Positions 1 to 64,000 of a stretch of 64,000 nt of DNA are shown piece by piece. Both the position numbers and the translations under genes were made by a program. Source of the stretch: SAR92 clade bacterium H231 (GTDB lineage Bacteria; Pseudomonadota; Gammaproteobacteria; Pseudomonadales; Porticoccaceae); NCBI GenBank assembly GCA_025153775.1, contig JAOALC010000002.1, positions 434,001 through 498,000 of the forward strand. Reading direction: 5' to 3'. The notes beneath the pieces are model-generated. The model searched no databases, was not told where the DNA came from, and saw only the letters and a list, made by a program, of their open reading frames with translations. Position 1 is the first letter of the stretch; each line of letters opens with the position of its first letter.

Positions 1-2037
1 CTCATCGAAATCAATATCATCGTCGTCATTGTTAGTGAGCAGCGCATGTTTAACGTTGACGGTGCCGCCAAACCATTCAATGCCATCATCCTGATTGCCA
101 TGAACCTGAACATAGTCAATCAGGGTGCCGTGACCAACTCCCTGAAGGGTCAGACCATTAATTTCATTGTTGGGTCCAGCGATCAGGCCGCCCTCAGCGA
201 TACGCACGTAACGGATAATACCGCTGTTGTCGGCTGGTACGTTGCCACCGTATTCCTGAACAAAGTCACCGCCTTCACCGAGGATATTGCACCAGCTTTC
301 ACCGTCGGCAAAACAGGCACCTGTTCCACCCTGACCATACTGTGGGGCGAAACCCTGGATCACAACACCGCCCCATTCGCCCATGCCATCGTAATCAGGA
401 TCAATAGAACTAAAAGTAATTGGGCTTGTGGCAGACCCATTGGCAATCAACTTGGACCCGCGAGTAACCAAAAGAACGCCATCTGAAAATGCGTTGATAT
501 TAACACCTGCACGAATGGTCAGTGTCACACCTGCCGCCTGAATGGCGTCCATTTCAGCCTGGGAAGTGATCTCCACATTACCAGAACCTACAGTCACCAC
601 TCCGTCAAGGCGATATTCAACACCAGCGACCATAGTGTAGTCCTGATCTACATTACCCTTGAGAGTACAGACTGTTTTAGACGAGTTACAGCTAGCAAAT
701 GATGCCTCTGTGGCAGTTTCCTCTGCGGCGACTGAACCGGGGATAGTCCAGCCAGCCCACCAGGCTACTGCTTCAGATGGGTCAACAGCACCGACAAAGT
801 TTGTTTCATCAAAGACAAATGAAGAGCCGTTGTCCTGTGCGGTGATAGCTGTTGCCGCGTCCAGGGAAGCTGCTGCATTAACAATAGCGTAGTTGCTGTC
901 GAAGCTAATGCCCTCTTCAATCACGCTGTCTGTAGAAACAGGCAGTTCTTTGTTAAATGCCACACCAGAAGTATCACAGATAAAATTATTCAAAGTGATT
1001 GGTGTATCAATCTTGGCCGTTGCGCTGTCGTTGTCGTGATCGGAATCATCGATACGGGCACAGGTCAGGTCGTAGCCAGTCACCGCAGAGTTATGGATAG
1101 CTGCAGTGACCGAACCGCGCAGACGCATACCAAACTCACCAGCGCTGTTAGCCGCGTCGCCGCCAATAATAGTGACATTAGCAATGACACCAGCAGTCTC
1201 TGGAGTATAGTCTTCGTCAGAAGAGTTAAGCTCGATACCGCGCGGGTCGTTAGAACCTACTGGTGTAGCATCAGGAGTCTGATTCTTGATAATCAGTGCA
1301 TACTGAATATTACCCTGATAACCCTCGTCAAAATCTATATCGTCATCGTCATTGTTAGTGAGCACAGCATATTTAACGTTAGCTGTACCGCCAAACCACT
1401 CAATGCCATCATCCTGATTACCATGAACCTGCACGTATTCAATTTCGGTACCATAGCCGACACCCTGAAGGGTCAGACCATTAATTTCATTGTTGGGCCC
1501 AGCGATCAGACCACCCTCAGCAATACGCACATAGCGGATATGGCCACTGTCATCAGCAGGCAAATTACCGCCGTATTCCTGAACAAAGTCACCGCCTTCA
1601 CCAAGGATATTGCACCAGCTTTCGCCGTCAGCAAAACAGGCGCCTGTTCCGCCCTGACCATACTGTGGGGCGAAACCCTGGATTACAACACCGCCCCATT
1701 CGCCCATGCCATCGTAATTTTCATCAGCAAGACTGCTAAAGGTAATTGGCTGCGCAGCTGTACCTATGGCTTCCAGCTTGGAGCCACGAGTTACCAACAG
1801 CACACCATCAGCAGCGCCGCGAACATCGGTACCTGGTTCAATTGTTAGAGTTACACCCTGGCTAACAATTAGATCCATCTCTGCCTGAGAGGAAATCTCT
1901 TTATTGCCTAAACCGACCTGAACTACACCGCTCAAAACATACTGGGTGCCTGAGGCCATGCTGTAGTCAGTATTAATGGTTCCTGTTACCACAGCCTGTG
2001 AACAGTCATCATTGAAGCTCACAAAGCTAGCTTCTGT
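1..2037 (-). repeat. Tandem duplication inside the lipoprotein gene (offset about 1323 bp)
   Basis: Positions 251-392 and 1574-1715 align with six mismatches in 142 bases by my count, an offset of 1323 bp or 441 codons. The similarity extends more loosely over both units and includes one codon-sized indel. Unit 1 covers roughly 712-2037, and unit 2 covers 1-711 and continues off the window. The very high local identity inside otherwise diverged units suggests recent duplication or gene conversion. Confidence 0.9.
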
Positions 2038-2211
2038 AACCGCAGCACAGAGGCCGGTGACAACATCTGTTGTATCAGTTACAGGAGCTGTAGTGTTGTT
2101 AGTGATATCTCCTGCAATTGTTACTGTGATATCTCCAGCGCTCTCGCTATCGCCGCACCCGGTTAGGGTTAGCGACGTGAGCAGACCAGCTGCTAAAAGT
2201 TTTGTCTTCAT
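1..2211 (-). CDS. Outer-membrane lipoprotein with two tandem ~441-residue units (partial, C-terminus off window)
   Basis: This is an open frame of 737 codons reading leftwards off the edge of the window. It starts at an ATG and has a short lipoprotein signal with lipobox LTGC (Cys19); Gly follows the Cys, which favours outer-membrane sorting. After a Thr-rich linker come two homologous units, the first from about residue 59 and the second from about residue 501. Each contains the motifs EWGGVVIQGFAPQYGQGG, NEINGLTLQGVG and DDGIEWFGGT, then an acidic NNDDDDIDFDE stretch. The pattern resembles right-handed beta-helix surface proteins; I recall similar proteins beside TonB receptors in marine bacteria, which needs checking. 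It lies 79 bp downstream of the TonB receptor on the same strand, so co-transcription and control by the same Pho box are likely. A substrate-capture or surface-binding role is inference. The plus-strand frames across it are shadows. Confidence 0.85.
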   Translation of the reverse strand, partial: MKTKLLAAGLLTSLTLTGCGDSESAGDITVTIAGDITNNTTAPVTDTTDVVTGLCAAVTEASFVSFNDDCSQAVVTGTINTDYSMASGTQYVLSGVVQVGLGNKEISSQAEMDLIVSQGVTLTIEPGTDVRGAADGVLLVTRGSKLEAIGTAAQPITFSSLADENYDGMGEWGGVVIQGFAPQYGQGGTGACFADGESWCNILGEGGDFVQEYGGNLPADDSGHIRYVRIAEGGLIAGPNNEINGLTLQGVGYGTEIEYVQVHGNQDDGIEWFGGTANVKYAVLTNNDDDDIDFDEGYQGNIQYALIIKNQTPDATPVGSNDPRGIELNSSDEDYTPETAGVIANVTIIGGDAANSAGEFGMRLRGSVTAAIHNSAVTGYDLTCARIDDSDHDNDSATAKIDTPITLNNFICDTSGVAFNKELPVSTDSVIEEGISFDSNYAIVNAAASLDAATAITAQDNGSSFVFDETNFVGAVDPSEAVAWWAGWTIPGSVAAEETATEASFASCNSSKTVCTLKGNVDQDYTMVAGVEYRLDGVVTVGSGNVEITSQAEMDAIQAAGVTLTIRAGVNINAFSDGVLLVTRGSKLIANGSATSPITFSSIDPDYDGMGEWGGVVIQGFAPQYGQGGTGACFADGESWCNILGEGGDFVQEYGGNVPADNSGIIRYVRIAEGGLIAGPNNEINGLTLQGVGHGTLIDYVQVHGNQDDGIEWFGGTVNVKHALLTNNDDDDIDFDE

Positions 2212-2290
2212 TTTTATGGTCCTATTTCAATGGATTTAAATTATGGAACTACTTTGGGTTCTCAAACTATTTACTAATGTCTAAAAGACG

Positions 2291-5200
2291 TCACAGCTGA
2301 TAGGTCAGAGACATATTTAAAGATTTGCCTACCTCATAAAGCTCGATCGTCCGATTATTCTGGGTGTAAGAAACTGCCTCATTGGTGAGGTTTTTAACTT
2401 TGACTTTTAATGTCCATCTCTCGGCGAGAATATTCTCGTAATTCAAGTCAACCAGGATTCTCCCTGATTCAACAACAGGACCCAGTGCAGCACCGCGCGC
2501 CACTCTATAGATTCTGTCGTCGAAGTGATTTACCAGTAGGGTTAGCTTCTGATCTGTGGGGTAATGGTCATAGCCGATCTGTAAATTGGCCAGGTATTCG
2601 GATTGCCCCTGCAATGGACGACCATCAGATCCAGCACCCTCCAGCTGCAGCGACTTGGCTGCAAGCGCTACTGAGGAATCAATGTAGGAAAAGTTACCGT
2701 TCAAGAATACACGGAAATCATCACTGTCAATCAGGGTGGTATTGAAGTCCAGCTCGATGCCATCTAAAACGGCAGAGCGCTGATTTCTAAAGGTAATGCC
2801 GACGGCAGCTGAACCAGATGCATCTGGAATAGCTCGCTCTACGGGATTGTCAATTTCCTTTCTAAAGAGGGCCAAAGATGCGCGGTTATCAGTACCAAAA
2901 TAATACTCAACGCGAAGATCTATATTATCAATTTCAGAAACCTTTAGATCTGGAGTGCCGAAGATAGGGTCGTCGGTCTGAGGGTCATAAGACTGAGATT
3001 CAGAACGCTCAATTAGGCCGGGGTATGAAACCGTTTGACTAAATCCAAAACGAACCTGGTACTCCTCCATTGCCCGCCAGGTGATATTGGCAGCAGGATA
3101 AATACCATCAGTCTCGAGATTACCAGTGTTACCGTTATTATTGGGGTAGCCTATATTTTGGCTAAACTCTTCGTATCTGGCGCCAATCTCAATATTCCAG
3201 TCTTCGCCAAATTCATTATCAATCATCATATAAAATGCCGTGACTTCTTCATCAGAAATATAAGCATCGGTCGAGGCTGTTGCTGGGCGCAGTCGAAATG
3301 CGTCCGCGGCAATATTGGGCACTGAGAGTAGAGCATCAATACCATTGGCGGTACTTAGACTTAACGGGGTATCACCCAGGCGGACACCAAATCGGTACAG
3401 ATCAACAGTCCTATCTTTGCTAGAGAGCAGGGTTCCCAGCTTTAGAGTGCTGTAGTTAGCATCACCCCATTCGGATGAAATTTTGTAGTCCAGGCCAAAG
3501 TCTTTACTGGTTTCATTGAGATCAGACCAACGGCGCTCAACGGAGGAAATGGCCAGCGCGTGATTGAGAGAGTAATACTGTCGACGGTCGGGCTCTAGAC
3601 GGTCAGTTTCAGAATAACCAACGCGCCAGTCCAAAACGCTGTCGTAACCAGCGGTCTGGAACTCTTTAAAGCCACTGAAGCTCTGGGAAAATAACTGCCG
3701 TTGCACATATTCAAGAACAGCTGCATCCAGAGCATTGTCCTCGACATTAATTGCCATGGTTTGACGGGTCACATCATCGGTAGAGCGCAGTAAAGTGGTC
3801 TTGGACAGAACTTCACCAGAGTCAAACTCATAGCCCACAACACCGTATCCCGACACTGAAACAGTATCTTTGGTGCGATTGTAGATACCATTTAAATCGC
3901 TGGGGTTGGATAGCTGTGCGTCACCACGGTAGCCAGTGCTTCGATCATAAGAGCCAGAGAAATAGTAGCCCAGTTCACCATTGCCGTATTCAAAGCGATC
4001 TCCGAAATCAGCATCAAAACCCACATCTGGATCGGCGGTTTCATCATTGATGTCGTAGTCAGGCTTAAAGGTTAAGAAGTAGGCCATAGCCACCGCCGGA
4101 TCAGTACAGATATCGGCCAGGCTTGGATCGCAGATAGTCAGGCTTCTGGCGCCATTAGTGGCTTGTAAAACACCAGAATGAACATTGCGCAAACCATTGT
4201 CGTAACCCAGCCACTCTCTATTACTGTTGCGATACTCTTGAATCTCGTCACCCGTAAACTCTGTATTCATACCCATTGATACAGATAGGGAGCCTGCACG
4301 CTCGTCGGGCAGCCCTTTGGTGTTTACTGCAATAGAGCCTCCGGTAGTAGACGCCAGTTGATCGGCAGAGAATGACTTTTGAACTTCGATAGTCTCAACA
4401 ATATTAGAAGGGAACAGATCTAGCTGAACATCCCTGCGCATTGGATCGGTACTGGGCATAAGAATGCCATTGAAGTTGGTGGCAATATATCGACCGTCAA
4501 GACCTCGCACATTGGCATATTTGCCGTCGGAGACACTGAGGCCCGCAATCCGGCCTATGGCTACAGCCACATCACTATCGCCAAAGCGCGCCAGCTGATC
4601 AGCATCCATGGCACTGACAATGGTCGTGGCATAGCGCTCAATATTTTCCGTTCCCCTGGTTGGGTTGAAAACACCTAGGGTAACTACCTCTTCAAAAGTA
4701 GGCGCGGGAATAATCGCCATCCTGTCAGAGGCAGGACGTTTCTTAATCAGCTTAAAGCCAGCGTAAACACCCAGGTCAGCGAAGACTCGTACTGAACTTG
4801 GGGCTGGCACTCTATAGTTTTCTTCAGTCACACTCACACTGTGTAATCCGCGAGGAACTTCTAGGGTGTAGACGCCCTCTTCATTGGTGAAGACTGTCAA
4901 CTGAAAATCAGATACTTCTACTGCAGCGCCCTCAATAGGCACGCCCGATGGAGAGGTGACCACGCCTGCAATAAACCCAGTAGCTTCAATGCCAGCCTTA
5001 AAGATTTGCTTTTTAACCACTGGCTCAACTTCTGGGTTTCTGCTGAAGACTGCTGATACTTCGACTTCGCCACCCTCTGGTACTTCGAAACTAACGGGAA
5101 TGGCAACATCGTCGTCGATCAGGTATAGCTTGTGTGGGCCGGGTGAAATGGAAGCCTGCACCAGACCTTTACCATCAGTCACACCAACAATCTCACCATC

Positions 5201-5329
5201 TACGGCCACTTTGATATGCCTGAGGGGCGCATCTTCGAGGAATACCAGCACAAAGGCTTCCTCCGCCGAAGCTACTGGCGCTAAAAGCGAAATCGCCAAT
5301 ACTAATAATCGAACCCATTTATTGGACAT
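2291..5329 (-). CDS. TonB-dependent outer-membrane receptor with N-terminal carboxypeptidase-regulatory-like domains
   Basis: The protein is 1012 residues. I chose the start at 5329, which opens a clear signal peptide (MSNKWVRLLVLAISLLAPVASA) and follows an AGGAAGGG-type ribosome site; 14 more codons are open upstream. After the signal come a PEGA-like beta domain (about residues 25-100) and a carboxypeptidase-regulatory-like domain (about 115-190). The plug follows, with the segment VRGLDGRYIATNFNGILMPS and TTGGSIAVNTKG. The rest is a long beta-barrel ending in SLNMSLTYQL. The layout fits the TonB-Xanth-Caul type of receptor for large or scarce ligands. A Pho box lies about 120 bp upstream and the duplicated lipoprotein follows, so I infer uptake of a phosphorus compound; the ligand cannot be read from the sequence. 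Confidence 0.93.
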   Translation of the reverse strand: MSNKWVRLLVLAISLLAPVASAEEAFVLVFLEDAPLRHIKVAVDGEIVGVTDGKGLVQASISPGPHKLYLIDDDVAIPVSFEVPEGGEVEVSAVFSRNPEVEPVVKKQIFKAGIEATGFIAGVVTSPSGVPIEGAAVEVSDFQLTVFTNEEGVYTLEVPRGLHSVSVTEENYRVPAPSSVRVFADLGVYAGFKLIKKRPASDRMAIIPAPTFEEVVTLGVFNPTRGTENIERYATTIVSAMDADQLARFGDSDVAVAIGRIAGLSVSDGKYANVRGLDGRYIATNFNGILMPSTDPMRRDVQLDLFPSNIVETIEVQKSFSADQLASTTGGSIAVNTKGLPDERAGSLSVSMGMNTEFTGDEIQEYRNSNREWLGYDNGLRNVHSGVLQATNGARSLTICDPSLADICTDPAVAMAYFLTFKPDYDINDETADPDVGFDADFGDRFEYGNGELGYYFSGSYDRSTGYRGDAQLSNPSDLNGIYNRTKDTVSVSGYGVVGYEFDSGEVLSKTTLLRSTDDVTRQTMAINVEDNALDAAVLEYVQRQLFSQSFSGFKEFQTAGYDSVLDWRVGYSETDRLEPDRRQYYSLNHALAISSVERRWSDLNETSKDFGLDYKISSEWGDANYSTLKLGTLLSSKDRTVDLYRFGVRLGDTPLSLSTANGIDALLSVPNIAADAFRLRPATASTDAYISDEEVTAFYMMIDNEFGEDWNIEIGARYEEFSQNIGYPNNNGNTGNLETDGIYPAANITWRAMEEYQVRFGFSQTVSYPGLIERSESQSYDPQTDDPIFGTPDLKVSEIDNIDLRVEYYFGTDNRASLALFRKEIDNPVERAIPDASGSAAVGITFRNQRSAVLDGIELDFNTTLIDSDDFRVFLNGNFSYIDSSVALAAKSLQLEGAGSDGRPLQGQSEYLANLQIGYDHYPTDQKLTLLVNHFDDRIYRVARGAALGPVVESGRILVDLNYENILAERWTLKVKVKNLTNEAVSYTQNNRTIELYEVGKSLNMSLTYQL

Positions 5330-5450
5330 CTTTAACCCTTCCTCGAGTCTCTTAACTAAAAAAGCCAACACAGGCTGGCACCAAGATCTGTCTGAAGATC
5401 TTCAATAAGGAAAAATTAACAGGCTAAAATTACGCTGGTATGAATTATTT

Positions 5451-5468
5451 ATGACGGTAATGTGACAG
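5451..5468 (-). promoter_or_regulatory. Pho box upstream of the TonB receptor
   Basis: On the minus strand the site reads CTGTCACATTACCGTCAT, two CTGTCAT-like halves separated by 4 bp. The match to the PhoB consensus is good. The -10 at the expected distance (TACCAG, 5435-5440) is only moderate. Confidence 0.75.
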
Positions 5469-5511
5469 AGAATACTGATCTCTGGGCAAGCGGTTATCAG
5501 GTATAAAAAAA

Positions 5512-5527
5512 GGAGGCCAGAGCCTCC
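5512..5527. terminator. Rho-independent terminator between phoU and the TonB receptor
   Basis: GGAGGC-CAGA-GCCTCC is flanked by A and T runs on both sides, so it can work in either direction. It ends the pst-phoU transcript and separates it from the Pho-boxed receptor operon. Confidence 0.9.
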
Positions 5528-5557
5528 TTTTTTTATATTGTGAGCAACGAATAATCA

Positions 5558-6238
5558 CTACTGGTGACGAATATCTTTTCCTTTTACAACAAAGACAATC
5601 TGCTCACAGAGATTTTTCGCATGGTCGCCAATTCGCTCAAGGGAGCGAATAACCCACAGCACATTGATCACTCGGCTAATGCTTCTTGGGTCTTCCATCA
5701 TATAGGTAACCAGCTCGCGCAATGCAGTTTTGTACTCGAGGTCGATCTGCTTATCTTCCTCCAGTGTTCGCATAGCTGCGTCCACGTCAAAGCGAGCAAA
5801 GGCATCCAGTGCATTGGCAAGCATGCGCGTCACTGAGGCGCCCATATGGCGCACTTCAGTGTAGCCCTCAGCCGAGCCACTCTGCTCTGCAAGAATAATA
5901 GCGTGATTGGCAATTTTTTTGGCTTCGTCTCCAATGCGCTCCAGATCATTGACCGCCTTGGTCACCATCATCACCAGTCGCAAATCACTGGCAGCCGGTT
6001 GGCGGCGCGCGATAATTAAGATGCAGGCTTCGTCTATATCCACCTCCATGCTGTCGATACTTTGATCTTCAGAGATGACCTCCTCGGCCAGTTTACTGTC
6101 AGCATCAGTGACTGCCTTGACAGCATTCTGTAGCTGCTGCTCAACTTTGCCGCCCATCTCCATCAACCGAGTGCGAATCTCTTCGAGCTCCTCGTCGAAC
6201 TGCTTCATAATGTGATTTTCGAATGACATCTTCGCCAT
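5558..6238 (-). CDS. phoU: Phosphate transport/signalling regulator PhoU
   Basis: This 226-residue protein is last in the pst operon. It is all-helical and built from two PhoU repeats, with repeat motifs IARRQPAASDLRLVMMV and NVLWVIRSLERIGDHAKNLCE. The ERIGD motif occurs in both halves (LERIGDEAKKIANH and LERIGDHAKNL) and is the expected metal-binding signature. PhoU links the Pst transporter to PhoR and represses the Pho response when phosphate is plentiful. I chose the ATG at 6238 because GGAG sits 7 bases before it; an ATG four codons upstream overlaps that ribosome site. It lies 44 bp after pstB. Confidence 0.97.
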   Translation of the reverse strand: MAKMSFENHIMKQFDEELEEIRTRLMEMGGKVEQQLQNAVKAVTDADSKLAEEVISEDQSIDSMEVDIDEACILIIARRQPAASDLRLVMMVTKAVNDLERIGDEAKKIANHAIILAEQSGSAEGYTEVRHMGASVTRMLANALDAFARFDVDAAMRTLEEDKQIDLEYKTALRELVTYMMEDPRSISRVINVLWVIRSLERIGDHAKNLCEQIVFVVKGKDIRHQ

Positions 6239-6282
6239 ATTATTCTCCATTTGGCCTAGTAATTTAGGCTGCTCTTAAAGTC

Positions 6283-7272
6283 TTAACCAAATCGACCTGT
6301 GATATAGGCTTCAGTCAACTGATGCTCTGGCATGGTAAATACTTGCTCTGTAGGGTTTACCTCAATCAGCTTGCCAAGGTGGAAGTAAGCTGTGCGGTGA
6401 GATACTCGTGCGGCCTGCTGCATACTGTGAGTCACAATAGCAATGGTGAAGTTCTCGCTGAGCTCTTCGATCAGCTCTTCAATTTTTGCCGTGGCAATGG
6501 GGTCTAGCGCTGAGCAGGGCTCATCCATCAAAATAACTTCCGGGCTAACCGCGATAGCTCTGGCAATACAGAGCCTTTGCTGCTGACCACCAGATAACCC
6601 TGTACCCGGCTGATGCAGGCGCTCTTTCACCTCTTCCCAGAGGCTGGCTTTGCGCAGACTGTTTTCAACAATCTCATCCAGATCAACTCTGCTGTCGGCC
6701 AAACCATGAATCTTGGGACCATAGGCCACATTTTCATAAATTGATTTGGGGAAGGGGTTAGGTTTTTGAAACACCATGCCTACGCGCGCACGCAGCTCGA
6801 CCACATCCAGTTTTGGGGCATAGAGGTTTTCGCCATCCATACAGATATCACCCTCAACTCGGCAGCCCTCTACGGTGTCATTCATGCGATTTAGGGTGCG
6901 CAAAAAAGTTGACTTACCACAGCCTGAGGGGCCAATCATAGCCATCACTTCATTTTTGGCTATATCAATACTCACATTGTGAATCGCCTGCTTGTCGCCG
7001 TAGTAGACATCGATGTTGCGCATGGTCATTTTAGCATTATCGCTAAAGCTCTTACCCACAGTAATCTGATGATCATCTATATCCAGACTCTGGCCGGCTT
7101 TGAACTGAGGCGCAACCGCCTTGCGGGTTTTAGCTACTGCCTTTTTAGCTTTGGGCTCCGTCTTCTTGACCTTAGGTACCGCCGACTTGGCCTTGGCTAC
7201 CTTTTTAGGGGCGGACTTTGATGCTGCTTTAGACGCAGCCTTTGCAGGCTTAGCTGTATCTGCTGGACTCAT
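6283..7272 (-). CDS. pstB: Phosphate ABC transporter ATP-binding protein PstB with Lys/Ala-rich N-terminal extension
   Basis: The protein is 329 residues, about 70 longer than typical PstB. Residues 7-55 or so are a histone-H1-like tract of Lys, Ala, Pro and Ser with repeated AKPAK/PKAKK-type words. A normal PstB follows: Walker [10 protein letters not shown] (114-122), the Q-loop FQKPNPFP, signature LSGGQQQR, Walker B VILMDEP and the H-loop [10 protein letters not shown]. It powers high-affinity phosphate import as a dimer on PstA/PstC. The start is supported by AGGA 8 bases upstream, and pstA ends 13 bp before it, so the extension is probably translated. What the basic tail does is unknown; binding to nucleic acid, polyphosphate or the membrane are possibilities only. 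Confidence 0.96.
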
Positions 7273-7285
7273 AATTTATTCCTGT

Positions 7286-8566
7286 TTACCAACGGCGTTC
7301 AAGACGCTTTCGCAGCCAAACGGCCGATGTATTCATAATAATTAAAAAGGTTAGCAGCACCATAATGGCCGCGGAGGTCTTTTCAATAAAGGCTCTCTCC
7401 GGACTGTCAGCCCAGAGGAAAATTTGTACCGGCAGCACTGTAGCAGGATCCGTAAAGCTACCTGGAACATCAACAATAAAGGCTACCATGCCAATCATCA
7501 GCAGTGGGGCTGTTTCGCCCAGTGCCTGAGCCATACCAATAATCGCACCGGTCAACATGCCGGGCAGAGCCAGCGGCAACACATGGTGCAAAACCATCTG
7601 ATACTTGGAGGCTCCCATACCCAGGGCCGCTTCTCGGATCGAGGGTGGCACCGACTTAATAGCCGCACGGCTGGTAATAATAATGGTTGGCAGTGTCATC
7701 AATGTGAGTACCAGGCCACCGACAATGGGCACAGACCTGGGCACATGAAAGAAGTTGATAAAAATTGCCAGTCCCAGCAGGCCAAAAATAATCGAAGGCA
7801 CCGCGGCCAGATTATTAATATTGACCTCAATAAAGTCAGTCCATTTGTTTTTAGGCGCAAACTCTTCCAGATAAATAGCCGCCGAGACACCGATAGGGAA
7901 AGACAGTATCAGAGTCAGCACCAAAGTCAGCAGTGAACCCATCACTGCACCGCGGATACCGGCCTGCTCAGGCTCTCGAGAATCGCCACGGGTAAACAGA
8001 TTAGTATTTAGCTGCAAGCGTATTAGCCCCTGCTCATGCAACTGGTCGATCCAGACCACCTGTTTATCAGACAGCCGCGCTGCATAGGCTTCGCCATCCA
8101 GCCAGGACTTGTAATAGGTATCTATATCATCATCAGCCAACAGCCAGATTGACTCGGTTGTATTAAGTAGCTGTGGATTGGCCAGCAGACGGTCTTTTAG
8201 GTCAAACCCTGCTCCATTGCTGAGTAGTCCATTCAATCGGCGCTTATCTCTGCGCCCAGAGACATCGGTAAATTTTTCGCGCAGTGCGACTTTGGGCACG
8301 GCATCCCAATTACCCATCATCAGTTGCTCTGGATCGGATAGATTCTCAATGCCCAGCAGATCCTGGTCGTAGCTGACATTGAGCTTGATGTAAGTCGCCT
8401 GGAATGCCCCATGCCCTTTTCCGATAATATCGACAAATAGCACGGCGACCGCCGCCAAGCCTATAAATATAGCCACACGCCCACACCATTGAAACCTGGC
8501 TTCAGCGCGGTTACGGCGAGTCAGAGAGCGCTTTATTTTGGATAAATTATCCGCTGACTTATTCAT
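7286..8566 (-). CDS. pstA: Phosphate ABC transporter permease PstA
   Basis: This 426-residue inner-membrane permease has one N-terminal membrane segment, a large periplasmic region of roughly 150 residues that is longer than in E. coli PstA, and the C-terminal BPD_transp_1 core. The EAA loop REAALGMGASKYQMVLHHVL, which contacts PstB, is intact. The start at 8566 is preferred over a frame open 12 codons further up because GAGAA lies just before it. It overlaps the end of pstC by 8 bases, which suggests translational coupling. It forms the channel with PstC. Confidence 0.95.
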   Translation of the reverse strand: MNKSADNLSKIKRSLTRRNRAEARFQWCGRVAIFIGLAAVAVLFVDIIGKGHGAFQATYIKLNVSYDQDLLGIENLSDPEQLMMGNWDAVPKVALREKFTDVSGRRDKRRLNGLLSNGAGFDLKDRLLANPQLLNTTESIWLLADDDIDTYYKSWLDGEAYAARLSDKQVVWIDQLHEQGLIRLQLNTNLFTRGDSREPEQAGIRGAVMGSLLTLVLTLILSFPIGVSAAIYLEEFAPKNKWTDFIEVNINNLAAVPSIIFGLLGLAIFINFFHVPRSVPIVGGLVLTLMTLPTIIITSRAAIKSVPPSIREAALGMGASKYQMVLHHVLPLALPGMLTGAIIGMAQALGETAPLLMIGMVAFIVDVPGSFTDPATVLPVQIFLWADSPERAFIEKTSAAIMVLLTFLIIMNTSAVWLRKRLERRW

Positions 8567-9947
8567 ACTGTTCTCGATATTTCTTAACAATGTGCAGAGC
8601 AAAGATATTTAGCAATAGGGTGACGACAAACAGCATCAGACCCAGGGCAAAGGCAGCCAGGGTTTTTGGACTATCAAACTCCTGGTCACCGGTTAACAGG
8701 GTAACTATCTGCACTGTCACAGTGGTTACTGAATCCAGAGGGTTGGCTGTCAGTTTGGCCGCCAGCCCAGCTGCCATCACAACAATCATGGTCTCGCCAA
8801 TGGCCCTGGATACTGCCAGCATAATGCCGCCAACAATACCTGGCAGCGCAGCGGGAATAACTACTCTACGCACGGTCTCTGAATGGGTAGCGCCCATGGC
8901 CAGCGAACCATCGCGCATAGACTGAGGCACGGCAGTAATCACATCGTCTGCCAGTGACGAGATAAAGGGAATAATCATAATGCCCATTACGCCACCGGCC
9001 GCCAGCGCACTCTCGGAAGACACCGTCAGCCCAAAGCTGCTACCTAGATCGCGCAGATAAGGTGCCACTGTCAGGGCTGCAAAAAATCCATAAACCACAG
9101 TGGGAATGCCGGCCAGCACTTCTAGGGCCGGCTTGGCAAAGGTGCGAATTCTCTTGCTGGCATACTCTGCCAAATAGATCGCTGACATTAGCCCCACTGG
9201 CACCGCCACCAGCATAGCCACCGCTGACACCAGCAATGTGCCTACAAATAACGGCACAGCGCCAAAACTGCCTGAAGAGCCTACCTGATCTTCGCGAATA
9301 GCGGTCTGTGGGCTCCAGTCCAGACCAAAGACAAAATCGGTCACAGGAACGGAGCGGAAAAACTGAATGGACTCAAACAACACAGAGAGCACGATGCCCA
9401 GGGTAGTGAAGATAGCCAGACAGGCACAGGCCAGCAGCAGGTTCTGCATAACTTTTTCAACTGCCGGACGAGCTCGAAAGCCGGAGGCGACTCGGCTTAA
9501 ACCTAAAACCAGTCCAGCTGCAGAGAACACCAGTGCCAACAATGTCAGGGACCAGCGAGATATCTGCCGCAGAGAGACCATATGGTCAGCTGCAGCAAGC
9601 AGCGGCCCAGTCTGCCCGGCGCGGGGCAATACACCATCGGCAAGATTGCCAATTTTATTTAATAACAGGTTGTAACTGGCAGTATCTGAGGGTGCTATCT
9701 CGGCGGCGGCCGCGCCTATCACCATGCTGTTAATCACCGGATCATCAAAAATCATCCACAGGGCTAGCAGGATAAGCGACGGCAGCGCACACCAGAATGC
9801 CGTGTGCATTCCATAGTAGGAGGGCAGAGAATGGAGCTTGCGAATACCACCCAGGGGGGCGGCAATAGCCAGAGAGCGTCCGCGGCCCAGATAGAAGGCC
9901 AGTACACCCAAGCCAAATAGCAAAAGTAATATATTAGTCGCTTGCAT
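8559..9947 (-). CDS. pstC: Phosphate ABC transporter permease PstC
   Basis: The protein is 462 residues with several membrane segments. The C-terminal permease core carries the EAA-type loop RDGSLAMGATHSETVRRVVI. As in PstA, an extended N-terminal half (two membrane segments plus a soluble stretch) precedes the core; this long form of PstC is common in marine and pseudomonad-type bacteria. The start codon has only a distant AAAGGA upstream. It follows pstS across a stem-loop, which could lower expression relative to the binding protein. Confidence 0.95.
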   Translation of the reverse strand: MQATNILLLLFGLGVLAFYLGRGRSLAIAAPLGGIRKLHSLPSYYGMHTAFWCALPSLILLALWMIFDDPVINSMVIGAAAAEIAPSDTASYNLLLNKIGNLADGVLPRAGQTGPLLAAADHMVSLRQISRWSLTLLALVFSAAGLVLGLSRVASGFRARPAVEKVMQNLLLACACLAIFTTLGIVLSVLFESIQFFRSVPVTDFVFGLDWSPQTAIREDQVGSSGSFGAVPLFVGTLLVSAVAMLVAVPVGLMSAIYLAEYASKRIRTFAKPALEVLAGIPTVVYGFFAALTVAPYLRDLGSSFGLTVSSESALAAGGVMGIMIIPFISSLADDVITAVPQSMRDGSLAMGATHSETVRRVVIPAALPGIVGGIMLAVSRAIGETMIVVMAAGLAAKLTANPLDSVTTVTVQIVTLLTGDQEFDSPKTLAAFALGLMLFVVTLLLNIFALHIVKKYREQYE

Positions 9948-9979
9948 AGAGCTTGCGGTGTCCTTTAGAAACGAAAAAA

Positions 9980-9998
9980 CCCGGCTCTTTGAGCCGGG
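9980..9998 (-). terminator. Stem-loop between pstS and pstC (partial terminator/attenuator)
   Basis: CCCGGCTC-TTT-GAGCCGGG is followed on the minus strand by a T-run. It sits between two genes of one operon, so it probably allows partial read-through. That would give more PstS than permease, as in other binding-protein operons. Confidence 0.8.
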
Positions 9999-10022
9999 CG
10001 GTACTGTGACAAAATACCTGCA

Positions 10023-11078
10023 TTATTTCAATGCTTCGTTGCCCGTCATTGGCGTTAGAGAGCGAGTGCTCTTAGCCATAGCTCTGCGCTCTTCAAGAGG
10101 CAGTGGAATCATGCCTTTTTCAGCCAAATAGCCATCTTCGCCCCAGGCGCGCTCACTAGTAAACTCATTGAGGTAGCCTTCAATACCTGGCACAACACCC
10201 ACATGGGCTTTTTTGACATAGAAGTAAAGCGGGCGTGAGATCGGGTATGACTTATCGGCAATTGACTCAAAGGTTGGCTCAACAGATTCAATATTTGCAC
10301 CCTGTACCTTATCGGCATTTTGATCTAGAAAACTGAAGCCGAAGATACCCAGTGCTGCCGGATTAGCCTGCAGCTTCTGAACAATCAGATTGTCATTTTC
10401 ACCGGCTTCAATGTAAGCGCCGTCTTCGCGGATAGTGTGACACAGAGCCTTGTAGGCACTCTTGTCGGTTTTCTTCATTGCCTTGATCCAGGCAAACTTT
10501 TTACAGCCGCCTTCCAAAGCCAACTCAGCAAATGCATCGCGAGTACCAGAGGTCGGGGGAGGCCCCAGTACTTCGATTGCTGTATCTGGCAATGCTGAGT
10601 TGACCTGGTTCCAAGTCGTGTAAGGATTGTCGATGAGCTCACCCTCTGCTGCACCTGGTACCTGGGCAGCCAGTGCCAGAAAGATATCTTTGCGGCTCAA
10701 CTCTACAGGCGCTGATTCGACTGAGTTGGCAATAACAATACCATCGTAGCCAACCTGAACTTCGATCACTTCCCTGACGCCATTTGTCTGGCATTTCTTA
10801 AACTCACTGCTCTTCATACGTCTTGAAGAGTTGGTAATATCCGGGTAGTTAGTACCAACACCGGAACAGAATAGCTTCATGCCGCCACCGGAGCCGGTTG
10901 ATTCAATTTTGGGAGTCAATTTTCCACTGGCGCGACCATAGCGCTCAGCCACAACTGTTGAAAAAGGATATACCGTAGAAGATCCTACGACTTCTATTGA
11001 CTCTCGAGCCATAGAAGAGGTTGCACTGATGGAAGCCATAGCAAAAACAATGGCTGGAATAAATTTAAGCTGGGTCAT
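10023..11078 (-). CDS. pstS: Periplasmic phosphate-binding protein PstS
   Basis: This 351-residue protein starts at 11078, directly after GGAGG. It opens with a signal peptide cleaved near SSMA/RES, and the mature protein begins with IEVVGSSTVYPFST. Phosphate-binding loops are visible: GSSTVYPF, ESTGSGGGMKLFCSG and PPTSGTRDAF. It captures phosphate in the periplasm for PstCA. It is the first gene of the pst-phoU operon and has a Pho box with a well-spaced -10 directly upstream. A longer open frame extends upstream to 11174 but would run through the promoter, so it is rejected. Confidence 0.97.
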   Translation of the reverse strand: MTQLKFIPAIVFAMASISATSSMARESIEVVGSSTVYPFSTVVAERYGRASGKLTPKIESTGSGGGMKLFCSGVGTNYPDITNSSRRMKSSEFKKCQTNGVREVIEVQVGYDGIVIANSVESAPVELSRKDIFLALAAQVPGAAEGELIDNPYTTWNQVNSALPDTAIEVLGPPPTSGTRDAFAELALEGGCKKFAWIKAMKKTDKSAYKALCHTIREDGAYIEAGENDNLIVQKLQANPAALGIFGFSFLDQNADKVQGANIESVEPTFESIADKSYPISRPLYFYVKKAHVGVVPGIEGYLNEFTSERAWGEDGYLAEKGMIPLPLEERRAMAKSTRSLTPMTGNEALK

Positions 11079-11156
11079 AACAACCTCCAAAGGCTGGCAC
11101 ACAGATGTGCTATTAATTGATTCAGTTTTAGAACGGGAACACTGTATTAAAGTTAT

Positions 11157-11174
11157 GTGACAGAAATATGACAA
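11157..11174 (-). promoter_or_regulatory. Pho box of the pstS operon
   Basis: On the minus strand it reads TTGTCATATTTCTGTCAC. A -10-like TACAGT (11141-11146) follows after 10 bp, the usual geometry for PhoB-activated promoters where the box replaces the -35. Confidence 0.88.
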
Positions 11175-11210
11175 TCAAGCTCAGGTAAATAAATTTTAGT
11201 AGCTTTGGAG

Positions 11211-11244
11211 CTGTCATATTAGTGTCATATTTCTTTCATATATT
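11211..11244 (+). promoter_or_regulatory. Tandem Pho box and -10 of the porin gene
   Basis: CTGTCAT (11211), GTGTCAT (11222) and CTTTCAT (11233) are three halves each spaced by 4 bp. A -10 TATATT (11239-11244) lies 10 bp after the second half. A further box-like CTGTCATATTTCTGCAAC sits at 11255-11272, so the region holds two PhoB-binding segments. Confidence 0.85.
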
Positions 11245-11319
11245 CATCATGTTGCTGTCATATTTCTGCAACCTGAACTGGGCCGTAGCCCAATGAATTA
11301 AACTTTTTGGGGATTGAAC

Positions 11320-12285
11320 ATGAACAAACTAGCACTTTCTGCTGCTGTAGCTGCCACTCTGGGGCTAGCGTCCAACAGCTTCGCGGACGGCCCGATCGAT
11401 GGCACAATTTATGGCAAGATCAATGTCTCTGTGGTCAATACAGATCAAAATTCATCTGATAAATGGAAGCTTAATAGCAATGCATCGCGCCTGGGTGTTA
11501 AGGGTAAAACCAAGATCACCGATGGTCTCTACGCTGTGTATAAAGCAGAATTTGAAATGTGCGTCGACGATGGTGACTGTAAGGGCCAGACGTTTACGCA
11601 GCGCAATATTATGGGCGGTATTAGAGGCAGCTTTGGTACAGTCTGGGCAGGCAAGCATGACTCACCCACCAAACTGGCACAGAAAAAGATCGATTTGTTT
11701 AATGATCTCGAAGGTGATATCAAGAATACCTTTGAAGGCGAAAACCGTGTTTCCAATATTATTGCTTATACCAGCCCCACGGTAAGTGGCTTCTCTGGCA
11801 CTGTTGCAATGATCCCGGGAGAGGGTGCAGATGTTGATGGCGATGGTATTGATGACACTGGCCTGACGGATGGAATGTCCTACTCTCTAAGCTACAGTAA
11901 AGATAACCTCTATCTTGCACTGGCCAGCGATAAGGATGTAGATAGCCAGGATCTGGTGCGTATGGTTATGCAGTACAAAATTGATAATCTAAAACTGGGT
12001 GCCATGTTCCAGCAAAACGAAGATAATCAGGGTACCAAGGATGAATCTGGATATTTTGTAAGCGCTGCCTATAAAATCGATAAGACCACGTTGAAAGCTC
12101 AGTATGGCTTTATCGAAGACGATGTAGATGGCGACGAAGAGGAAACACTGTCCCTGGGTGCTGATTACAAGCTGAGCAAAAACACCAAGGCCTATATTTT
12201 CTATACAGACAATACGGATTCTGAGGTGGACTCATCAGATGACGAAGACAGCTCATTTGGTGTAGGCATGGAACACAAGTTCTAA
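11320..12285 (+). CDS. Pho-regulated outer-membrane porin (Porin_4 type)
   Basis: This 321-residue porin has a signal peptide ending ASNSFA, mature start DGPIDGTIYGKINVSV and C-terminal Phe (GVGMEHKF), as expected for a trimeric 16-stranded porin. The start at 11320 has GGGGAT upstream; a TTG two codons earlier is rejected. Position and the Pho box make it the functional counterpart of phosphate-starvation porins, yet it is strongly acidic. The predicted loop at residues 171-179 is DVDGDGIDD, a calcium-loop-like motif. A loop near residues 75-82 carries a Cys pair (CVDDGDC). Whether phosphate, a cation-bridged phosphoester or something else passes is not decidable here. Confidence 0.9.
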   Translation: MNKLALSAAVAATLGLASNSFADGPIDGTIYGKINVSVVNTDQNSSDKWKLNSNASRLGVKGKTKITDGLYAVYKAEFEMCVDDGDCKGQTFTQRNIMGGIRGSFGTVWAGKHDSPTKLAQKKIDLFNDLEGDIKNTFEGENRVSNIIAYTSPTVSGFSGTVAMIPGEGADVDGDGIDDTGLTDGMSYSLSYSKDNLYLALASDKDVDSQDLVRMVMQYKIDNLKLGAMFQQNEDNQGTKDESGYFVSAAYKIDKTTLKAQYGFIEDDVDGDEEETLSLGADYKLSKNTKAYIFYTDNTDSEVDSSDDEDSSFGVGMEHKF

Positions 12286-12334
12286 GCATTAGCCTGTGGA
12301 TTTAGGTTAATATTTAGTTCGGTTCTATTAAAAA

Positions 12335-12350
12335 GGGCGCCTTGGCGCCC
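12335..12350 (+). terminator. Terminator after the porin
   Basis: GGGCGCC-TT-GGCGCCC is preceded by AAAAA and followed by TTTTT. Confidence 0.93.
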
Positions 12351-12372
12351 TTTTTAACATAAGGAGATAATT

Positions 12373-12876
12373 ATGAATTCCACAGATACGAAACCAGGTT
12401 ATGGCGTTGCAGTAATTTCCGCAATGCTGCTCTCCGGGGCGGCAAGCAGTAGCTGTGACTTTGATACTGATGATGCAGATGGGCCTGATTTTCTCGATAA
12501 AATTATTGAATGTGAGAAACAGCAGAGCTCTCGGGATAACAGTGAAGGAGGCTCCAAAGCTAGTAGCTCAGTTGAGGTAACCAAGCTCTATGGCGAGGGT
12601 TCACTTACCGCCTCGGGCATTGTTGAGCGCCCCGTGGCTGCGCCGGGAACCCTGAGTCACTATGCTAAAAAAAGCTTTGTAGCGCGCCAGCCCTACTCTC
12701 TGCGACCAGATGCTAAATTCGAAGAATCAGTCACCATAGCGATTCAAAAGCTGCATCTTGAGATGGCCCATTACTGCGCCAGAGGCTGGGATATCCAGCG
12801 CCAGTGGACAGAGGCCAATAGCCAGCAACAGGGTGATTTTTTTCTACACTACCAGTTTCGCTGCACTGAGACCTAA
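12373..12876 (+). CDS. Small exported protein of unknown function
   Basis: The protein is 167 residues with a good ribosome site (AAGGAG, 6 bases before ATG). A hydrophobic stretch at residues 11-24 ending GAASSSC could be a signal; Cys28 is not in a canonical lipobox. An acidic DTDDADGPD segment and a Ser-rich linker follow. The C-terminal half (EESVTIAIQKLHLEMAHYC) looks folded and has two Cys. I do not recognise a family. It lies 90 bp past the porin terminator and converges on phoR. Confidence 0.7.
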   Translation: MNSTDTKPGYGVAVISAMLLSGAASSSCDFDTDDADGPDFLDKIIECEKQQSSRDNSEGGSKASSSVEVTKLYGEGSLTASGIVERPVAAPGTLSHYAKKSFVARQPYSLRPDAKFEESVTIAIQKLHLEMAHYCARGWDIQRQWTEANSQQQGDFFLHYQFRCTET

Positions 12877-12891
12877 CAGAGATATCGCATC

Positions 12892-14193
12892 CTAGTCAGT
12901 CTTAGTAGGAAAGCTACAGATAAAAACAGCTCCCTGCCCCAGGCGACTGTTGATCTGCAACTCACCCCCGCAACTGGTCACCGCATGTTTGACGATCGCT
13001 AAGCCTAAGCCGCTGCCACCAGTGTCGGAGTTTCGGCTGTTATCTCCGCGATAAAAGCGCTCGGTCAGCCTTGGTATTTCCAGGGGATCTATTCCCACAC
13101 CGTCATCTGCAATAGCAATGGAGACTGCGGCATTGGGTTCAGTTACACTAATACTAATTGTTGCACCCTGAGGGTTGTGGCGTACCGCGTTAAACACCAG
13201 ATTACCCAGAGCACTGCGCAAGCTACTGGGCTCGACACTGAGGCTGATAGCCTCGCAGCAATCTAGCTCAAGGCTGTGTCTGCCGCCGCTGAGCTGCTCG
13301 GCTTCAACCATAATCTCAGATAATAGATTAAATAGATTTGTTGACGGATAGCTCTGCTGAGCATCCGACCCTCCATCACCCTCATACTCGGCCCCCTCAA
13401 AACGGGACAACAAAATTAAATCATCGGCCAGTGACTGCATGCGACTGACCTGGGTGGCCATTTGCTTAAAGGCTCTGTCGGCTATAGCTGTATTACTAGG
13501 CAGGTCTTGCAATGTCTCTATATAGCCGCGTATTACCGTCAGTGGGGTACGCAACTCATGGGATATATTGCCGACAAACTCTTTGCGCACAGTTTCAAGA
13601 TTGTTCATGCGAGTGATATCGGCAATGACTAGAACAATCTCGTTATCGCCAAAATGGGACGCGGTAAATAGCAACAGTCTGCCCTCTTGACTGGAGGACG
13701 GCATCTGAATTGAGCCTATAAATTCAGGCTGATGAATATAGCTAACAAACTCAGGATCGCGAATTAAATTAATAATAGCGCTGCCTCTGTCTGAGGACCT
13801 TAAGCCCAGCAGCCTCTTGGCCGAGCTGTTCCACCAGTCAAGGGTAAGGTCACTGCGCAGCACCAGAACACCCTCTTCCAAAGCCTCGGTAACCCGAGTG
13901 ACCCGTTTGATGGTATGACGCATCTTTTCAAGAGCACGACGGTGACGACGACGCTGGCGATTGAGGGTGTCGCTGATTTCACCCCAGACGCCGCCGGCAT
14001 CAGGGGGAATACCCCGCATACCTTTGTCGATCCAATCAAATAATTTAGAGATAATGCTAAAGGTCCAGAGCAGATAACAGCCCACACCTATAAAGATGAC
14101 TTCAAAGGTATAGCCCAGACTCCAGCCAAAGAACAGGGTAAATAGCCCGACCAGAACTATACGCCATATCTCTGTAGACATTCCTGGCCGCAA
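12892..14193 (-). CDS. phoR: Phosphate regulon sensor histidine kinase PhoR
   Basis: The 433-residue protein has two N-terminal membrane segments (about 9-48), a basic HAMP-like linker, a PAS domain (about 100-195) and a HisKA domain with His212 in GNISHELRTPLTVIRGY. The ATPase follows, with N-box NLVFNAVRHN and G-boxes DDGVGID and GGSGLGLAIVKH. It autophosphorylates on low-phosphate signalling through PhoU/Pst and phosphorylates PhoB. I keep the TTG start at 14193 because GAGG lies 9 bases before it; the ATG at 14181 is the alternative but has its purine run directly against it. It lies 41 bp after phoB on the same strand. Confidence 0.96.
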   Translation of the reverse strand: MRPGMSTEIWRIVLVGLFTLFFGWSLGYTFEVIFIGVGCYLLWTFSIISKLFDWIDKGMRGIPPDAGGVWGEISDTLNRQRRRHRRALEKMRHTIKRVTRVTEALEEGVLVLRSDLTLDWWNSSAKRLLGLRSSDRGSAIINLIRDPEFVSYIHQPEFIGSIQMPSSSQEGRLLLFTASHFGDNEIVLVIADITRMNNLETVRKEFVGNISHELRTPLTVIRGYIETLQDLPSNTAIADRAFKQMATQVSRMQSLADDLILLSRFEGAEYEGDGGSDAQQSYPSTNLFNLLSEIMVEAEQLSGGRHSLELDCCEAISLSVEPSSLRSALGNLVFNAVRHNPQGATISISVTEPNAAVSIAIADDGVGIDPLEIPRLTERFYRGDNSRNSDTGGSGLGLAIVKHAVTSCGGELQINSRLGQGAVFICSFPTKTD

Positions 14194-14234
14194 TGGATTT
14201 GACCTCTTTAAAGTGCATAATCAACTGCACCCTA

Positions 14235-14936
14235 TTATGCAGTCTGTATCTGGGTCGAGAAACGATACCCGGCTCCGCGCACAGTCTGCACATAGTTATC
14301 ATGACCTGCAACCGAAATTGCTTTGCGCAAACGGCGAATATGGACATCCACCGTGCGCTCATCCAGATAGACATTGCCACCCCAGACATAGTCCAGAATC
14401 TGGTCTCTGGAATAGACGCGCTCCTGATGGGTGAGGAAGAATTGCAGCAGTCGATATTCTGTAGGCCCTAAATTGACCGGTTGACTACCAATATTCACAC
14501 GGTGTCCGATAGGGTCAAACACCATATCCCCCACATGAATGGGCTCTTTGAGCTCTTCCCGACCAATACGGCGCAGCACCGCCTTAACCCTGGAAATAAG
14601 CTCGCGGGGAGAAAAAGGCTTGGCGATATAGTCATCGGCGCCTGCATCCAGCCCAGAGATCTTGTTGTCCTCCTCTGCTTTGGCGGTCAGCATAATCACC
14701 GGCAACTTTTCAGTCAGCTCATCGCGTTTCAGTCGGCGCAGCAGCTCCAGACCCGTGGTACCGGGCATCATCCAATCCAGCAGAACCAGATCTGGGTAGC
14801 GGTCAATAATAACGGCATGGGCCTGTTGGGCATTCTCCGCCTGCAGCACATTGTAGTCAGCGGCCTCTAGGGCAATGCTAAGCATATCCCTGATTGCCGC
14901 TTCGTCATCGACCAGCAAAATCGTATGCTTGGGCAT
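14235..14936 (-). CDS. phoB: Phosphate regulon response regulator PhoB
   Basis: This 233-residue OmpR-family regulator has acidic pocket Asp10/Asp11, phospho-acceptor Asp54 (LVLLDWMMPG), the switch Lys in KPFSPREL, and a C-terminal winged helix (LGPTEYRLLQFFL, RTVDVHIRRLRKAI). It binds Pho boxes and activates the phosphate genes. A longer frame starts at 14957, but the -10 deduced from the upstream Pho box would put transcription start only a few bases before that codon, so 14936 is favoured. PhoB boxes upstream imply autoregulation. Confidence 0.96.
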   Translation of the reverse strand: MPKHTILLVDDEAAIRDMLSIALEAADYNVLQAENAQQAHAVIIDRYPDLVLLDWMMPGTTGLELLRRLKRDELTEKLPVIMLTAKAEEDNKISGLDAGADDYIAKPFSPRELISRVKAVLRRIGREELKEPIHVGDMVFDPIGHRVNIGSQPVNLGPTEYRLLQFFLTHQERVYSRDQILDYVWGGNVYLDERTVDVHIRRLRKAISVAGHDNYVQTVRGAGYRFSTQIQTA

Positions 14937-14976
14937 AATATTGGTCTCATCAATCATTTCTTTATGCTTCCATTAA

Positions 14977-15005
14977 ATGACTGCCATATGACAGCAATAT
15001 GACAG
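14977..15005 (-). promoter_or_regulatory. Triple half-site Pho box upstream of phoB
   Basis: On the minus strand CTGTCAT, CTGTCAT and CAGTCAT are each spaced by 4 bp; the first two are perfect consensus halves. TTTAAT (14972-14977) stands 10 bp after the second half and could serve as -10, overlapping the third half. Confidence 0.88.
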
Positions 15006-15102
15006 AATTATTAGGTCAGTGCATCTTTCGTTTGTCTATTCGATATTTGTTTACTGTTCACGCATAATGGCGTCTTCATTATCCACTGGAAAAAAAATTA
15101 TC

Positions 15103-15588
15103 ATGAGCATCAAAGACAACAGCGCCGTAAGCTTCCACTACAGTCTGACCGATGACGAGGGGCAGCAGCTAGACAGCTCCGCCGGAAAAGAGCCACTGGC
15201 TTACCTGCATGGGGCTGGAAATATTATTCCTGGCCTGGAAAATGCCCTTACCGGAAAAGCTGTGGGTGATTCTATGACTGTTGCCGTCTCTGCTGCTGAG
15301 GGCTATGGCGAGGTGCAACAAGAGTTGATTCAGGATGTGCCGCGCACTTCATTTCAAGGTGTTGAGCAAATAGAAGTGGGAATGCAGTTTGAAGCTCAGA
15401 CCGGACAGGGTGGCACGGTTCCTGTCACCGTTACTGCAGTGACCGACGAAACTGTCACAGTAGATGGCAACCATCCTCTGGCGGGCAAAAATCTTAACTT
15501 TGATGTATCCATTGAAGCTGTTCGCGATGCCACTGCAGAAGAACTGGAGCATGGTCATGTGCATGGTCCAGGCGGGCATGAGCATTAA
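15103..15588 (+). CDS. slyD: FKBP-type peptidyl-prolyl isomerase, SlyD type
   Basis: The 161-residue protein starts at MSIKDNSAVSFHYSL. It has the FKBP core (YLHGAGNIIPGLENAL, VSAAEGYGE) with the inserted flap domain typical of SlyD (about residues 70-125). The core returns at HPLAGKNLNFDVSI. The tail is short and His-rich (HGHVHGPGGHEH), enough to suggest metal binding but much shorter than in E. coli SlyD. It catalyses proline isomerisation and acts as a cytoplasmic chaperone. The upstream open frame to 15019 has no support. It is divergent from phoB. Confidence 0.9.
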   Translation: MSIKDNSAVSFHYSLTDDEGQQLDSSAGKEPLAYLHGAGNIIPGLENALTGKAVGDSMTVAVSAAEGYGEVQQELIQDVPRTSFQGVEQIEVGMQFEAQTGQGGTVPVTVTAVTDETVTVDGNHPLAGKNLNFDVSIEAVRDATAEELEHGHVHGPGGHEH

Positions 15589-15608
15589 GTTCAGTCCAGT
15601 ATAAAAAA

Positions 15609-15626
15609 GGCCACCATACGGTGGCC
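15609..15626. terminator. Convergent terminator between slyD and a small membrane gene
   Basis: GGCCACC-ATAC-GGTGGCC. The T-run (TTTTTT) is on the minus-strand side, so it mainly ends the small minus-strand gene. Confidence 0.8.
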
Positions 15627-15669
15627 TAATTGGGGGAGAGATTTGGGCTTTGGGGTTTAAGTCTGTCGG

Positions 15670-15837
15670 TTAATCAAAAACTGGGAACAGCTCACTGAGA
15701 GCGACGCAGGTTCCAACGCCAAAACCAATGCCGGTGCTGGTCCAAACATCAGCGCCATAGGCAAAAAGTCCAATTGATGCGCCGAATAATGTACCTGTGG
15801 CAATAGTGGCTAAGCTGGCAAATCTGAATAAGTTCAT
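15670..15837 (-). CDS. Small membrane protein of unknown function (55 aa)
   Basis: The ATG at 15837 is preceded by AGGAAAGGA at good spacing, which supports a real gene despite its size. The protein has one long hydrophobic stretch (about residues 8-50) rich in Gly, Ala and Thr, possibly two short membrane helices, and ends ELFPVFD. A TTG five codons upstream is rejected. I do not recognise a family. It has its own terminator. Confidence 0.6.
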   Translation of the reverse strand: MNLFRFASLATIATGTLFGASIGLFAYGADVWTSTGIGFGVGTCVALSELFPVFD

Positions 15838-16087
15838 GAGTCCTTTCCTCAATATTCACTGGTTAAAATCCCTGTTCTAAGAAACTATCGCAGCTGCTTT
15901 ACTGAGTCATTTATTTAAGACGGATCAGTCTGGTTATTCTCTCGATAGAGTCTCAGCGGGACTGTTACCCAGTTCTCAAATCAATCTCTATCATGTAATA
16001 CTGTGAACTGCACTGGCCGCTCAGCACTGACATATTTGTGCAATAAATGCTGGGTACAATAAAAAATTTATGGAATTTTAAGATCAG
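15838..16087. other. Divergent intergenic region before the GAPDH-arsJ pair
   Basis: No gene is seen in these 250 bp. They hold the candidate Pho box and -10 annotated separately, and the leader of the small membrane gene. Confidence 0.6.
16027..16060 (+). promoter_or_regulatory. Candidate weak Pho box and -10 upstream of GAPDH-arsJ
   Basis: CTGACAT-ATTT-GTGCAAT (16027-16044) has the 7-4-7 layout with imperfect halves and resembles the secondary box in front of the porin. TACAAT (16055-16060) follows 10 bp later, the same spacing as at pstS and the porin. The geometry strengthens the call; the half-site matches are only fair. Confidence 0.5.
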
Positions 16088-17107
16088 ATGACGATAAGAG
16101 TAGGTATTAACGGTTTTGGCCGCATTGGTCGACTGGCACTGCGAGAGTCCTGGGGCGCCGCAGGCTTTGAAATTGTCCATATCAACGAATGCGCCGGAGA
16201 CGCTGCCAGCGCTGCCCATTTACTGCAGTTTGATTCGGTGCATGGCACCTGGGACAGGGATATTACTGCAGATGCCAATGACAGCCATATTAGTGTTGAT
16301 GGTCGGTCTATTGGTTATTCCCAACATCAGTCTATTGAGGATACGCCCTGGGCCGCTGCCGGTGTTCAGCTGGTCGTAGAATGCACTGGCAAGCTAAAAA
16401 CCGAAGAAAAACTAGCCCCCTATTTCGCTCAGGGAATCAAAAAGGTTCTGGTGTCTGCTCCTATTAAAGGTCTGCCCGAGGACCTGGTGATCAACCTGGT
16501 AATGGGAGTTAATGACCATAGGTATCAGGGCCAAAATATTGTCACCGCAGCCTCCTGTACCACCAACTGTCTGGCGCCGGTGATTGATGTGCTGCACCGT
16601 ACCTTTGGTATTGAGCATGGCTCGATGACCACCATTCATGATATTACCAATACCCAGAGTATTCTCGACGAATACCACAGCGACCTGCGCCGCGCCCGTG
16701 CCAGCAGCATGTCACTGATTCCTACCAGCACCGGGTCGGCGACCGCTATCACTGAAATCTTTCCCGAGTTGAAGGGCAGATTAAATGGATTGGCGGTGCG
16801 CGTACCCCTGGCTAATGCCTCGCTGACTGACTGTGTCTTTGAGCTGCAACAGCAGGTCAGTGTGGAGCAGGTTAACGAAGCACTTAAGTCAGCTGCCGAT
16901 GGCCGGCTCAAAGGTATTCTCGGCTTTGAAACCAGACCGCTGGTATCGGTCGACTACACCAATGATCGCCGCTCAGGCATTGTCGATGGCCTTTCAACTA
17001 TGGTCATTAATAATACCCAGGTGAAGCTATTGATCTGGTACGACAACGAAATTGGCTATGTAAACCGTATGATGGAGCTGGCAGGTAAAATCGCCCGGTC
17101 TATCTAA
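16088..17107 (+). CDS. ArsJ-associated glyceraldehyde-3-phosphate dehydrogenase
   Basis: The protein is 339 residues. Its NAD-binding fold starts [19 protein letters not shown], the catalytic Cys157 lies in ASCTTNC and the partner His184 in TTIHD. The INECAGD segment after the second strand differs from the INDL of glycolytic enzymes. With arsenate present, GAPDH forms 1-arseno-3-phosphoglycerate, which ArsJ exports. The gene is 14 bp upstream of arsJ, which makes the arsenate role much more likely than central glycolysis. No arsR or arsC is seen next to it. Confidence 0.9.
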
Positions 17108-17121
17108 ACACTGGTCAAAAA

Positions 17122-18309
17122 ATGTCCATGCGCTCACCACTGGCCCAGTATATTACCGTTACTCTCAGCTACTGGGCCTTTACTCTGACCGATGGCGCTC
17201 TGCGCATGCTGGTGCTGCTGTTTTTCCACAATCTGGGTTACAGCCCCATAGAAATTGCCAGCCTGTTTTTGCTCTATGAATTTTTTGGTGTGGTGACTAA
17301 TTTGTATGGCGGCTGGTTGGGTTCTAGATTTGGTTTAACCCTGACTATGCAGCTGGGTCTGGGGTTGCAAATTTTTGCTCTGGCACTGTTACTGGCCGAT
17401 CCCTCGGTACTGACGGTGGTCTATGTGATGATTGCCCAGGCTATTTCGGGGATTGCCAAAGACCTCAATAAAATGGCCGCCAAAAGTAGTATCAAAACTC
17501 TGGTGGCTGATGGGGAGCAGGGCAAACTCTATCGCTGGGTGGCCATGCTCACCGGTTCAAAAAATGCACTTAAAGGCATGGGTTATTTTCTCGGTGGCGC
17601 ACTTTTGGCAACAGTCGGCTTCCAGGGCAGTATCGCCGCTCTTCTCAGCCTGTTATTGGTAGCTCTTGTGATGGGCATTTGGCTGCTGGAGTATCAGCCC
17701 GGAAGTAACAAAGGTTCTTTTAGTCAAAGCCTCTCACCCAGTGCCGGCGTAAACCGTCTGTCTGCTGCCAGGCTATTTTTATTTTGTGCTCGAGATGTTT
17801 GGTTTGTAGTGGCACTGCCGGTATTTCTGCAGAGCCAGCTGGGTTGGTCGCCGGTCCAGGTGGGTAGCCTGATGGCCGCCTGGGTAATTATTTATGGGGC
17901 TATACAGGCCATTGCGCCAAAGATTACCGGTAGCCATGTGCCCAGTGGTAGAACCCTTTATGTCTGGGCCACACTGCTCACCCTTTTGCCCTGCGGCATA
18001 GCATTTGCGCTTAGCTCTGACATTGATCCCGGGCTGGTTCTGGTAGTTGGGCTGCTGATATTTGGTGGCGTTTTTGCAATTAATTCCAGTGTACATTCCT
18101 ATCTTATACTGGCCCTGGCCCAGCGTGAATCTGCCTCTCTTGACCTGGGGTTCTACTATATGGCCAATGCCGGTGGGCGACTGCTGGGTACCCTGCTATC
18201 TGGACTAATGTACCAGCAGTATGGGCTGATTAGCTGCTTGCTAATGTCATCGTTGTTGATCGCTATCAGCGCCCTGCTGGCTCGAGATCTGAAGCCCCAA
18301 TCTTCCTAG
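17122..18309 (+). CDS. arsJ: Organoarsenical efflux permease ArsJ (MFS)
   Basis: This 395-residue major-facilitator protein has about 11-12 membrane helices. The segments YWAFTLTDGALRMLVLLFF, FGVVTNLYGGWLGSRFG, GIAKDLNKMAAKSSIK and GSKNALKGMGYFLGG match my recollection of ArsJ proteins closely. It exports 1-arseno-3-phosphoglycerate, which breaks down outside to release arsenate. It is co-transcribed with the GAPDH gene. Its place beside the Pst genes makes sense because Pst and porin induction also lets arsenate in. Confidence 0.93.
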   Translation: MSMRSPLAQYITVTLSYWAFTLTDGALRMLVLLFFHNLGYSPIEIASLFLLYEFFGVVTNLYGGWLGSRFGLTLTMQLGLGLQIFALALLLADPSVLTVVYVMIAQAISGIAKDLNKMAAKSSIKTLVADGEQGKLYRWVAMLTGSKNALKGMGYFLGGALLATVGFQGSIAALLSLLLVALVMGIWLLEYQPGSNKGSFSQSLSPSAGVNRLSAARLFLFCARDVWFVVALPVFLQSQLGWSPVQVGSLMAAWVIIYGAIQAIAPKITGSHVPSGRTLYVWATLLTLLPCGIAFALSSDIDPGLVLVVGLLIFGGVFAINSSVHSYLILALAQRESASLDLGFYYMANAGGRLLGTLLSGLMYQQYGLISCLLMSSLLIAISALLARDLKPQSS

Positions 18310-18384
18310 AGCTTTACAGACAGGTCTGTTAGGGTATCTGCTGTTTTTATTATTCTAATTATCTAAGGCTTTGACGATTCCAAC

Positions 18385-18765
18385 ATGAGTACTGACACTG
18401 AAAATGCAATGGACCCCAATGGGTTGTTCCGCGAAGAAAACTACACAGACCAGAAGATGGGCGCTATCCGTAAACTGATCCCTGTCTGTGCCGATGGCTC
18501 AGATGATACGGATCGGCCGGTCAACTTTTTTGGCTCTGCTCAGGTGATGACACCTATGGGGGCAATTCCCCTTAACTTTGCTCTGGAGGGAACCACCATT
18601 GGTGAAGCTGCAGAGGATTTTGCCGATAAAGCGGCTATAGCCATGGAAGAAGCTGCAAAAGAGCTGGAGCGCATGCGCCGCGAGCAGGCTTCACAGATTG
18701 TGGTGCCAGGACAGGGTGGCCAGGGCGGTATGGGTGGCGGTTCCGGCAGCGGAATCATTACCTAG
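18385..18765 (+). CDS. Conserved-looking small cytoplasmic protein of unknown function
   Basis: The protein is 126 residues with no signal or membrane segment. It has an acidic N-terminus and a central segment VNFFGSAQVMTPMGAIPLNF. A helix (about 72-100) rich in Glu, Ala and Arg follows, then a Gly-rich tail (GQGGQGGMGGGSGSG). I do not recognise the family. It stands alone, 75 bp after arsJ and convergent with the GntR gene. Confidence 0.7.
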   Translation: MSTDTENAMDPNGLFREENYTDQKMGAIRKLIPVCADGSDDTDRPVNFFGSAQVMTPMGAIPLNFALEGTTIGEAAEDFADKAAIAMEEAAKELERMRREQASQIVVPGQGGQGGMGGGSGSGIIT

Positions 18766-18797
18766 AAAAACCACCGCTAGAAAAACCACTTAGCCCC

Positions 18798-19514
18798 CTA
18801 CAACAGATTATGCCCCAGCTGATAAAAAGCAGCTGGGATAACGGAGGCGGAGATACTCAATACCTGCTGGTGTCGCCAGCAGCGACGATTAAGCTGCATA
18901 CATAGGGATGAGCCCTGGCCTGTAAGCGTCAGTTGGTGCTGCTGCTCTGGGCTTGGCGATACAGCCATCAGCTGATAGTCAACTCTGGTGCTGGGGGCAA
19001 TCCAGTCCAGATAGGCATCTGGCGTAACCTTTTTAAATGTTTGCTTGGGCAGTGCCGGTGCCAGCGCGGTATTGACCCACAGCTGCTGCAGCACCAGGGG
19101 ACAATTGCGCTCTAGGTGCAGCATATTTAATTGATAAACGGGTTGTTTTGAATCCAGCAGCATTAGCTCAGTCATTTGACGGCTAGGGGCAACAGCTTCT
19201 ATACCCAGCAGGCGATTGCTGTAGTAGCCCGTCTCTCGGGCCCGCTCGACCAAGTCAATAATTTCAATACTGGCCACCTGCAGGTTTGGCTTGGCGACAA
19301 AGGTTCCGGAACCCGCTGTTCTGGACAGTAATCCCTGGTCTGCAAGTTCTTGCAGAGCCCTGCGCGCCGTCATTCTGCTGACAGAAAATTGCTCAGCCAG
19401 CTTAGGTTCAGACGGCGTTCTATAGCCGATGGGCCATTCACCTGTCTCGATCTGATGCCTGAGGTACTGTTTTATCAATTCGTACTGAGGTAGTTTTAGC
19501 GCTGTTTTCACCAT
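18798..19514 (-). CDS. GntR-family transcriptional regulator, HutC subfamily
   Basis: The 238-residue protein has an N-terminal winged helix (QYELIKQYLRHQIETGEWP, PSEPKLAEQFSVSRMTARRA) and a UTRA ligand domain (about 90-235). I chose MVKTALKLPQ (19514) as start; 22 further open codons upstream cross the operator and are unlikely. No histidine-utilisation genes are in the window, so the effector and targets are unknown. Two palindromes of the type bound by HutC-like proteins lie upstream, which argues for autoregulation. Confidence 0.9.
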   Translation of the reverse strand: MVKTALKLPQYELIKQYLRHQIETGEWPIGYRTPSEPKLAEQFSVSRMTARRALQELADQGLLSRTAGSGTFVAKPNLQVASIEIIDLVERARETGYYSNRLLGIEAVAPSRQMTELMLLDSKQPVYQLNMLHLERNCPLVLQQLWVNTALAPALPKQTFKKVTPDAYLDWIAPSTRVDYQLMAVSPSPEQQHQLTLTGQGSSLCMQLNRRCWRHQQVLSISASVIPAAFYQLGHNLL

Positions 19515-19550
19515 AGTATTGCACTCAAAATAAAGTATAGACAGCAATAT

Positions 19551-19562
19551 CTGTATATACAT
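19551..19562. promoter_or_regulatory. GntR/HutC-type operator 1
   Basis: CTGTATATACAT has a near-perfect palindromic core TGTATATACA. It lies 37 bp upstream of the regulator start, in its promoter. Confidence 0.65.
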
Positions 19563-19673
19563 ATTATTTTTAATATACAAAGGTGTTTGTACGCTAAATT
19601 CGTCGAAAAATCCAGTTTTAAGCGAATAAAAGCAAACTTTTTTCTTACGCTCAGCCTCTAGCTTGAAAAATAT

Positions 19674-19685
19674 CTGTATATACAG
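19674..19685. promoter_or_regulatory. GntR/HutC-type operator 2
   Basis: CTGTATATACAG is a perfect 12-bp palindrome with the same core as operator 1. The centres are 123 bp apart, which would allow looping. Confidence 0.65.
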
Positions 19686-19690
19686 TTTAA

Positions 19691-19978
19691 CTATTTTGCA
19701 ATTAGAGCCAGCTTCTCTGCCCGACTGAGCTTTTTAATCGCTGCCTCTCGACTAGCCGCAGTGCTGCGGTTGTAGCCCTGCTCTAGATAAACCATTTCCA
19801 CCGCTTTGCGTCCGCGGAAATACTTGGCTCCCGCTTTGCCAGACTGGTGTTCAGCCAGGCGCCGCTGGGGATCTGTGGTAATTCCTGTGTACAGCGTCTG
19901 ATCGCTTGCCCGCACCATATACACATACCACTGATCTACCTCAGAGGATGAAGTTGAGGCTGAGGCTGACTTATTCAT
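19691..19978 (-). CDS. GIY-YIG nuclease superfamily protein (YhbQ/UPF0213 type)
   Basis: The protein is 95 residues. After a Ser-rich N-terminus comes the GIY-YIG core WYVYMVRASDQTLYTGITTD, then RRLAEHQSGKAGAKY. The length and motifs fit the small YhbQ-like group, whose cellular role is poorly known. Its ATG overlaps the stop codon of sprT (ATGA), so the two are translationally coupled. Confidence 0.88.
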   Translation of the reverse strand: MNKSASASTSSSEVDQWYVYMVRASDQTLYTGITTDPQRRLAEHQSGKAGAKYFRGRKAVEMVYLEQGYNRSTAASREAAIKKLSRAEKLALIAK

Positions 19979-20502
19979 TCTGGCTTAAGGGCGCCGTGGC
20001 AGAACTGGCACAGGTAGTTAGCTCGGCCGCGCTGAATCTTGCGGTGGCGCATAATGGTCAGCTGGTGAGTTCTGCAACCACAGACATAGGCGAAACGCTG
20101 GTACTGGCGCACTGGAATACCGCTTAAATCGTAATTGCCCGTGGCTCTGGGAATGCCGCCCAGATCAACCATAATGCTTTTCCATTCTGGCCCATGGGGT
20201 TTGACCCGCTGGAAACCATACAGACAGTCGACAATATAATGAGCCACTTCATGAATTACCGTATCACTGAGACTGTCCTGATAGTATTTGGCAAACAGCC
20301 AGGGGTTGTACCTTATGCGCCTGTGCTTGCGGCTAACCTGATACATGCCGGCACATTTACCCCTGAGGTCAAAGTTGACAGGTACTGGGGCAAAGTCACG
20401 GCCATAGCGCTTTGAAGCCAGCGCAATACAGCGGTCAGTGGCGTTTATAACCTCAGCCTGCTGCTGTTCTGTGATAGGCTCTATCTGTTCAATCTCTTCC
20501 AT
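19975..20502 (-). CDS. sprT: SprT-family zinc metalloprotease-like protein
   Basis: The 175-residue protein has HExxH at 84-88 (HEVAHYIVD), a third ligand region VKPHGPEWKSIM, and a C-terminal zinc ribbon starting CGCRTHQL and closing CQFCHG. This is the SprT/Spartan-like domain, known in eukaryotes for DNA-protein crosslink repair; the bacterial role is less clear. It is the first gene of a two-gene unit with the GIY-YIG gene, so a DNA-linked role for the pair is a reasonable inference. Confidence 0.92.
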   Translation of the reverse strand: MEEIEQIEPITEQQQAEVINATDRCIALASKRYGRDFAPVPVNFDLRGKCAGMYQVSRKHRRIRYNPWLFAKYYQDSLSDTVIHEVAHYIVDCLYGFQRVKPHGPEWKSIMVDLGGIPRATGNYDLSGIPVRQYQRFAYVCGCRTHQLTIMRHRKIQRGRANYLCQFCHGALKPE

Positions 20503-20579
20503 TGACCAAGTATAAGGCTTGGCTGTGCTGGTACAATGCCGGTCAGTTAATTTGAGTTTTTATTTTAGATTTTGTGCCC

Positions 20580-21401
20580 ATGAATGTAGATCTGCACTGC
20601 CATACCAATGTTTCCGACGGCACATTGTCGCCCGCGGAGCTTATTCGCCTCGCGGCGGAGCGCAATATCAATATGTTGTCGATTACCGATCATGACAGCA
20701 TCCAGGCCTATGAGACCGCCCGCCCATCCAATGCAGACCTGAGGCTGATACCTGGCATTGAGTTCTCCAGTTACTGGAATAAGTTTGGCGTGCATATTGT
20801 TGGTCTTAATCTGGACCTGTCTAGTGCTGCTATCCAACAGGGAGTGGCACAGCAGTCCCAGGCGCGCGAAGACCGAGGGGAGAAAATTGCCGAAAAGCTC
20901 CGCCGTCTGGGTTTTGACGACTGTCTGGCTGGCGCCAAAAGTTTTACCTCTGGCGGCCAGGTGGGCCGGCCCCACTTTGCCCAACATCTGGTCGCCATAG
21001 GCGCGGTCAGCAGCATACAGCAGGCATTTAAAAAATATCTAGGCGCCGGCAAAGCCGGAGATATTAAAGAGCAATGGGCCGACCTCTCTCAGGTAGTGGA
21101 CTGGATACGCGGCGCCGGTGGTGTGGCAGTGCTGGCTCATCCCACCAAGTACAAAATGACGCGCAGTAAAATCAACCAGCTGATCGAAGATTTTACCGCT
21201 GTGGGGGGCGAGGCAATTGAAGTTATCTCTGGCCTGCAAATCCCCTCGGTAACCAAGGATATGGCTAGACTGTGCAATAGCCATGGCCTGCTGGCCTCCT
21301 GCGGGTCAGATTTTCACTCAGTCCAGCAACCCTGGGCAGCCCTAGGCATGGTGGCACCACTGCCGGACAGCTGCACTCCAGTATGGCAGCGCTGGAGTTA
21401 A
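20580..21401 (+). CDS. rnm: PHP-domain 5'-3' exonuclease / nucleotide phosphatase (RNase AM, YciV/TrpH family)
   Basis: The 273-residue protein starts MNVDLHCHTNVSDGTLSP. PHP metal-binding motifs are DLHCHT, ITDHDS, PGIEFS, LAHPTKY and a C-terminal GSDFHS. The family removes nucleotides from RNA 5' ends, including maturation of small rRNAs, and hydrolyses 3',5'-bisphosphonucleotides. A GTG two codons upstream is possible, but the ATG gives the usual family start. It is divergent from sprT and has no partner gene. Confidence 0.9.
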   Translation: MNVDLHCHTNVSDGTLSPAELIRLAAERNINMLSITDHDSIQAYETARPSNADLRLIPGIEFSSYWNKFGVHIVGLNLDLSSAAIQQGVAQQSQAREDRGEKIAEKLRRLGFDDCLAGAKSFTSGGQVGRPHFAQHLVAIGAVSSIQQAFKKYLGAGKAGDIKEQWADLSQVVDWIRGAGGVAVLAHPTKYKMTRSKINQLIEDFTAVGGEAIEVISGLQIPSVTKDMARLCNSHGLLASCGSDFHSVQQPWAALGMVAPLPDSCTPVWQRWS

Positions 21402-21511
21402 TCCTGCGCGCGCAATTCCTTAGCCCCCTATTCCTGTGTATACTGCGCCGCTGCCTATTATGGGCGGCAGCGTATAAGATTAAATAGTTAATTAATTGAG
21501 AGCCTAAGTCA

Positions 21512-21922
21512 GTGGAAATCTTTATCTTCGTTAGTGAACAATGGGTATTAATCAGTGTGCTGATGGGCCTGGTTTATTTCCTTATCTGGTCCGAGCGCAG
21601 CAAGGGCGGCAAGCCGATTACAGCCAATGAGCTGGTGGCAATGATGAACGCAGATACAGCTGTTCTAGTGGATGTGCGTCCCGCCAGTGAATTTCAGTCA
21701 GGTCATATCCACGGCGCTATTAATATTCCCCACAACAAGGTGGACGGGCGCATTGGCGAGCTTGAAAAGTCGCGCAGTAAAATCCTGGTGATGGCAGACC
21801 ATATGGGTCAGCACGCTGGGAGTGCTGGCCGAAAGTTTAGTAAAGAAGGCTACAACGTGCGTCGGCTCAGTGGTGGCATGGGTGAATGGCAGGCTCAAAG
21901 CATGCCTGTAGTGAGAGACTAG
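21512..21922 (+). CDS. Membrane-anchored rhodanese-like protein (YibN type) lacking cysteine
   Basis: The 136-residue protein begins at a GTG, with GAGAG upstream. One N-terminal membrane helix (about 10-27) precedes a rhodanese fold with VLVDVRPASEFQSGHIHGAI and LSGGMGEWQ. The active-site loop reads MADHMGQHAG where a Cys is expected, and the whole protein has no Cys. Sulfurtransferase activity is therefore unlikely; a structural or membrane role is more plausible. It is followed by grxC and secB, an order I recall from pseudomonads. Confidence 0.9.
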   Translation: MEIFIFVSEQWVLISVLMGLVYFLIWSERSKGGKPITANELVAMMNADTAVLVDVRPASEFQSGHIHGAINIPHNKVDGRIGELEKSRSKILVMADHMGQHAGSAGRKFSKEGYNVRRLSGGMGEWQAQSMPVVRD

Positions 21923-21940
21923 GTTAATAAAGGGAACACC

Positions 21941-22201
21941 ATGTCACAAGTAGTACTTTACGGAACGCGATTTTGCCCGTTTTGCATTCAGGCTCGCCGC
22001 CTGCTTACTAGCAAAGGTATTGAGTTTAAAGATATCCCCCTGGACTCGGATCCGGAGTTGCGTTCTTCGGTGATGGACCGCAGTTCGCGACACACTGTGC
22101 CACAGATCTGGATTGGTGAAAATCATCTGGGTGGCTACACCGAGCTCTGTGAACTGGATGTTCAGGGCGGACTAGACCCGCTGGTTAGCACCGGGGGTTG
22201 A
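21941..22201 (+). CDS. grxC: Glutaredoxin 3
   Basis: This 86-residue glutaredoxin has active site CPFC (Cys12, Cys15), where E. coli has CPYC. The cis-Pro loop is HTVPQIWIG and the glutathione-binding stretch HLGGYTEL. It uses glutathione to reduce protein disulfides and mixed disulfides in the cytoplasm. It lies 18 bp after the rhodanese gene and 67 bp before secB. Confidence 0.95.
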   Translation: MSQVVLYGTRFCPFCIQARRLLTSKGIEFKDIPLDSDPELRSSVMDRSSRHTVPQIWIGENHLGGYTELCELDVQGGLDPLVSTGG

Positions 22202-22268
22202 ATTAGCCCCGGGCGACTCCATATAAGTTTAAAGGCCCTCTTAATAGTAGATAATAAGGTTAATAATC

Positions 22269-22769
22269 ATGACAGAAGAAACAGCAGTAGCGGCGGAAGC
22301 ACCGGCATCAGAGCCACAATTCTCCATCCAGCGTATTTACCTGAAGGACCTGTCCTTTGAGACACCTCAGGGCCCATCAGCTTTCACCAAACAGTGGCAA
22401 CCGAAGGTCAATCAGGACCTGAGCACCAAATCTGCGAAGATTGAAGAGGATGTGTTTGAAGTAAGCCTGCGCCTGACACTTACCGTGAGCAGCGATGAAG
22501 AGACTATTTATTTAATTGAAGTGGAACAGGCTGGCCTGTTTACCATTCGTGGTTTCGCCGACCAGCAGCTCACTCAGGTACTCAATACTACCTGCCCAAA
22601 TCTGCTGTTTCCCTATGCCCGCGAGGCCATAGATAATATTCTAACCAAGGGTTCGTTCCCTCCCTTGATGATTCCACCAATCAACTTTGATGCTCTGTTT
22701 GCTTCTGCTGTCCAGCAGGCGGCCGCCAAAGCCAAGGACGAGCCTGAGAGCGAAGAAACCCAGCACTAG
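22269..22769 (+). CDS. secB: Protein-export chaperone SecB
   Basis: The 166-residue protein has typical SecB segments: FSIQRIYLKDLSFETPQ, LTLTV, VEQAGLFTIRGF, PNLLFPYAREAI and PPLMIPPINFDALF. It acts as a tetramer that keeps precursors unfolded and delivers them to SecA. The acidic C-terminal tail is the SecA contact region. A strong terminator follows. Confidence 0.97.
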   Translation: MTEETAVAAEAPASEPQFSIQRIYLKDLSFETPQGPSAFTKQWQPKVNQDLSTKSAKIEEDVFEVSLRLTLTVSSDEETIYLIEVEQAGLFTIRGFADQQLTQVLNTTCPNLLFPYAREAIDNILTKGSFPPLMIPPINFDALFASAVQQAAAKAKDEPESEETQH

Positions 22770-22796
22770 TCACCACAGGCTGTCCCAATAAAAAAA

Positions 22797-22814
22797 CCCG
22801 CTTTTAACAGCGGG
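22797..22814. terminator. Bidirectional terminator between secB and ntrC
   Basis: CCCGCT-TTTAAC-AGCGGG has A7 before and T7 after it, serving both convergent genes. Confidence 0.93.
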
Positions 22815-22846
22815 TTTTTTTCTTTTGGAATATCGCTCTCCGCAGC

Positions 22847-24268
22847 CTACAGCGCCTTGCTCTCCATGCTGTATTCCTGCAACTTTCTGGTTAATGTATT
22901 GCGCCCCCAGCCCAGCAATTCGGCGGCATCCTTTTTGCGCCCACCGGTATGGGCCAGGGCAGTCTCGATCATAGTGCGCTCAAACTCCGGAATCGCCTGG
23001 GCTAGTATGTCACTGCGACCCAGCTTGAGCTCCCGCTCGCTCCAGCGCTTTAGCATCTGCTGCCAATCGCCCTGGGTGCGACTCTCAGACTCTGCATCCT
23101 CGGCCTGCAACTCCGGGGGCAAATCAGTCAACAGCACCTCTCGACCTGCGGCCATCACCGTCAACCAGCGGCAAATATTTTCCAACTGGCGCACATTGCC
23201 AGGCCAGGCCAGGTTAAAGAAAAAGTCTTCCGCTTCCTGGGACAGCGTCTTGGGCTCCATATCCAGCTCTTTGGCTGCCCGGTAAAAGAAGTGCTGCATC
23301 AACTGGGGTATATCTTCGCGGCGATCGGCCAGCTTGGGCAGATGGACGCGGATAACATTTAAGCGGTGAAAGAGATCTTCTCGAAAGCGGTTTTCAGCCA
23401 CTAATTGTTCCAGATTTTGGTGGGTGGCGGCAATAATCCGCACATCTACTTTTACCGCTGTATGACCGCCAACTCGGTAGAACTCGCCATCGGCCAGCAC
23501 GCGCAGCAGTCTGGTCTGAGCCTCGGGGGGCATATCGCCAATCTCATCGAGAAACAATGTGCCACCATCAGACTGCTCAAAGCGCCCTTCGCGGCGCTGA
23601 GCTGCGCCGGTAAAGGCGCCTTTTTCGTGGCCAAATAGCTCTGATTCGATCAGGTCATTGGGTATGGCCGCCATATTCAGAGCGATAAACTTATTCTCAC
23701 GCCTGGGACTGTGTTTGTGCAGGGCCTGGGCAACTAACTCTTTACCTGTGCCAGATTCACCATTAATTAAAACTGTGATGTTGGACTGAGAGAGACGACC
23801 AATGGCTCTAAACACCTCCTGCATGGCAGGGGCTTCACCAATAATTTCTTTGGCTACATTTTGAGCCTGGACTGGCTCGGCCTGAGATTTCTGCTCCTTG
23901 GAAAAAGACAGGCCGCGACGGGCGACATCTACAAGCTCTTCAAGGTCAAAGGGTTTGGGCAGGTATTCAAACGCACCCCCCTGATAGGCGGCTACTGCGC
24001 TGTCTAGGTCTGAATGGGCTGTAGTAATAATGACCGGAATATCTGGCCTATTGCCATGTATCTCTTTTAATAACTGCAGACCATCTATTCCAGGCATACG
24101 AATATCGGAAATAATAATCTCTGGCTCAGCGGTCTTGAGCGCCTGCAGTAGATCGTTGCCCGATTCAAAGCTGCGCACGGTAATTCCGTCTCTGGTAATG
24201 GCTTTTTCCATTACCCAGCGCAGCGAGCGATCATCTTCTGCTATCCAAATTTCTGAATTAGTACTCAT
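22847..24268 (-). CDS. ntrC: Nitrogen regulation response regulator NtrC
   Basis: The 473-residue protein has a receiver domain with acceptor Asp55 (IIISDIRMPG) and an AAA+ sigma-54 activation domain with GESGTGKE, the GAFTGA loop (EKGAFTGAAQ) and GGTLFLDEIGDM. A Fis-type helix-turn-helix (KDAAELLGWGRNTLTRKL) closes it. When phosphorylated by NtrB it activates sigma-54 promoters such as glnA. It starts two bases after the ntrB stop codon (TAATATG), so the two are coupled. Confidence 0.97.
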   Translation of the reverse strand: MSTNSEIWIAEDDRSLRWVMEKAITRDGITVRSFESGNDLLQALKTAEPEIIISDIRMPGIDGLQLLKEIHGNRPDIPVIITTAHSDLDSAVAAYQGGAFEYLPKPFDLEELVDVARRGLSFSKEQKSQAEPVQAQNVAKEIIGEAPAMQEVFRAIGRLSQSNITVLINGESGTGKELVAQALHKHSPRRENKFIALNMAAIPNDLIESELFGHEKGAFTGAAQRREGRFEQSDGGTLFLDEIGDMPPEAQTRLLRVLADGEFYRVGGHTAVKVDVRIIAATHQNLEQLVAENRFREDLFHRLNVIRVHLPKLADRREDIPQLMQHFFYRAAKELDMEPKTLSQEAEDFFFNLAWPGNVRQLENICRWLTVMAAGREVLLTDLPPELQAEDAESESRTQGDWQQMLKRWSERELKLGRSDILAQAIPEFERTMIETALAHTGGRKKDAAELLGWGRNTLTRKLQEYSMESKAL

Positions 24269-24269
24269 A

Positions 24270-25346
24270 TTAAACCTTTACGGGGAGGTAGATAGAGAAG
24301 CTGGTATGACCTGCCTCTGATTCACATTCAATAATGCCCTGATGACCGTTGACCGCAGTCTGCGCAATGGTCAGACCCAGTCCGGAACCCTCGCTGCGGC
24401 CACTGATCATTGGGAAGAAAATGCGCTCTTTGAGCTCTTCGGAGACACCTGGACCATTGTCAATAATCTCCAGGCAACAGATCACCTTGTGATGCTGGCC
24501 AGCAATGGTGAAACTGCGCTTAATTCGCGAGCGGAAAGTAATCTGAGGATCTGCCTCAGAGGAGTCCAGTACCGCCTGCATAGCGTTGCGCGCTACATTT
24601 AGCACCGCCTGAATAAGCTGCTCTTTATCACCCTGAATATCAGGGATACTGGGGTCATAGTCTCTCTTCAGAGTTAGGCTACCCCGGGTTTCCGCCTCAA
24701 TAAGAGCGGCCACATGCTCTGTCACCTCGTGGATACTCATAGCCTCCATCTGAGGTAGATGGTTAGGTCCCAGCAGGCGATCGACCAGATTGCGCAGGCG
24801 ATCGGCCTCGGTGGTGATAATGTGGCAGAGCTCTCTGGTCTCATCGTCCAGCCCCTGCTCTGCAATCATCTGATTCAGCAGTTGGGCAGCACCGCGGATA
24901 CCTCCGAGGGGATTTTTAATCTCATGGGCCAAACCCCGTATCAGGCTTCTTGAAGTGTCATGGACTGACAGCAGTGCCTCTTCGCGATTTATCTTTAAAA
25001 AGCGATCGATAGGCTGCATTTCCAACAACAGCACAGCCTGACCATTCAGTTCCACCGGGGTGACTGTGTAATCCACCTGGGCACTCTCGGCGCTTGGCAG
25101 ACGCAGGTGCTCATGCCGTCGAGTATGGGGGCTGCCGCTGTCCAATGCCTCTTGCAGAGTGGTTAGAGACATATTGGTATCCACAAACAGGTCCCTGGCC
25201 TCTGTTCCACACAGGCGCGCGGCGCTGGCTTGCGTTAAAGCTTCAGCAGCTGGATTTATATAGTCGATAACTAGGTCGGCATTGAGCAATAGCACCGCGG
25301 TATTCAGGTTATCGAGCAATAATCTGTGTAACTGATCTGAGGTCAT
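24270..25346 (-). CDS. ntrB: Nitrogen regulation sensor kinase NtrB
   Basis: This 358-residue soluble kinase has a PAS domain (about 1-115), HisKA box GLAHEIKNPLGGIRGAAQLL, N-box NVARNAMQAV and G-boxes DNGPGVS and GSGLGLTIAQTA. It is controlled by PII protein and phosphorylates or dephosphorylates NtrC according to nitrogen supply. A sigma-54-type element and an NtrC palindrome lie upstream, so ntrBC is probably autoactivated. Confidence 0.96.
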   Translation of the reverse strand: MTSDQLHRLLLDNLNTAVLLLNADLVIDYINPAAEALTQASAARLCGTEARDLFVDTNMSLTTLQEALDSGSPHTRRHEHLRLPSAESAQVDYTVTPVELNGQAVLLLEMQPIDRFLKINREEALLSVHDTSRSLIRGLAHEIKNPLGGIRGAAQLLNQMIAEQGLDDETRELCHIITTEADRLRNLVDRLLGPNHLPQMEAMSIHEVTEHVAALIEAETRGSLTLKRDYDPSIPDIQGDKEQLIQAVLNVARNAMQAVLDSSEADPQITFRSRIKRSFTIAGQHHKVICCLEIIDNGPGVSEELKERIFFPMISGRSEGSGLGLTIAQTAVNGHQGIIECESEAGHTSFSIYLPVKV

Positions 25347-25400
25347 AGGTTACGCAATCTGGTTAGTTTATAAGAGCCCGCCTCTTTTGCTTTTTAAAGT

Positions 25401-25416
25401 AGCAATAAGCAGGCCA
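25401..25416 (-). promoter_or_regulatory. Candidate sigma-54 promoter of ntrBC
   Basis: On the minus strand TGGCCTG-N4-TTGCT fits the TGGCAYR-N4-TTGCW consensus except for one base (C for A). It lies about 55 bp before the ntrB start and about 90 bp downstream of an NtrC site. Confidence 0.65.
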
Positions 25417-25505
25417 ATATTGGCTGCTGAGCAAGATAAACCCGAGCCTGTTTTTGGGGCCTGTAGAGCAGCCCGTCACAGGTAAAGCCATCTTAGGATT
25501 GATTA

Positions 25506-25522
25506 TGCACCATTTTGGTGCG
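25506..25522. promoter_or_regulatory. NtrC-binding palindrome upstream of ntrBC
   Basis: TGCACC-ATTTT-GGTGCG is a near-perfect match to the NtrC site TGCACC-N5-GGTGCA. Confidence 0.8.
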
Positions 25523-25587
25523 ATCTGGTTTAATTTAACCGCAAATGGGTCAATAAAGGTGATGTTGCGCCTGGTCGCCTGATTGGA

Positions 25588-26169
25588 CTAACGCATAAAG
25601 TGTCGCTGCACATGAATGCTGATCGGCTTGAGGGATAGCAAAATTTTGCCCTCGGCACTCCGAATCTGAGCACCAATTTGATAAGAGCCCCGCTCCAAAT
25701 CCTCCAGTTGGTAAGCTGTCGCCCCAATAGGTGCGCCTAGAGGCTGACCATTGCTCAAAAACTGCACCCTGTGCCCGGGCTGAAGCTGAGGCTGCAAGCC
25801 CAGTTGAATAATTACATTGCGCTGCTGGTTAGGGATGATTTGATCATGGGCTGGTGACAGAATATAGGCCTGAGTATAAACGGCAAAGGCCGGTGTTTGC
25901 TGAGCTTCCTGAGTACCTTCTGCGTCGGGGTTGGCTGCGGGCTCAGGCTTTCCTATCGGCTCAGGCTTTCCTATCGGCTCAGGCTTTCCTATCGGCTCAG
26001 GCTGTACTCTGGGCATTTTATTGACCGGCGGCAGCGCCAGCGGCACCAGCTTAGCATCTGGCTGAGGCTGGTCTGTATAGGTAATATTGCCATTGTTATC
26101 GACCACCTTGTAGACCTCCGCAAAGACTGGGAGGCTGAACATCAAGGCAATAAAATACAGTATTCTCAT
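25588..26169 (-). CDS. Exported DUF4124-domain protein with PEPIGK repeats
   Basis: The 193-residue protein has a signal peptide (MRILYFIALMFSLPVFA). The short DUF4124 domain follows (EVYKVVDNNGNITYTDQPQP), then a Pro-rich linker with three exact PEPIGK repeats. A C-terminal domain (about 100-190) has features of an immunoglobulin-like fold. The start at 26169 has AGGAG six bases upstream. The domain is widespread in gammaproteobacterial periplasmic proteins of unknown role. It sits between glnA and ntrBC. Confidence 0.9.
   Translation of the reverse strand: MRILYFIALMFSLPVFAEVYKVVDNNGNITYTDQPQPDAKLVPLALPPVNKMPRVQPEPIGKPEPIGKPEPIGKPEPAANPDAEGTQEAQQTPAFAVYTQAYILSPAHDQIIPNQQRNVIIQLGLQPQLQPGHRVQFLSNGQPLGAPIGATAYQLEDLERGSYQIGAQIRSAEGKILLSLKPISIHVQRHFMR
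25940..25993. repeat. Three exact 18-bp direct repeats within the DUF4124 gene
   Basis: The unit GGCTCAGGCTTTCCTATC occurs at 25940, 25958 and 25976 with a partial fourth copy. It encodes PEPIGK and is a candidate for copy-number variation by slippage. Confidence 0.95.
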
Positions 26170-26253
26170 AGTCATCTCCTGGCAGGCAACTGGCTGCGCA
26201 TAACCCTACTTAAAGATTAGACTTATATTAGAAAAACCGTCGGCAAAGAAAAA

Positions 26254-26278
26254 GCCCGCCATTCCAAGAATGACGGGC
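26254..26278 (-). terminator. Terminator of glnA
   Basis: An 11-bp stem (GCCCGTCATTC / GAATGGCGGGC on the minus strand, one mismatch) with a 3-base loop is followed by a T-run. Confidence 0.92.
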
Positions 26279-26316
26279 TCGTCCGATTTTGCTTCAAAAC
26301 AGCCTGTGCTAAAAAC

Positions 26317-27723
26317 TTAGCAGCTGTAGTACATATCAAACTCAACCGGGTGAGTGGTGTGCTCAACGCGGTAGACTTCTTCCATCTTCAAATCAATGTA
26401 GGCATCGATCATATCATCGGTGAATACGCCGCCAGCTGTAAGGAACTCACGATCAGCACTGAGTGCATCCAGCGCTTCACGCAGGCTGCCAGCAACCTGA
26501 GGGATAGCAGCGGCTTCTTCAGCAGGCAGATCATAGAGATCTTTGTCCGCTGCATCGCCTGGGTGAATCTTGTTCTTAATACCGTCCAGACCAGCCATCA
26601 GCATAGAGGCAAACATCAGGTATGGATTGGCAGTAGGATCACCAAAACGAACCTCAACACGCTTGCCGCGCGGGCTTGAAACATAAGGAATACGAATCGC
26701 CGCTGAACGGTTACGAGCTGAGTAAGCCAGCATTACTGGGGCCTCAAAGCCTGGGATCAAACGCTTGTAGGAATTAGTAGAAGCATTGGCAAAGGCGTTG
26801 AGCGCTTTGGCGTGCTTAATAATACCGCCAATGTAGTGCAGAGCCATCTCACTGAGGCCAGCATAGGCATCACCAGCAAACTGGTTGTCGCCGCCTTTGG
26901 AGAAAGACATATGGCAGTGCATACCAGAACCGTTGTCGCCAACGATTGGCTTGGGCATAAAGGTAGCAGTCTTGCCATAGGCATGGGCTACATTGTGAAC
27001 ACAGTACTTGAGAATCTGCACCTGATCAGCTTTCTTAACCAGGGTGTCAAAGCGAATACCGATTTCACACTGACCAGCAGTACCTACTTCGTGGTGATGT
27101 ACTTCAACGTCCAGACCCATCTGTTCCATAGCGCCACACATAGCAGCACGCAGATCGTGCAGGCTATCAACTGGTGGTACGGGGAAATACCCGCCTTTTA
27201 CGCCGGGACGGTGTCCCATATTGCCATCGGGCAGATCCATTGAAGAAGACCAGGCCGCTTCGTCGGAGTTAATCTTGTAGAAGTTACCGCTCATGTCGGC
27301 ACCCCACTTGATATCGTCAAACACGAAGAACTCGGGCTCTGGACCAAAGTAGGCGGTATCACCCAAGCCAGTAGAGGCGAGATACTTCTCGGCGCGCTCG
27401 GCGATGGAGCGTGGATCACGCTCATAACCTTGCATAGTGGAAGGCTCAACGATGCCGCAGCGGATAATAACCGTTGGCTCATCGGTGAAAGGGTCCAGCA
27501 TTGCAGTGCTGTCGTCTGGCATCAGGATCATGTCTGACTCATTAATGCCCTTCCAACCGGCAATAGATGAACCGTCAAACATCTTACCTTCTACAAAGAA
27601 GTCATCGCCCACTTCACCGACCGGAATCGATACGTGCTGCTCTTTACCTTTGGTGTCAGTGAAACGAAGGTCAACCCATCGCGCTTCGCTATCTTTAATC
27701 AGATTTAGAGTCTTCTCAGACAT
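26317..27723 (-). CDS. glnA: Type I glutamine synthetase
   Basis: The 468-residue dodecameric enzyme makes glutamine from glutamate, ammonia and ATP. Signatures seen are [16 protein letters not shown] near the N-terminus, the ATP-binding [14 protein letters not shown] and NRSAAIRIP. The adenylylation site is Tyr397 in KDLYDLP, the same number as in E. coli, so adenylylation control is expected. The start at 27723 follows GGAGG; a GTG four codons upstream overlaps that site. A sigma-54 promoter and two NtrC palindromes lie upstream. Confidence 0.98.
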
Positions 27724-27825
27724 TGTTTCCTCCACTATGGAATCAGTAATGCTTTGTTTAAAGAGTCATTCGGCGCATTAAAGCCGAAATGACTTAGTTA
27801 GTATCAGGTTTGTCTTTAAAGGAAT

Positions 27826-27841
27826 AGCAATAGTCATGCCA
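27826..27841 (-). promoter_or_regulatory. Sigma-54 promoter of glnA
   Basis: On the minus strand TGGCATG-N4-TTGCT is a full match to the -24/-12 consensus. It lies about 105 bp upstream of the start codon. Confidence 0.9.
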
Positions 27842-27935
27842 ATGGAGCCACTTAAACTGCAGTGACCCCAACCACCATAAACACTGCGACTGGCGCAGTT
27901 GGGAGATTTTTCCAATAAAAGCACAGCAAATAATG

Positions 27936-27952
27936 TGCACCATAATGGTGCT
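27936..27952. promoter_or_regulatory. NtrC site 1 upstream of glnA
   Basis: TGCACC-ATAAT-GGTGCT, centred about 110 bp upstream of the sigma-54 element. Confidence 0.85.
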
Positions 27953-27965
27953 TATTTAACAGAAT

Positions 27966-27982
27966 TGCACCTGTATGGTGCG
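27966..27982. promoter_or_regulatory. NtrC site 2 upstream of glnA
   Basis: TGCACC-TGTAT-GGTGCG, centred 30 bp from site 1. That is about three helical turns, the paired layout of a glnA enhancer. Confidence 0.85.
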
Positions 27983-28120
27983 CAATTGATTTTAAATAGT
28001 ATTATTGTGGACTGCCTGACTATAATGCCCCTCTGAATAACGTCTGTCATCTTTTCCTGCGGTTTTTGTTTATAGGCCTCGGGACTTCACAAGCCATTTA
28101 TTGAAAACTGAGGTTTTAAT

Positions 28121-28420
28121 ATGGTTCCCTCTGACACAGGCACCATAGAACACCGCGGCAAGCTCGCAGAAGGGGAAATACTGATCGATGTGCGACATCC
28201 GGCAGACGCGGACGCTCAGCCTCTGTCCCTGCACAGCAACCAGCTTCTGTGCATTCCATTTTTTAGCCTCGAGCAGCAAATCGAGGATCTGGACCGCCAA
28301 AAAACCTATCTACTTTACTGTGACAAAGGCATTATGAGCCGCCTTCAAGCTCAGTTGATGCGCGACCGGGGCTTCGAACAGGTTGCCGTTTTCACAGGCA
28401 AAATAATGACCAAATCATAG
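28121..28420 (+). CDS. Stand-alone rhodanese protein matching the C-terminal domain of ThiI
   Basis: This 99-residue protein has a rhodanese core LIDVRHPADAD and active loop YLLYCDKGIMSRLQAQLM with Cys67. That loop resembles the C-terminal rhodanese domain of ThiI (CDRGVMSRLQAL in E. coli, from memory). It lies between glnA and typA, where thiI sits in pseudomonads, but the THUMP and PP-loop domains that make 4-thiouridine in tRNA are absent. In Salmonella the ThiI rhodanese domain alone is known to suffice for the thiamine thiazole step, so this may be a ThiI reduced to that function. It is complete, with its own start and stop codons. Confidence 0.9.
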   Translation: MVPSDTGTIEHRGKLAEGEILIDVRHPADADAQPLSLHSNQLLCIPFFSLEQQIEDLDRQKTYLLYCDKGIMSRLQAQLMRDRGFEQVAVFTGKIMTKS

Positions 28421-28516
28421 TAATATCCCGATTGGTGCCCATTTTTTTGTATTAGCGACTATATTTAAGTATCGAGAATCAGGTTAAGTCATAAAATCAG
28501 CCGCAGGATGCAGCCG

Positions 28517-30880
28517 ATGACACATAATCAGTCAGATCTCCTCGGGAGCATGGAGGTCGGAACCAAGGGCTCTTCACCCCCAGATCAGTCCGTAAAATTC
28601 GAGCTGGATCAAACTCTGCTCAACCATCTGGGAGCCAGTGTTGCGCTGTCTGCAGCCGGCGGCCTGGCACTTGTGATGACCAGGTTCCTGACTGAGTTAG
28701 GCACTGAGCTCAACCCAGCGATAAGCCTATGGACAATGGGCCTGATCGTCAGCCATTTGCTGCTGTGGCTGGCGGCGCCCCGCTATGCCAAACCTAGTAC
28801 CATCTCAATAACTGCAATTACTGTATACAGCCTATTGTGGATTCTGGCAGGGCCTCTGTTTATCAGTGATGGATCTCTGGTGAATGGCATCCTCATTAGC
28901 ACTGTTATTATTATTTTGACCTCTATCTGCCCTATGATAGTTCTGCAGCCTCCCTGGCTGCGCCGGCTCACCACCGCCCTTATCTACGGCTCAATCGGTG
29001 CTTGCCTGGTGGTGCAAACCCCCTCTCTGGCAGTGCAGGCGCCAGTAGTCCTACTAGTGCTGTACCTGCTGGTCGATATGGCTAATAGCAACTGCCGCCG
29101 CGCCTTGGTCAACCTCTCATTAAGGGCGCTTCAGGCGATGGACCGCTGTCAGCAGAGCCTCAATACCAGTCACAAGATCACCAGCCTGATCGAACAGACG
29201 CCACTGGGATTTATTGAATGGAATCAAAACCGGGAAATTATTGGCTGGAATCCAGCTGCTACGGCAATTTTTGGCTTTTCTCAATCCGAGGCCCTTGGCC
29301 GTACTACAGATTTTTTATTTGAAGACAAAAAAACTTTCTTAATGGAGCAGGCCGAACATGACCTGTTTTTATTTGGCAAAGATTTCTCCGGCACGGCGGA
29401 AAATATCACCAGTGATGGGCAGATTATTGTTTGCGAATGGAATGAGACTCCTCTGTTTGATAACGAGATGAATGTTATAGGCGCCGCCTCCTTTGTTGAG
29501 GATGTGACAGACCGGGTGCGCATGCAGACCAGAATTAAACAGCAGGCTTATTTTGACCCCCTGACCGGGCTCCCCAACAGGCATCGACTGATGGAGGAGC
29601 TCAATCGAGTGATCTCTCTGGCTCAGCGAACCCAGAGTTTCTGCGCTCTGCTATTTATAGATCTGGATCATTTTAAGGAAATCAACGACAGTCGCGGTCA
29701 TCATTATGGTGATCTGGCTCTAACCCTGTTCGCCCAGCGTCTGCGCAAAGTAATTCGAACCCAGGAAACAGTGGCGCGGCTGGGTGGCGACGAATTTGTG
29801 GTATTGCTGGAGCGCCTGGGCACCGAGGGAGAGACGGCGCGGCTGCAAATTGCCCAGGTCGCGGAGAAAATTATCGATGCCGCCAGCGAGCCCTTTATTA
29901 TTAAAGGCGAGAAATTTCAAATCAGCTGCAGCATTGGCATAGTGTTTTTTAATGATGGCTCCAGCGATGGCAACAGTATTCTCGAACAGGCAGATCAGGC
30001 CCTTTACACCATTAAACGGGAGGGTAAATCTAATTTCTATTTTCACAATCGCGAACTGTCTCTGGAGATGCAGAAACAGATGGAACTGCTTGAGCGCCTG
30101 CGAGACGAATCTCAGGCCCAGTCATTTTTGCCCTATTATCAACCGATTCTCGATACCAGCAACAATCTGATTAGCGCCCTGCAGATATTTTTGCGATGGC
30201 AGAAACCCAGTGGCGATATTGTTGAGGCCCACGAGTTTATTCAGGTACTGGAGTCCGGGTCGATGATTGTGGATATTTCCCTGTCGCTGATTGATCAGGC
30301 CTGCAAACAGGTCAATCTCTGGCGCAGCCAGGGCATATGGCAGGATCAGCAGCGCATTGTATTTACCCTTAGTCTGCGCGAGCTGGAGCACCCTTCGTTT
30401 ATTCTTCAGGTGCAGGAAATTATGCTTAAACACGGGGTTGCACCTCGACTGTTTATGTTTAGCCTGCACACAGAATGTCTACCCAAGATAAATAGCTCCC
30501 TAAAGCTGCAGGTTAATCGGCTCCATGAATTGGGCTGCGGCCTGCTGGTAGACAATGTGGGTTACCAGAGTCTGCCGCTGCAGACATTGCGCGAACTGCA
30601 GGTGGAAACTATCCGCATCTCCCATCGCCTGATGACCGAGTCCACAGAAATTGAAAGCTCCTGGAATCTGGTTAAAGGCCTAGTAGAGCTGGCCAGATCT
30701 GTAGGTTTGAAATGCATAGCACCCTGTGTCGAGGAGGCGGACTTTCACCATAGGCTACTGGATCTCAGCTGCCAATTTTTGCAGGGAAACCTGATCGCAC
30801 CGCCGTCTCCCCCCACCTCCATTACCAGAATGTTAATCGAGCGCAACGCCGGCGCGCCGGCTGAAACTTCGGCCAACTAA
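28517..30880 (+). CDS. Membrane PAS-GGDEF protein with degenerate EAL domain
   Basis: The 787-residue protein has six or so membrane helices (about 35-190), a PAS domain (about 215-335), a GGDEF domain with intact GGDEF (423-427) and a C-terminal EAL-like domain. The EAL signature is lost: [10 protein letters not shown] stands where AEALLRW is expected, and NVGYQSL replaces DFGTGYSSL. It probably makes cyclic di-GMP but does not degrade it; the EAL part may bind ligand or partners. No RxxD inhibitory site stands before GGDEF (RTQE instead). I chose the ATG at 28517 because AGGA is 8 bases upstream; 28508 is the alternative. Confidence 0.92.
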
Positions 30881-30957
30881 AAAGATCGGTAGCAGTTCCT
30901 GTCAATTCTCGTATAATCGCGGCTTTTTCGCCTGGTGCGATTATTTTAGGTATCCCA

Positions 30958-32769
30958 ATGTCCATTGAAAACTTGCGCAATATTGCCATCATAGCCCACG
31001 TTGACCACGGCAAAACTACCCTGGTTGATAAACTTCTGAGCCAGTCGGGGACTCTTGATCGCAAAGACGCCGATGCTGAGCGCCTTATGGATTCCAACGA
31101 CCAGGAAAAAGAGCGCGGCATTACCATTCTCGCCAAAAATACTGCGATCAAATGGAATGACTACCGCATCAATATTGTGGATACCCCAGGACACGCAGAT
31201 TTTGGTGGTGAAGTAGAGCGCGTACTATCTATGGTGGATTCAGTGCTGTTGCTGGTAGATGCGGTGGATGGGCCCATGCCCCAGACTCGCTTTGTAACTT
31301 CCAAGGCATTTGAGCAGGGCCTGCGCCCGATCGTTGTGATTAACAAGGTAGACCGTCCAGGTGCTCGCCCAGACTGGGTAATGGATCAGGTATTTGACCT
31401 GTTTGACAGCCTTGGTGCCACCGATGAACAGCTCGATTTCCCAGTTATCTATGCCTCGGCGCTCAACGGTATTGCCGGCACTGACGTGGACAATATGGCT
31501 GAGGATATGACTCCGCTGTACGAAATGATTGTCGCCGATGTTCCTTCACCCCAGGTGGATGTAAATGGTCCTTTCCAGATGCAGATCTCTGCACTGGCCT
31601 ATGACAGCTATGTGGGTGTTATAGGTGTTGGCCGCATAACCCGCGGCACCCTGAAGCCAGGTCAGCAGGTGGTAGTTAAGTCATCTGATGATAAAGAGCG
31701 CAAAGGCAAGGTGCTTAATGTTAAGGGGTATTTGGGCCTGGAACAGGTGGAAACTGACCTGGCTGAAGCCGGCGATATTGTCTGTATTAATGGCATAGAT
31801 GGCCTGGGCATCTCGGATACACTCTGTGATCCTGATAATATCGAAGCTCTGCCTGCTCTCAGTGTTGATGAGCCCACTGTAAGCATGACCTTTATAGTCA
31901 ACAACTCACCTTTTGCAGGTCTGGAAGGCAAGTATGTGACCACCAGAAATATCAAGGATCGCCTGGATCAAGAATTGATTCACAATGTGGCACTGCGGGT
32001 TAAGCCCGGCGACTCACCAGATAAATTTATTGTCTCAGGCCGCGGTGAACTGCACCTCTCTGTGCTAATTGAAACCATGCGTCGGGAAGGCTTTGAAATG
32101 GGCGTTTCACGTCCGGAAGTAGTTACCAAATTGGTGGATGGCGAAGTTCAGGAGCCCTATGAGCAGGTAGTAATTGATGTGGAAGACCAGCATCAGGGTT
32201 CGGTAATGGAAGAACTGGGCATGCGCAAAGGCGAAATGACCAATATGGAGCCAGACGGCAAAGGCCGTGTGCGCCTTGAGTTTATTATTCCGTCTCGCGG
32301 ACTGATTGGTTTTCGTGGTGCCTTTCTGACTCTGACCTCTGGATCGGGCATTATGACCAGCGTCTTCGATCACTATGGCCCGGTCAAACAGGGAGAGACC
32401 CACAGCCGTCAAAATGGCGCCCTGATCAGTATGGTTAAGGGTAAGACTGCCGCCTTTGCGCTATTTAATATTCAGGCCCGTGGTCGCCTTTTCCTCGGTC
32501 ATGCGATCGATGTCTATGAGGGCCAGATTGTGGGTATTCACAGCCGTGGCAATGATTTGGTAGTAAATCCCATCAAGGGCAAGCAGCTCACCAATGTGCG
32601 CGCCTCTGGTACTGACGAGGCTCTGACCCTGGTGCCACCGATCAAGCACACCCTTGAGCAGGCTCTGGAGTTTATTGAAGACGATGAGCTGGTCGAGGTC
32701 ACGCCCCAGAGTATTCGCCTGCGCAAAAAACTATTGACTGAAAACCTGCGCAAACGCGCTCCCAAATAA
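30958..32769 (+). CDS. typA: Ribosome-associated GTPase TypA/BipA
   Basis: The 603-residue translational GTPase has G1 AHVDHGKTT, switch I RGITI, G3 DTPGHADF and G4 [11 protein letters not shown]-like domains III and V and the BipA-specific C-terminal domain ([31 protein letters not shown]) follow. It binds the ribosome and assists 50S assembly and stress or cold adaptation. It stands alone on the plus strand, 77 bp after the GGDEF gene. Confidence 0.98.
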
Positions 32770-32850
32770 GTCGCTTCTCTAGAGGCCGAAACTTCGATTT
32801 CTACGCATCTATGAACTATTATTTAGTGAATAGTGCATGGAAGTCGAAGC

Positions 32851-33882
32851 ATGTCCAAGAGGGATAACAAGGATTTAGTCACCGGCGGGTTTCTGTCATT
32901 TTCATTAATGGCGCAGGAATTTATCGCCATTATGTTTGCCTTTTACTCTTACCGTCAGGGTGAAATGGCGCTGGCCACCTTTTACCTTGCGGTGGCCGGC
33001 CTGTTAATTGTCGCCCTGGGTCTGTTCTATATTTTTGATCATCACCGTCTGGCGCGAGTTCTGCTGGCCAGCACCCTGTTAACCTGCTTCTTTTTCCTAT
33101 TGCTGGGCGCCTCAGATGCCAGTGCTTTGATGTGGTGTCTAACCGTGGTTCCGGTGCTGGTCGGTGCATTTGATCACCGCCAGAGTCTTGCCATGCTGAT
33201 CATACTGTTTGCCGCCGCTACCTGGATAATGTTTGGCGGCTCCATGCCTATAGCCGTGCCTGAGTATAGCGACACAGTGGTGGTGCGGTTTCTATCCTCC
33301 TACGCTATTTTGGCTGCCTTTGCCGTAGCCATGGATAACTCTCGCTTCGACAGCCTGACCAAATACAAAGATCTCTCGTCTCGGGTCGATGAGATTACCC
33401 ATCAGGATGTACTGACCCAGCTGCCCAATCGACACAATATGGAAGGTCGTCTGGCCGCCAAGTATCAGCAGTACCGTCTGGGCAAGCAGCCATTTTCAAT
33501 TCTGCTGGCAGATCTGGATAATTTTAAGTTTATTAATGATCGCTATGGTCATGATGTGGGGGATGAGATTCTCTACGCCGTGGGCCAGATGCTGCTCGAG
33601 CCTCTGCGCGACGAGGATGTGGTGGCGCGCTGGGGCGGCAATGAATTTATGGTGCTGCTGCCAACAGCCAATGCCGAGGCCGCAGTTAATATTGCCGAGC
33701 GCCTGCGCACCAAGGCCACCGAAATTGATATGCAGGCCCAGGGAGACAAGCTGAGAATCTCCCTCAGTGTGGGGGTGGCGTCCATAGATAAGTGCACCGG
33801 AGTCGATGACCTGATGTCCACCGCTGAGAACGGCCTCTATCAGGCCAAACATATGGGCCGGGATATGGTAGTGGTTGGATGA
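32851..33882 (+). CDS. Membrane diguanylate cyclase-like protein with GGNEF motif
   Basis: The 343-residue protein has about five or six N-terminal membrane helices (about 10-165), a short coiled linker and a GGDEF domain. The signature at 262-266 is GGNEF: the acidic third residue, which normally takes part in catalysis, is Asn. Other elements are intact (LLADLDNFKFINDRYGHDVGDEIL). Activity may be reduced or lost. The ATG at 32851 has GGAAG 8 bases upstream; a GTG six codons earlier is rejected. The gene ends in short direct repeats. Confidence 0.9.
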   Translation: MSKRDNKDLVTGGFLSFSLMAQEFIAIMFAFYSYRQGEMALATFYLAVAGLLIVALGLFYIFDHHRLARVLLASTLLTCFFFLLLGASDASALMWCLTVVPVLVGAFDHRQSLAMLIILFAAATWIMFGGSMPIAVPEYSDTVVVRFLSSYAILAAFAVAMDNSRFDSLTKYKDLSSRVDEITHQDVLTQLPNRHNMEGRLAAKYQQYRLGKQPFSILLADLDNFKFINDRYGHDVGDEILYAVGQMLLEPLRDEDVVARWGGNEFMVLLPTANAEAAVNIAERLRTKATEIDMQAQGDKLRISLSVGVASIDKCTGVDDLMSTAENGLYQAKHMGRDMVVVG

Positions 33883-33910
33883 AGAGTGGTTGGATGAAAA
33901 GCGGTTGGCT
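33866..33910. repeat. Short imperfect direct repeats across the end of the GGNEF gene
   Basis: The word GTGGTTGGATGAA occurs twice, 15 bp apart, and a third partial copy (GCGGTTGGCT) follows. The stop codon lies inside the first unit, so copy number does not alter the protein. Confidence 0.75.
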
Positions 33911-33913
33911 AGA

Positions 33914-34483
33914 TCACTGACAGTCCCTGTGGCGATAACAGTCTACAACATGGTCATTGACCAGCCCCATGGCCTGCATATGGGCATAACAGATGGTGGT
34001 TCCAAAAAACTTAAACCCACGCTTTTTCATATCTTTGCTAATAGTATCCGATAGAGCAGTGGACGGAGGAATCTGCCCATGGGTCTGCCAGTGATTAATC
34101 AGGGGTTCACCGTCCACATAGGCCCAAAAATAGTTGGCAAAACTGCCAAACTCTGCCTGAACTTCCATAAAGCAGCGAGCATTGGAAACAGCGCTATTAA
34201 TCTTTAAGCGATTGCGCACTATGCCGGCGTCCTGAACACAGCGCTCTATATCCTGCTCGGTAAATGCAGCGACCTTCTCCACCTCAAAGTCAGCAAATGC
34301 TTTGCGGTAGGCCTCTCGCTTGCGCAATATGGTTATCCAGGACAGTCCAGCCTGGGCACCCTCAAGCAGCACAAATTCAAACAACTTTTTGTCGTCGCGG
34401 CAGGGTACACCCCATTCGGTATCATGGTAGGCCTGATACAGCGGATCATCCCCGCACCAGATACAGCGAATTAAGTCAGTCAT
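33914..34483 (-). CDS. tag: DNA-3-methyladenine glycosylase I
   Basis: The 189-residue protein has an N-terminal CIWCGDDPLYQAYHDTEWG and a C-terminal HVVDCYRH, which supply the Cys/His zinc site of the Tag family. The core segment is LLEGAQAGLSWITILRKREAYR. It removes 3-methyladenine from alkylated DNA as the first step of base excision repair. It is a single gene convergent with the GGNEF gene. Confidence 0.96.
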   Translation of the reverse strand: MTDLIRCIWCGDDPLYQAYHDTEWGVPCRDDKKLFEFVLLEGAQAGLSWITILRKREAYRKAFADFEVEKVAAFTEQDIERCVQDAGIVRNRLKINSAVSNARCFMEVQAEFGSFANYFWAYVDGEPLINHWQTHGQIPPSTALSDTISKDMKKRGFKFFGTTICYAHMQAMGLVNDHVVDCYRHRDCQ

Positions 34484-34637
34484 GGCTTTCCCCTTGAGTC
34501 AAAAACTAATAAGCCGTTTAAAAACTAGTCTAGCTCATCGATGTTGTCTATATTAACCTGACTAACTGTAGGTTAGGCAGGGCCCCCAAAAGGGCAGCAA
34601 GTAAAGCGTTAATTACCAGTCAAAGGAACTCTCATTA

Positions 34638-35600
34638 ATGAGAAAAGCATTTCCAGCCATTCGCCCCTACCAAACCCACAGCCTGGCAGTCACTGCACCC
34701 CATGTGCTCTATGTGGAGGAGTCAGGCAACCCGGAGGGCATTCCCGTGCTGTTTGTTCACGGCGGGCCAGGTGGCGGTACCAGGACTTCAGACCGCTGCT
34801 TCTTCGACCCAGACAAGTATCGCATTATTCTCTTTGACCAGCGCGGTTCAGGTCAGTCGACACCCCATGCTCGACTCGAGGACAACAATACTGCTGCGCT
34901 AATAGAGGATATAGAAACTATTCGCAATAAACTGGGTATTGATCGCTGGGTGGTATTTGGTGGTTCCTGGGGTTCTACCCTGGGTCTGGCCTATGCCGAG
35001 CAGTACCCACAGCTGGTGCGGGGCTTAATTCTGCGGGGTATCTTCCTGTGCCGGGATGAGGATATTCAATGGTTTTATCAACAGGGCGCCAGCCATGTTT
35101 TCCCCGACTACTGGGAACAGTACCTGCAGGTGATACCAGAAGCCGAGCGCGGCGATATGCTGGCAGCCTACTATGCCCGCCTGACCGGCGAGAACGAAAT
35201 TGAGCGCATGGCCGCTGCCAAGGCCTGGTCTATGTGGGAGGGGCGCTGTGCCACATTGCATGCCAATGAGGCCCTGGTAGATCATTTTGCCAACCCCCAT
35301 ATGGCCATGGCTATGGCTCGAATCGAGGCACATTATTTTATTAATAAGGCATTTTTGCAGCCCAATCAGCTGACCGACAATGCCTATAAGCTAAAAGATA
35401 TCCCAGGCACCATAGTGCACGGCCGCTACGACATGGTGTGCCCAGTCAATCAGGCCTTTGCGCTCAGCGCAGCCTGGCCCGAAGCGCGGCTGAAAATAAT
35501 TGCCGATGCCGGACACTCCTCCAGCGAACCAGGTATCACTGATGCCCTGGTCTCGGCAACCGAGAGTCTGGCTCATCAGCTTGGCTCTGAGTCTCAATAG
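34638..35600 (+). CDS. pip: Proline iminopeptidase
   Basis: The 320-residue alpha/beta hydrolase has oxyanion loop HGGPGGGTRTSD, nucleophile elbow GGSWGSTL, the catalytic Asp in HGRYDMVCP and His in DAGHSSSEPG. It removes N-terminal proline from peptides in the cytoplasm. dtd begins 2 bp after its stop codon, so the two form an operon. The 150 bp upstream contain nothing else that I recognise. Confidence 0.95.
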   Translation: MRKAFPAIRPYQTHSLAVTAPHVLYVEESGNPEGIPVLFVHGGPGGGTRTSDRCFFDPDKYRIILFDQRGSGQSTPHARLEDNNTAALIEDIETIRNKLGIDRWVVFGGSWGSTLGLAYAEQYPQLVRGLILRGIFLCRDEDIQWFYQQGASHVFPDYWEQYLQVIPEAERGDMLAAYYARLTGENEIERMAAAKAWSMWEGRCATLHANEALVDHFANPHMAMAMARIEAHYFINKAFLQPNQLTDNAYKLKDIPGTIVHGRYDMVCPVNQAFALSAAWPEARLKIIADAGHSSSEPGITDALVSATESLAHQLGSESQ

Positions 35601-35602
35601 CT

Positions 35603-36040
35603 GTGCAGGGGCTTATTCAGCGGGTGTCCAGCGCCTCGGTTTCTGTTGATCAACAGATTCAGGGGCAGATCGATCAGGGTATTCTGCTATTGCTGGGGGT
35701 GCAAAAAGAGGACAGCCAGGAGACTGCAGACAAATTACTGCAAAAGGTACTTAACTACCGGATATTTTCTGATGACGAGGGAAAAATGAATCTCTCACTG
35801 GGAGATATTGGCGGTGGCTTGCTGGTGATATCCCAGTTCACCCTGGCTGCAGATACTAAAAAAGGCCTGAGACCCAGCTTCTCTTCCGCGGCTCCCCCGC
35901 AGCAGGCGGAGGCACTTTACGAGTATTTTTTGGCTAGTGCAAAGGCGCAACACTGCACAGTTAGCAGCGGTGTCTTTGGTGCCCATATGCAGGTGAGCCT
36001 GTGCAATGATGGGCCGGTAACATTTAACCTGCAGAGCTGA
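35603..36040 (+). CDS. dtd: D-aminoacyl-tRNA deacylase
   Basis: The 145-residue protein starts at GTG. Family motifs SQFTLAADTKKG and the C-terminal NDGPVTF (NxGPVT) are intact. It clears D-amino acids mischarged on tRNA. It is coupled to pip. Confidence 0.95.
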   Translation: MQGLIQRVSSASVSVDQQIQGQIDQGILLLLGVQKEDSQETADKLLQKVLNYRIFSDDEGKMNLSLGDIGGGLLVISQFTLAADTKKGLRPSFSSAAPPQQAEALYEYFLASAKAQHCTVSSGVFGAHMQVSLCNDGPVTFNLQS

Positions 36041-36077
36041 TGCCGGTCTCTGGCAAAGTCGGTATACGCTGGTGGAA

Positions 36078-37436
36078 CTAGGGTGGCAAGCTGTCAATAA
36101 GCTGCCCATGAAAACCCTCAAAACCCCCGTTACTCATAATCACAATATGAGTATCTTCAGATACCTCACTTATAGTAAGCGCTAACAAACTTGATATGTC
36201 TGCGGTGGCTTTGGCTGGCGCGGCACAGCCGAGAGCAACGGCCTCAATATCCCAGTCGATGCGCGGATTCTGGTACCAAAAAACCTGGTCTGCAGCAGCT
36301 ACACAGGCACCCAGTCTGTCTTTGTGCATGCCCAGCCTCATGGTCGCTGAGCGAGGCTCAATCACAGCTATAATGCGGCTGTCACCCACTCTGGCCCGCA
36401 GGCCCTCGAGAGTACTCTGTATAGCGGTTGGATGGTGGGCAAAGTCGTCGTAGACGGTTAAACCATTGGCCTGATAAATCACTTCCATGCGACGCTTAAC
36501 CCCAACAAAGTCTGATAGGGCCTCACAGCAATGCTCCAGACTGACCCCAACCTGATGGGCAGCAATAATCGCCGCCACAGCATTGCAGACATTGTGGGTG
36601 CCACTGTGACTCCAGTGAACTTCAGCGCTCTGGCCCGTCGCCTGATGGGTCACTTCAAATTGCGACCCATCTGCAGCAAGCAATCTATAGCGCCAGTCTG
36701 CGGAGTCTTCACCAAAGGTCTGCTGCCGACTCCAGCAACCCTGATCTATGGCGGCCAATACATTCGGATCAGCCGCCGGGTAAATCACTGTGCCTGTGCT
36801 GGGCACAGTGCGCACACAGTGATGAAACTGTTTTTGAATGGCAGCCAGGTCATCGAAAATATCCGCATGATCAAATTCCAGATTATTCACCACCAGGATA
36901 TCGCTAAAGTAATGAACAAACTTAGAGCGCTTATCAAAGAAAGCGCTATCGTATTCATCGGCCTCTACAACAAAATAATCACTGTCTGTAAGTCGTGCTG
37001 ACAGTCCGAAGTCCTGGGGCACTCCACCAATCAGGAATCCCGGAGCCAGACCTGCACAATCGAGAATTTTGACCAGCATGCTGCTGGTTGTGGTTTTACC
37101 ATGAGTGCCGGACACCGACAGCACATGTTTGTTGCGCAGAATATTTTCCCCCAGCCACTGGGGACCTGAAATATAGGGCAACTGATTGTCTAGCATAGCC
37201 TCCACGCAAGGATTTCCGCGGGACATAGCATTACCTACTACAATTAAGTCAGGTGCTGGGTGCAATTGCTCCGGGTTAAACCCCTCAATCAGACTAATGC
37301 CCGCCTTTTCAAGCTGTGTACTCATAGGTGGATATACATTGCTGTCGCAACCGGATACCTGATGCCCCAAATCCTTAGCCAGTTGGGCCAGGCTGCCCAT
37401 AAAAGTGCCGCAGATACCAAGGATATGAATATGCAT
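36078..37436 (-). CDS. mpl: UDP-N-acetylmuramate:L-alanyl-gamma-D-glutamyl-meso-diaminopimelate ligase
   Basis: This 452-residue Mur ligase has N-terminal HILGICGTFMGSLAQLAKDLGH, ATP loop VSGTHGKTTTSSML, central EADEYDSAFFDKRSKF and C-terminal DDFAHHPTAIQSTL. It reattaches recycled murein tripeptide to UDP-MurNAc. It is convergent with dtd (37-bp gap) and divergent from the autotransporter gene. Confidence 0.97.
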   Translation of the reverse strand: MHIHILGICGTFMGSLAQLAKDLGHQVSGCDSNVYPPMSTQLEKAGISLIEGFNPEQLHPAPDLIVVGNAMSRGNPCVEAMLDNQLPYISGPQWLGENILRNKHVLSVSGTHGKTTTSSMLVKILDCAGLAPGFLIGGVPQDFGLSARLTDSDYFVVEADEYDSAFFDKRSKFVHYFSDILVVNNLEFDHADIFDDLAAIQKQFHHCVRTVPSTGTVIYPAADPNVLAAIDQGCWSRQQTFGEDSADWRYRLLAADGSQFEVTHQATGQSAEVHWSHSGTHNVCNAVAAIIAAHQVGVSLEHCCEALSDFVGVKRRMEVIYQANGLTVYDDFAHHPTAIQSTLEGLRARVGDSRIIAVIEPRSATMRLGMHKDRLGACVAAADQVFWYQNPRIDWDIEAVALGCAAPAKATADISSLLALTISEVSEDTHIVIMSNGGFEGFHGQLIDSLPP

Positions 37437-37570
37437 TTTGCTGTTTGCCTCTCTGCCTTTTGCTTGTGGTGCTGCTGTGCTTGCCGGGCTGGTGCCGGAG
37501 CCTATTTTAAGGACATTAATATAGCTTAACTAGCAGTGAAATAGAGAATCTAATCGCAGATAGGTCATGG

Positions 37571-40126
37571 ATGATGCCCCAGATGTACTCTTTTACCCAC
37601 AGGATATTTTTAATTATTGCCATTGTACTACTGCTGCAGGCCTGCGGTGGCGGGGGCGGTGGTACATTGCCCTCTACCCAGAGACCAGTGGTAAACCCAG
37701 TTACTGAGCCCATAGAGTCCGGCGCCACTGTTGTAGACCCAGCCCGGGGAGGTTTCGCCGAACAGCCTGAGGACCCAGAGGGCTTCGCCCTTCTGGTAGC
37801 CAGTTTTGAAACCGCTGAATATGCTGGTATGCAGGGTCTAGCACTGATCAATGCCTCCAGTGCCTATGCCCGGGGAGCCGACGGGTCAGGGGTTAGCCTG
37901 GGTATTATTGACTCTGGAGTCTATGCACAGCATCTGGAGTTTGCTGACGGGCTGGGCAATAAAGTGACTCTGGTGGGGTCTGACTATGGCGGCGGCAACC
38001 AGCGCAGCAACGACGCTCTCAGTCATGGAACCATGGTCGCAGGTGTTCTTGCCGCCAACCGAGACGATCGCAACCAGGGTAGCTTTAATATGCATGGGGT
38101 CGCCTACAATGCCGATATTCATGTCTATGAAATCCCTCTGCAACCCAGTGATGGGCCCTATGACCCAGTGGGGCTGACTGATCTAGATTTTGGCACAGAC
38201 AATTATTTTGCCAGCCGCTTTGCTGCCATGACCGATGAAGTGGATATTATCAATATGAGTTTCGGCTTTTCTGGTCTGGTAACTGATTACTCTGCCAGTG
38301 CTATTCAGTCGCGGCTGGGCAACAGCCTGGACGCCCTGCGTCAAAGTCACAGGCCCCTGGGCAGCCGAGCTATTTTTGTTGTCTCGGCGGGCAATGGCTT
38401 TGGCAGCAGAGATCAGTTTGGCAATGAGATAGATGCAAGTTCTCCTGAACTTCTCTCCGGCCTGCCACACCTATTTCCCGAACTTCAACCCCATATGCTG
38501 GCTGTTGCCGCAGTAGACAGCAGCGGTGGCATAGCTTCCTATTCCAATCACTGCGGCGTTGCTGCCAGTTTCTGTCTGGCGGCTCCCGGTGGGGGCGATG
38601 CGGATGCTGATGGCAGCTTTGCCCACTCAGAGGTCATCTGGTCAACTAATTCACCCCCAGAGGATGCGCCCCAGGGCAATCATTACTACGGCGGCTCCAT
38701 AGGTACCTCTTTTGCAGCACCTATGGTCAGTGGCTCGCTGGCACTGCTCAAGCAGCTATTCCCCTCTGTTGGCAACTATGAATTGGTTAATCGCCTGCTG
38801 GTGACTGCAAACAAATCAGGTATCTATGCCGACAGCAGTATCTACGGTCAGGGTCTGCTGGATCTCAATGCGGCAACAAGACCGGTGGGCAATTTGGGTA
38901 GCCCCGCCAGCAATCATTTAGACGCCGGGCTAATAGCGCCCAATATCAACAGCATTAATATTGTCGGCGATGCTCTGGGTGATGCAGTGCAAGCCAGCCT
39001 TAGCCAGCAAAATATTGCCCTGTTTGATCAGCTGGGTTTTCCTTTTTATCAATCTGCCAGCACCATGGTAAAAACTGCAGCGCCCACAGTCGCCAGTATA
39101 AATTTCAGTCATGGCAGTCAAATTACAGCAGACGGCCATAAATTATTGCTGGGCATAGGGCAAAATCCCTGGCGTCAGGATTTTCGCCCACTGGGCAACC
39201 CCAACCAACAGGTGCAGGAGGATTATATTGCCCTGCAGTTTCACAGCCCCTATGGGAGTGAGCGCTTTGCAGGCCTAAACACTAATCCCGGCTGGTTTTT
39301 CGGGCTGTATGGCAATTCGGTGCTGTCTCCCTCAGCCACCGATGACGACAGTAGCTTTGCCGCGCCCTGGTTGCGCTTTGCCCGTCGCGGCTGGAGCAGT
39401 GGCGGCGCCATTGCCATAGGTTCCCAGAACAAATTGCGTATGGGTCTGTTTAATGGCCGCGCCAGTTGGGACAGATATCAGCCTCAGGAAAAACTGCAGG
39501 GCCATGGCGCAATGCTGGAGTACAGTCTTGGGTATCCAGGATCCAATCTCCACAGCCTCAGTGTTCAGACTGGCTTTGTGCGGGAGCAGAATAGTTTTTT
39601 AGGTACCAGCATAGGCCCAGCTCTGGGCAGTCTGGGGCAAGCTGAGACGCTTTTTGTTGGCCTTAATGGTCATGTGCAAATCGATAAACGCTGGCAGGCA
39701 CTGCTGGCCCTCTATAGCGGCAGCACCTACACCGGGGCGGTCAATAGCCAGATTTTTGCTGTGGATTCACAGATTCGCAGCGGCTCCTGGGCTCTGGGTT
39801 TTAAGGGTCGGTCTCTGTGGCGCGTCAATGATCAATTGAGCCTTTATTTAACCCAGCCCCTGCGAGTAAAAAGTGGCCGGGCTGCACTTAAACTGGCCAC
39901 AGGAAGAACCTGGGATCGCCAGGTGATCTACCAAGATATCTCCCTGGAGCTACAACCCCCAGGGCGAGAGCACAGGCTGGAGCTGGGCTATCATCTACCA
40001 ACACGGATTGCACAGCGGCAGGCCTGGTTTTCCGCGACCAGCCAGTATATCCAGCAACCCAGCCACAGCCCGATAAATCCGCAACATCTAGTGGTAAAAC
40101 TTATGTTCAGCATAAGCATAGATTAG
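37571..40126 (+). CDS. Subtilisin-like (S8) autotransporter serine protease with lipobox
   Basis: The 851-residue protein has a lipoprotein-type signal ending LLQAC (Cys25), followed by a Gly run. The S8 domain carries Asp114 (GIIDSGVY), His152 (SHGTMVAGVLAA) and Ser380 (GTSFAAPMVSGS), a complete triad. After a linker, residues about 560-851 form the autotransporter beta-barrel, ending MFSISID. Neisserial NalP is a known lipidated S8 autotransporter, so the arrangement has precedent. A surface or released protease is expected; its targets are unknown. Two adjacent ATGs leave the exact start uncertain by one codon. Confidence 0.92.
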   Translation: MMPQMYSFTHRIFLIIAIVLLLQACGGGGGGTLPSTQRPVVNPVTEPIESGATVVDPARGGFAEQPEDPEGFALLVASFETAEYAGMQGLALINASSAYARGADGSGVSLGIIDSGVYAQHLEFADGLGNKVTLVGSDYGGGNQRSNDALSHGTMVAGVLAANRDDRNQGSFNMHGVAYNADIHVYEIPLQPSDGPYDPVGLTDLDFGTDNYFASRFAAMTDEVDIINMSFGFSGLVTDYSASAIQSRLGNSLDALRQSHRPLGSRAIFVVSAGNGFGSRDQFGNEIDASSPELLSGLPHLFPELQPHMLAVAAVDSSGGIASYSNHCGVAASFCLAAPGGGDADADGSFAHSEVIWSTNSPPEDAPQGNHYYGGSIGTSFAAPMVSGSLALLKQLFPSVGNYELVNRLLVTANKSGIYADSSIYGQGLLDLNAATRPVGNLGSPASNHLDAGLIAPNINSINIVGDALGDAVQASLSQQNIALFDQLGFPFYQSASTMVKTAAPTVASINFSHGSQITADGHKLLLGIGQNPWRQDFRPLGNPNQQVQEDYIALQFHSPYGSERFAGLNTNPGWFFGLYGNSVLSPSATDDDSSFAAPWLRFARRGWSSGGAIAIGSQNKLRMGLFNGRASWDRYQPQEKLQGHGAMLEYSLGYPGSNLHSLSVQTGFVREQNSFLGTSIGPALGSLGQAETLFVGLNGHVQIDKRWQALLALYSGSTYTGAVNSQIFAVDSQIRSGSWALGFKGRSLWRVNDQLSLYLTQPLRVKSGRAALKLATGRTWDRQVIYQDISLELQPPGREHRLELGYHLPTRIAQRQAWFSATSQYIQQPSHSPINPQHLVVKLMFSISID

Positions 40127-40203
40127 CTGTTTTTACTTTTACCTCCAGCAGCAAAGCAGTAATATGCCAAGCCTAAAATGGACTAACAGGGATATGGGTA
40201 TCT

Positions 40204-41466
40204 ATGGCCAAGAAGAATGCGTTTTACGCTCAGTCTGGCGGTGTCACCGCGGTTATTAACGCCTCCGCTTGCGGAGTGATAGAAGCCTGCAGGGAGCACA
40301 GAGACAAAATTGGCACTCTGTATGCGGGGCAAAATGGCATTATCGGCGCCCTCCATGAAAATCTGATCGACACCAGCAAAGAGACCGCCGCCTCTATAAA
40401 GGCGCTTAAACATACTCCAGGCGGTGCCTTCGGCTCCTGCCGCTACAAGATGAAAGATCTCAAAGAGAGCACTCTGGAGTACGAGCGTCTTGTGGAGGTA
40501 TTTAGAGCCCATAATATTGGTTATTTTTTCTATAACGGCGGTGGCGACTCTGCAGATACCTGCCTAAAAGTCTCACAAATTTCAGCCAAGATGGGCTATC
40601 CCATTCAGGCTATCCATATTCCTAAAACCATAGATAACGATCTGCCATTTACCGACTGCTCACCCGGCTTTGGCTCAGTGGCCAAATATGTTGCCGTCTC
40701 CACCAAGGAGGCAAGCCTGGATATTGCCTCTATGGCAGCCTCGTCGACCAAGATTTTTATCCTTGAAGTCATGGGCCGCCACGCTGGCTGGATTGCAGCA
40801 TCCGGAGGCCTGGCCGCCAGCGAAGCCGGTGATGCACCCCATATTATTGTGTTTCCAGAAATTCCCTTTGTCCGCGAGGAGTTTATTGCCAAAGTCCAAC
40901 AGACAGTGGCCGAGAAGGGCTACTGTGTGGTGGTCGCCTCAGAGGGAGCAAGCTACGCAGATGGCGCTCTGATTTCTGGCTCCCTAAATAAAGACGCCTT
41001 TGGCCACCAGCAACTTGGCGGAGTAGCACCCACCCTGGCCAGCATGGTGAAGCACTCTCTCGGCTATAAATACCATTATGCGCTGGCCGACTATCTGCAG
41101 CGCTCTGCTCGCCATGTGGCATCAAAAACTGATGTGGAACAGGCCTATGCAGTGGGCCGAGCTGCAGTGGACAAAGCAGTAGCTGGAAAAACCGGCATTA
41201 TGGTGACCATTGAGCGGGGCAAAGGTAAAACATTTTCCTGGACTCTGGGCGAAGCCTCTCTGGCCAAGGTTGCCAATGTGGAGAAGAAAATGCCCAGATC
41301 CTTTATTACCAAGGATGGCTTTGGCATTACCCAGAAAGCCCGCGACTATTTGCAACCATTGATTATGGGCGAGGACTATCCTCCCTACAAAAATGGCATT
41401 CCCCTGTATCCAAAACTTAAGATAGTGCTGGCCCCTAAAAAGCTAGACACTGAGTTTAACGGCTAA
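40204..41466 (+). CDS. pfp: Pyrophosphate-dependent 6-phosphofructokinase
   Basis: The 420-residue protein has the PFK fold with the substrate loop PKTIDNDLPFTDCSPGFGS. Two positions decide the phosphoryl donor. GGGDS puts Asp where ATP enzymes have Gly, and PKTIDND puts Lys where they have Gly. Both point to pyrophosphate. The enzyme reversibly interconverts fructose-6-phosphate and fructose-1,6-bisphosphate, working in glycolysis and gluconeogenesis. It overlaps the convergent dehydrogenase gene by 4 bp. Confidence 0.95.
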   Translation: MAKKNAFYAQSGGVTAVINASACGVIEACREHRDKIGTLYAGQNGIIGALHENLIDTSKETAASIKALKHTPGGAFGSCRYKMKDLKESTLEYERLVEVFRAHNIGYFFYNGGGDSADTCLKVSQISAKMGYPIQAIHIPKTIDNDLPFTDCSPGFGSVAKYVAVSTKEASLDIASMAASSTKIFILEVMGRHAGWIAASGGLAASEAGDAPHIIVFPEIPFVREEFIAKVQQTVAEKGYCVVVASEGASYADGALISGSLNKDAFGHQQLGGVAPTLASMVKHSLGYKYHYALADYLQRSARHVASKTDVEQAYAVGRAAVDKAVAGKTGIMVTIERGKGKTFSWTLGEASLAKVANVEKKMPRSFITKDGFGITQKARDYLQPLIMGEDYPPYKNGIPLYPKLKIVLAPKKLDTEFNG

Positions 41467-42422
41467 TTGACACGGCGCAGCGCCTTTCCTTCGAGAAACG
41501 CGCTAATATTTTCTACCATCTGACCCATAAGGCGCTGTCGCGATTCTGCTGCAATCCAGGCGCTATGGGGGGTAATAATTAGGTTTGGCACTGCATTGTC
41601 AATTAACAGATTACCGCCTACAGGCGGCTCTGCTGAGAGCACGTCCAGCCCGGCACCAGCGATTTCACCCTTTACTAGAGCCTGTTTAAGTGCCGGCTCG
41701 TCAATAAGAGGGCCGCGGGCGGTGTTAATCAATAGGGCCGAGGTTTTCATCAGAGCAAGTTCTGCACTGGAGATAAGGCCTTTGGTCTGAGGGGTCAAAG
41801 GGCAGTGCAGACTCAGAATATCCACCCTGGGCAGCAGTTCGTGCAGTGCCAGTCGAGGAAGGTCGTCAAGGTGGTTGCGCTCGGGCAGGGCGGCAAAAAT
41901 AACCTGCATACCAAAGGCCTGGGCAATTTTAGCCACGCCTCTACCAAGGTCACCGGCACCAACAATACCCAGAGTTTTACCCTCAAGCTCCCGCACTGGA
42001 TACTGGAGTAGACAAAACATCTCACTCTCGCCCCAGCTGCCGTCCATCACGCCACGGCTGTAAGACTGCAGATTGGTAGTCAACGCCAAAATCAGCGCCC
42101 AGACGTGCTGCACCACTGAGGCAGTGCCATAGTTTACCGCATTGCAGACCACCACCCCCTGCTCGCTGGCGGCCACAAGATCCACCACATTGGTACCAGT
42201 TGCCGGCAATGTAATCAGCTTGAGATTGGGCGCCTGAGACAGAGTAGCAGCATCGACCACTGTTTTATTGGTCATCACAATCTCGGCATCGCCAATGCGC
42301 TCTACCACCTCTGAGGCCGGGCAGTTACCATAAACTGTCCAGGAGACAGGTAGGTCGTAGAGGGCACTGAAGTCGAGATCATCTGGGCCCAAGCTGTCGC
42401 AATCAAGTATTACACCGCGCAT
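41463..42422 (-). CDS. D-2-hydroxyacid dehydrogenase (hydroxypyruvate/glycerate type)
   Basis: The 319-residue protein has an NAD-binding loop GIVGAGDLGRGVAKIAQAFG and catalytic residues Arg in NTARGPLID, Glu in SAEPP and His in TPHSAW. The segment NYGTASVVQHVWALIL fits glycerate dehydrogenase/hydroxypyruvate reductase. The substrate is inferred; related enzymes use glyoxylate or other 2-ketoacids. Its neighbours do not settle the pathway. Confidence 0.88.
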   Translation of the reverse strand: MRGVILDCDSLGPDDLDFSALYDLPVSWTVYGNCPASEVVERIGDAEIVMTNKTVVDAATLSQAPNLKLITLPATGTNVVDLVAASEQGVVVCNAVNYGTASVVQHVWALILALTTNLQSYSRGVMDGSWGESEMFCLLQYPVRELEGKTLGIVGAGDLGRGVAKIAQAFGMQVIFAALPERNHLDDLPRLALHELLPRVDILSLHCPLTPQTKGLISSAELALMKTSALLINTARGPLIDEPALKQALVKGEIAGAGLDVLSAEPPVGGNLLIDNAVPNLIITPHSAWIAAESRQRLMGQMVENISAFLEGKALRRVN

Positions 42423-42613
42423 AGATTTATCTCTGCCTATAAAATTGAGAGCTAAGTTTAAATCACCGACTCACTAAGACAAATGGAAGAATTAAAAAAT
42501 TTATAGGCGTTTTTTTACAGGCTCTGATTAGACGGGCTTTCGGCCTATGATCTTGGTCTGCAAAACCGCATAATAGCGCCCTGTTTTGGCAATCTTCAGG
42601 GACGCCCATTTAC

Positions 42614-45214
42614 ATGTCTTCACCCTTACTAGACTTTTATCAGAGAGCGGTTCTCGACAACCCCCTTAGAGCCATACTGGCTATGGTGGCTTTGACTGCG
42701 GCTATGGCTATGGGACTGCCCAACTTCAAACTAGATGCCTCTGCAGATTCGCTGACACTGGAGCATGATGAGGATCTAAATTTCTTCCGTGAAGTGGTGC
42801 AGCGCTACGGCAGCGATAATTTTTTGATTGTCACTTTCTCTCCCAAAAGTGGCGATCTGTTTGACCAGAAAAACCTGGATACATTGGCGCAACTAAGCGC
42901 AGATCTGAGCGGGATTCAGGGGGTAGAGGGCATGCTGTCAATGCTCGATGTCCCATTGCTATACAGTCCTAAAATAGGTATCTCAGATTTACAGGATCCG
43001 CTCAATACGCTTTTATCAGAGGGCGTGGATCGCCAGGCCGCAAAGCAAGAATTTTTAAATAGCCCCATCTACAAAGATGTGCTGCTGAGTGCTGACGGCC
43101 GGACCACAGGCGTGCTGGCGACTCTGGCTCTGGATAAACAGTATCTGGACCTGGTAACCAGCCGCGATGCCCTGCGCCTAGTGCGAGATACCCAGGGCCT
43201 GACGCCCGAGCAAGAAGCTGAACTGAGCGCCGTCAGCCAGCAATTTTTAGATTATCGAACCGCCAAGGCTGCTGAGGATCACCAGCGTGTAGCTGAGGTG
43301 CGGGCACTGATGGACAGCTACAGGGATCGCGCCACTATTTTCCTCGGTGGCCCGGATATGATTACCGCAGATATGGTCGACTTTATTAAAAGTGATCTGA
43401 TTATTTTTGGCAGCGGCATTCTGCTCTTTATTATCGCCACCCTACTGTTAATTTTCCGCAAACTGCGCTGGGTGGTGCTGCCTCTGGCCACCTGCACCCT
43501 GTGCCTGATAACCATCTTGGGATTTCTCAGCTGGATCGACTGGCGGCTTACGGTAATCTCTTCTAACTTTGTTTCACTGCTGTTGATTATTACCCTGGCC
43601 CTTTGCATTCACCTGATTGTGCGCTACAGAGAACTTCAGGCCCAGCAGCCAGAGACTGACCAGAAACAGCTGGTAACCCAGACTGTGGTCTCCATGGCTA
43701 AACCCTGCCTCTACACCGTGCTGACCACCATTGTTGCCTTTACCTCCCTGGTGGTGAGCAATATTCGCCCGGTGATTGATTTCGGCTGGATGATGACCAT
43801 GGGCATCACGCTGGCTCTGATTATGGCCTTTGTGGTGATTCCGGCCGGCATGATGCTGTTCGGCAAGGGCACCACCGCAGACAGCAGAGATAACAGTGCC
43901 GTCTTCACCACTAAGTTTGCCTGGTTCACCCAGCACTATGGTTCACTGGTATTGCTTATCGCCGCAGGCCTCACTGCGCTCTCGGCCTATGGTATCTCGC
44001 AGCTGGAGGTAGAGAATCGCTTTATCGATTACTTCCGCAGCGACACCGAGATTTATCAGGGTATGGAGATTATAGATACGGCGCTGGGTGGTACCACGCC
44101 CCTGGATATTATTATTCAGGCCCCCACCTTTGCGGGCCTGCCCAGTGCGCTAGACTCCGAAGCCTCTGACAATGATGAGTACGATGAATATGCACAGGAA
44201 TACGCAGACGACGAATACGGGTCTGATGAGTACGGAGAGGATGAATATGAAGACAATGAGTACTCAGACAGTTATAGCGACAGGGACTCAGAACTAAAAG
44301 ACAGCTACTGGTTTTCCTCTGCCGGACTTGCCGATCTCAGCAAGCTGCAAGACTTTCTGGAAGCTCAACCGGAAATTGGCAAGGTCAGCTCACTGGTGCA
44401 AATCTATCAGGTGGCTGCCGACCTCAGCGGCCATAAATTGAACGATTTTGAACTGGCCTTTATGCGGCGGAGCCTCAGCGATGATATCTATCAACAGATG
44501 GTGGCACCCTATCTGCTCGAAGATATTGACGAGGCGCGCATTCAGTTGCGGGCCATGGAAACCGCTGGTCTGCGACGCGCCGACCTGCTGGCCAAGATCA
44601 ATGATTTCGCTGTTAATGAAGTAGGCATTGCCCAGGAAGACATTCGCTACACTGGCCTGTTGGTGCTCTATAACAATATGCTGCAGAGCCTCTACAAATC
44701 TCAGATTCTTACCCTGGGTGCAGTGTTTATTGGCATTATGCTGATGTTTCTGGTGCTGTTCCGCTCGCTAAAGATATCCCTGATTGCCATGCTGCCAAAC
44801 TTTCTGGCTGCGGCGGTTGTACTTGGAGGCATGGGCCTCTTTGCAATTCCGCTGGATATGATGACCATTACTATCGCCGCTATTACTGTGGGCATTGGTG
44901 TGGACCATTCGATTCATTACATCACCAGGTTTAGACGTGAATTTGCTCAGCAAAATAACTATCTGCTGTCTATGCATAGCGCCCATGCCAGCATTGGCCA
45001 GGCACTGTTTTACACAGCCATCACCATAATCGTGGGCTTCTCGATTCTGGCCCTGTCTAATTTTATCCCGTCCATTTACTTTGGCTTGCTCACTGGCCTG
45101 GCCATGACCGCCGCTCTGCTCGGCTCTATGACCCTGCTGCCCAAGTTAATTTTAATGACTAAGCCATTTGGAGAAGAAACTGTTTCTGATGCCCAAACAG
45201 CTTCAGGACAGTAA
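42614..45214 (+). CDS. RND-superfamily exporter (MMPL type) with acidic Tyr-rich insert
   Basis: The 866-residue protein has twelve or so membrane helices in two repeats of one plus five around two periplasmic domains. The second half carries GVDHSIHYITRFRRE, typical of the hydrophobe-exporting and patched-like group. The second periplasmic domain has an unusual insert (about 519-560) with repeated DEY/EDEY words. The substrate is probably a lipid or another hydrophobic compound, by family only. It is 3 bp upstream of uup. Confidence 0.9.
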   Translation: MSSPLLDFYQRAVLDNPLRAILAMVALTAAMAMGLPNFKLDASADSLTLEHDEDLNFFREVVQRYGSDNFLIVTFSPKSGDLFDQKNLDTLAQLSADLSGIQGVEGMLSMLDVPLLYSPKIGISDLQDPLNTLLSEGVDRQAAKQEFLNSPIYKDVLLSADGRTTGVLATLALDKQYLDLVTSRDALRLVRDTQGLTPEQEAELSAVSQQFLDYRTAKAAEDHQRVAEVRALMDSYRDRATIFLGGPDMITADMVDFIKSDLIIFGSGILLFIIATLLLIFRKLRWVVLPLATCTLCLITILGFLSWIDWRLTVISSNFVSLLLIITLALCIHLIVRYRELQAQQPETDQKQLVTQTVVSMAKPCLYTVLTTIVAFTSLVVSNIRPVIDFGWMMTMGITLALIMAFVVIPAGMMLFGKGTTADSRDNSAVFTTKFAWFTQHYGSLVLLIAAGLTALSAYGISQLEVENRFIDYFRSDTEIYQGMEIIDTALGGTTPLDIIIQAPTFAGLPSALDSEASDNDEYDEYAQEYADDEYGSDEYGEDEYEDNEYSDSYSDRDSELKDSYWFSSAGLADLSKLQDFLEAQPEIGKVSSLVQIYQVAADLSGHKLNDFELAFMRRSLSDDIYQQMVAPYLLEDIDEARIQLRAMETAGLRRADLLAKINDFAVNEVGIAQEDIRYTGLLVLYNNMLQSLYKSQILTLGAVFIGIMLMFLVLFRSLKISLIAMLPNFLAAAVVLGGMGLFAIPLDMMTITIAAITVGIGVDHSIHYITRFRREFAQQNNYLLSMHSAHASIGQALFYTAITIIVGFSILALSNFIPSIYFGLLTGLAMTAALLGSMTLLPKLILMTKPFGEETVSDAQTASGQ
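44169..44289 (+). repeat. Low-complexity DEY-repeat coding tract in the RND exporter
   Basis: GATGAGTAC/GACGAATACGG-like words recur about eight times and encode Asp, Glu and Tyr almost exclusively, with some Gly and Ser. Confidence 0.85.
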
Positions 45215-45217
45215 TCT

Positions 45218-47098
45218 ATGCCACTAGTCACACTGCAAGATATCTATTTAAGTTATGGCCAGCCGCCATTAATCGACCATATTAATCTGGTGATTGAGCG
45301 GGGTGAGCGGGTCTGTCTGATCGGTCGCAATGGCGCAGGTAAGTCGACTCTATTAAAGATTCTCACCGGTCAGATCACTGCCGACGACGGCGTATTAAAA
45401 CGCGCCTCGGGGGTCAAAATTGCCCAGTTGGAACAGTCTGTGCCCGAGGATGCCCAGGGCAGCGTGTTTGATGTTATCACCCAGGGTCTGGGCGCAGAGG
45501 GTGAGCTGGCCAAGCGCTACCACCATCTTATTCTTGAACTGGGCACTAACCCCAGCGACCAAACCATGCGCGACCTGGAAGAATGTCAGAGCGAGCTGGA
45601 CAGGGTCAATGGCTGGGATATTAACCAGCGCGTGGAATCCATTATCACCAAGATGGATCTGGACGCAGATGTGGATATCTCCAGCCTGTCCGGTGGCTAC
45701 AAACGCCGCGTGCTTCTGGCTCGAGCTCTGGTCTGCGACCCCGACCTGCTGCTGCTGGACGAACCCACCAACCATCTGGATATAGATGCGATTCAATGGG
45801 TTGAGCAGTTTCTGCTCAAGTGGGAGGGCTCATTATTATTTATTAGTCACGATCGTCGCTTTATGAACAATTTGGCCACGCGCTTTATCGAGATAGATCG
45901 CGGACAGCTGGCTGAATTTAACTGCAACTACGCCACCTATCTGCAGCGCAAAGAAGAGATTCTGGAAGTTGAAGACAAGCAAAATGCGCTATTTGATAAG
46001 CGCCTTTCCCAGGAAGAGGTGTGGATTCGACAGGGCATTAAGGCTCGCCGTACCCGCAACGAAGGCAGAGTGCGCGCACTGGAGTCCATGCGCCGAGAAT
46101 ACGCCGATCGCCGCAAGCGCCAGGGCACAGCGCGCATGGATATTCAGCAGGCTGAGAGGTCCGGCAAGATTGTCGCCGAGGCGCAAAATATTAGCTTCGC
46201 CTTTGCGGGCGATCAGCAGCCTGTGGTGCGCGACTTCTCTACGCTAATCCAGCGGGGCGACAAGGTAGGCTTTATAGGTCGCAACGGTGTTGGCAAAACC
46301 ACATTAATTAAATTGTTGCTCAGTGAGTTGGTGCCGCAACAGGGGTCCATTAAAACTGGTACCAACTTAAATGTGGCTTATTTTGATCAGTACCGGTCGG
46401 CGCTGGATGAAGAAAAATCTGTTCAGGACAATGTTTCCGGCGGTCGCGATATGCTGGAGATTGGCGGCAAGCCAAAACATGTTATCAGCTACCTACAGGA
46501 TTTTCTGTTTGCGCCTGAACGCTGCCGGCAGCCGGTCAAAGCGCTGTCTGGCGGGGAACGCAATCGGCTTTTATTGGCCAAGCTATTCACTCAACCGTCC
46601 AATGTGCTGGTACTGGACGAACCGACCAATGATCTGGACATAGATACACTGGATCTGCTGGAAGAGCTGCTGATCGACTATAAGGGCACCATTATTCTAG
46701 TCAGTCATGACCGCGCCTTTCTCAATAATGTAGTTACCAGTACCCTAGTGTTTGAGGGTAATGGTAGTATTAACCAGTATATTGGTGGCTACGACGACTG
46801 GCTGCGTCAGCGCAAAACCGAACAGCCCGCCAGCTCCCAACAGCCTGCCAAGGCCCAGACCAAAGCATCTTCGGCCAGCAAAAAGCTGTCCTACAAAGAT
46901 CAGCGAGAGCTGGATAATCTGCCCCAGGAAATTGAGAACCTAGAGACGCAGATTGCCGGGCTCTCAGAGCAGATCAGTCAGCCAGATTTTTATAGAGGCG
47001 ACCGCAATGACATAGCCGAAACCGAAACCCGCCTGTCCGAACTTCAGCAACAGCTCAGCCACTGCTATGACCGCTGGGAATCGCTGGAGAATCTATAG
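45218..47098 (+). CDS. uup: ABC-F ATPase Uup
   Basis: The 626-residue soluble protein has two ABC cassettes: Walker A GRNGAGKST with signature LSGGYKRR, and GRNGVGKTT with LSGGERNR. Both have DEPTN Walker B ends. The C-terminal coiled-coil domain (about 540-626) identifies Uup rather than EttA or YheS. ABC-F proteins act on the ribosome; Uup is also linked to DNA branch handling and transposon excision. It is probably co-transcribed with the RND exporter. Confidence 0.95.
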   Translation: MPLVTLQDIYLSYGQPPLIDHINLVIERGERVCLIGRNGAGKSTLLKILTGQITADDGVLKRASGVKIAQLEQSVPEDAQGSVFDVITQGLGAEGELAKRYHHLILELGTNPSDQTMRDLEECQSELDRVNGWDINQRVESIITKMDLDADVDISSLSGGYKRRVLLARALVCDPDLLLLDEPTNHLDIDAIQWVEQFLLKWEGSLLFISHDRRFMNNLATRFIEIDRGQLAEFNCNYATYLQRKEEILEVEDKQNALFDKRLSQEEVWIRQGIKARRTRNEGRVRALESMRREYADRRKRQGTARMDIQQAERSGKIVAEAQNISFAFAGDQQPVVRDFSTLIQRGDKVGFIGRNGVGKTTLIKLLLSELVPQQGSIKTGTNLNVAYFDQYRSALDEEKSVQDNVSGGRDMLEIGGKPKHVISYLQDFLFAPERCRQPVKALSGGERNRLLLAKLFTQPSNVLVLDEPTNDLDIDTLDLLEELLIDYKGTIILVSHDRAFLNNVVTSTLVFEGNGSINQYIGGYDDWLRQRKTEQPASSQQPAKAQTKASSASKKLSYKDQRELDNLPQEIENLETQIAGLSEQISQPDFYRGDRNDIAETETRLSELQQQLSHCYDRWESLENL

Positions 47099-47196
47099 GC
47101 CATTTAATTGCAGGGCTACCATGGCGAAACACCGCCGTTAGCTTTAAAATCGCTACCCTGTTGATCAGTTTAATAACCGGATACCCATAGAGCCCT

Positions 47197-48738
47197 ATGA
47201 CCACAGAGAAATCTCCCCTAGTACTGTTAATACTCGATGGCTTTGGCTACAGCGATGACCCAAAATATAACGCAATTGCCAGTGCTAATGCTCCAGTCTG
47301 GGAAAAGCTGTGGGGCAATAATCCCAAGACATTGATTCATACCTCTGGCCTGGCGGTGGGATTGCCCGATGGGCAGATGGGCAACTCCGAAGTAGGCCAT
47401 ATGACACTGGGTGCCGGCCGGGTTGTCTATCAAAACTTTACCCGCATCAACAAAGCTATTAGCGATGGTGATTTCTATACCAATCCGGTGTTTTGCGATG
47501 CCATAGATGAAGCTGTAGCCAGCGACAAGGCTGTGCATATACTGGGCTTGCTGTCTCCCGGCGGTGTTCACAGTCACGAAGACCATATCAATGCCATGCT
47601 GGAACTGGCCGCTCAGCGTGGGGCCAACAAAATCTATATTCACGCCTCTCTGGATGGTCGCGACTGCCCTCCACGCAGCGCCAAACCCTCATTGGAAAAA
47701 ACTCAGGCACTCTGTGCAAAGCTTGGCGTAGGTCGCATTGCCTCAGTGATCGGCCGCTTCTATTCCATGGACAGGGACAATCGCTGGGACCGGGTAGAAC
47801 AGGCCTATCGCCTCATAACTGAAGGCCTGGGAACCCAGAGTGCCACTGACCCAGTAAGCGCACTGGAGGCTGCCTATGCCAGAGGTGAAAACGATGAGTT
47901 TGTGCAGGCCACCACTATTGCTGGCCCTGGTGAGAGCCCGGTAGCAATCGAAGATGGCGATGCGGTTATCTTTATGAATTTCCGCCCAGACCGCGCCAGA
48001 GAGATCACCCATGCACTGGTCGACAGCGACTTTGCCGGCTTTGAGCGCGCTGTGGTACCAGCTATGTCCACCTTTGTTATGGCCACCGAGTACGAGGCCA
48101 ATATTCAGGTGCCCTGCGCCTATCCGCCAGAGGCGCTGGTTAATTCCCTGGGCGAATATCTGGCCGCAAATAATAAACAGCAACTGCGTATTGCCGAGAC
48201 AGAGAAATATGCCCATGTCACCTTCTTCTTTAGCGGCGGGCGAGAGTCCCTGTACCAGGGCGAAGAGCGACTGCTCATTCCATCACCAGATGTAAGCACC
48301 TATGATCAGATGCCAGAGATGAGCGCGCCAGAGGTCACAGAAAAACTGGTGGAGGCTATTGGCAGCGGCAAGTTTGATGCCATTATCTGCAACTATGCCA
48401 ACTGCGATCAGGTGGGCCACACAGGTGATTTGTCGGCCTCGATCAAAGCAGTGGAGGCTGTAGACGCCTGTCTGGCAAAGGTTCTAGAGGCTGTGACCCA
48501 GGCTGGTGGCGAACTGTTGATCACCGCCGATCACGGCAACGTTGAGGAAATGTTCGACGAGTTCAATAATCAGCCCCATACCCAGCACACCACCTTGCCA
48601 GTGCCACTGGTTTATGCCGGGCACCGCCAGCTCAGTCTGGACAGCGATGGCTCACTGGCCGATATAGCGCCCACCATGCTGGCACTGATGGGCTTGCAGC
48701 AACCGGTCGAGATGACCGGCCGCTCCCTGGTTCTCTGA
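47197..48738 (+). CDS. gpmI: Cofactor-independent phosphoglycerate mutase
   Basis: The 513-residue enzyme interconverts 3- and 2-phosphoglycerate. The manganese/alkaline-phosphatase-type motifs are LILDGFGY, the nucleophile Ser in [20 protein letters not shown] and [11 protein letters not shown]. Its stop codon overlaps the envC start by one base (TGATG), so the genes are coupled. Confidence 0.97.
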
Positions 48739-49907
48739 TGACCAGACCGGCAGCAAGGCAGAATTGGACATGGCGATTGCGCGCTGTGTTCAATGGCTTG
48801 CTGCTTACCTTCCTGCTGTCTCTAGGTGCGCTGGCCAGTGCCGATGAGGAGCAGGAGTTAGACAACCTCAAACGCTCCATCTCCAGCCTGGAGAAACAGC
48901 TCGAAAGTCGCGACAAAGAGCGCAATAGCCTGCAGGGCGAACTCAAAAAAGTCGAATTAGAGGCCAGTAAGATCAACAGCAATGTGCGCCGCCTGCGCAG
49001 CAAAATAAATAAACTGGAAAACGAGCTAAAAGATCTCAGCGGTCAGGAGAGAGATTTGCAACTGGGCATCAGGGGGCAGAGCGCCGCTATTGTCGAGCAA
49101 ATTGCCGCCGCCTATAAGCTGGGTAATCAGGAGCCGGTTAAACTGCTACTTAACCAAGAGGACCCTCAAAAAATTGCTCGGGTGTTTAAATACTATGATT
49201 ATTTTCTGCAGGCGCGCACAGAGAAAATTCAACGCTACAAAAAAGATGTCGACGAACTGGCCGCGGTCATTGCCGATATCGAGAGTCAAAAACTTCGCCT
49301 TACCCGCTCTCGCGCAGAATTAGAGGCAGATAAAACCAAACTGGCCCGCCAGGCCAAGAAACGCAAAAAGACCCTCAGCAATCTGCAGTCTTCACTGCGC
49401 ACCGATAAAAAGAAACTCAGCAAACTCAAGAAAGAGCGAAGCAAATTGGAAGAGCTGCTGGCTGCCGTTAATCAGGCTGCCGCAGAGCTGACACTGCCCT
49501 CTAACTATGAGTCTTTTCTGTCTCGCAAAGGTCAGCTAGACTGGCCCTTGAAAGGGCCTGTTGCCCATAGCTACGGCAGTAGGAGAAGCGGCGAACTGCG
49601 CTGGGAGGGCTGGCTGATTGGCGCCAAGGCCGGCGGCGAGGTCAAAGCTGTACATCAGGGCCGCGTGGTCTTCTCCAACTATCTGCGCGGATTTGGCCTG
49701 CTGGTGATTGTAGATCACAGCGATGGCTTCCTGACCCTCTACGCCCATAATCAGGAACTACTCAAGGATACCGGTGACTGGGTGCAGAACAATGAGATTC
49801 TATCCCGCGCCGGAGATACCGGCGGCCTGGATAAACCAGCACTGTATTTTGAGATTCGCAAAGACGGCAATCCGGCAGACCCAAAATCCTGGCTGGGCAA
49901 GCGCTAG
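48738..49907 (+). CDS. envC: Murein hydrolase activator EnvC
   Basis: The 389-residue protein has an N-terminal signal (about 10-34 ending ALASA), long coiled coils (about 35-250, Lys/Glu/Leu-rich) and a C-terminal LytM domain. The LytM catalytic residues are missing: LYAHNQELL lacks the second His, and LYFEIR has Tyr for His. It is thus the non-enzymatic type that activates amidases at the septum. The order gpmI-envC-ctpA is a conserved one in pseudomonad-like genomes. Confidence 0.94.
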   Translation: MTRPAARQNWTWRLRAVFNGLLLTFLLSLGALASADEEQELDNLKRSISSLEKQLESRDKERNSLQGELKKVELEASKINSNVRRLRSKINKLENELKDLSGQERDLQLGIRGQSAAIVEQIAAAYKLGNQEPVKLLLNQEDPQKIARVFKYYDYFLQARTEKIQRYKKDVDELAAVIADIESQKLRLTRSRAELEADKTKLARQAKKRKKTLSNLQSSLRTDKKKLSKLKKERSKLEELLAAVNQAAAELTLPSNYESFLSRKGQLDWPLKGPVAHSYGSRRSGELRWEGWLIGAKAGGEVKAVHQGRVVFSNYLRGFGLLVIVDHSDGFLTLYAHNQELLKDTGDWVQNNEILSRAGDTGGLDKPALYFEIRKDGNPADPKSWLGKR

Positions 49908-50020
49908 GGTTTGTGCCTATAGTTGGAGCATTGCATTCAACAAACTTTATGGGCATAAAGCCCTATGCAACCAAGCGGCAGTTTTAGACTCCAAGCTAGG
50001 TCAGTTTAAGGAAATCATCT

Positions 50021-51358
50021 ATGTTAAGAATACTATTCAGCCTGGCCCTGGGGTTTATTTCTCTCTCTTCGCTAGCCCAGGCCAGCGAACCGTCCAGTGA
50101 ATCAACCAGTGAGGCGTCGGCCTCAGAAGCAGCAGCCACCACCGAACAGGATCAGCGCCTACCCCTGCGTGAACTGCGCCTGTTTACCCAGGTATTTGAA
50201 CAGATCCGCCAGGGCTATGTTGAGGAGGTCAGTGATACCCAGCTACTGGAAAATGCTATCGCCGGACTGCTCACCGAACTGGATCCCCATTCGGTCTATC
50301 TCAATGAAGAGAGCTATGGCGATCTGGAAGAAAACTCCTCCGGCGAGTACGGTGGCCTGGGTCTGGAAGTAGCCACCCAGGATGGTATAATTCGCGTGGT
50401 ATCACCTATTGATGACAGTCCTGCAGCTGAGGCTGGCATTGAGGCAGGCGATCTGATCGTCAAGATGAATGGCAACCCGGTGCGCGGCATGAGCCTGCAG
50501 AAAGCCATAGAAAAAATGCGTGGCGAGAAGGGCACCAGTATCAAACTCACCGTCTATCGCGAAGGCGAAGATGACACCATAGATATAGATGTGGTGCGCG
50601 ATATTATTCAGGTTAGTGCTGTGCGCAACCGACTGCTTGAGCCCGGTTTTGGTTATGTGCGCGTTGCCCAATTCCAGCGCAAATCTGGCAGTGACTTTGT
50701 CGAAGCACTGCAAGAACTCAAACAGCAGAGCGACGAGGAGAGTCCATTAAAGGGGCTGGTGATTGATCTGCGCAATAATCCCGGCGGCCTAGTGCCCGCC
50801 TCGGTAGAGATTGCCGATGCCCTGTTGGACAGCGGCACTATAGTCTATACCCAGGGGCGTCTGCCCAGCGCCAACCAGAGCTTTGAGGCCAGTCCAGGCG
50901 ATATGCTTGAAGGGCTGCCTGTAGTGGTGCTGATCAATGGCGGCAGCGCCTCAGCCTCAGAAATTGTGGCAGGTGCGCTGCAAGACCATGGCCGTGCAGC
51001 TATTCTGGGTACCCAGAGTTTCGGCAAGGGCTCGGTGCAAACTGTGGTTCCCCTGGGCGATGGTCGCGCCGTTAAATTGACCACCGCAAGATACTTCACC
51101 CCCAATGGTCGCTCAATTCAGGCAGAGGGTATCGTGCCCGACATCAGTGTAGAGCGCGCAGAAATACGGCCCTATAACCTTCGTCAGCGGGTACGTGAAT
51201 CTGATCTGGAGGGCCATTTAGAAACCATGGATGAGGACAATCCACCCCCAGACAGTGCCAGCGACAACCAGGCTAAAGAAGACTTGAGCACAGACAATCA
51301 ACTCTATGAAGCTGTTAACCTGCTCAAAGGGTTTTATCTGCTGGGGTCCAAGTCCTGA
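50021..51358 (+). CDS. ctpA: Carboxy-terminal processing protease CtpA (S41)
   Basis: The 445-residue protein has a signal peptide (LFSLALGFISLSSLAQA), a PDZ domain (about 95-185) and the S41 protease core with the Ser in GGSASASEIV and the Lys in GTQSFGKGSVQ. It cleaves periplasmic proteins from their C-termini; in Pseudomonas CtpA degrades murein hydrolases, which would fit its place after envC. An acidic, Ser-rich tail closes the protein. Confidence 0.95.
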   Translation: MLRILFSLALGFISLSSLAQASEPSSESTSEASASEAAATTEQDQRLPLRELRLFTQVFEQIRQGYVEEVSDTQLLENAIAGLLTELDPHSVYLNEESYGDLEENSSGEYGGLGLEVATQDGIIRVVSPIDDSPAAEAGIEAGDLIVKMNGNPVRGMSLQKAIEKMRGEKGTSIKLTVYREGEDDTIDIDVVRDIIQVSAVRNRLLEPGFGYVRVAQFQRKSGSDFVEALQELKQQSDEESPLKGLVIDLRNNPGGLVPASVEIADALLDSGTIVYTQGRLPSANQSFEASPGDMLEGLPVVVLINGGSASASEIVAGALQDHGRAAILGTQSFGKGSVQTVVPLGDGRAVKLTTARYFTPNGRSIQAEGIVPDISVERAEIRPYNLRQRVRESDLEGHLETMDEDNPPPDSASDNQAKEDLSTDNQLYEAVNLLKGFYLLGSKS

Positions 51359-51398
51359 GTATCGGCTGTCCAATTTCCCAGCTGCAGGCCGATCTATT

Positions 51399-52235
51399 CT
51401 AGATGCTCACAGCTGAGGGGGATGGCAGGTCTGCATTATGTATATGGATATCACGCTGGGGAAATGGAATGGAAATCCCCTGGGCATCCAGCGCCTTCTT
51501 GGCCGCCTCGGTAATATTAAAATATACATCCCAGTAGTCTGCTGTATTCACCCAGGGGCGGCAGACTAGGTTGACCGAGCTATCCGCCAACTCCACCACC
51601 GCAATTGTAGGCGCGGGCTCCCCGAGAACTCTGGGTTCAGAGGCCACGACAGATTGCAGTACGGCTTTGGCAGCATCTATATCGTCGCTGTAACCTATGC
51701 CAAAAACCATATCCACCCGTCGAGTTTCATTGGCGGAATAGTTAGTGATATTGCCACTGATCACACCACCATTGGGGACGATAATTTTTTTGTTATCCGG
51801 AGAATGAAGCTCTGTGGTAAATATTTGAATTTTCTGCACCACACCAGAGACGCCGGCGACTTCAATAAAATCACCAACCTTAAAGGGGCGGAAAATAAGA
51901 ATAAGTACACCTGCTGCAAAATTGGCCAGAGAACCCTGCAGTGCCAGCCCAACCGCCAAACCAGCGGCACCCAGAATAGCCACAAAAGAAGCGGTCTGAA
52001 TTCCCAGCTGCCCAAGAGAGGCAATCACCACAAAGAACAACAATGTCCAGGAGACCAGACTGCTGACAAAGTGCTCAATCGCAGGATCAACATTATTTTT
52101 TGCCAGTATCCTCTGCACAATACTGGCGATTCTTTTGACCACCCACTTACCCACAATAAAGATTGCCAGGGCCAAAATCAGCTGAACCCCATAGAGCATT
52201 GCTAGCTCTTGCAACATCTCAATCGACTCACCCAT
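51399..52235 (-). CDS. Small-conductance mechanosensitive channel (MscS family)
   Basis: The 278-residue protein has three membrane helices. TM3 reads GLAVGLALQGSLANFAAGV, followed by FRPFKVGDFIEVAGVSG, the classic pore and beta-domain of MscS. It opens under membrane tension to release solutes on osmotic down-shock. The start at 52235 has AGGAT upstream; 12 more codons are open but lack a site. The size matches E. coli MscS. Confidence 0.95.
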   Translation of the reverse strand: MGESIEMLQELAMLYGVQLILALAIFIVGKWVVKRIASIVQRILAKNNVDPAIEHFVSSLVSWTLLFFVVIASLGQLGIQTASFVAILGAAGLAVGLALQGSLANFAAGVLILIFRPFKVGDFIEVAGVSGVVQKIQIFTTELHSPDNKKIIVPNGGVISGNITNYSANETRRVDMVFGIGYSDDIDAAKAVLQSVVASEPRVLGEPAPTIAVVELADSSVNLVCRPWVNTADYWDVYFNITEAAKKALDAQGISIPFPQRDIHIHNADLPSPSAVSI

Positions 52236-52265
52236 AGTAAAAATCCTTTTAACAATTACAGTTCG

Positions 52266-52286
52266 GCCCAATCCTATGGATTGGGC
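52266..52286. other. 9-bp perfect stem-loop between parC and the MscS gene
   Basis: GCCCAATCC-TAT-GGATTGGGC has no T-run on either side, so it is not a standard terminator. It could be an RNA stabiliser or a protein site. Confidence 0.7.
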
Positions 52287-52360
52287 GTTCCTATTAAGGG
52301 TAGTCGATTAACGACCCACAGGTGCGCAAAAAGTCTTTTGACCGCAGGTTTTAGGCTGTC

Positions 52361-54613
52361 TCAGCTGCTCTCGATATCCAGCCTGTCCACCTTCTGGAAT
52401 CCGCGGGGCAACTTGTGTCCGCGACGTCCGCGCTCACCGCGGTAATGCTCCAGGTCCTTTTCTTTCATCACTAGATAACGCTTGCCTGAGTGCACCACCA
52501 GGGAACCTCCCTCGGGGATAATGCCATAGTCGATCAGAAACTCTTCGCGGGACTGCAGACGGGAGCCGGGAATATTAATAATCTTATTGCCTTTGCCCCG
52601 GGCCAGTTCAGGTAGATCGGCAATTGGGAACACCAACATGCGCCCCTCATTACTTACGGCGGCAATTAGTGCGTTATCCGTATTGACCATCTGTGGCGAC
52701 AGTATGCGCGCGCCCTTGGGTATTGAAACCACGGCCTTACCTGCCTTGTTCTTGGTAAATAGATCGCCAACTTTGGCAATAAAACCATAGCCCGCATCTG
52801 TGCCCATCAGAATCTTCTGCTCATCAGCTCCCATTAGCACATCGGTAAAGAGCGCGCCCGGTGGCATTTTGAGACGACCGGTGGCAGGTTCGCCCTGACC
52901 GCGGGCCGAGGGTAATGTGTGTCCCGGCAAAGCGTAGTAACGGCCTGTGGTGTCCTGCAAAAACACATTTTGATTGCTTTTGCCTTTGGCCGCTGAGAGA
53001 AATTTATCACCAGATTTGTAACTGAGACTGGTTGGGTCAATGTCATGGCCTTTGGCTGCACGCAGCCAACCTTTATCTGACAGCACTGCGGTGATGGGCT
53101 CTGCGGTCATCAGGTCTTTTTCGTTAAAGGCCTGGGCTTCACCGCGCTCTGTCAGTGGGGAGCGGCGCTCGTCACCAAATTCTTCGGCTGTGGCCTTGAG
53201 CTCTTTTTTAACCAGTGTTTTCAAGCGAGCCTCGGAACCCAGCAACAATTCAAGCTCAGCTTTTTCGCGAGCCAATTCGTCTTGCTCGGCGCGAATTTTG
53301 ACTTCCTCAAGACGCGCTAACTGGCGCAACTTGGTATCTAGGATATATTCGGCCTGGGTGTCGGAGAGACCAAAGCGAGCGATTAATGCCGGCTTGGGTT
53401 CGTCCTCAGTACGAATAATATGAATCACTTCGTCGATATTTAAAAATGCGATCAGCAAACCATCTAAGAGGTGAAGTCGCTTATCGACCTTTTGCAGGCG
53501 ATAATCTAGACGGCGCCTGGTGACATCGGTGCGGAAGCTTAGCCAGTCCTTAAGAATACGGCGCAGATCCATCACTGCGGGGCGCCCATCTATACCAATA
53601 ATATTCATATTGATTCGGTAGCTGCGCTCAAGATCAGTGGTGGCAAATAGGTGATCCATTAATGCGCTGATATCAACTCGGTTAGAGCGCGGGGTGATCA
53701 CCAGTCTAGTGGGGTTCTCATGGTCCGACTCATCCCGCAAGTCCTCGACCATAGGCAGCTTTTTATTGCGCATCTGTGCGGCAATCTGCTCGAGAATCTT
53801 GGAGCCAGAGGCCTGGAATGGCAGCGCGGTGACAATCACATCGCCATCTTCTTTATTCCAGATGGCGCGCATCTTGACTGAGCCGCGGCCAGTCTCATAG
53901 GTATTTAGAATATCTGCCTGGGGGGTAATAATTTCCGCATCGGTGGGAAAGTCTGGCGCCTTAATATATTCCATTAGCTCAGGCACAGAGGCCTTGGGGC
54001 TGTCGAGTAGGTGCAGGCAGGCACTGACTACTTCATTGAGGTTGTGGGGTGGAATATCCGTTGCCATGCCCACAGCAATACCAGTGGTGCCATTGAGTAA
54101 TACATTGGGCACTCGCGCCGGCAAAATCTCTGGTTCATCCATGGTGGCATCAAAGTTAGGCCGCCAGTTGGCTGTGCCCTGACCCAGCTCCGATAGCAGT
54201 ACATCTGCGTATTTCGACAGCTTGGACTCGGTGTAACGCATGGCAGCAAAGGATTTGGGATCATCAGGAGAGCCCCAGTTGCCCTGGCCATCAACCAGCG
54301 GATAGCGATATGAGAATGGCTGCGCCATCAATACCATGGCCTCATAGGCGGCACTGTCGCCATGGGGATGATACTTACCTATCACATCACCCACGGTACG
54401 GGCAGATTTTTTGTATTTGGCATTGGCTTTGAGGCCCAACTCACTCATCGCAAAGACAATACGTCTCTGCACGGGCTTGAGCCCATCGCCTATATGGGGC
54501 AGTGCGCGGTCGAGAATTACGTACATGGAATAATCCAGGTAGGCCTGCTCGGCATAGTCGCTTAGGGGCCGACTCTCCAACCCCTGATCATTAAAGGTGA
54601 CTATATCGTTCAT
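52361..54613 (-). CDS. parC: DNA topoisomerase IV subunit A
   Basis: The 750-residue protein has the catalytic Tyr127 in [10 protein letters not shown]. The quinolone-determining segment [15 protein letters not shown] keeps the susceptible Ser87 and Glu91 (Ser80/Glu84 in E. coli). The C-terminal half forms the beta-pinwheel. With ParE it decatenates chromosomes. It follows parE after 37 bp. Confidence 0.98.
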
Positions 54614-54650
54614 CGTTTTTCCTGTCTCTCAATTTAGCTTGGGTAAATAT

Positions 54651-56543
54651 TTAAAGATTGGCTGCATCAGCCAGGTTGCCTTTGGTTTCTAGCCACTGGC
54701 GACGATCCGAGGCGCGCTTTTTGGCCAGCAACATATCCAGAATGCCATTGGTGTCATCGCCGGGCTCAAGGGTCAGCTGCACCAGCCGCCGCGTGTCTGG
54801 ATCCATAGTGGTCTCGCGCAGCTGCAGTGGGTTCATTTCACCCAGCCCTTTAAAGCGCTGCACATTGACCTTGCCGCGCTTGCCCTCGGCCTGAATACGG
54901 TCGAGTATGCCCTGACGCTCAGCATCATCCAGTGCGTAATAGACCTCTTTACCCACATCAATTCTAAACAGCGGTGGCATGGCGACATAGACATGACCGG
55001 CGCTGACCAGCGGGCGGAAGTGGCGAACAAACAGCGCGCACAGCAGCGTAGCAATATGCAGGCCATCGGAGTCCGCATCAGCGAGGATGCAAACCTTGTG
55101 GTAACGCAGGGAATCTGTACTTTCCAGGGCGGGATCAACCCCCAGTGCCACAGAGATATCATGCACTTCTTGGGAGGCGAGAATCTCCTGAGAGTCCACT
55201 TCCCAGGTATTTAGAATCTTACCTCGCAGCGGCATTATCGCCTGATGCTCTCGATTGCGAGCCTGCTTGGCGGAACCACCAGCAGAGTCACCCTCAACCA
55301 AAAAGATTTCACATTGCTCTGGCTCGCCACTGGAACAGTCGGCCAGCTTGCCCGGCAGCGCCGGACCCTGGGTAATCTTTTTGCGCACCACCTTTTTGCT
55401 GGCACGCATGCGTCGCTGGGCATTAAAAATACACAGCTCGGCAAGCTTCTCTGCTTCTTCGGTATGCTGATTGAGCCACAGACTAAAGGCATCTTTAACC
55501 ACGCCAGAGACAAAGGCCGCCACTTCGCGGGAGGAAAGTCGATCTTTGGTCTGTCCCGAGAACTGCGGATCAGCCAGCTTTGAACTGAGTACAAAGCTAC
55601 AGCGATCCCAGATATCGTCCGGAGTCAGTTTTACGCCTCTGGGCAGTAGATTGCGAAATTCGCAGAACTCGCGCATGGCGTCGAGCAGACCACTGCGCAA
55701 ACCGTTCACATGGGTGCCGCCCTGGGGTGTGGGGATCAGGTTGACATAACTTTCCTGAACCAGCTCACCACCCTCTGGCATCCATTGCACCGCCCAGTCA
55801 GCCGCCTCGTTGTCAGAGGCAAAGGCACCTATAAACGGCTCTGCTGGCACCACTTCCCAGCCGTGGAGAGCACCGGCTAAATAATCTTTTAAACCATCTT
55901 CGTAGTACCACTCTTCGCTTTCACCTGTATTCTCATCGTGAAAGCTCATGGTCAGGCCACCGCAGAGTACCGCTTTGGCGCGCAGCACATGGCGCAGTCT
56001 GGAGACGCTGAATTTCACCGAATCAAAGTAAGAGGCGTCGGGCCAGAAACGCAGAATAGTCCCTGTGTTGCGCTGACCGCAGGTATCTATCGCTGCCAGA
56101 TCAGAGGTTTTATCACCATGGGCAAACAGAATCTGGTGCACCTTTCCATCGCGCTTGACTATTACATCGAGCTTGTTGGACAGGGCATTAACCACAGACA
56201 CACCCACACCATGCAAACCACCAGAGAACTGGTAGTTGTCATTGGAGAACTTGCCGCCCGCATGCAGGGTAGACAGAATGACTTCCACACCGGGCAGGCC
56301 TTGCTCTGGGTGAATATCTACTGGCATTCCGCGGCCATCGTCGCACACCGACAGAGACCCATCCTTGTGTAAGCTAACATCAATGCGGCTGGCGTGGCCC
56401 GCCAGGGCTTCATCCACACTGTTATCAATGACCTCCTGGGCCAAGTGATTGGGGCGACTGGTATCTGTGTACATGCCCGGGCGCTTGCGCACCGGATCCA
56501 GGCCAGTCAGGACTTCAATATCTTTTGCGTCGTAGTTGCTCAT
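54651..56543 (-). CDS. parE: DNA topoisomerase IV subunit B
   Basis: The 630-residue GHKL ATPase has VIDNSVDEALAG, DDGRGMPV, GGLHGVGVSVVNAL and the TOPRIM motif EGDSAGGSAKQ with later DADSDGLHI. It supplies the ATPase of topoisomerase IV. It starts 4 bp after yqiA stops, within the nudF-yqiB-cpdA-yqiA-parE order known from E. coli. Confidence 0.98.
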   Translation of the reverse strand: MSNYDAKDIEVLTGLDPVRKRPGMYTDTSRPNHLAQEVIDNSVDEALAGHASRIDVSLHKDGSLSVCDDGRGMPVDIHPEQGLPGVEVILSTLHAGGKFSNDNYQFSGGLHGVGVSVVNALSNKLDVIVKRDGKVHQILFAHGDKTSDLAAIDTCGQRNTGTILRFWPDASYFDSVKFSVSRLRHVLRAKAVLCGGLTMSFHDENTGESEEWYYEDGLKDYLAGALHGWEVVPAEPFIGAFASDNEAADWAVQWMPEGGELVQESYVNLIPTPQGGTHVNGLRSGLLDAMREFCEFRNLLPRGVKLTPDDIWDRCSFVLSSKLADPQFSGQTKDRLSSREVAAFVSGVVKDAFSLWLNQHTEEAEKLAELCIFNAQRRMRASKKVVRKKITQGPALPGKLADCSSGEPEQCEIFLVEGDSAGGSAKQARNREHQAIMPLRGKILNTWEVDSQEILASQEVHDISVALGVDPALESTDSLRYHKVCILADADSDGLHIATLLCALFVRHFRPLVSAGHVYVAMPPLFRIDVGKEVYYALDDAERQGILDRIQAEGKRGKVNVQRFKGLGEMNPLQLRETTMDPDTRRLVQLTLEPGDDTNGILDMLLAKKRASDRRQWLETKGNLADAANL

Positions 56544-56547
56544 CTGC

Positions 56548-57147
56548 TCACGGGGTCAATTTAGTTATTGTCGGGGTGGCCATCAGAAACTGGACAATAC
56601 TGGCCAGGTGCTGGTGGTAATTTATAAAGCTGTGGTCTCCCTGCTGTTCGATACTCATATCAGATCCCTGATAACGGCTCTGGGCATCGCGATAATCCAG
56701 AACTTCATCACCGGTTTGCAACAGCACCTTATAATTATTTTTATACTTAATTTCGTCTGGATCCAGCGCCATATACTGGTCTATATGCCGGGGTTCAAAA
56801 ACCCATTTCTCACCAGTTATATAGTTGCTGTTCTCGCCCAGCCATCTGTGCAATCCGCGTCCCGGGCTTACCGCCGGATTTATCAACACTGCGCGCAGAT
56901 TGTATTGCTCTGCAAGACAGGTGGCGAAAAAACCTCCCATAGAGCTGCCTATCAGATAGACCGGCTCAGGCAATTGCTGCTCGATCAAAGAGCGCAAAAT
57001 ATCCATCGCAGGTTCGGCAAAGGGCGGCAGCGCTGGGCATACAAAGGTTAAATCCGGTGCTTTTTCAGCACACCAATCCCTGGTCTGCAGAGCCTTTTTA
57101 GACTCCGGCGAGCTATTAAACCCGTGAAGATACAGCAGCATTGGCAT
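56548..57147 (-). CDS. yqiA: YqiA-family esterase
   Basis: The 199-residue alpha/beta hydrolase has MLLYLHGFNSSPESKKA at the start, the nucleophile in LIGSSMGGFFAT, the Asp in LQTGDEVLDY and the His in QGDHSF. E. coli YqiA has esterase activity on short acyl esters; the natural substrate is unclear. It is tightly linked to parE. Confidence 0.93.
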   Translation of the reverse strand: MPMLLYLHGFNSSPESKKALQTRDWCAEKAPDLTFVCPALPPFAEPAMDILRSLIEQQLPEPVYLIGSSMGGFFATCLAEQYNLRAVLINPAVSPGRGLHRWLGENSNYITGEKWVFEPRHIDQYMALDPDEIKYKNNYKVLLQTGDEVLDYRDAQSRYQGSDMSIEQQGDHSFINYHQHLASIVQFLMATPTITKLTP

Positions 57148-57228
57148 AGCCAGTTAACCTATAAATCAGGCCCCATTATAGCCAATGCTGACCGCTTGTC
57201 AGGCACTGATTTGCACTGAGCCTAAACC

Positions 57229-58014
57229 CTAATAGCTGGCGCAATCGAGATTGGGGTGCGGGGCAAAGCCGCGCAGAAACTCTACCCCGGTGTGAACTGT
57301 TCCATCGCTGTGCAAATCGAGCCAGCGATAGCCCGGAGGCTGCTCAGAGAGCGCAAAGTCTTCACTGTGCTGCTTAAACTGCACGCAGCTGGAAGGTGTG
57401 GAATAAATCGGCAACTGCCCCCAGTGACCATCGAACTGCTGGTGAACATGGCCGGTAATAACCGCCCGCACATTACCCTGGCGAGATAGCAACTCTTGGA
57501 GCTGCTGCTGATTGTCGATCTGTTGCTTATCCAGCCAGGCACAGCCAACAGGCAGAGGGCTGTGATGCATAGCTAATAAAATATACTTGCCCGCCAGAGT
57601 CTGCAGCCCCTGCTCAACATGCTGCAACTGCAGATCACTAATATGACCGCCGGGCTTATTGGGCTGAGAGCTGTCTAGGGTCAACAGTCCCCAGGCGCCC
57701 AGATCCACTACTGACCGGGGTGGGAAATTCACTAAATTGGCTGCCATTAGCTGACTGTCGTCATGATTGCCGGGCAGCCAGATGGCCTGCTTCTGATGGG
57801 CGTTTAATGTGCTATTGAGCAGTCTGTAGGCCTCGGGCTGGCAGTGGCTGGCGAGATCACCGGTAAGCAGCAATGTATCTGTGCCCCGACCCTGATCGGC
57901 TACAGCCTGCAAAACCGCCTCAAAACTGGCCAGTGTGGGAACACCACCCAGAGTAGCGCTGGCATCAGTGCCCAGATGTAAGTCGGTGATTTGAGTGAGG
58001 TGGATAGTATCCAT
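57229..58014 (-). CDS. cpdA: 3',5'-cyclic-AMP phosphodiesterase CpdA
   Basis: The 261-residue metallophosphoesterase carries all five motifs: TDLHLG, LTGDLASH, GNHDD, MHHSPL and GHVHQ. It hydrolyses cAMP, although the family has some members with other activities. It lies 6 bp after the yqiB-like gene. Confidence 0.93.
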   Translation of the reverse strand: MDTIHLTQITDLHLGTDASATLGGVPTLASFEAVLQAVADQGRGTDTLLLTGDLASHCQPEAYRLLNSTLNAHQKQAIWLPGNHDDSQLMAANLVNFPPRSVVDLGAWGLLTLDSSQPNKPGGHISDLQLQHVEQGLQTLAGKYILLAMHHSPLPVGCAWLDKQQIDNQQQLQELLSRQGNVRAVITGHVHQQFDGHWGQLPIYSTPSSCVQFKQHSEDFALSEQPPGYRWLDLHSDGTVHTGVEFLRGFAPHPNLDCASY

Positions 58015-58020
58015 CGGCGC

Positions 58021-58461
58021 CTAGGCTTCCAGTTCGGTCATCCCGTGCCGCAGCCCATGGGATAACAGCTCGCTGAGAAAGATATTCCACTGCCACTTCT
58101 CGTCTCTGGCCTGCATACCTTTGGTTTCGGTCAGTGCCCAGGGGATGGTGCGATCGGTACACCATTCGATCACCTCGGCCATACGTGCATCGCGATAAAC
58201 TCTCACTTTGATCTCAATTTCTGGCAACCATTGGGGTCCGGCTCCATCCGCTATCATAAGCAATGTGCTGGTATATTTGGTTACCTCAATAACCTGTATT
58301 TTTATTCCTGAGCTGGGGCGATCATTGTATTGCAGTGAAAACCTGGCATTCAGGGTAGAGCTATGGGGGATAATACGATGCAGGCGCTGATAGTTGAGCT
58401 CGCATTCTTCGTGCAAGCGGGCCAGATCCTGTTGCCGTTTTCGCCTTTCATACAGTGACAC
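58021..58461 (-). CDS. yqiB: DUF1249 protein (YqiB family)
   Basis: The 146-residue cytoplasmic protein has conserved segments CELNYQRLHRIIP, YTSTLLM, EIEIKVRVYRDARMAEV and EKWQWNIFLSELLSHGL. Its function is unknown. Its fixed position between nudF and cpdA is the main hint. Confidence 0.92.
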   Translation of the reverse strand: MSLYERRKRQQDLARLHEECELNYQRLHRIIPHSSTLNARFSLQYNDRPSSGIKIQVIEVTKYTSTLLMIADGAGPQWLPEIEIKVRVYRDARMAEVIEWCTDRTIPWALTETKGMQARDEKWQWNIFLSELLSHGLRHGMTELEA

Positions 58462-58532
58462 GTCTATTTTTCCCTATCCGCTCTTGATACTCAGTTTTAA
58501 TTGCTCAATTTACTTGAGCCTGTGGGTTTAGT

Positions 58533-59159
58533 TTAGCCTTTCGGCGATATATTGGCATGCAAATCTTTAATATTCAGCTGCAGCCAGAATAGCGCGATAG
58601 TTAGCGCAGCGCTATTAAGCAGTCCCTCAGACTGGGCCTGCATGACCTGGTCGTAGGGCCAGACCTGAAATAAAATATCCTCACCCTCGTGTTCAGCGCC
58701 AAATATCCCGCCGCGGTTTTGCAAGTCGCAAAGGCCACAGAACATATGCATTTTTTCATCTGAGCCTCCAGCACTGACCAAATAATCAGTGATCGGCAGC
58801 AATTTTTCAACACTGATGCCCGCCTCTTCCTGTAACTCTTTGACCGCCACCTGCTCCGGCGTCATGCCCGGATCTATCATTCCGGCAACTACCTCATACT
58901 GCCAGGGGCCGTGCTGATCATTTTGAGCCCCGGCACGAAACTGCTCTACCAGGCCAATGGTATGCTGCTCTGGGTCATACAGTAAAACGCCGACCGCATC
59001 ACCGCGCTGAAACAGCTCTCGCTGCACAGGCCGACTCCAGCCACCGGCAAACAGGCGATGCCTAAGCACCTGCTTGCTGACACGGAAGAACCCCTGGAAG
59101 ACTGTTTCCTCAGATTCTATGCGGTAATCTTGCGCACCAAAGCGATGTGGTTTAACCAT
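58533..59159 (-). CDS. nudF: ADP-ribose pyrophosphatase NudF (altered Nudix box)
   Basis: The 208-residue protein starts MVKPHRFGAQDYRI; a frame 17 codons longer is rejected. It aligns with ADP-ribose pyrophosphatase through VLLYDPEQHTIGLVEQFRAG. The Nudix box is GMIDPGM with TPEQVAVKELQEEAGI. The first Glu of the consensus is Met and the Arg of RE is Lys, while the metal-binding EExG is kept. Activity is probably retained but may be altered. Confidence 0.9.
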   Translation of the reverse strand: MVKPHRFGAQDYRIESEETVFQGFFRVSKQVLRHRLFAGGWSRPVQRELFQRGDAVGVLLYDPEQHTIGLVEQFRAGAQNDQHGPWQYEVVAGMIDPGMTPEQVAVKELQEEAGISVEKLLPITDYLVSAGGSDEKMHMFCGLCDLQNRGGIFGAEHEGEDILFQVWPYDQVMQAQSEGLLNSAALTIALFWLQLNIKDLHANISPKG

Positions 59160-59280
59160 GTTATTAATCTTATCCAGAATTAAGCGCCGATGGGTTAACC
59201 AATTGTACACAGGTCAGGGCTTTTTGGGATGAGGTAGATCGCCAGCAGTAGAGCAGGCTTAGCCCTTAGCAAAGGTTAAT

Positions 59281-62200
59281 TTATTGATGAACTTTACCCA
59301 AAAAGCAAAACATAGAGGGAATCAGTAGCAATGCAAGTAGAGCAGACCCCATCACGCCAAAACACATGGCCCAGGCTAAGGTTTCAAAAAACTTGTCAAA
59401 CAGTAACGGCAGTAATCCACCCATGGTTGTCAGCGAAGTAGTCACAATATGACGCGTTGATCTAATGGTTGTCTCAATCAACTTGTGTTTAGAAATCTTG
59501 CCGGTTCCAGCATCTTCATTGAGATGAGAGAGAACAACAATAGAATCATTAATCGCCAATCCTGCCAGGCCAACAATACCCACCAAGCCAATAAAGCCGA
59601 AGTTTTGGAAGCCGACAAACATACCTAAAAAGCCAAGGCCAATACAGAGAGTACCCACAAATAAAATAATACTCGCCTGGCGAAAACTATTTAATATCAT
59701 GACCAGTGCGACTACGATTAAACCCATAAAAAAGAAAAAGGTACTAAATATTTGCCCAAAGGATTCAGCTCTCTCTTCCGCATCACCAAATTGTTTGAGG
59801 CTGTAACCTGTGGGCAGAGAGTCCTCAAACGCCCTTAGCTCATCTGCCACGTCGGTCAACACATTGGAACCCAGGGTTCCGGGATAGACAGCCGCCTTTA
59901 CAGCGTTATTTCTAGAGCCCTGATAGCGATTGATTTGATTAATTTCACTGCTGTATGAAATATCAGAAAAACTCTCCACATAATCAAATCCCTCGGCACT
60001 GTTTATCGCCAAAAATGCCGCTTGATTGAGTTCAGATGATTCGCGATTTTTATTTTTGATACGTATAGGAATCTCTTTATTGCCATCCAACATAGAGCCA
60101 ACATAGAGGCCTCTTGTGGAGGATGAAATCTCGTTGATAATATCTTTCGACGATTTAGAGGAAAAAGCCAAATTTACTTCATCAAAGTTAATTTGCAACC
60201 CAGTGACACTGGCTGACTGATCTGCCAATACATCAACCACCTGGGGAGACTTAGCCAGGATGGATTTTAACTCTTCACCCAGGGACTTTAAGATTTGGAT
60301 ATCCTCACCAAACACGGCTATAACCACTGGGAATTCAACCGGGGGACCATTGGTAAATTTGCTGACTCTCACTCTTATATCCGCATGATCCTTTTCCAGG
60401 CGCTTGGCCAGATCAGCCAGGTTTGAGTCCATTTCTTCAAAAGATGAGGTGAAGAATACCCCTGTAGCCAGATTGTCCGAACCCTCGCCCGAGGAGCCAC
60501 CAATCACATTGTATAGTAGCCTGGGAAGACGCCGTCCAACCCACCACATATCGGTTTCTATATACTCTTCGAGCAACACCTGGTCTCGAATGCTGGCAAT
60601 CCGTTCATTAGTGGCATAAATAGAAGCGTTAGCATCCAGCTCCACATCTACCCTAAACATAGCCTTACCCTGATTGGGGAAAAAATCTGTGTCCAAAAAG
60701 CCGAAGGATACAAAGCCCAGCATTGGAAGGATTAACGACAGGATCAGTGCCCGACTCGGTTTATAAAAGGCCCAGGCCAAAAATTTTCTGTATTGATCGC
60801 GCATCCCAGGGTGGCTAAATCCACTGTTTTGTGACTTATTCAAATTTAAGAAATTTGAATCTTCCATGGTTTTTAACAATACGGGAACCACAGTCAGAGC
60901 CAAAAATAGCGATGAAGTTACAGCTAATATAATGGTAATGGCCATATCGCCAACAAATTCAGGGCTTGCCCCCTTGCCTGCCGCCATGGGCATAAAGGCT
61001 AATCCAGTGGTTACCGTAGCCGCCAGCAATGGTAGAGACAGATGTCTGATCGAGGCGTAAATAGCCTGTCTATTTACTAAATTTAACGATTTACGATATT
61101 TATAATCTTCAACAACAATAATTGAATTATCGATCAATAAACCCAGTGATAAAATAATGCCGGTCACAGAGGTCTGGTGCAGTGGTATATCTAAAATAGT
61201 GCAGCCAATAAGCACCAATAAAATAGTTAAGGGAACCACAGCACTGACAATAACAGCAGAGCGCGGGCCCAGAAGCAGGTAACTTAAAAATAAAACTATA
61301 AACGTAGCCAGTAGAATACTTTGCATCAGAAAAGAAAACTTTTCTTCTACATAGTCAGATTCGTTGTAGATGACCTCCAGCCCAATTTCATCGGGCAGAC
61401 CAGCTTTAAAACTATCAGCAACGCGCAGCACTGCGCTGGAATACAGATCAGTTCTCTGGGAGAACTTGCCGCGCACATCCACAAATACTGAGGGTTTTCC
61501 GTTATAGCTAACAATCTCAATAGGGGGGTCCACTGGTAACTTTTCTACAGTTGCCACATCCTCCAGTCTAATGATTTGGTTCGCATCCAGTGTTTTTAAG
61601 GGTAGCTTTCTTAAATCATTAACCAATCTGATGTTGTCTTGAGCTTTTATTCTAAATTCAGAGCCCTGCCCAACAATATTACCTATGGCCCTTTTGCTGT
61701 CATAGCGATCTATGGCAGTGGCGATTGACTGGATATTCATTCCAGCGTCAGTCAGTAAATCCAGGTCAGCCCCGACAAAAATTTCTTCTTGAGTATCGCC
61801 GAAAATCAATGCTTTTTCTGAATTGACAATATTGGCTAATTTTCTTTTAAGCTGGCTGGCTAATCTAGATAGGATAACCGGCTGGGGATCACCATCCCCC
61901 CGCCACTGTAGGGCAAATAGCACAGTTGTAGGTGGGCCGCTGTGGCTGAGAGTCATGCTAGTGCCAGGGGGAACTAGCGCAGCACTCTCGCTCACCATGT
62001 CCTGAACCTTGGCCCAGACTTCATCGGTTTCACCTTTGCCAACATCTTCTTTGAATTCTAAACCAACGCTGACCATGCCAGAAAAAGACCTGGACTCTAT
62101 GGTCTTAATTTCGTCAATTTCTCGAAGCTGGGTCTCCAGAACATCCGCTACCTGAGTCTCCATTCTCTGGGGCGTAGCGCCCGGCAAAACCGCTGTGATA

Positions 62201-62340
62201 TCACCCCAGCGCTCTGCTAGCTGCGGGTTTTCCTGACGAGGCAGTGAATCATAGGACAGCAGTCCACCGGCAATAATAAATAGCATTGCAAGAAGAAAAA
62301 GCCTCGGGCGGTCCAGGTAGAGATCGACAATTTTCTTCAT
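59281..62340 (-). CDS. RND-family efflux pump, inner-membrane subunit
   Basis: The 1019-residue protein has twelve membrane helices and two large periplasmic loops. Family features are YDSLPRQENPQL, VLPGATPQRMETQV and the TM4 segment LGLLIDNSIIVVEDYKYRK with the proton-relay Asp (the second Asp of AcrB is Asn, as in many relatives). It is a proton-driven drug or toxin exporter of the HAE1-like group; the substrate is unknown. Its ATG overlaps the stop codon of the membrane-fusion gene (ATGA). Base composition looks AT-richer than in the housekeeping genes to its left. Confidence 0.95.
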   Translation of the reverse strand: MKKIVDLYLDRPRLFLLAMLFIIAGGLLSYDSLPRQENPQLAERWGDITAVLPGATPQRMETQVADVLETQLREIDEIKTIESRSFSGMVSVGLEFKEDVGKGETDEVWAKVQDMVSESAALVPPGTSMTLSHSGPPTTVLFALQWRGDGDPQPVILSRLASQLKRKLANIVNSEKALIFGDTQEEIFVGADLDLLTDAGMNIQSIATAIDRYDSKRAIGNIVGQGSEFRIKAQDNIRLVNDLRKLPLKTLDANQIIRLEDVATVEKLPVDPPIEIVSYNGKPSVFVDVRGKFSQRTDLYSSAVLRVADSFKAGLPDEIGLEVIYNESDYVEEKFSFLMQSILLATFIVLFLSYLLLGPRSAVIVSAVVPLTILLVLIGCTILDIPLHQTSVTGIILSLGLLIDNSIIVVEDYKYRKSLNLVNRQAIYASIRHLSLPLLAATVTTGLAFMPMAAGKGASPEFVGDMAITIILAVTSSLFLALTVVPVLLKTMEDSNFLNLNKSQNSGFSHPGMRDQYRKFLAWAFYKPSRALILSLILPMLGFVSFGFLDTDFFPNQGKAMFRVDVELDANASIYATNERIASIRDQVLLEEYIETDMWWVGRRLPRLLYNVIGGSSGEGSDNLATGVFFTSSFEEMDSNLADLAKRLEKDHADIRVRVSKFTNGPPVEFPVVIAVFGEDIQILKSLGEELKSILAKSPQVVDVLADQSASVTGLQINFDEVNLAFSSKSSKDIINEISSSTRGLYVGSMLDGNKEIPIRIKNKNRESSELNQAAFLAINSAEGFDYVESFSDISYSSEINQINRYQGSRNNAVKAAVYPGTLGSNVLTDVADELRAFEDSLPTGYSLKQFGDAEERAESFGQIFSTFFFFMGLIVVALVMILNSFRQASIILFVGTLCIGLGFLGMFVGFQNFGFIGLVGIVGLAGLAINDSIVVLSHLNEDAGTGKISKHKLIETTIRSTRHIVTTSLTTMGGLLPLLFDKFFETLAWAMCFGVMGSALLALLLIPSMFCFLGKVHQ

Positions 62341-63317
62341 TGGCTATCTCGCACAGCTTGGCCTTCCACGACTTTCGAGGCCCCGCCGACAATTACCCTG
62401 TCGCCGGTTTTTAAAGTGCCTGACACATAGGCCATGGTATTTTCAATATGGATTAACTCTACATAATCTTTCTGGGTAGTACTGTCATCGGCTACAGTAA
62501 AGACATTCCAAAGACCCTGCTCCGCCTGGGATAAAGCATTGAGCGGAACCCATGCTCCTGAGGTAAATTCTTTAATACTTACAACCAGTCTGGCTGTAGC
62601 TCCAGGGCTAAAAAATTCGTCAAAGGCAAATATGCCCAAGCGGTTGTTTGAGCCCATTGATGACATTGGCGCCAGTCGCATTAATCTGGCATCAAACTTT
62701 TTATCTCCAACCAGGAATACATATTGCTGGCCTAAACTCATCTGTCCAATAATGGATTTTGGCAGAGAGACTTTGGCTTCAACATAATTAGAATCTAAAA
62801 CTTCCAGAACCGGGACACTGGGGTTAACAATGGATCCCTCGTCTAGGAGACGTCTCTGGATAATGCCGTCATAGGGGGCAATAATTTTGGTTTGCTGGAA
62901 TTTAGTTGCGGCTATCTCGTACTGAGCCTGGGCGATTTGAGCCCTAAACTCTTCATTTTCAAGTCGCTGCTCTGAAACATAACTGGATTCATCTAATGCC
63001 TGGGATCGCTTAAATGTGTTTTTAGCCATCAGCACATTAGCCTCAGCTTCATTTAAGCGCGCCAATGCTTCAGCATCCTCTAACTCTGCCAGTACCTGAC
63101 CTTTTTTTACCCGGTCGCCAATATCAACTTGGATTGTTTTTACTTTTCCCGGCACTTCAAATCCCAGCACCGATTGCCTTTTGGGAACAACTTTGGCCGG
63201 CAACATCTTATCCACAGCATATTCTTCGACTATGGTCACTTCATGCAAATCAACATATTTCTGCGCAAAAACAGGCATTGCTAGAGATAAGAGTAATGTT
63301 ATTGTTATTTTTTTCAT
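62337..63317 (-). CDS. RND efflux membrane-fusion protein
   Basis: The 326-residue protein starts MKKITITLLLSLAMPVFA, a signal peptide, with AGGG upstream; 14 codons more are open but unsupported. It has a biotinyl-lipoyl-like domain (GFEVPGKVKTIQVDIGDRV, GQVLAELEDAEA), a helical hairpin (about 85-135) and a beta-barrel domain (IIAPYDGIIQRRLLDEGSI). It bridges the RND pump to an outer-membrane channel. No TolC-like gene is in the window. Confidence 0.94.
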   Translation of the reverse strand: MKKITITLLLSLAMPVFAQKYVDLHEVTIVEEYAVDKMLPAKVVPKRQSVLGFEVPGKVKTIQVDIGDRVKKGQVLAELEDAEALARLNEAEANVLMAKNTFKRSQALDESSYVSEQRLENEEFRAQIAQAQYEIAATKFQQTKIIAPYDGIIQRRLLDEGSIVNPSVPVLEVLDSNYVEAKVSLPKSIIGQMSLGQQYVFLVGDKKFDARLMRLAPMSSMGSNNRLGIFAFDEFFSPGATARLVVSIKEFTSGAWVPLNALSQAEQGLWNVFTVADDSTTQKDYVELIHIENTMAYVSGTLKTGDRVIVGGASKVVEGQAVRDSQ

Positions 63318-63351
63318 GGGACCCTTAGAATTTAGATTAAAGATGTTTACA

Positions 63352-63386
63352 GTGATCACATTATAGTTTAAAGTTTACGCTGTCAA
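63352..63386 (-). promoter_or_regulatory. Promoter and candidate operator of the efflux operon
   Basis: On the minus strand TTGACA (63381-63386) and TATAAT (63360-63365) are both perfect hexamers, but with only 15 bp between them. The palindrome GTGATCAC (63352-63359) directly follows the -10, a good place for a repressor such as the divergent TetR protein. Confidence 0.7.
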
Positions 63387-63409
63387 CATCAAGCTGGATC
63401 AGCAAAAAG

Positions 63410-64000
63410 ATGCAATATCATCATGGCAATTTAAAACAGCAACTGATTATTTGCGCCTATGACTGGATATCAGCAAATGGTATCGACAACATTAGCCTGC
63501 GAAAAATTGCCAAAATTGCCAAGGTATCTCAGACCGCACCCTACCGACATTTTGATTCTAAGGAACATCTTCTCGCGGACGTAGCCACACTGGGCTTTGA
63601 GAATTTTTCCTTAGAAATGAGTAAGAATAAAGAGACCGATAATCCAGCGGATGACCTTGTAAGATGCGGGGTTACTTATATTGAATTTGGATTAAACAAT
63701 GAGCATGTGATAGATCTGATGTTTAACTATCCGATAAAAAAGACCGATTACCCTGAGCTTTTAGCATCCGCTAACAGGGCCTTCGATATGCTTTTGCAGA
63801 GATCCAAGTATCTACATCAGAGCAATGTAGACTCAGCGTCAGCATCGCTATCTGCTCCACTAAATAGCATTTCTCTTCATGCCTATGTGCACGGATTGCT
63901 GTCCATTCTGCAGATGAATCAAAAAATCGACAATCCAGATGAATCGGAGTTTGCCAAAGCTTCCTCAATGCTAAGGGCTAATCTTGAGAAAGTGCTGGGG
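63410..64000 (+). CDS. TetR-family regulator (partial, runs off right edge)
   Basis: An ATG at 63410 opens 197 codons with no stop before the edge. The N-terminal helix-turn-helix is NISLRKIAKIAKVSQTAPYRHFDSKEHLLADV, given here as two parts: NISLRKIAKIAKVSQTAP and YRHFDSKEHLLADV. The C-terminal ligand domain is near complete for a protein of about 200 residues. It is divergent from the efflux operon with 92 bp between start codons, so it probably represses that operon and itself. The ribosome site is weak. Confidence 0.9.
   Translation, partial: MQYHHGNLKQQLIICAYDWISANGIDNISLRKIAKIAKVSQTAPYRHFDSKEHLLADVATLGFENFSLEMSKNKETDNPADDLVRCGVTYIEFGLNNEHVIDLMFNYPIKKTDYPELLASANRAFDMLLQRSKYLHQSNVDSASASLSAPLNSISLHAYVHGLLSILQMNQKIDNPDESEFAKASSMLRANLEKVLG

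Follow-up and report, generated by a model that had tools for sequence, protein, structure and literature searches.

Behind the pst-phoU genes of SAR92 clade bacterium H231 lie a gene for a TonB-dependent receptor and a gene for a lipoprotein, which raises the question of what kind of system the two form and how it came to occupy this place. We analyzed a 64,000-nucleotide stretch of its genome (the window; contig JAOALC010000002.1, assembly GCA_025153775.1), following up an earlier note in which the pair had been read as a candidate phosphorus-acquisition system. The best explanation as a whole, which we consider rather probable, is a PhoB-controlled, ElpS-type receptor cassette that acts by surface capture and hand-over, in a slot refilled by horizontal, in-place exchange.

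A receptor-lipoprotein cassette beside pst-phoU

Calling of open reading frames (ORFs) in the window placed both genes on the minus strand, 79 bp apart, in agreement with the earlier note (Table 1). The spacer holds no recognizable terminator, and the receptor and lipoprotein genes probably share one transcript. The 7-4-7 Pho box that had been described ahead of the receptor is present as two 7-mers 4 bp apart with 2 mismatches in 14 positions; by this box, the receptor would belong to the PhoB regulon, with PhoB binding being predicted. Position 5468, an end given in the earlier note, is the end of this box and not of a gene. Pho sites with at most 3 mismatches numbered 17 in the window versus 6.5 (SD, 2.6) in shuffles, and 29 sites with at most 2 mismatches occurred across the whole genome. 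When the genome-wide sites were filtered to those outside ORFs of at least 150 amino acids and with a same-strand ATG or GTG ORF start within 330 bp, the list comprised phoB (2), porin (2), pstS, the window receptor, and one oxidoreductase-like gene. The two boxes that precede phoB overlap. Among receptor-ortholog fragments having a 5′ region, 16 of 20 had a Pho box scoring 11/14 or higher.

The terminator proposed between the cassette and pst-phoU was recovered as a strong hairpin with A and T tracts, although a consensus terminator scan of the window did not list it, presumably because its T run is stem-paired. A second strong hairpin (z, −6.3) lies 3′ of the lipoprotein gene and parts the cassette from a GH81 glucanase-like gene directly downstream.

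The receptor ORF spans positions 2291 to 5371 (1,026 amino acids). The likely start is the ATG at 5329, chosen because the signal peptide begins there and GGAAGGG lies upstream. The AlphaFold2 model of the receptor (pLDDT, 87.1; pTM, 0.73) contains two beta domains ahead of the plug, at about residues 23 to 95 and 104 to 190, as had been claimed; Pfam names only the second of these (CarboxypepD_reg, PF13620, residues 134 to 196 of the 1,026-residue ORF).

Table 1. Features of the cassette and its flank, in window coordinates
Feature	Position	Strand	Basis or detail
ElpS-family lipoprotein, two tandem beta-helix units, probably cell-surface	1..2211	-	Homology, model
First beta-helix unit (modeled); invariant acidic residues on successive coils	697..2064	-	A3 alignment, 52 sequences
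Spacer between receptor and lipoprotein genes, no recognizable terminator	2212..2290	-	79 bp, z -0.3
TonB-dependent receptor, 1,012 aa: signal peptide, two N-terminal beta domains, plug, barrel	2291..5329	-	Pfam; AlphaFold2 model
Pho box CTGTCAC-ATTA-CCGTCAT, upstream of receptor	5451..5468	-	12/14
Probable terminator between cassette and phoU; hairpin with A and T tracts	5502..5537	.	16 pairs, -21.2 kcal/mol, z -6.3
phoU, pstB, pstA, pstC, pstS; left flank of cassette site	5558..11174	-	NCBIfam
phoR and phoB, probable regulators	12892..14957	-	NCBIfam

The lipoprotein is a member of the ElpS family

The lipoprotein gene was present where the earlier note had placed it but extends outside the window: from its ATG at 2211 it runs 593 bases past the left edge, and same-genome DNA gives a full protein of 934 amino acids. 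The lipoprotein sequence MKTKLLAAGLLTSLTLTGC contains a lipobox, LTGC, read by eye, and the protein is probably located on the outer face of the outer membrane. The duplication suspected earlier consists of two copies of one unit, with a central repeat of 88.6% identity over 781 bp. One unit, when modeled, formed a right-handed beta-helix (pLDDT, 92.5), which confirms the fold described earlier; in alignment A3, invariant acidic residues lie on successive coils. This alignment draws on a chosen 51 of 79 named loci (31 of 79 for alignment A2); L165 and L166 were left out due to a stop codon in the row.

Neither the lipoprotein sequence nor its alignment found a significant match in the PDB. Pfam models matched the unit in only 1 of 52 members, weakly and as Beta_helix, and NCBIfam had no match to it. 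In a Foldseek search with the unit model, the best PDB match was the alginate epimerase AlgG (E, 6e-4), with a low TM-score; the search gave the fold class only. The unit resembles AlgG and AlgE4 in the overall class of pectin-lyase-like right-handed beta-helices but differs from them in sequence, with identities of 6 to 14% and TM-scores of at most 0.37 among the 50 matches listed.

The lipoprotein is 33% identical over 419 amino acids to a Caulobacter-type ElpS (E, 4e-41), and by sequence it is an ElpS family member, so that the kind of system is already known. The earlier note did not recognize the pair as part of a described family. The reference gene was identified by features and synteny and not by name: its product, read from a GTG start, has LAGC at residues 17 to 20 and Asn38, matching the description of ElpS in the sections of PMC2996285 used here, and its locus has an adjoining TonB receptor gene followed by gspD, gspE, and gspF. 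These N-terminal features occurred in 4 of the 34 Caulobacteraceae loci tested.

In the same sections, Caulobacter crescentus ElpS (cc0170) is described as made under phosphate starvation beside the TonB receptor cc0171, with its outer-face location shown by proteinase K; unlike elpS, cc0171 was expressed in rich and poor media, and the experiments described there saw no change in intracellular phosphate upon a shift to poor medium (PMC2996285). The window pair shares with ElpS/cc0171 a homologous lipoprotein, a lipobox, an adjoining TonB-dependent receptor, and the link to phosphate starvation, and its production at low phosphate, as for ElpS, is predicted from the Pho box. In contrast to the Caulobacter-type locus, which encodes a one-unit lipoprotein first, then a receptor without a Pfam N-terminal domain, beside type II secretion genes, the window has a two-unit lipoprotein, a receptor encoded first with two N-terminal beta domains, and a Pho box before the receptor, beside pst-phoU. 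Type II secretion genes are not adjacent in the window, where pst-phoU and GH81 are the neighbors; three secretin matches lie elsewhere. Adjacency to type II secretion genes is a Caulobacter arrangement and not one of all relatives.

For Flavobacterium johnsoniae, a member of the Bacteroidetes, the parts of PMC8115612 used here report three hypothetical lipoproteins (FI, FII, and FIII) induced at low phosphate, two of which (FI and FII) adjoin low-phosphate-induced TonB receptors, and which are 31 to 36% identical to a low-phosphate Caulobacter lipoprotein; we liken them to the window pair by that description. One ElpS-like lipoprotein made up 18.7% of a phosphate-starved Flavobacterium exoproteome (PMC8115612), so such lipoproteins can reach very high levels when phosphate is scarce. 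A candidate for a similarly working system is SusCD/PusCD, which likewise combines a surface lipoprotein with a TonB receptor bearing an N-terminal CarboxypepD-like extension; the window lipoprotein differs in being an ElpS-family beta-helix with no SusD match in Pfam.

In 67 of the 79 named loci, a same-strand receptor gene lay no more than 1.5 kb away, in 41 cases in one order and in 26 in the other. A VRG motif was present in 22 of the 27 rows with the receptor first; of the 53 rows with the lipoprotein first, among them a few spurious long ORFs, 44 gave usable distances. A phosphorus context for homologous pairs held in part: Pho boxes of at least 11/14 lay upstream in 27 of 75 loci, compared with 5 and 2 when two control patterns were scored on the 75, but pst/phoU or phoB genes were present in the fetched DNA of 20 loci and absent from 59 of 79. 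Four loci were left out of the Pho scan for too little upstream DNA, and L088 was scored at the wrong place because of a broken receptor frame. Some homologous loci, such as those of Poribacteria, show no phosphorus link.

Two unlike cassettes or neither behind phoU

Within one SAR92-clade genus, we saw phoU in 40 of 50 genomes and compared 37 of these together with the genome of the window (G095 and G254 were left out); the contigs of G076, G258, and G082 end too soon for the site to be read. Behind phoU lies the window-type cassette (type A), an unlike cassette (type B), or neither, and none of the sites read has both. In type B, a single-unit ElpS gene precedes a shorter receptor gene, the reverse of the window's order. 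Three genomes with receptor sequence only before the contig end (G263, G091, and G079) were counted as type A, and G088, with only the start of a GH81-like sequence visible, as without a cassette. By sequence comparison, this occupation of one phoU-side slot by two unlike ElpS-receptor cassettes or neither is new here; the literature searches showed no description of the pair in marine gammaproteobacteria or of cassette exchange beside phoU.

Where a cassette lies directly behind phoU, 18 of 20 sites had a Pho box scoring 11/14 or better after phoU, versus 1 of 13 sites without a cassette there (Fisher P = 3e-6); for 12/14 or better, the counts were 15 of 20 versus 0 of 13. G255 and G010, in which a small ORF parts the cassette from phoU, were excluded from these counts. 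A control for kinship was weaker than the Fisher test: 6 of 7 independent pairs agreed (sign test median P = 0.125; range, 0.031 to 0.125). A control with the pattern reversed, in which the CTGTC core of true boxes is retained, also scored 11 or more, at 5 of 19 sites with a cassette and at 1 of 13 without. The view of the pair as phosphorus-responsive is thus well supported by the Pho box, the pst neighborhood, ElpS homology, and this box-cassette link, whereas the loci of relatives are only partly linked to phosphorus.

Evidence for a probable exchange of cassettes

G048 carries the window's cassette type though nested among carriers of the other. It is 94% identical to G029 up to the phoU end and again past the cassette, with no blastn alignment longer than 150 bp between those flanks. 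Between G048 and the window genome, dS was 0.51 and 0.61 in the cassette versus 1.55 to 2.63, or saturated, in the compared flanking genes. In 24 genomes, the states A, B, and neither changed a minimum of 8 times by the tree of the left flank and a minimum of 7 times by that of the right flank. These findings suggest horizontal, in-place exchange as the best reading. We give even chances to a fuller version. In it, two ElpS-receptor cassettes that diverged long ago, and that have opposite gene orders and different receptor N termini, would swap by homologous recombination in the flanks of a Pho-controlled slot behind pst-phoU, and a species would change its importable phosphorus compound (or phage entry) in one step.

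Proposed function and alternatives

In the mechanism that we favor, low phosphate would cause PhoB to turn on the receptor and lipoprotein together, as the box suggests. The lipoprotein, probably at the cell surface, may through its acidic-ladder beta-helix bind a phosphorus-bearing polyanion, perhaps via calcium, and hand it to the adjoining TonB receptor, which would draw it into the periplasm. There, PhoA- or PhoD-type phosphatases and Pst would complete processing. The genome carries PhoA (1 match) and PhoD (2 matches), whose genes have no recognizable Pho box; a search of the genome for PhoX found none. As sequence comparison indicates, different species fill the pst-phoU slot with one of two unlike cassettes or neither, probably by horizontal in-place exchange.

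The lipoprotein might instead be an extracellular helper that boosts a secreted phosphatase, a role put forward for ElpS in Caulobacter, with the receptor importing something else or the freed product. Overexpressed elpS did raise alkaline phosphatase activity in supernatants, with ElpS itself showing no phosphatase activity, but deletion of elpS left that activity unchanged in the work described (PMC2996285). Since the pairing in 67 of 79 loci in both orders also points to a receptor partner, we regard this role as unlikely. Uptake of beta-glucan or another glycan, with a coincidental phosphate link, would accord with the GH81-like gene next to the pair and with a fold common to glycan-active enzymes, AlgG being the best, low-TM-score match. 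Against it, the Pho box tracks the cassette within the genus, the strong downstream hairpin intervenes, and in G058, G090, G043, and G088 a GH81-like sequence comes after a phoU that has no cassette behind it, with Pho scores of 8 to 10 there; glycan uptake is thus very improbable. On the same grounds of hairpin, missing cassette, and lack of a good box, we rejected GH81 as part of the system.

Surface receptors are common phage targets. The apparent swapping of cassettes in place could therefore reflect escape from receptor-using phages, with the pair forming a phosphate-stress surface layer or shield (for adhesion or evasion of phages or competitors) and no nutrient importer. This appears improbable, as a TonB-dependent barrel with a plug implies active import and Pho control and pst position fit nutrient supply; phage-escape exchange is itself compatible with an import role. 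Returning to import of a phosphorus compound, what the receptor takes up matters for the question of which bacteria of this marine clade can use dissolved organic phosphorus. The genus offers a natural experiment, in which relatives, some of them 94% identical around the site, differ in whether a Pho-controlled place is occupied by cassette A, by cassette B, or by neither.

Layout of the locus and its Pho boxes

Features of the locus, in window coordinates (positions 434001-498000 of contig 2, genome of 2.93 Mb) unless prefixed; L003 is further DNA of the same genome
Feature	Position	Strand	Basis or remark
pstS-pstC-pstA-pstB-phoU	11174-5558	-	ORF calls and family models
PstC	8559-9947	-	~160-190 residues ahead of the permease-model match
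PstA	7286-8602	-	as for PstC
Hairpin terminator, 3' of phoU	5502-5537		folding score
Pho box, between hairpin and receptor	5451-5468	-	consensus match
TonB-dependent receptor	start probably ATG 5329, stop 2291	-	
Receptor-lipoprotein spacer	79 bp	-	without recognisable terminator
Lipoprotein, running past the window edge	934 aa	-	end 593 bases beyond the edge, from same-genome DNA
Lipoprotein gene, whole	L003:15407-18211		
GH81 glucanase-like gene adjoining the cassette	L003:10868-15325		
Gram-negative porin gene, divergent from pstS	11314-12285	+	
Overlapping Pho boxes, porin	11211-11272		up to 13/14
167-aa ORF, porin-phoR interval	12373-12876	+	no Pfam match at E 0.01
Pho-like site ahead of oxidoreductase-like gene	G000:C3:228316-228333 (L080)		12/14, 168 bp ahead

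The earlier note had described a receptor and lipoprotein on one strand, closely spaced, behind a 7-4-7 Pho box and a terminator parting them from pst-phoU. Among named assemblies in a contig scan, those of Porticoccaceae / the SAR92 clade came closest to the host genome. ORF coordinates bore out the arrangement, a hairpin lies at the expected place, and the box matches 12 of the 14 positions of the E. coli-type consensus. Same-genome DNA beyond the lipoprotein gene contains a second strong hairpin and then the GH81 glucanase-like gene, which is present beside the cassette in some relatives and absent in others.

The host genome holds 29 sites scoring at least 12/14. We took as candidate Pho targets those outside ORFs of at least 150 aa and with an ATG or GTG ORF start at most 330 bp away on the same strand, which left sites ahead of phoB (two), the porin (two), pstS, the receptor, and a gene labelled oxidoreductase-like by eye (one each). 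The cassette is thus among very few predicted Pho targets in this genome by strict consensus, on a score whose E. coli-type basis may miss other boxes. One PhoA match and two PhoD matches in the host genome had no box of at least 12/14, and PhoX was not found there. The porin may be a phosphate-starvation porin; the site ahead of the oxidoreductase-like gene could be due to chance.

Kinship with ElpS

ElpS of Caulobacter is reported to be a lipoprotein that is produced and released under phosphate limitation, encoded beside the TonB receptor gene cc0171 and type II secretion genes, with LAGC at residues 17-20 and Asn at 38 (PMC2996285); the low-phosphate lipoproteins FI-FIII are described from Flavobacterium (PMC8115612). 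For the family of a Phenylobacterium locus, matches were obtained in 70 of 149 genomes. With translation begun at a GTG, LAGC at 17-20 and Asn38 occurred in all four loci selected as likely to be from Caulobacter and in none of the other 30 compared. These features, together with a TonB receptor followed by gspD, gspE, and gspF downstream of the lipoprotein in the Caulobacter-type reference L212, indicate that the L212 protein is ElpS or very near kin.

The L212 protein aligned with the first unit of the window lipoprotein at 33% identity over 419 aa (E 4e-41). The receptors gave several discontinuous alignments, led by one of 159 aa at 36% and one of 348 aa at 28%. Type II secretion genes also lie 3' of the pair in five further alphaproteobacterial loci (L110, L117, L137, L150, and L152), Phenylobacterium L132, and Luteimonas L133. 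The window cassette thus belongs to a known kind, the ElpS-receptor pair.

The earlier note had proposed a survey of co-occurrence with Pho boxes and phosphatase genes. A link of the pair to phosphorus held in part: 35 of 79 related loci had a box scoring 11/14 or better, or a pst, phoU, or phoB gene (counted by hand), but 59 of 79 had no such gene within the DNA examined. Among family-survey fragments that include the 5' region of a receptor ortholog, 16 of 20 scored 11-14 and 4 scored 10. At loci from named genomes, 14 of 75 had an upstream box of at least 12/14 (two control patterns, 1 and 0) and 27 had one of at least 11/14 (controls, 5 and 2). No phosphorus link was seen in the Poribacteria loci.

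Probable exchange of cassettes behind phoU

Some same-genus genomes encode only a distant single-unit relative of the lipoprotein, 31-38% identical, which in G021, G029, G010, and G078 lies behind phoU, lipoprotein then receptor, preceded by a Pho box scoring 12-14. Across 50 genomes of the genus, 40 with phoU, we read 38 sites, many from fragmented assemblies. Type A, the window's receptor-first kind, occupied 13 (both genes seen in 10, contig ends in 3), and type B, a single-unit lipoprotein before a shorter receptor, occupied 9, preceded by a small ORF in two. Neither lay directly behind phoU in 13, where GST, GH81-like sequence, or other ORFs were found; 3 were unreadable. In G058, G090, G043, and G088, phoU is succeeded by GH81-like sequence, with no cassette present. 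No site held both types, nor were both intact in any of the 31 genomes matching the lipoprotein search; G063 has type A pieces and one weak 33% match of 89 aa with a stop.

A box of at least 11/14 lay no more than 450 bp 3' of phoU at 18 of 20 cassette sites and at 1 of 13 sites without a cassette; for 12/14 or better the counts were 15 of 20 and 0 of 13. A reversed control, not independent because it shares the CTGTC core, reached 11 at 5 of 19 versus 1 of 13. In a stricter, tree-aware test, 6 of 7 independent pairs agreed (median p 0.125 by sign test); part of the association is thus owed to relatedness among the genomes.

On trees of 24 genomes, cassette state (A, B, or neither) required at least 8 changes for the left flank (PstB and PhoU) and at least 7 for the right (dxs, GST, and ispA); shuffled labels gave as few in 6/200 and 0/200, respectively. 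State is therefore still clustered, and inheritance and switching both occur. G048, of type A, is nested among B genomes on both trees. Its identity to G029 (type B) is 93.9% as far as the phoU end and returns to 94.4% past the cassette, with no blastn alignment longer than 150 bp between. Between G048 and the window's genome, dS was 0.51 for the receptor and 0.61 for the lipoprotein versus 2.10 for pstB, 1.55 for dxs, 2.63 for GST, and 2.08 for ispA, with phoU and GH81 saturated; G072 and G084 repeat the pattern at lower values, 0.09 for the cassette and 0.23-0.73 for the flanks. An effect of codon bias is unlikely because the same genes reach 1.79 and 2.77 between the window's genome and G072, a far greater divergence. 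The best reading of these comparisons is that the window's cassette type moved between lineages by in-place replacement, in one direction or the other. We found no mention of in-place cassette exchange in the literature searched.

Protein anatomy and proposed working

A single unit was modelled as a right-handed parallel beta-helix (pLDDT 92.5), with AlgG as best PDB fold match (E 6e-4, low TM-score). Across 52 aligned sequences, eight acidic residues never vary (E156, D218, D219, E222, D240, D241, D244, and E278) and two more (D171 and E193) almost never do. The beta-helix and acidic motifs proposed earlier thus find support, and the accompanying surface location is presumed. D171, E193, D218, and D240 are spaced 22-25 residues apart, each just ahead of a successive strand; we read these four as an acidic ladder, which might bind a polyanion via calcium bridging.

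In the working we propose, PhoB would activate the cassette, and the lipoprotein would sit at the cell surface, bind a ligand, and hand it to the receptor. Free phosphate could probably enter through the porin, which is itself preceded by Pho boxes; a TonB receptor would then be best explained by a substrate that exceeds the size limit of porins. Counting against this working, cc0171 of Caulobacter is reported to be expressed in both rich and poor media, and deleting elpS to leave phosphatase activity unaffected (PMC2996285).

By hand tally, the 79 relatives have one unit in 32 (some truncated), two in 40, three in 6, and one split gene. A quick tree grouped units by lineage, with no single old split between first and second units; these split separately within the window's genus, within another genus, and within a group of genera of Halieaceae type, with single cases elsewhere. 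When the two units of the window protein are compared, identity is 88-100% in the middle blocks and 55-78% at the ends. Lineage grouping and near-identical middles fit gene conversion or repeated duplication. In the receptors, 175-329 residues precede the conserved VRG motif in receptor-first pairs (22 of 27 rows) versus 28-123, with one at 185, in lipoprotein-first pairs (44 of 53 rows).
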